Made by a program: the position numbers and the translations under genes. A stretch of DNA of 14,867 bases from Candidatus Bathyarchaeota archaeon. GTDB taxonomy: Archaea > Thermoproteota > Bathyarchaeia > TCS64. This document shows positions 1 to 14,867 of this stretch, one piece after another; the stretch's first letter is position 1, and every line of letters starts with the position of its first letter. Below the pieces are notes generated by a model. That model was not told where the DNA came from. It saw only the letters and a list, made by a program, of their open reading frames with translations, and made no database searches. The DNA is taken from NCBI GenBank assembly GCA_937877765.1, contig CALGBN010000385.1, forward strand, positions 1 through 14,867, in the 5' to 3' direction.

Positions 1-189
1 GTTCATTGGTATCAGAATAAAGACTTGGTTCTTAAATTCATAAGTTTCTATTCTAGGCACGGTCATTAAAACAACTACTCAAATCATTAAAACTAGGAAC
101 AGAATACGACGTCTCAAGAGTTATTGTCGATTTTTAGATAACTTTTTTATCTTGTTCCTGTGGTTAAGAGTTGCTGAACCAGATAGGAC

Positions 190-201
190 TATGTATATAT
201 G
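190..201 (+). promoter_or_regulatory. TATA-like promoter upstream of eS19
   Basis: TATGTATATATG lies about 48 bp ahead of the preferred eS19 start at 244. Initiation some 25 bp downstream (near 220) would leave a short leader containing GGGAAG (231-236) as a ribosome binding site. This placement supports the start at 244 over the ATG at 199, which lies inside the TATA element. Inferred from sequence alone. Confidence 0.45.
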
Positions 202-243
202 TCAGTACCTGTAATGGTTCAAACACATCTGGGAAGAAGAAAA

Positions 244-699
244 ATGACAACGGCATACGATGTACCAGCAGACGTACTAATCAACAGTCTCTCTGGTTAC
301 TTGAAAGAGAACATTCGAGAGATCCAGCCCCCTGAATGGGCGGGCTATGTGAAGACTGGGAGCCACGCTGAAAGAGTACCCCAGAACCCCGACTGGTGGT
401 ATGTAAGGAGCGCAAGCATGCTCAGAAAACTATACATAAATGGGCCAGTAGGTGTCAGCAAGCTTAGAAAAGACTACGGCGGAAGAAAGAGGCGTGGCGT
501 AAGACCCGCACACTTCGCAAAAGCTGGCGGTAACATCATCAGGACAATCCTGCAGCAACTAGAGCAGGCAGGTTTAGCGCAGAAAGAGGGAATCAAGGGA
601 AGAACCGTAACAGGAAAAGGCAGAAGCCTACTTGACGCGATGTCAACCCAGCTAAAGCGCGACCTAGACAGAGAAAAACCCGAACTTCAAAATTACTAA
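244..699 (+). CDS. rps19e: 30S ribosomal protein S19e (eS19)
   Basis: Small-subunit ribosomal protein eS19, shared by archaea and eukaryotes and needed for 40S/30S maturation in known systems. The preferred product is 151 aa and begins MTTAYDVPADVLI, matching the usual N-terminus of the family. An in-frame ATG at 199 would add 15 residues that do not resemble eS19 and would overlap the TATA box. Family hallmarks are visible: the PPEWAGYVKTGSHAERVP stretch, DWWYVRSASMLRKLY, then a basic segment with GGRKRRGVRPAHF, and a C-terminal winged-helix-like part ending in GKGRSLLD. Length is normal for archaea. It heads a tight plus-strand cluster, with PDCD5 starting 10 bp after its stop. Confidence 0.96.
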   Translation: MTTAYDVPADVLINSLSGYLKENIREIQPPEWAGYVKTGSHAERVPQNPDWWYVRSASMLRKLYINGPVGVSKLRKDYGGRKRRGVRPAHFAKAGGNIIRTILQQLEQAGLAQKEGIKGRTVTGKGRSLLDAMSTQLKRDLDREKPELQNY

Positions 700-709
700 G
701 TGAAATCAA

Positions 710-1060
710 ATGTCTTCAGACGAGGATCTAGCAGAAATAAGGAAACGCCGAATGGCAGAACTGCAAGCCCAACGTGGGCAGCAAGAGCATGCAGCGGAAG
801 CGCAAGCACAAGCTCAGGCTGAAGCAGAAGCCCAGAAGCAAGCCCTTATGCGCAAGATTCTCACACCTGAAGCACGGCAGAGGCTCCAGAACGTGAAGCT
901 GGTTCGACCAGACTTTGCAGCTCAGATTGAAATACAGCTACTCCAGCTGGCTCAATCTGGGAGAGTACCTTTGCCCATAACCGATGATCTTCTCAGAAAA
1001 TTGCTTGAACAGATACAGAGTCAGCAGACCAAGAGAGACATCAGTATAAGGAGAGTATAA
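710..1060 (+). CDS. PDCD5-family DNA-binding protein
   Basis: A 116-aa protein of the PDCD5/TFAR19 family. In archaea these are small helical nucleic-acid-binding proteins of uncertain cellular role; the eukaryotic homologue is tied to apoptosis and to the chaperonin CCT. The N-terminal third is a highly charged Ala/Gln-rich helix (residues about 5-45, with a run of alternating QA/EA). It is followed by the family core: [19 protein letters not shown] and a compact helical bundle ending [11 protein letters not shown], with a basic tail ([10 protein letters not shown]). Placement between eS19 and eL39 is the standard archaeal order, which supports the call and suggests co-transcription with ribosome genes. 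Confidence 0.95.
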
Positions 1061-1065
1061 GAAAA

Positions 1066-1224
1066 ATGGCAAGGAACAAACATTTGGCTTACAAGCTACG
1101 TCTTGCGAAAGCAGGCAAGGCGAAGAAATCAGTGCCCGCATGGATTATCGCTAAGACTAAGGGCGAGATCAGGTGGAGCCCACAGAGTAGACGCAACTGG
1201 CGAAACAGGAAACTAAAAGCATAG
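1066..1224 (+). CDS. rpl39e: 50S ribosomal protein L39e (eL39)
   Basis: A 52-aa, very basic protein. It starts MARNKHLAYKLRLAKAGK and has the eL39 signature around residues 24-46 (VPAWIIAKTKGEIRWSPQSR, then RNWRN). eL39 lacks a globular fold and lines the wall of the peptide exit tunnel near its end. Length is typical (50-52 aa). It lies 5 bp after the PDCD5 stop, with GGAGAG inside the end of PDCD5 as a possible ribosome binding site, and is followed by eL31 after 13 bp. No truncation or odd residue is visible. Confidence 0.95.
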   Translation: MARNKHLAYKLRLAKAGKAKKSVPAWIIAKTKGEIRWSPQSRRNWRNRKLKA

Positions 1225-1237
1225 GAGAGAAATACGC

Positions 1238-1495
1238 ATGTCTGAAATGGAAAGAATCTATACAGTGCCTCTGGGAAGAGCTTGGATTGCCCAGAAATTC
1301 CGTAGGGCAGAGAAAGCCATGTTTGTGCTCAGGCAGTTTACTGAGCGCCACATGAAACCCACAGAGATTATCATAGACCCAAGTGTCAATGAGGCTGTCT
1401 GGGCAAGAGGAATCAAGAACCCTCCGAGAAAGATCCGCGTCAAAATGACAAAAGACGGTGACGGTGTAGTAACCGTTGAACTCGCGGAGGCTTAA
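1238..1495 (+). CDS. rpl31e: 50S ribosomal protein L31e (eL31)
   Basis: An 85-aa large-subunit protein of the archaeal/eukaryotic eL31 family, located near the exit of the peptide tunnel. Typical elements are the N-terminal MERIYTVPLGRAW strand, a basic helix with FRRAEKAMFVLRQF, ERHMK followed by a strand ending in DPSVNEAVWARGIKNPPRK, and a C-terminal acidic strand. The GGAGAG in the eL39 stop region is 9 nt ahead of the ATG. Only 2 bp separate its stop from the LX start; in many archaea eIF6 sits in exactly this place, and it is absent here. Confidence 0.95.
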   Translation: MSEMERIYTVPLGRAWIAQKFRRAEKAMFVLRQFTERHMKPTEIIIDPSVNEAVWARGIKNPPRKIRVKMTKDGDGVVTVELAEA

Positions 1496-1497
1496 GG

Positions 1498-1695
1498 ATG
1501 AGTACTAAACTTTACAGGATTCAGGGCGAGATCATGAAGCAGCACTTCTTCGAGCCACTGACATTCAATCTACTAATCTCCGCCGCAAAAGAGGAACATG
1601 CATTGGAGCGTGTTTACGCGGAGCTAGGCAGCCGCCACAGAGCAAAGCGCCACGAGATTACCATCGAAAATGTCTCTGAAGAAGAGGAAGAGTAA
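1498..1695 (+). CDS. rplX: 50S ribosomal protein LX / L18Ae (eL20, short archaeal form)
   Basis: A 65-aa protein matching archaeal LX, which corresponds to one of the two repeated halves of eukaryotic eL20 (formerly L18a). It has the expected strand-helix-strand pattern: KLYRIQGEIMKQHFFEPLTF, then a helix with EEHALERVYAELGSRHRAKR, then HEITIENV and an acidic tail. GGAGG lies about 8 nt upstream of the ATG, inside the end of eL31. The single-domain length is normal for archaea. Prefoldin alpha starts 1 bp after its stop. Confidence 0.92.
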   Translation: MSTKLYRIQGEIMKQHFFEPLTFNLLISAAKEEHALERVYAELGSRHRAKRHEITIENVSEEEEE

Positions 1696-1696
1696 G

Positions 1697-2149
1697 ATGT
1701 CTCAAGGTCTTCAGCAGAAAGAGAACCAGTTAAGGCAGCTGGTGACCGAGATGCGGATGATGGAGGGTACGGTTAACACTCTTCAGCAGAGGCTTCAAGT
1801 TGTACTAGCTTCGGTCTCCGAGCTACGAGTAGCAAAACAATCACTAGAAGACCTGAAAAACATCAAATCAGGAAACAACCTCCTCGTACCCGTAGGAGGA
1901 GCAGCTTTTATCAACGCCACCTTAGGTGAACTGGATAAAATAGTCATGGGAATAGGCGCTGATGTATCGGTCGAGATGACCTATGAGGACGCTCTTAAGG
2001 ACGTAAATGAGCGACTAGAAGAGATGGAGAAAGCCCAAGGCTCGATAGATCAACAGCTTGGCCAGATAATGGCTCAACTTGAATCTCATCAAGCAATGGC
2101 AGAGAACTTATCCACCAATATTCAGCAAGGGGTTCAGGGATCCATCTAA
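1697..2149 (+). CDS. pfdA: Prefoldin subunit alpha
   Basis: Alpha subunit of prefoldin, the hexameric (two alpha, four beta) co-chaperone that captures unfolded proteins in coiled-coil tentacles and passes them to the thermosome. The protein is about 150 aa: a long N-terminal coiled coil (about residues 1-50, rich in Q, E, R and L heptads), a central beta-hairpin region with NNLLVPVGGAAFINATLGEL, and a C-terminal coiled coil. The chosen ATG (1697) directly follows the LX stop. An in-frame ATG at 1670 would overlap LX and add nine basic residues, which is less likely. Its stop overlaps the FtsY start by one base (TAATG). Confidence 0.93.
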   Translation: MSQGLQQKENQLRQLVTEMRMMEGTVNTLQQRLQVVLASVSELRVAKQSLEDLKNIKSGNNLLVPVGGAAFINATLGELDKIVMGIGADVSVEMTYEDALKDVNERLEEMEKAQGSIDQQLGQIMAQLESHQAMAENLSTNIQQGVQGSI

Positions 2150-3057
2150 TGTTCGAAAAGCTCAGAAACGGACTCAAAGGCATCGTAAAAAAAATTAGTA
2201 ACACCGGTTTTACAGAGAAAGACCTCGAACCCATTCTATGGGACCTACAGATGCAACTGATTGGAAACGATGTAAGCGTCGAGGTAGCTGAAAAAGTATG
2301 TACAGAGCTTAAGGAACGTTTGATCGGATCAGAGGCTCCAAGATTTGGTGATAAGAGTGATGTTGTTGAGATTGCACTAAAGGAATCTCTTGAAACAGTA
2401 ATGAACGGAGAATCTCGACTGGACCTTTTAGAAAAAGTAGCAGAGTCCAAGAAACAAGGTGAACCTTACAGTATTATGTTTGTCGGGATAAACGGTACAG
2501 GTAAAACTACTACAATCGCGAAAGTAACCCATCTTTTACAGAAAAACGGATATAGCGTAGTACTAGCATCAGGCGACACCTATAGAGCTGGAGCAATAGA
2601 ACAGCTAGAAGAACACGGAAGAAGACTAGGAGTACGAGTAATTCGCCACAAATACGGTTCAGACGCAGCAGCGGTAGGCTATGATGCAATTGAACATGCC
2701 CGCGCGCAAGGAATCGATGTAGTATTGATTGATACTGCTGGTCGTATGCAGACAAACCGAAACCTAATGGATGAACTCCAGAAAGTAAAACGAGTCGTTC
2801 AGCCAAAACTCACAATAATGATACTTGACAGCCTCATCGGAAACGATGCAACAGAACAAGCCATGACCTTCAACAAACACATCGGATTCGACGCAGCGAT
2901 AATAACAAAGATAGATGCGGACGCTAAAGGCGGTAGTAGCCTCAGTGTATCATATCTCACAGGAAAACCTGTGTTATTTGTAGGTGTAGGACAGGGGTAT
3001 GATGATCTACAGCCCTTCAATGTGGAGTGGTTCGCAGATAAACTCCTCCAAAATTAG
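2149..3057 (+). CDS. ftsY: Signal recognition particle receptor FtsY
   Basis: GTPase that docks SRP-ribosome complexes at the membrane and hands them to the Sec translocon. The 302-aa protein has an N domain (about 1-100) and a complete G domain: P-loop GINGTGKT (113-120), DTYRAGAIEQL (143-153), DTAGR (195-199), TKID specificity motif (253-256), and the GVGQGYDDLQPF closing motif (279-290). FtsY and SRP54 (Ffh) are paralogues; the absence of a C-terminal methionine-rich M domain, the GQGYDDLQPF ending and the lack of a bacterial-style long acidic A domain fit archaeal FtsY. It overlaps prefoldin alpha by one base and precedes SecE, so two parts of one secretion pathway are adjacent. Confidence 0.96.
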   Translation: MFEKLRNGLKGIVKKISNTGFTEKDLEPILWDLQMQLIGNDVSVEVAEKVCTELKERLIGSEAPRFGDKSDVVEIALKESLETVMNGESRLDLLEKVAESKKQGEPYSIMFVGINGTGKTTTIAKVTHLLQKNGYSVVLASGDTYRAGAIEQLEEHGRRLGVRVIRHKYGSDAAAVGYDAIEHARAQGIDVVLIDTAGRMQTNRNLMDELQKVKRVVQPKLTIMILDSLIGNDATEQAMTFNKHIGFDAAIITKIDADAKGGSSLSVSYLTGKPVLFVGVGQGYDDLQPFNVEWFADKLLQN

Positions 3058-3098
3058 TAAACTTTAACTAGGATTTATGGTTCGATAGGGTGAATAAT

Positions 3099-3269
3099 AT
3101 GGGACTTAACGATTTTTTCCAATCAGCAGACAGGCTTCTGCGAACACTGAGTAGACCAGACTGGAAGACCTACTGGATGAGCATCAAGATAGTCTTTGCT
3201 GGAATTGGCTTAATGGGAGCCATCGGATATATCGTAAAGCTCCTCGCGGCGGTTATCACGCCTAGTTAA
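3099..3269 (+). CDS. secE: Preprotein translocase subunit SecE / Sec61-gamma
   Basis: A 56-aa tail-anchored-type subunit that clamps SecY in the protein-conducting channel. It has an amphipathic N-terminal helix (NDFFQSADRLLRTLSRPDW), the characteristic PDWKTYWMSIKIV junction, and a single transmembrane helix (about 31-54). GGGTGA sits about 8 nt ahead of the ATG. It follows FtsY by 41 bp. In most archaea Spt5 follows directly; here 313 bp and an antisense ORF intervene. Confidence 0.92.
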   Translation: MGLNDFFQSADRLLRTLSRPDWKTYWMSIKIVFAGIGLMGAIGYIVKLLAAVITPS

Positions 3270-3285
3270 AAGAAATTTATTTCTT
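3270..3285. terminator. Possible bidirectional terminator between convergent ends
   Basis: A perfect inverted repeat, AAGAAAT-TT-ATTTCTT, lies exactly between the secE stop and the stop of the opposing small ORF. It is AT-rich and weak as a hairpin, but A/T tracts on both strands at converging gene ends fit archaeal termination. Inferred from position and sequence only. Confidence 0.3.
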
Positions 3286-3445
3286 AGTTTTCCTTGTTGT
3301 AAGGATATTTCACATAGAATAGGTACATTAGTAATACGAGGAATCCTCCTGCAACAAGTGCAACTTCCTCGAACTCCAAGAACAGTATTGATGTGTCATG
3401 CTGCTGCGCTGCGACAAATGATAGTATTGATGATATTAGTCCCAT
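3284..3445 (-). CDS. Small hypothetical membrane protein between secE and spt5
   Basis: I do not recognise this protein. From the ATG at 3445 it is 53 aa; an ATG at 3472 would give 62 aa. It has a short hydrophobic N-terminus (MGLISSILSFVAA), a polar stretch (QQHDTSILFLEFEE) and one clear transmembrane helix (VALVAGGFLVLLMYLFYV) followed by a basic KYPYNKEN tail. A TATA-like CATATTAAAC (3478-3487, minus strand) would start transcription near 3457, and GTGA precedes the ATG at 3445, which favours the shorter form. It is antisense to a block of conserved housekeeping genes. Size and single anchor recall translocon accessory subunits, but there is no sequence match to SecG or Sec61-beta that I can see. 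It may also be a chance ORF. Confidence 0.5.
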   Translation of the reverse strand: MGLISSILSFVAAQQHDTSILFLEFEEVALVAGGFLVLLMYLFYVKYPYNKEN

Positions 3446-3477
3446 GTTTTTCACTAGCCACATACAATCCATATGGT

Positions 3478-3487
3478 GTTTAATATG
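3478..3487 (-). promoter_or_regulatory. TATA-like element for the small antisense ORF
   Basis: Read on the minus strand this is CATATTAAAC, centred about 38 bp ahead of the ATG at 3445. A start site near 3457 would give a leader of about a dozen bases. Support is positional only. Confidence 0.3.
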
Positions 3488-3533
3488 TTTTCCCAGTTTC
3501 TCGAAGCAGTAATTCGTTCATCGTTTTAGGAAT

Positions 3534-3541
3534 CTTAATAT
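3534..3541 (+). promoter_or_regulatory. TATA-like promoter for spt5-L11
   Basis: CTTAATAT lies about 45 bp ahead of the spt5 start, so transcription could begin near 3565 with a leader of under 20 nt. The insertion between secE and spt5 makes a separate promoter here necessary or at least likely. Confidence 0.35.
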
Positions 3542-3582
3542 CTACGCGCTTGATAATGCTTGGTGCATCGGGCGTGGTCTAG

Positions 3583-4050
3583 TTGTCCGAAAGAAGTATA
3601 AGAACATCCCTTTACGCGGTAAAAGTTACGAATGGTCAGGAGAGGACCGTAGCCTTAATGTTAGCTGATAAAGCCAAGGTTGAAGGCTCACCGATTCAGG
3701 CTATTCTAGCTCCAGCTGAGCTAAGGGGTTACGTTATCATTGAAGCCCAGACCCCTCACATTGTTGATGAACTCATCCGAGGGATGAGACACACACGTGA
3801 AAGGGTTCAGGGAACCATCAGTCCGGACGAAGTAGACCATTACATAGAAACCAAGCCGGTTGTAGAAGGCTTAGAAGAAGGAACACTGGTCGAGGTAATC
3901 GCCGGTCCCTTCAAGGGAATGCAGGCAAGAGTTGTCCGCGTGGAGTCCTCAAAAGAGGAGGTCACCATCGAGATACTTGAGGCTGCCTTCACGTTGCCTA
4001 TCACAGTCCACGCTGACTATGTCCGAGAACTCAAAGGAATAGAAGAATAA
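3583..4050 (+). CDS. spt5: Transcription elongation factor Spt5 (NusG family)
   Basis: A 155-aa NusG/Spt5 protein that bridges the RNA polymerase clamp with Spt4 and raises processivity. The NGN domain covers roughly residues 8-90 (LYAVKVTNGQERTVALMLADK, then GYVIIEAQTP). A single KOW domain follows at about 98-150 (EGTLVEVIAGPFKGMQARVV). The start is TTG; an in-frame TAG sits immediately upstream, so no earlier start is possible. The stop overlaps the uL11 start by one base (TAATG), implying translational coupling. The spt5-L11-L1-L10 order is the conserved archaeal arrangement. Confidence 0.94.
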   Translation: MSERSIRTSLYAVKVTNGQERTVALMLADKAKVEGSPIQAILAPAELRGYVIIEAQTPHIVDELIRGMRHTRERVQGTISPDEVDHYIETKPVVEGLEEGTLVEVIAGPFKGMQARVVRVESSKEEVTIEILEAAFTLPITVHADYVRELKGIEE

Positions 4051-4538
4051 TGGTAGAGAAGACTTTCAACTTCATCGTCAACGGCGGAAAAGCCACCGGT
4101 GGACCTCCCATCGGACCAGCACTTGGCCCAATGGGCGTTAACATCATGGCTATCGTCAACGACATAAACGCACAGACAGGGGAATACGATGGACTACCAG
4201 TACCAGTAGACGTAACCATTGACACAGACACCAGGGAGTTCAGCGTCAAGGTCGGCATGCTAACAACATTCGCACTGATCAGTCAAGCCGCTGGCTTGGA
4301 TAAAGGATCAGGAGAACCCAATACCAAGTTCGTGGCAGACATCAGCTTTGATCAGCTGATTGGAATAGCCAAGAAGAAACGGGCGGGGATCTATGCAGCT
4401 ACGCTAAAGACAGCTGTACGTGAAGTACTTGGTACATGCCAGAGCGCCGGTGTAACAGTCGATGGTAATCCCGCAAAAGAGGTTCAGGAAGCAATCAAGG
4501 CTGGAGAATATGACTCACAGCTCGTTGAGGCTGAATAA
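4050..4538 (+). CDS. rpl11: 50S ribosomal protein L11 (uL11)
   Basis: A 162-aa protein of the GTPase-associated centre at the base of the ribosomal stalk. The N-terminal domain carries the family motif GGPPIGPALGPMGVNI (about residues 17-32). The C-terminal RNA-binding domain includes ISFDQLIGIAKKK and the TAVREVLGTCQSAGVTVDG stretch. Length is normal for archaea. It is coupled to Spt5 by the TAATG overlap and separated from uL1 by 42 bp that contain a TATA-like element. Confidence 0.96.
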   Translation: MVEKTFNFIVNGGKATGGPPIGPALGPMGVNIMAIVNDINAQTGEYDGLPVPVDVTIDTDTREFSVKVGMLTTFALISQAAGLDKGSGEPNTKFVADISFDQLIGIAKKKRAGIYAATLKTAVREVLGTCQSAGVTVDGNPAKEVQEAIKAGEYDSQLVEAE

Positions 4539-4540
4539 AC

Positions 4541-4550
4541 CTTTAAAAAT
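4541..4550 (+). promoter_or_regulatory. TATA-like promoter ahead of uL1
   Basis: CTTTAAAAAT lies in the 42-bp gap between uL11 and uL1, about 40 bp before the TTG start, with a GAGAGG ribosome binding site at about 4566-4572. In Methanococcus the L1-L10-L12 genes form their own transcription unit under translational control by L1; whether L1 does so here cannot be seen. Confidence 0.4.
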
Positions 4551-4580
4551 GATACCATGTGAGAAAGAGAGGAATCTAAA

Positions 4581-5225
4581 TTGTCACTCCCGACAGAACA
4601 AATTATAAACGCAATCGAAAAGGCAAGAGAGGCATCGCCAGAACGAAATTTCGAGCAGAGCTTTGACCTTGCCATAAACCTACGGGAGCTCGACATGAAT
4701 AGGCCTGACAACAGAGTAAACATCCGTTTCCAGCTACCTAACGGTATAGGAAAAAGGAAGGTACTCGTGTTCGCCTCAGGCGACCTCGCGCTGAGAGCAA
4801 GGAGGGCAGGAGCGGACGAAGTAGTAGAGCCCGCAGAACTTGATCAGCTTGCGACGGACAAAAAAGCAGCTAAGAAAAAGCTTGCACCATATGACTCGTT
4901 CGTCGCTGAGGCACCGATGATGCCAACAGTAGGTCGCGTAGCAGGACCAATCTTGGGACCCAGGGGAAAGATGCCCACTCCTGTACCGCCACAGGCACCC
5001 ATAGACGAGATATTAGAACGCGAGCGCCGTACAATAATACTCAGAAGCAGGGACAAAGCGTTTGTCCACTGTATAGTAGGAAAGGAGGGAATGAGCGACG
5101 AGGAGGTCGCCCAGAACATCGAGACAGTCGTTAGGAACCTGACGGCTGCCACGAAGAGAGGCTTTGCGAACATCAAGACGATGTACTTGAAGCTGACCAT
5201 GGGTGACAGCGTCAAGCTCGTATAG
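4581..5225 (+). CDS. rpl1: 50S ribosomal protein L1 (uL1)
   Basis: A 214-aa mobile L1-stalk protein that contacts E-site tRNA. It starts with TTG and has a good GAGAGG ahead of it. Two-domain L1 features are visible: the N-terminal strand with LAINLRELDMNRPDNRVN, the inserted domain with KVLVFASGDLALRARRAGADEV, and the strictly conserved hinge GPILGPRGKMPTPVP (about residues 119-133), then VGKEGMSDEEVAQNI and the TKRGFANIKTMYLKLTMG ending. uL10 starts 9 bp after its stop. Confidence 0.96.
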   Translation: MSLPTEQIINAIEKAREASPERNFEQSFDLAINLRELDMNRPDNRVNIRFQLPNGIGKRKVLVFASGDLALRARRAGADEVVEPAELDQLATDKKAAKKKLAPYDSFVAEAPMMPTVGRVAGPILGPRGKMPTPVPPQAPIDEILERERRTIILRSRDKAFVHCIVGKEGMSDEEVAQNIETVVRNLTAATKRGFANIKTMYLKLTMGDSVKLV

Positions 5226-5234
5226 GTGAATATC

Positions 5235-6095
5235 ATGAGTAGCCACATTCCATCCGAGAAATACGAGACCGTTCAGGAAACAGTCGAGCTAATCAATCAA
5301 TATGAGATAATCGCAGCCGCAGACCTCAATAAAGTAAGCAGCTCAATGCTACAGGACATGAGGAAGCAGCTTCGTGGCAGACACAAGTTCAAGGTAGTAA
5401 AGAACACCTTGATGCGGATCAGTATGGAGGAAGCCGGAAAAGAGGGAACACAAGATTTCATTGACTCAGTCAGTGGACCAAACGTGTTCCTATTCACAAA
5501 CGGCAATCCATTCAGGATCGCCATGGAGCTAGACGCCAACAAAGTCAAGGTATTCGCCAAGGCAGGGGATATCGCCATGAACGATATCGTCATGAGCGCA
5601 GGTAACACTGGGCTAAGCCCCGGACCCCTCATCGGGAAATTCGGTGTTCTTGGCGTAAGAACAAGAATTGAGGCAGGCAACATCTGGATAGCACAAGACA
5701 CAACCGTATGCAAGAAAGGTGAAGAGATCAGCGAAGACCTCGCGGACCTTCTCCAGCGTATGGGTGTAAGAGCATCCGAGATGGGGCTAAGCATTAAGGC
5801 AGTCTACGAGAAAGGCGATGTACTACTAGGTGAAGACCTGATACTAGACATCGACGAGTACAAGACTCAGCTAGAGCAGGCAATTGGTGGAGCATTCCAG
5901 GTAGCCGTCGAGGCAGCCTATGTGACTCCAGAAACACTACCCACCATCATAGCGAAGGCAGTGCAGCAGGCACGTTCAGTAGCTGTGGAGGCGGAGTGGC
6001 CAACACCTCAGACTATTGAGTTATTGATTGCCAAGGCTAATGCAGAAGCCAGAGGACTCGCCAGCAAGGTTGGCGAGAAGATGGCGGACGCTTAA
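5235..6095 (+). CDS. rpl10: 50S ribosomal protein L10 / acidic stalk protein P0 (uL10), without C-terminal tail
   Basis: Stalk base protein that anchors P1/L12 dimers. The preferred ATG at 5235 has AGGTGA about 8 nt upstream and gives 286 aa; a GTG at 5226 adds three residues. The rRNA-binding N-domain shows LQDMRKQLRGRHKFKVVKNTL (too long to quote further), and SPGPLIGKFGVLGVRTRIEA lies in the middle. The C-terminal helix has a 26-residue period (near residues 220, 246 and 272) with A-x-x-VAVEA...TP-x-T...IIAKA copies, as expected for L12-dimer docking. It ends at KVGEKMADA. The acidic tail and terminal LGxLF motif usual in archaeal P0 are missing, and no P1/L12 gene follows. Archaeal P0 is generally longer, 310-340 aa. 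Confidence 0.95.
   Translation: MSSHIPSEKYETVQETVELINQYEIIAAADLNKVSSSMLQDMRKQLRGRHKFKVVKNTLMRISMEEAGKEGTQDFIDSVSGPNVFLFTNGNPFRIAMELDANKVKVFAKAGDIAMNDIVMSAGNTGLSPGPLIGKFGVLGVRTRIEAGNIWIAQDTTVCKKGEEISEDLADLLQRMGVRASEMGLSIKAVYEKGDVLLGEDLILDIDEYKTQLEQAIGGAFQVAVEAAYVTPETLPTIIAKAVQQARSVAVEAEWPTPQTIELLIAKANAEARGLASKVGEKMADA
5889..6092 (+). repeat. 26-residue helical repeats in the P0 stalk-binding helix
   Basis: Within the uL10 gene, AFQVAVEAAYVTPET and ARSVAVEAEWPTPQT are spaced exactly 26 residues apart, and a third, shortened copy (ARGLASKV) follows after another 26. In archaea such segments each bind one dimer of P1/L12. The third copy runs into the protein's end. Confidence 0.7.
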
Positions 6096-6100
6096 ACCAA

Positions 6101-6117
6101 TTTTATTTTTTTCTTTG
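6101..6117 (+). terminator. T-rich terminator after uL10
   Basis: Sequence TTTTATTTTTTTCTTTG begins 5 bp after the uL10 stop. Oligo-T tracts without a strong hairpin are the usual archaeal terminator. It closes the L1-L10 unit, arguing that no stalk gene was simply missed downstream. Confidence 0.6.
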
Positions 6118-6118
6118 T

Positions 6119-6130
6119 TAAATAATATAT
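6119..6130 (+). promoter_or_regulatory. TATA-like promoter of the phosphoesterase gene
   Basis: TAAATAATATAT lies about 29 bp from its centre to the GTG at 6154, so the transcript would begin at or just before the start codon (leaderless). This placement is a reason to choose GTG 6154 as the start. Confidence 0.5.
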
Positions 6131-6153
6131 CTGGTTCTTACTGTATACTAGGT

Positions 6154-6765
6154 GTGAAGGATAGAGAACCACTACGGGATTATAAGGAGAAACGGGATTT
6201 TTCATCGACCCCTGAGCCTAGCGGTGAGCTAAAGGAAAGCGGAGATTCTCCTATATTTGTTATTCAAAAACATGATGCCAGTAATCTACACTATGATCTC
6301 AGATTAGAAGCTGATGGAGTCTTGAAGTCATGGGCTGTTCCCAAGGGACCATCCATGGATCCAAAGGTAAAGCGATTAGCAGTTCCCACCGAGGATCACC
6401 CTATGGCATATGCTGATTTTGAGGGTGTAATCCCTGAGGGTCATTATGGGGCTGGTACGGTTATTGTGTGGGACTCTGGTACATTTAGTAATACAAAGGG
6501 TGATGATGTCAATCTCTCAGATAACTTGAATGAAGGACATGCAACCATTCATTTGAAGGGCTCCAAGCTAATAGGAAACTTTGCGTTGATAAGAACAAAG
6601 CGTGGCGGAAAACGCCCACAATGGCTTTTCTTCAAGATGAAGGACGATTACACTAAACCCGGTAGTGATATTACTTCTGAGATGCCGAACTCATCAAAGA
6701 CTGGACGTAGCTTGGAGGAAGTAGCTGCTGAGGAAGAACCCGCCGACTTGGGTGATTTTGAGTAG
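6154..6765 (+). CDS. Stand-alone DNA ligase D-type 3'-phosphoesterase
   Basis: A 203-aa protein equal to the PE domain of bacterial LigD, a manganese-dependent enzyme that trims 3'-phosphates and 3'-ribonucleotides at DNA breaks. The family core is present: KRDF near residues 13-16, IQKHDASNLHYDLRLE (37-52) with H40, H46, D48 and R50, then SWAVPKGPSMDP, EDHPMAYADFEG with H82, and IPEGHYGAGTVIVWDSG. All expected metal- and phosphate-binding residues appear present. The C-terminus is acidic and probably disordered (EEVAAEEEPADLGDFE). Start: GTG 6154 behind a TATA box; longer in-frame starts lie inside uL10. No ligase, polymerase/primase or Ku gene is next to it. Free-standing PE proteins are known in archaea. 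Confidence 0.92.
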   Translation: MKDREPLRDYKEKRDFSSTPEPSGELKESGDSPIFVIQKHDASNLHYDLRLEADGVLKSWAVPKGPSMDPKVKRLAVPTEDHPMAYADFEGVIPEGHYGAGTVIVWDSGTFSNTKGDDVNLSDNLNEGHATIHLKGSKLIGNFALIRTKRGGKRPQWLFFKMKDDYTKPGSDITSEMPNSSKTGRSLEEVAAEEEPADLGDFE

Positions 6766-6801
6766 CGGTAATGCTATTTTCTCCTAGTCCCATTACATTG
6801 T

Positions 6802-8229
6802 ATGAAGTTTGATTATCTCAGGGTAGCACAGAGCAGCGTAGATATTGGTGACCCCCATATCTGCAGTGACTCGCTTAACAGAAACAGTATAATTAACGCT
6901 GTCTATGAGCCATTAATAAAACGAGGAAAACTTGGGTACTTTTTCCCAGTGCTTGCACAAAGTTGGAGCATCGAGCCCGATGGCTTGACCTGGCTTTTCA
7001 AAATACGAGACAATGTTCATTTTCATAACGGAAAAAGTCTCACTGCACGTGATATTGTAGCCAGCATGAAACGAATAATTGACCCCTCCCTTGGCGGTGC
7101 CTTTGGGACACAGGGAGTCTACGCTAGCTATATTGGTGACGCAGCGTTTTCTGCTCCAAGAACTGAAACTTTTCAGATAAAAACAAACGAACCCATGGCT
7201 GATCTTCTGGATTTACTCTCTGAGATGCCTATTGCTCCTGAAGATGAACTTGACAAGCTTCCCAATGAATACATTGGTACTGGGCCATATCTGGTTGGAT
7301 CAAGAAGACGCGGTGAATTAGTACTGGAGCTTAATCGTAGGTACTGGGGTAAGACTGGGTTCGCTGATGAGGTGGCTTTCTTTGAGGTGCCAGACTCGAA
7401 AGTTCGCTCTGAGATGGTCTTAGATCGCGATGTGAATATTGGAGCATTAATTGGCATCAATGATACTGGTTTGCATCGAGACTCTGATAGAACGCTGGTC
7501 AAGTCTCTTGAAAGTAGTCTTTGCATTATCTTCATGATGAACGCCCAAGAAGGAGTATGCAAAGACAAACGCGTCAGACAAGCTCTCAACTATGGCTTGG
7601 ATATTGCAGAGGTTATCAAAGAGGTGAAGCAAGGAGCAGCAACGAGACTGAATGGATATCTTACGCCACATCACTTTGGATATAATCCTGATACAAGGCC
7701 ATATCCATATGATCCAGATCACGCGAAATCACTACTAGCTGAGACGGGATATGTTGATGGGCTTAAACTTACTATTGATTTGCCGACTCGTATGCCAGAT
7801 GAAGCGTTGTTGCTTGGGGAGATGATGAAGACCTATTACGCTAAGATTGGTGTGGATGTGGACCTCGTTAGCTATAGCGATCGTCCGGCGTATGCCGAGA
7901 TGGTTAGGGCTAAAAAGATTCATGACCTATGTTGCTTTGACTCAAGTCCTCTCAGTACATTTAGGGTTCTCAGGGAGAAGATACACTCTGGTTTCAAGGG
8001 CCCCTGGTGGGAAGGATACAGTAATCCTGTTGTAGACAGGTTGATCGATGAGGCTCAGAAGACGTTTGAGACTGAGAAACGGGAGAAAATCTATCAACAG
8101 GTATTCCAGTTGATTCGTGATGATGCCCCTTGGCTGTTCCTGTATAGACCAACCTACTACTGGGCAGTATCAAAAGAACTAAGAGACTGGAGACCAGCAT
8201 CAACAGGTTTACTCACGTTAGCTGAGTAG
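6802..8229 (+). CDS. Family 5 solute-binding-like protein without signal peptide
   Basis: A 475-aa protein of the SBP_bac_5 (oligopeptide/dipeptide/nickel-binding, OppA/DppA-like) family. Typical signatures: YEPLIKRG (35-42), LAQSWSIEPDGLTWLFKIRD (51-70), VHFHNGKSLTARDIVASMKR (72-91), and EYIGTGPYLV about residues 154-163. The C-terminal half has the KRVRQALNYGLD motif and the ending Q-x-x-RDDAPWLFLY. Length is slightly short of extracellular members (500-600 aa), matching loss of the export and anchor region. The ATG at 6802 starts directly at the first domain strand; an in-frame TAA at 6769 with no start codon in between rules out a hidden signal peptide. No permease or ATPase genes adjoin. 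It may be a cytoplasmic peptide or ligand sensor; the ligand is unknown. Confidence 0.85.
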   Translation: MKFDYLRVAQSSVDIGDPHICSDSLNRNSIINAVYEPLIKRGKLGYFFPVLAQSWSIEPDGLTWLFKIRDNVHFHNGKSLTARDIVASMKRIIDPSLGGAFGTQGVYASYIGDAAFSAPRTETFQIKTNEPMADLLDLLSEMPIAPEDELDKLPNEYIGTGPYLVGSRRRGELVLELNRRYWGKTGFADEVAFFEVPDSKVRSEMVLDRDVNIGALIGINDTGLHRDSDRTLVKSLESSLCIIFMMNAQEGVCKDKRVRQALNYGLDIAEVIKEVKQGAATRLNGYLTPHHFGYNPDTRPYPYDPDHAKSLLAETGYVDGLKLTIDLPTRMPDEALLLGEMMKTYYAKIGVDVDLVSYSDRPAYAEMVRAKKIHDLCCFDSSPLSTFRVLREKIHSGFKGPWWEGYSNPVVDRLIDEAQKTFETEKREKIYQQVFQLIRDDAPWLFLYRPTYYWAVSKELRDWRPASTGLLTLAE

Positions 8230-8230
8230 C

Positions 8231-8614
8231 CTATTCTCCATATGGCTTTGTGTCAAAGGTGAGGAACTCTATCACGTAGCCTTCTGGGTCCCATGTTAGG
8301 AATCCACGCATGTCTATGTCTCCGCTTTTCTGTGGAGGGTGATTGGTTTTTACGCCTTTCTCTGTTAGCATCTTGTACCATTCATCCACGTTTTCCACGA
8401 ATACGCTGAGCATCACTGGTTTTTCTTCCTGTGGCTTCAGGTATCCTTTCTCGGAGTCTACTAGTCCGATGTGGCTGTCTTGTCCAACCTTGAATATCTT
8501 GACCCATTCTCTACCCATAACCATCTTGAACCCTAGTTTTTCGCCGTAGAACTCGACTGCTTTTTCTATGTCCTTATAGTAGGTGAATGTGATCATGCCT
8601 TCTATGCTATTCAT
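8231..8614 (-). CDS. VOC / glyoxalase-bleomycin-resistance-like protein
   Basis: A 127-aa vicinal-oxygen-chelate fold protein. Two beta-alpha-beta-beta-beta modules can be traced: TFTYYKDIEKAVEFYGEKLGF (first module start, abbreviated here) to HIGLVD (H48), and VMLSVFVENVDEWYKMLTEK to FLTWDPEGYVIEFL (E116). H48 and E116 sit where metal ligands are often found. At the N-terminal ligand site, residues I8/T9 replace the usual His, so metal-dependent glyoxalase I activity is doubtful; an antibiotic-binding or other VOC role is equally possible. It converges with the solute-binding gene (one base between stops). A TATA-like element places the transcript start at or near the ATG. Substrate unknown. 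Confidence 0.85.
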   Translation of the reverse strand: MNSIEGMITFTYYKDIEKAVEFYGEKLGFKMVMGREWVKIFKVGQDSHIGLVDSEKGYLKPQEEKPVMLSVFVENVDEWYKMLTEKGVKTNHPPQKSGDIDMRGFLTWDPEGYVIEFLTFDTKPYGE

Positions 8615-8634
8615 GGATTCATCAAGCCATTATT

Positions 8635-8643
8635 GGATTATAA
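8635..8643 (-). promoter_or_regulatory. TATA-like promoter of the VOC gene
   Basis: Minus-strand CTTATAATC is centred about 25 bp ahead of the ATG at 8614, as for a leaderless transcript. It separates this gene from the ABC operon upstream. Confidence 0.45.
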
Positions 8644-8654
8644 GTTACACTAGG

Positions 8655-8676
8655 AATAAATGAAAAAGGAAGGGGT
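8655..8676 (-). terminator. T-rich terminator after the ABC exporter operon
   Basis: On the minus strand the bases just after the 714-aa ORF stop read as a C/T-rich run with TTTTTCATTTATT. This resembles archaeal pyrimidine-rich terminators and sits between the ABC stop and the VOC promoter. Confidence 0.4.
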
Positions 8677-8678
8677 TC

Positions 8679-10823
8679 TTAGAGTTTGGATAGGTTTTTC
8701 TCTATGAGGTAGAGTTTTCCGCCGTTATCAGCTATAATACCTAGGCGAGTGAGTCTCATCTGTATCATTCTTTGATATTGGGGCGGTATTTCCAGTTCCT
8801 CAAAGGTTTTAGCTGTTTCAGGTGATGTGGCTTGTTTCTTTTTGAAGATTTCAACTATCTCCATGGCTCGTTGCCGCATCATCTCGGGTGATGGCCCGCC
8901 GCTGGGGCCTCTTCTTTTTCCCATCATGGGCATGGAGCTGGTTGGCTGATCGTAGACTTCTACTGGTTTGATGTACTCAAAGTCGGCGTCGTCTATGGTG
9001 CCCTTGAACTGGCTCATGTAGAGGTTGTAGTAGAATCCCTTCTTTTCTAGGAGTTCTTCATGGTTTCCGCGTTCGATTATCTCGCCGTTGTTGATGACTA
9101 GTACCATGTCTGCTTTTCTGATGGTGCTGAGTCTGTGAGCAATTACGAAGCTGGTTCTCCCCTCCATGAGGTTCAACAATGCTTCCTGTATTTGTACCTC
9201 GGTTCTTGTGTCTACGCTGCTTGTCGCCTCATCTAGGATGAGTATCGCGGGGTTGGCGATTATTGCTCGCGCGATGCTGATTAGTTGTCTTTGTCCTTGG
9301 CTTAGGTTTCCTGCTCTTTCGCTTAGCTCTGTTTGGTAGCCTTTTGGTAGGCGTCTGATGAAGCCGTCTGCGTTTGCTAGTTTTGCTGCTGCTATGCACT
9401 CCTCGTCTGTGGCGACAAGATTACCGTATCTGATGTTATCCATGACGGTGCCGCTGAACAGGTAAACATCCTGTAGAACAATACCTAGTTTGCTTCGGAG
9501 GTAATCTTTCTTCACGTTTCTGATATCCAAGCCATCGATAGTTATCTTACCTTTCTGAATATCATAGAAACGTGTTAGGACATTGACGATAGTTGTCTTT
9601 CCCGCACCGGTGGGTCCAACCAAGGCGATTGTTTCACCGGGTTTCGCGTGCAAGCTTATGTTTTTGAGGACCGGGACATCTGGTACATACTCAAAGTCTA
9701 CTTCCTCGAAAACCACTTCTCCTTGGATTTGTTGGGGGCTTACTGCGTCCTCACAGTCAGTTAGCTCTGGTGGGGTGTCGATTATCTCGAATATTCGTTC
9801 TGCTCCTGCTAGTGCTGATTGTATACTGTTGTACATGTTGGCGAAGTGTCGTAGTGGGTTTGCGAATTGTCTGCTGTACTGTATGAATGTGGCTATTGTT
9901 CCAATTGTTGCTAGTCCTTGTAGTGTCATCCATCCGCCTAGTCCTGCGACTATGGCTATATTGGCGTTGCTGAGTATACCCATGATTGGTGGTACCATCA
10001 TGGCGTAGGTTAATGCAAGTACTCCTGTTTCTTTGACTGCTTGATTCATTTTATCGAATTTCTTGTTTACCGCGTCTTGTTGCTCGAATGCTATTACTAC
10101 TTTTTGTCCACCTAGGGTTTCCTGTATTACTCCGTTTAGTCCACCTGTCTGTTTCTGTAGGTCTCTATAGTATACTCGTGTTCTTTTCCCGACTACGGCG
10201 GTAAATATTATCATCAATGGGAATACTATGAGGCTAGCGAGTGCAAGCCAGACATTTAGGCTGAACATTAGGACGATGATTCCTACCAGTGTCAAAAGGT
10301 TCTGAACTAGTTGGGTTACGTTCTGTGTTAACAAGGCTCCTATTGCGTCGATATCGTTTGTGAGTCGGCTCATTAAGTCTCCTGTCTGGTTTTTATCAAA
10401 GAAGCTTAGTGAGAGAAGCTGCATGTGCTCAAAGAGCTCTTTTCTCATCTTCATTAGGCTGCCTTGACTTATACCTGCCATGATTACGCTGTTTACACCT
10501 GCTACAAGCGTCGTAAAAACGTATACACCAGCAAGCATAAGGGAGATTCTTAGTAATCCATCCAGATCGCCTAGGACAATATACTTGTCTATTGCGACTC
10601 CCTGAAAATAAGGTCCAGCTAACCCTACCAAACTACTGGCTACAGTGGCTAAAACCACGAAAGCAATCTTAACCCTGTATTCTTTAAAGTAGTTTAGGAG
10701 TCTTAGGGTAGTTCCTTTTGCGTCTTTAGCTTTCTCGATGTTGCCCATTCCTCTTGGTCCGCGTCTATGCATTCCGGTTTGTGGTTGTGCCTCTTTCTTG
10801 TTGTCAGAATTTTTTCCGCTCAT
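8679..10823 (-). CDS. ABC exporter subunit with catalytic NBD and C-terminal winged-helix-like extension
   Basis: Type IV ABC exporter half-transporter (MdlB/TM288-like), 714 aa. After a polar N-terminus (1-45) come six transmembrane helices (about 53-325) and an NBD: Walker A GPTGAGKT (403-410), Q451, signature LSQGQ (507-511), Walker B with catalytic glutamate ILILDE (527-532), switch His563. The signature has Gln in place of the usual first Gly; in heterodimeric exporters this pairs with the partner's degenerate site. After the NBD (ending near 605) a Pro/Met/Gly-rich linker (625-648) leads to a helical segment (650-714) with SPETAKTFEELEIPP and RLGIIADNGGKLYLIEKN, resembling a winged helix; most exporters stop at about 600 aa. 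The start overlaps the upstream subunit stop (TAATG), with GGAGGTG just ahead. Confidence 0.95.
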   Translation of the reverse strand: MSGKNSDNKKEAQPQTGMHRRGPRGMGNIEKAKDAKGTTLRLLNYFKEYRVKIAFVVLATVASSLVGLAGPYFQGVAIDKYIVLGDLDGLLRISLMLAGVYVFTTLVAGVNSVIMAGISQGSLMKMRKELFEHMQLLSLSFFDKNQTGDLMSRLTNDIDAIGALLTQNVTQLVQNLLTLVGIIVLMFSLNVWLALASLIVFPLMIIFTAVVGKRTRVYYRDLQKQTGGLNGVIQETLGGQKVVIAFEQQDAVNKKFDKMNQAVKETGVLALTYAMMVPPIMGILSNANIAIVAGLGGWMTLQGLATIGTIATFIQYSRQFANPLRHFANMYNSIQSALAGAERIFEIIDTPPELTDCEDAVSPQQIQGEVVFEEVDFEYVPDVPVLKNISLHAKPGETIALVGPTGAGKTTIVNVLTRFYDIQKGKITIDGLDIRNVKKDYLRSKLGIVLQDVYLFSGTVMDNIRYGNLVATDEECIAAAKLANADGFIRRLPKGYQTELSERAGNLSQGQRQLISIARAIIANPAILILDEATSSVDTRTEVQIQEALLNLMEGRTSFVIAHRLSTIRKADMVLVINNGEIIERGNHEELLEKKGFYYNLYMSQFKGTIDDADFEYIKPVEVYDQPTSSMPMMGKRRGPSGGPSPEMMRQRAMEIVEIFKKKQATSPETAKTFEELEIPPQYQRMIQMRLTRLGIIADNGGKLYLIEKNLSKL

Positions 10824-12562
10824 TACTGGGCACCTCCGTCGCCTAGTTGGCTGTCATATATTTCCTTGTAGATTGGGCTGGTTTGTATAAGCTGGTCGTG
10901 TGTTCCCTCTGCCGCTATGTTACCGTCGTCAAGTACTATTATCTTGTCCGCGTTTAGCACTGTGCTGATCCTTTGTGCGATAATGAAGCTGGTCCGGTTT
11001 TTCATTAATTCCTCAAGTGCTTCTTCTATCTTGATCTCTGTCTCGACGTCAACAGCGCTTGTGCTGTCATCTAGTATGAGGATTGATGGTTTCACTAGGA
11101 GTGCTCTTGCGATAGCGATACGTTGTTTCTGTCCCCCACTTAGATTTACTCCTCTTTGTCCAACATTTGTATCGTATCCTTCTGGGAAACCTATGATAAA
11201 CTCATGGGCTTGAGCTGCTTTTGCTGCTTCTATGACCTCTTCGTCTGTTGCTTCTGGTCTTCCGTATCGTATATTATCTCTAATTGTTCCTGAGAATAGT
11301 ATTGCTTCCTGTAAGCTGATTCCAATATGTTTTCGTATACTCTTTGGTTCAACGTCTCTAACATCATAACCATCTATGAGCACTTTTCCATCTGAGACAT
11401 CATAGAACCTTGGAATAAGATGAATTAAACTGGATTTACCGCTTCCTGTTGAGCCAAGTATTGCTACTGTCTCACCGGGCTCAGCAGTAAAGTTGACGTT
11501 ATGTAGAACAGGGTCTCCACCGTCCTCTCGGTAACTGAATGAAACGTTTTTGAACTCTACTCTTCCCTTGACTTCTGCAAGTTGAACAGCGTCTAGTTTT
11601 TCTTTTATTTCAGGTTCATTGTCAAGAACTTCCATTATCCGTTTGGCTGATGCTTCGGCGAAGCTGATTTGACCAGCCATCATTGATAACATCATTATTG
11701 GGAACATGGCGCTGAAGACATAGTTTGTGAATGCGATTATTGTCCCAACTGTAGTTGATCCTTGAATTACCTGTATTCCGCCAAAGTATATTATTGCGAC
11801 AATTCCAGTGTTCATAATGAGAAGAGTTAATGGAAATAGTACTCCAATAAGCTGGTTTACACGTACGGATATATCGGTGAGTTCTTTGTTCGCGGACTTG
11901 AAGCGGGTTCCTTCATAATCTCTTCTCACGAATGCTTTGACTATTCTAATACCTGAGAGATTCTCTTCAAGTACTTGGTTCAGTTGTTCAAGTTTTTCCT
12001 GAGTCTTGGTGAATAATGGCTGAAGTTTTCTAATGAACAGAGTGATGAAAACTCCCGTTACTGGCATGAGAATAAGGATATATTTTGTTAACTGTGGATT
12101 TGTAGTCCACATTATGCTCAGGCTAATTATTGCCATCAACGGTGCTCGTGTGAACATTCGGAGAGTCATTGTCATCATCGTTCGGATTTGGTTTAGATCG
12201 CTTGTGAGTCTCGTTAATAGTTGACCACTAGATAGGTCGTCTAGGTTTCCAAAACTGTATGTCTGTATTTTCTTGAATATGTCCTCTCTCAGGTCTGCCT
12301 CAAATCCTCTGGAGGCTTTTACTGAGAAAATTGTATTACCTATCATCATCGTAGCGCTAAGGATGCTAGCACCTATCATCATGAGACTGGTTCGTAGTAC
12401 AATATCCATGTCTTGGTTTCCAATCCCCTCGTCTACTAAGGTCTGTACCATTCTCGGGATTGACAAGTCTAAGACTACTACTAATCCAAGGAAAATTATT
12501 GCAAGAACGGCTTCTCTAGTGTAAGGTCGAAGATATCTAAAGGTTCGTTTTAATTCACTCAT
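10823..12562 (-). CDS. ABC exporter subunit with degenerate NBD
   Basis: Partner half-transporter (MdlA/TM287-like), 579 aa. The transmembrane domain (about 15-300) is followed by an NBD: Walker A GSTGSGKS (370-377), Q418, canonical signature LSGGQ (474-478), Walker B ILILDD (494-499). The residue after the Walker B Asp is Asp499 instead of catalytic Glu, and the switch His is replaced by Gln530 (FIIAQR). This is the known pattern of one non-hydrolytic site in heterodimeric multidrug exporters (TM287/288, BmrCD, LmrCD type). The gene is between PadR (8-bp ATGAGTGA overlap) and the catalytic partner (1-bp overlap), so the three proteins should be made together. The substrate is not determinable; efflux of drugs, lipids or toxic metabolites is the family norm. 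Confidence 0.95.
   Translation of the reverse strand: MSELKRTFRYLRPYTREAVLAIIFLGLVVVLDLSIPRMVQTLVDEGIGNQDMDIVLRTSLMMIGASILSATMMIGNTIFSVKASRGFEADLREDIFKKIQTYSFGNLDDLSSGQLLTRLTSDLNQIRTMMTMTLRMFTRAPLMAIISLSIMWTTNPQLTKYILILMPVTGVFITLFIRKLQPLFTKTQEKLEQLNQVLEENLSGIRIVKAFVRRDYEGTRFKSANKELTDISVRVNQLIGVLFPLTLLIMNTGIVAIIYFGGIQVIQGSTTVGTIIAFTNYVFSAMFPIMMLSMMAGQISFAEASAKRIMEVLDNEPEIKEKLDAVQLAEVKGRVEFKNVSFSYREDGGDPVLHNVNFTAEPGETVAILGSTGSGKSSLIHLIPRFYDVSDGKVLIDGYDVRDVEPKSIRKHIGISLQEAILFSGTIRDNIRYGRPEATDEEVIEAAKAAQAHEFIIGFPEGYDTNVGQRGVNLSGGQKQRIAIARALLVKPSILILDDSTSAVDVETEIKIEEALEELMKNRTSFIIAQRISTVLNADKIIVLDDGNIAAEGTHDQLIQTSPIYKEIYDSQLGDGGAQ
10831..10837 (-). promoter_or_regulatory. Strong Shine-Dalgarno for the 714-aa ABC subunit
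   Basis: Minus-strand GGAGGTG lies 7 nt ahead of the ATG at 10823 and inside the end of the upstream subunit gene. It fixes the start and suggests efficient coupled translation, helping to make the two subunits in equal amounts. Confidence 0.7.
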
Positions 12563-13055
12563 TTTGTCTCTTGTCCATTTTTTCTAATTCTATTATTGTT
12601 TCATCGAGAATGTGTTTGAATTGATCAACGTTCTCTATTTCATCATATATTTCTTCGATACGGTCTAATAGGCTACTAAAACTCTCGTATACTTCTTCAG
12701 GCATCCTCCTGAATAGCCTCCAGTATACTTTACGCATATTTGTACGCCCTTTTCTGATTCCTCTATGTTGGTCTCTATGTGCATCCAGTTCTTCTTCACC
12801 CTTTTTTGTAAGGATAAACCGTTTTAGACTTGGATCGCTGTCTTCACTGGGCTCGATTAATCCATTTTCATGAAGGCTATTAAGAAGTGGATATATGCTG
12901 CCTGGGCTTGGTTTCCAATCAGCATAGTACTCGATCTCTTCAGCGATCTCGCTCCCTGACATCGGCTTCTCCTTTAGGAGAATCATTGTAATAGGGCGTA
13001 ACATGCCTCTTGGGACTCCAATATGTTTTTTTCGGTGTCCGCGGAACGTTCTCAT
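12555..13055 (-). CDS. PadR-family transcriptional regulator
   Basis: A 166-aa repressor-type protein. The N-terminal winged helix (about 15-90) includes GMLRPITMILLKEKPMSGSE, the PadR signature SPGSIYPLLNSLHENGLIE (50-68), and a wing with KRFILTKKGEEEL. The C-terminal half (about 100-166) is a charged helical region for dimerisation. PadR proteins commonly repress an adjacent efflux gene and release DNA on drug binding (LmrR type). Here the gene overlaps the first exporter gene by 8 bp, and its promoter has repeated GATATCGA motifs, so self-repression of the whole operon is the simplest reading. A GGAG lies about 11 nt ahead of the ATG. Confidence 0.94.
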   Translation of the reverse strand: MRTFRGHRKKHIGVPRGMLRPITMILLKEKPMSGSEIAEEIEYYADWKPSPGSIYPLLNSLHENGLIEPSEDSDPSLKRFILTKKGEEELDAHRDQHRGIRKGRTNMRKVYWRLFRRMPEEVYESFSSLLDRIEEIYDEIENVDQFKHILDETIIELEKMDKRQNE

Positions 13056-13069
13056 TATTGTTTTACTCC

Positions 13070-13110
13070 AATATCGAATATGATATCGATTTCGATATCG
13101 AAAGCGATAC
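13070..13110. promoter_or_regulatory. Tandem 12-bp operator-like repeats at the padR promoter
   Basis: Units start at 13070 (AATATCGAATAT), 13082 (GATATCGATTTC) and 13094 (GATATCGAAAGC), followed by a partial GATACTGG at 13106. Each contains palindromic cores; TTCGATATCGAA (13091-13102) is a perfect 12-bp palindrome. The block lies between the TATA box and the padR start, covering the predicted transcription start, as expected of a repressor site that blocks polymerase. Binding by this PadR is inferred. Confidence 0.65.
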
Positions 13111-13112
13111 TG

Positions 13113-13121
13113 GTTTATAAA
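13113..13121 (-). promoter_or_regulatory. TATA box of the padR-ABC operon
   Basis: Minus-strand TTTATAAAC is a near-ideal archaeal TATA box. Initiation about 25 bp downstream would fall near 13091, inside the repeated operator block. Confidence 0.6.
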
Positions 13122-13131
13122 GATATCTTTA
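13118..13131. repeat. 14-bp perfect palindrome overlapping the padR TATA region
   Basis: TAAAGATATCTTTA is a perfect palindrome situated between the nitroreductase stop and the padR TATA box. It shares the GATATC core with the downstream operator units. It may be a further regulator site, a BRE/TATA extension, or chance in AT-rich DNA. Confidence 0.4.
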
Positions 13132-13133
13132 AA

Positions 13134-13706
13134 CTAGTTTCCTTCCCAACGCTCTCTAAATGTAATTTCAGAGACTTTAAAACGGGTCTCTTTTTCCTTT
13201 GGATCATCCGAGAAACCAATGGGCAAAATAGACTCAACCATTAACCCATCAGGAACTCCCAAAGCTTCAGAGACCAAGTTGGGATCAGATGGTGTATAGG
13301 TTACTGTAGCTAATCCCCGTTCCTCTATTGCCAATACCATGTATGCAATACTCACCCATAAACTAGGTTTATAGTTTGGAGCCGAGGTATCTCCAACAAC
13401 CACTATCAATACAGGAGCCTCTGTCAGATTGGGCTTTGATGGACTCAATCCTTTCTCATTATACCATACTTTCCTTTCTGGACTGAGATTATCATAGAAT
13501 CCTCTCTCCCCAGCTTCCGCTGATTCTCTGATATTCTTTTTCATTTCAGGGCTTTTTACAATGATAAAGCGCCATGGCTGTCTATTACTTCCACTAGGTG
13601 CCTGTCTGGCGGTCTCAAGAATGCACTCGATGTCCTCGTCTTTGATTGGTATGAGTTTGAATTTTCTCGCTGTCTTTCGTTTGGTTGCTAGGTCTAGTAT
13701 GGTCAT
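13134..13706 (-). CDS. Nitroreductase-family FMN-dependent oxidoreductase
   Basis: NAD(P)H-dependent flavin oxidoreductase of the nitroreductase fold. From the ATG at 13706 it is 190 aa and starts MTILDLATKRKTARKF, matching the family N-terminus where basic residues contact FMN phosphate. Other family features: ILETARQAPSGSNRQPWRFI (30-49, FMN binding), a mid region with APVLIVVVGD, and the C-terminal ESILPIGFSDDP. A TTG at 13763 gives 209 aa with an unrelated-looking extension; a TATA-like element centred about 26 bp ahead of 13706 favours the short form. The substrate cannot be told (nitroaromatics, quinones or flavins are family norms). It ends 78 bp before padR on the same strand, and adjacency to an efflux operon hints at xenobiotic handling, but nothing proves co-regulation. 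Confidence 0.9.
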   Translation of the reverse strand: MTILDLATKRKTARKFKLIPIKDEDIECILETARQAPSGSNRQPWRFIIVKSPEMKKNIRESAEAGERGFYDNLSPERKVWYNEKGLSPSKPNLTEAPVLIVVVGDTSAPNYKPSLWVSIAYMVLAIEERGLATVTYTPSDPNLVSEALGVPDGLMVESILPIGFSDDPKEKETRFKVSEITFRERWEGN

Positions 13707-13727
13707 GACTATGCTTAGACATAGAGA

Positions 13728-13737
13728 TGATAAATCG
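13728..13737 (-). promoter_or_regulatory. TATA-like element ahead of nitroreductase
   Basis: Minus-strand GATTTATCAT is centred about 26 bp before the ATG at 13706, consistent with a leaderless transcript. A competing, stronger-looking TATATATA at 13790-13798 would instead start near 13768, close to the alternative TTG at 13763. Confidence 0.3.
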
Positions 13738-13797
13738 TTTAGGTTTGAGGAGATTCTTTTCAATACATTTGATTAATTAATAGAACCTAGTATATAT

Positions 13798-13821
13798 GGC
13801 GCTTTTTCCAGGTTAAACGCC
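13798..13821 (-). terminator. Possible terminator hairpin after the two-helix membrane gene
   Basis: On the minus strand GGCGTTT pairs with AAA-GCGCC (one bulged base) across a 9-nt loop, starting 6 bp after the stop at 13827. The hairpin precedes the nitroreductase promoter region and could separate the two units. Weak support. Confidence 0.3.
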
Positions 13822-13826
13822 TTATA

Positions 13827-14117
13827 TTATCTTTGATTTCTCCGATGCTCTCGGATGAAGAAAGAGATCAAACTAGTAAGATACGTGTATAGACTCATCT
13901 TCACGATATACCAGTCATTGAAGAGAACACTGCTTCCTTCCCAGTTCAAATCAGAGTAGCTATGACTGTAAACAAGAGTCAAACCAACCAAACTGAGAAC
14001 GAGTACAATCAGTTTTCCGTTTGTTATCCTGTTTAACAGCCCCTCATGATTAGAATTTACTGGAATAGATCTTGGTTTCACTTCTCCCGGAGCAAATGGG
14101 CAAGCATTATTAATCAT
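13827..14117 (-). CDS. Hypothetical two-helix membrane protein
   Basis: I do not recognise this 96-aa protein. It begins MINNACPFAPGEVKPRS, has a hydrophobic helix (about 32-50, GKLIVLVLSLVGLTLVYS), a short loop with DLNWEGSSVLFNDW, a second helix (about 69-87, MSLYTYLTSLISFFI), and a basic C-terminus (REHRRNQR), probably cytoplasmic. The ATG at 14117 is chosen because GGGAGGT lies 6 nt upstream; a TTG/ATG-type start at 14141 adds eight residues. The start overlaps the Tfx-like stop by 8 bp (ATGATTAA), so its translation is probably coupled to that regulator. A membrane partner or target of the regulator is one possible role; there is no direct evidence. Confidence 0.75.
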   Translation of the reverse strand: MINNACPFAPGEVKPRSIPVNSNHEGLLNRITNGKLIVLVLSLVGLTLVYSHSYSDLNWEGSSVLFNDWYIVKMSLYTYLTSLISFFIREHRRNQR

Positions 14118-14571
14118 CTTGATACCTCCCAAATATCTCAATTGCGAGTTGGGTTGGCTGCATCAACTGTTCTGTTGCGTTTAGTTGAATGCCTCTTTCT
14201 CTTGCTTCTGATTCTAGTATGTTACGGCATGATGACTGTAAGTGGCATGATTTGCAGTTTCCCTCATAGAGATACCAAATTTTTAGACCGTTGGATTTAC
14301 TCAGACTTACTATCACAGGGATATCATAGGCTGGGCTATGTGCATTCATAACGCCCTCTACAAGATTCACGGTTTTTATCAACAAGTTGTTGGTTTCAGC
14401 AGCCTCCATGAATGCCTGCTCAACTTTTTTGTCAATAATTTGGTATGCCTTATGTATCGCTTGTCTGCTGATTCCAAGTTCGCGTCCAATATCTGATTGG
14501 GATAGATTATGCCGCCGAAGTTCCCAGATTCTTGTCTCTCTGGGCGTGAGATACCCTACTCGAAAAGTCAA
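14110..14571 (-). CDS. Tfx-like HTH regulator with C-terminal cysteine cluster
   Basis: A 153-aa protein. The N-terminal 55 residues form a LuxR/sigma-4-like helix-turn-helix: LTPRETRIWELRRHNLSQSD, then IGRELGISRQAIHKAYQIID, as in archaeal Tfx-type DNA-binding proteins. The C-terminal part is not the usual Tfx domain as far as I can see; it has a YLYEGNCKSCHLQSSC segment with C106, C109 and C115, followed by a helix (LESEARERGIQL). The CxxC-x5-C pattern suggests metal or redox sensing, but a fourth ligand is not obvious. The start is TTG at 14571, 6 bp after the truncated gamma-glutamyltransferase stop; the stop overlaps the downstream membrane gene. It probably regulates nearby or redox-linked genes; targets are unknown. 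Confidence 0.8.
   Translation of the reverse strand: MTFRVGYLTPRETRIWELRRHNLSQSDIGRELGISRQAIHKAYQIIDKKVEQAFMEAAETNNLLIKTVNLVEGVMNAHSPAYDIPVIVSLSKSNGLKIWYLYEGNCKSCHLQSSCRNILESEARERGIQLNATEQLMQPTQLAIEIFGRYQDD
14124..14130 (-). promoter_or_regulatory. Shine-Dalgarno for the two-helix membrane gene
   Basis: Minus-strand GGGAGGT lies 6 nt ahead of the ATG at 14117, inside the last codons of the HTH gene. It decides the start of the membrane protein. Confidence 0.6.
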
Positions 14572-14577
14572 CCCCGC

Positions 14578-14867
14578 TCAGGTAAACCTTTGTTTGTTGA
14601 CGTTTAAAATAATTTGCAACACGGATGTTATAATACGAGCTCCTCCCATTGCGCCAACAATCATGAATAATTTACCATCTTTTTCAATGACCGTTGGTGA
14701 CATGGAAGAAAGCATTCGTTTACCAGGCTGGATGGCGTTAGCCTCGTAGGTGACTAATCCCACAGAATTAGGAGCACCAGGCTTTGTGGCAAAGTCATCC
14801 ATTTCGTTATTCATCAAGAATCCTGCGCCATCAATAACTACTTTAGAACCATAACCAAAATTAATAG
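14578..14867 (-). CDS. ggt: Gamma-glutamyltransferase, C-terminal part, early stop (partial at window edge)
   Basis: The reading frame is open to the right edge of the window; about 96 residues are visible. They match the small-subunit core of gamma-glutamyltransferase, an Ntn-hydrolase that transfers or hydrolyses gamma-glutamyl groups of glutathione-like compounds. Substrate-pocket motifs are present: LMNNEMDDF (Asp binding the substrate amino group), KPGAPNSVGLV, LSSMSPTVIEKDGKLFMIVG, and MGGARIITSVLQ with the Gly-Gly pair. The catalytic Thr lies outside the window. Family members continue about 80-90 residues past the VLQ-x-x-LNV point (with a conserved NAPRFHHQW-type stretch); here the frame ends after only NKQRFT. 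The HTH gene follows 6 bp later, so this is a truncated gene, a divergent form, or an assembly join. Confidence 0.85.
   Translation of the reverse strand, partial: INFGYGSKVVIDGAGFLMNNEMDDFATKPGAPNSVGLVTYEANAIQPGKRMLSSMSPTVIEKDGKLFMIVGAMGGARIITSVLQIILNVNKQRFT

Follow-up and report, generated by a model that had tools for sequence, protein, structure and literature searches.

TM287/288 of Thermotoga maritima is a heterodimeric ABC exporter with one degenerate site, and exporters under PadR control are a known drug-response circuit in bacteria. Elsewhere among the ABC proteins, the regulatory domain of MalK acts on MalT; in other words, an ABC subunit controls a transcription factor. To our knowledge, little is known about the communication between pumps and their regulators in the Archaea. 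In Lactococcus lactis, LmrR regulates lmrCD (PMC4534193, PMC5428041). The circuit of a PadR regulator and a heterodimeric exporter (LmrR-LmrCD) is already known; the additional domain described here, which hangs on one half of an archaeal exporter, is apparently undescribed.

The locus lies in a 14,867-nucleotide stretch of DNA, hereafter “the window” (contig CALGBN010000385.1 of assembly GCA_937877765.1, Candidatus Bathyarchaeota archaeon). Its features are as follows.

8679-10823 (-): half-exporter ORF of 714 aa, made up of core, linker and tail
8679..8888 (-): predicted C-terminal winged-helix-like domain, residues ~646-714 plus stop (AlphaFold2 model, VIA-align, 11 exporter orthologues)
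8889..9002 (-): Met/Pro/Gly-rich linker, residues 608-645 (low pLDDT, composition, length)
9003..10823 (-): half-exporter core (TMD + NBD), TM_0288-like (Pfam, alignment, motifs)
10823..12562 (-): partner half-exporter of 579 aa, without the tail (sequence, Pfam, motifs)
12555..13055 (-): PadR-family regulator of 166 aa, without the extra domain (PF03551, tree)
13064-13111 (-): putative PadR operator, an array with a 12-bp period, between the TATA-like box and the PadR ATG
13094-13099, 13082-13087 and 13070-13075 (-): array units GATATC, GATATC and GATATT, with a degenerate fourth unit besides
13114-13121: TATA-like TTTATAAA, upstream of the array

Pfam places ABC_membrane at residues 54-324 and ABC_tran at residues 386-535 of the 714-aa half, whose best solved relative is TM_0288 (3qf4_B; residues 21-607, E 3.7e-177). 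The motifs of this half are LILDEATS, with the catalytic Glu after Walker B, IAHRL, with the switch His, and the signature LSQGQ. The 579-aa partner has a degenerate Walker B (LILDDSTS), IAQRI, and the signature LSGGQ; in this half, Asp stands in the position of the catalytic Glu and Gln in that of the switch His. Because of these two replacements in the partner, the adjacent genes, which encode two different TMD+NBD halves, are predicted to form a heterodimeric exporter with one degenerate nucleotide site. The PadR gene lies upstream of the pair (PF03551, E 1.2e-12) and overlaps the partner gene by 8 bp, and the three genes form an operon-like row. A nitroreductase-like gene without the extra domain lies beside the PadR gene (13134-13763 of the window), as such a gene also does at loci L142 and L144.

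The TM_0288 match stops at residue 592 of that 598-residue chain, and because the alignment of the 714-residue half ends at residue 607, this half carries 107 extra residues at its C-terminus, in agreement with the estimate of about 105 made in a sequence-only reading of the window. The last 110 residues match no family in Pfam or NCBIfam. The Met/Pro/Gly-rich linker that had been noticed at the beginning of this extension is borne out by its composition, with Met, Pro and Gly at 12, 14 and 10% over residues 609-650 and at 8, 13 and 13% over residues 608-645; in ten orthologues, the linker is 36-75 residues long. The structure prediction proposed at that stage, an AlphaFold2 model built on residues 600-714, gives an ordered domain, with pLDDT block means of 77-85 across most of it and only residues 600-627 low (under 50). 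It contains helices at residues 646-662, 668-670, 681-693 and 708-713 and strands at 697-700 and 703-706, in the same order of helix, second helix, and strand-turn-strand wing as had been read from the letters. A second, fused copy of the domain (P0124) was modelled with block means of 81-91 over residues 11-70. Three helices followed by a beta-hairpin wing make the predicted structure winged-helix-like; helix 2, however, has just one turn (668-670 in the window copy, residues 27-29 in P0124) instead of its full length, and a canonical helix-turn-helix is therefore absent. In the fold comparison, transcription factors of the kind of IclR, MarR and LmrR make up most of the closest folds, and together with the models this supports the earlier suggestion of a winged-helix-like module. 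A search of PDB sequences with the domain profile returned only six matches, all at E 0.21 or worse, and a BFVD fold search returned nothing at E 0.001. Homology between the domain and the PadR part of PadRs that carry it was considered and rejected (hhalign probability 0.2%, from thin alignments). As to position, the reading had placed the module at 8679..8880; the domain is there, and this limit falls slightly inside it, helix 1 being modelled from about 8888. We place the tail, as a divergent member, in an apparently undescribed family of small winged-helix-like domains of about 65 residues.

At the family level, the domain occurs at the same place in the exporter halves of nine of the 27 genomes, including the window's (E 1.5e-39 in the window; the remaining eight lie between 4e-14 and 2e-10), so the tail is more than a chance extension. 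Three of the 27 genomes have it as a short separate ORF, and weak matches to frames of 523-527 aa (E 0.02-0.55) were discarded as chance. At the phylum level, an 11-row profile matches 21 of 398 genomes at E 0.001; at the class level, a 16-row profile matches 60 of 256. Inspection of the loci shows the following hosts: (i) the C-terminus of the exporter, at 11 loci; (ii) the N-terminus of PadR, at ten loci; (iii) proteins in which the domain precedes hydrophobic helices, mostly two, in 17 contexts (these include two short ORFs with a single predicted helix and a further case split over adjacent ORFs); (iv) the domain standing alone, in six contexts; and (v) three single hosts, namely the C-terminus of a nitroreductase (L185, 3814-4707), the C-terminal end of a membrane protein that has a CarboxypepD_reg-like domain and is truncated where the contig stops (L129/L189), and a zinc ribbon preceded by the domain (L157). 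Conserved motif columns are common to all of the hosts aligned. Above their cut-offs, Pfam and NCBIfam assign no family to the standalone copies or to those of the other hosts, giving sub-threshold scraps only.

A region search with the window tail alone found three of 23 candidates and was limited by exact words, and for this reason the two-helix and PadR forms were taken as queries. With the two-helix form, 892 cluster representatives match (897 candidates); among the matches listed (120 of 892), 112 have two, four have one, and four have no predicted membrane helix. With the PadR form, 152 of 192 candidates match, and 14 of the 120 among the matches listed carry PF03551. No plasmid record matches the two-helix form at E 0.001. 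A literature search over titles and the beginnings of abstracts, in a collection that leaves out most subscription journals, found nothing resembling the domain. The proposal of a recurring, undescribed archaeal module carried also by other proteins, membrane proteins among them, holds good in these profile and database searches: the domain family occurs in the Bathyarchaeia and some relatives, and is apparently undescribed. The counts leave out near-copies of genome G150 (G099, G297: L111-L113, L174), loci where the gene caller gave no domain ORF (L164, L172) or where the match contains stops (L168), and short stretches superseded by wider ones at the same place. Also excluded from the contexts and from the charge table given below are the distant short forms, which comprise L037-L042 and, among contexts, L131, L133, L135, L136, L175, L176 and L193-L195; L037 is nevertheless a row of profile A2.

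Several observations concern the other hosts themselves. The domain followed by two hydrophobic helices makes up a large unnamed archaeal family of small membrane proteins (L022, L148-L153, L158, L190 and most of P0004-P0123). A small MazE/AbrB-like gene lies 10-17 bp upstream of the two-helix form in L153 (4965-5198), L158 (5279-5530) and L186 (1918-2151), so called from the Pfam family MazE_antitoxin in L153 and by likeness in the other two. A set comprising an HTH_45-like winged-helix gene, a small membrane protein, a secreted protein and the domain, either alone or with two helices, recurs in L154, L162, L177 and L186, with some members absent or reordered; ABC exporter genes come after this set in L162 and L177. 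In the short ORFs of L037-L042, the motif recurs in a more remote form (GATSEETAKTPKEL ... DGRYYL in L037), and there is perhaps a wider family around the domain. Finally, seven proteins of 157-181 residues (P0153, P0154, P0156, P0176, P0192, P0201, P0236) are named “ABC-type multidrug transport system fused ATPase/permease subunit”; a protein of that kind would need a longer chain, and the annotation was perhaps taken from tail-bearing exporters.

A close orthologue of the exporter (E 1e-60) is found in 21 of the 256 class genomes, and in 11 of these it bears the tail (G000, G002, G004, G008, G009, G015, G016, G018, G019, G475, G564), in all 11 loci on the half with the catalytic Glu, that is, the catalytically competent half. 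The tail-less archaeal exporters, at ten loci in nine genomes, end 6-17 residues past the NBD motif, and one of them (G017) comes from the same genus as the window. Since these loci keep the exporter, the tail is dispensable. The last genome with an exporter orthologue, G025, was assessed with the 16-row profile, which gives no domain match there. Thirteen bacterial orthologues also lack the tail, their chains ending 5-17 residues past the NBD motif; these tree rows (seven Chloroflexota, three Bacillota and three others) were drawn from 48 loci, and further bacterial loci were not added. Several of the bacterial exporter pairs follow a regulator gene that is MarR-like by eye, not PadR. On the tree of the exporter core, the tail requires three gains or losses, at least two of them forced by well-supported branches: ten tail-bearing sequences form one clade with the tail-less G017 nested inside, and the tail-bearing G564 stands apart among tail-less sequences. 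The domain tree, built from few columns, unites the 13 exporter tails in a single clade (99/93). Both a single origin followed by losses and a transfer of the tail into G564 would fit these trees. We considered whether the exporter tail might contact another copy of the domain encoded by the genome of the window, and set this aside, as G000 (78% complete) shows a single copy.

Arrays of this kind first came to light ahead of the genes for fused PadRs, where they immediately precede the start codon. The pattern GATAT-N7-GATAT matches three times in the window against 0.03 expected from shuffles, and once in 468 kb of background (one of 24 stretches). The array is present at nine of the 11 tail-bearing loci and all ten PadR fusions, at two of the ten tail-less archaeal loci (both with PadR), at six of the 30 PadR control loci (one of them fused, L265), at one of the 17 two-helix loci (L150, at the PadR), at none of the six standalone loci, and at one of the three loci of other hosts, there not near the gene. 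The same array was noted in L121, L132, L137, L138, L166, L178, L179, L182, L184 and others. In a PadR tree of 50 rows, the 26 array rows and L181 form one clade (99/95); the array of L181 is matched only on the other strand, and three rows of the clade are repeat sightings of the same locus. One branch (100/99) holds the PadRs beside tail-bearing exporters together with those of G005 and G566, and another (82/81) holds the fused PadRs and a few unfused ones. The GATATC array is thus characteristic of a single archaeal PadR subfamily, whose members may or may not carry the domain, and the position and conservation of the array suggest that it is a putative operator to which the PadR binds. Because the array is present whether or not the PadR bears the domain, the domain is probably not its reader. 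A strict either-or rule, with the domain on PadR or on the exporter and never on neither, was rejected, as G005 and G566, with both a PadR and the array, lack the domain. In G564, the array lies near 6691 of L183, 176 bp before the tail-bearing exporter pair (2642-6515, minus strand), which has no adjacent PadR, as if regulated from elsewhere; a fused PadR with an array lies on a different contig (L182).

A PadR gene lies within three genes of the tail-bearing exporter at eight of the 11 loci, and the remaining three comprise a contig end, a masked stretch, and an array without an adjacent PadR. The expected linkage to PadR is therefore real, and it is not exclusive: the two tail-less orthologue loci of G005 and G566 also have PadR within three genes, together with the array, and of the 17 two-helix forms only 2 have a PadR nearby. 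Next to the fused PadRs, an ABC ATPase gene lies on the same strand within 300 bp at all ten loci. These neighbours are MacB/FtsX-like in L137 (by Pfam) and in L166, L121, L132, L138 and L179 (by sequence likeness), a TMD-NBD half-exporter in L184 (by Pfam), another kind of ATPase, partly masked, in L178, and upstream ATPases resembling importer parts in L181 (TOBE_2) and L182. By the same test, 0.8% of 477 background genes (24 stretches) have an adjacent ABC gene. As a control, 30 PadR loci were taken from 81 matches, of which 29 were readable (L276 was not) and one bears the domain; an adjacent ABC ATPase is present at six of the 28 PadR loci without the domain versus ten of the ten fused (Fisher p 1.7e-5), or six of 25 when three loci lacking a PadR probe match are removed (p 4.4e-5), both tests ignoring relatedness. 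PadR genes can thus stand beside ABC genes in the absence of the domain, so that the neighbourhood carries limited information. ABC genes lie within three genes of 2 of the 17 two-helix forms and one of the six standalone forms; no standalone form has a PadR nearby. The PadR near the two-helix form in L173 belongs to another PadR group in the tree, and in L150, amid ABC genes, 27 bp separate a domain-bearing two-helix protein from an upstream PadR that belongs to the array-bearing subfamily and lacks the domain.

What, then, may the tail do? An alignment of 65 domains (13 from exporters, 21 from PadRs, 22 from two-helix proteins, six alone and three from other hosts) gives mean net charges of -1.3, +1.6, +3.5, +3.3 and +2.7, respectively, and means of 6.2, 1.9, 1.8, 1.8 and 3.0 Met per domain; helix 3 carries basic residues in the two-helix proteins and mostly Met and neutral residues in the exporters. 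The profile of the exporter tails argues against DNA binding and favours a protein, membrane or ligand as what they contact. That the tail is a true winged-helix DNA-binding domain, tying the exporter to DNA such as its own operator, would suit the predominance of transcription factors among the closest folds and the basic character of the domain in PadR fusions and two-helix proteins. We consider it very improbable, because in the exporter copies most basic residues of helix 3 are missing and the average net charge is negative, because the models reduce helix 2 to one turn, and because the array occurs both where PadR carries the domain and where it does not. The docking of nucleic acid by the exporter copy, one of the options raised in the sequence-only reading, has lost ground for the same reason of charge (-1.3 versus +3.5 in the two-helix proteins). 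The Met-rich linker and helix 3 might instead sense a soft metal or a hydrophobic ligand and report substrate to the exporter, as the 6.2 Met per domain (1.8-3.0 in the other classes) and exporter linkers with up to 20% Met and up to four His would allow; we think this very doubtful, given that the Met content is highly variable (only 3% in the linkers of L140 and L183) and that no conserved Cys/His site is visible by eye in the domain alignment. There is little likelihood, too, that the tail is a passenger, a neutral C-terminal addition tolerated by the exporter. The three gains or losses on the core tree and an evolution faster than that of the core speak for it; among ten tail-bearing exporters, mean pairwise identity is 80% in the NBD, 66% in the TMD, 59% in the domain and 47% in the linker. 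On the other side stand the motif columns conserved across all aligned hosts and the domain dN/dS values of 0.20, 0.37, 0.13 and 0.12 in four of five pairs (dS being saturated in the fifth), which are rough because dS is high (1.7-1.8) in two of the four usable pairs; the NBD values are 0.05-0.09. Identities and dN/dS together indicate a domain that is constrained, less so than the core, and the domain thus appears to be under purifying selection while evolving faster than the NBD.

We favour, at even odds, the view that the tail is a regulatory protein-docking module in the cytoplasm, and not a DNA reader. The negative and Met-rich exporter copies, together with the independence of the array from the domain, argue against DNA reading. 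Hung by a flexible linker on the competent half of a heterodimeric exporter of the TM287/288 or LmrCD type, the tail could reach the exporter's own NBDs or a soluble partner. Since the domain is fused in some cases to PadR itself and in others to the product of a gene neighbouring PadR, be it an exporter or a membrane protein, we conjecture that the cognate PadR is the best candidate for this partner; docking it would allow the exporter to influence its own expression according to its state. The counterweight is that the tail is dispensable and that many copies of the domain lie away from PadR. The main rival is that the tail acts only within the exporter, without a link to PadR, folding back on the NBD dimer (for example, on the degenerate site) and tuning the ATPase cycle, assembly or stability. 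Its restriction, at all 11 tail-bearing loci, to the half that has the catalytic Glu, the flexible linker that permits such docking, and a Met-rich, uncharged surface suited to contact are all in keeping with this; yet the domain also occurs on PadR, nitroreductase, zinc-ribbon and two-helix proteins without an NBD, and orthologues manage without the tail, and we hold this explanation to be possible, if rather unlikely. The boldest form of the docking proposal would be a mobile winged-helix docking domain dealt out within one archaeal control circuit, on PadR at some loci, on a neighbouring membrane protein at another, and on the exporter in the window's lineage, where the tail would bind PadR and the pump, as its own sensor, would pull PadR off the GATATC array as substrate moves. 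We offer this only as a speculation, and an unlikely one as a whole.

A domain of ~65 residues that moves among a pump, regulators and small membrane proteins offers a handle on pump-regulator communication, and its distribution predicts a contact that is checkable with two purified proteins. Its family is large, as seen from the 892 matching cluster representatives in one protein database search, and the GATATC array would allow a possible regulon to be traced from one genome to the next.

Compared with the described systems, the core of the 714-aa half aligns to TM_0288, and the window pair is likewise split into a competent and a degenerate half; TM_0288 has no C-terminal domain, whereas the window half has one. 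With LmrR-LmrCD, the locus shares the linkage of a PadR gene to a heterodimeric exporter, the PF03551 gene here overlapping the partner gene; it differs in the extra winged-helix-like domain, which is on the exporter here and on PadR in sister loci, and in the putative operator, here a GATATC array. No sequence relation was found between the domain and the winged helices of LmrR, IclR, MarR and Z-alpha (PDB profile search; hhalign on thin alignments), and in contrast to them, helix 2 is reduced to one turn here and the exporter copies lack positive charge. If the docking to PadR holds, the closest analogy would be MalK and MalT, in which an ABC subunit likewise controls a transcription factor, with the difference that MalK is part of an importer, has another fold, and acts on another regulator.
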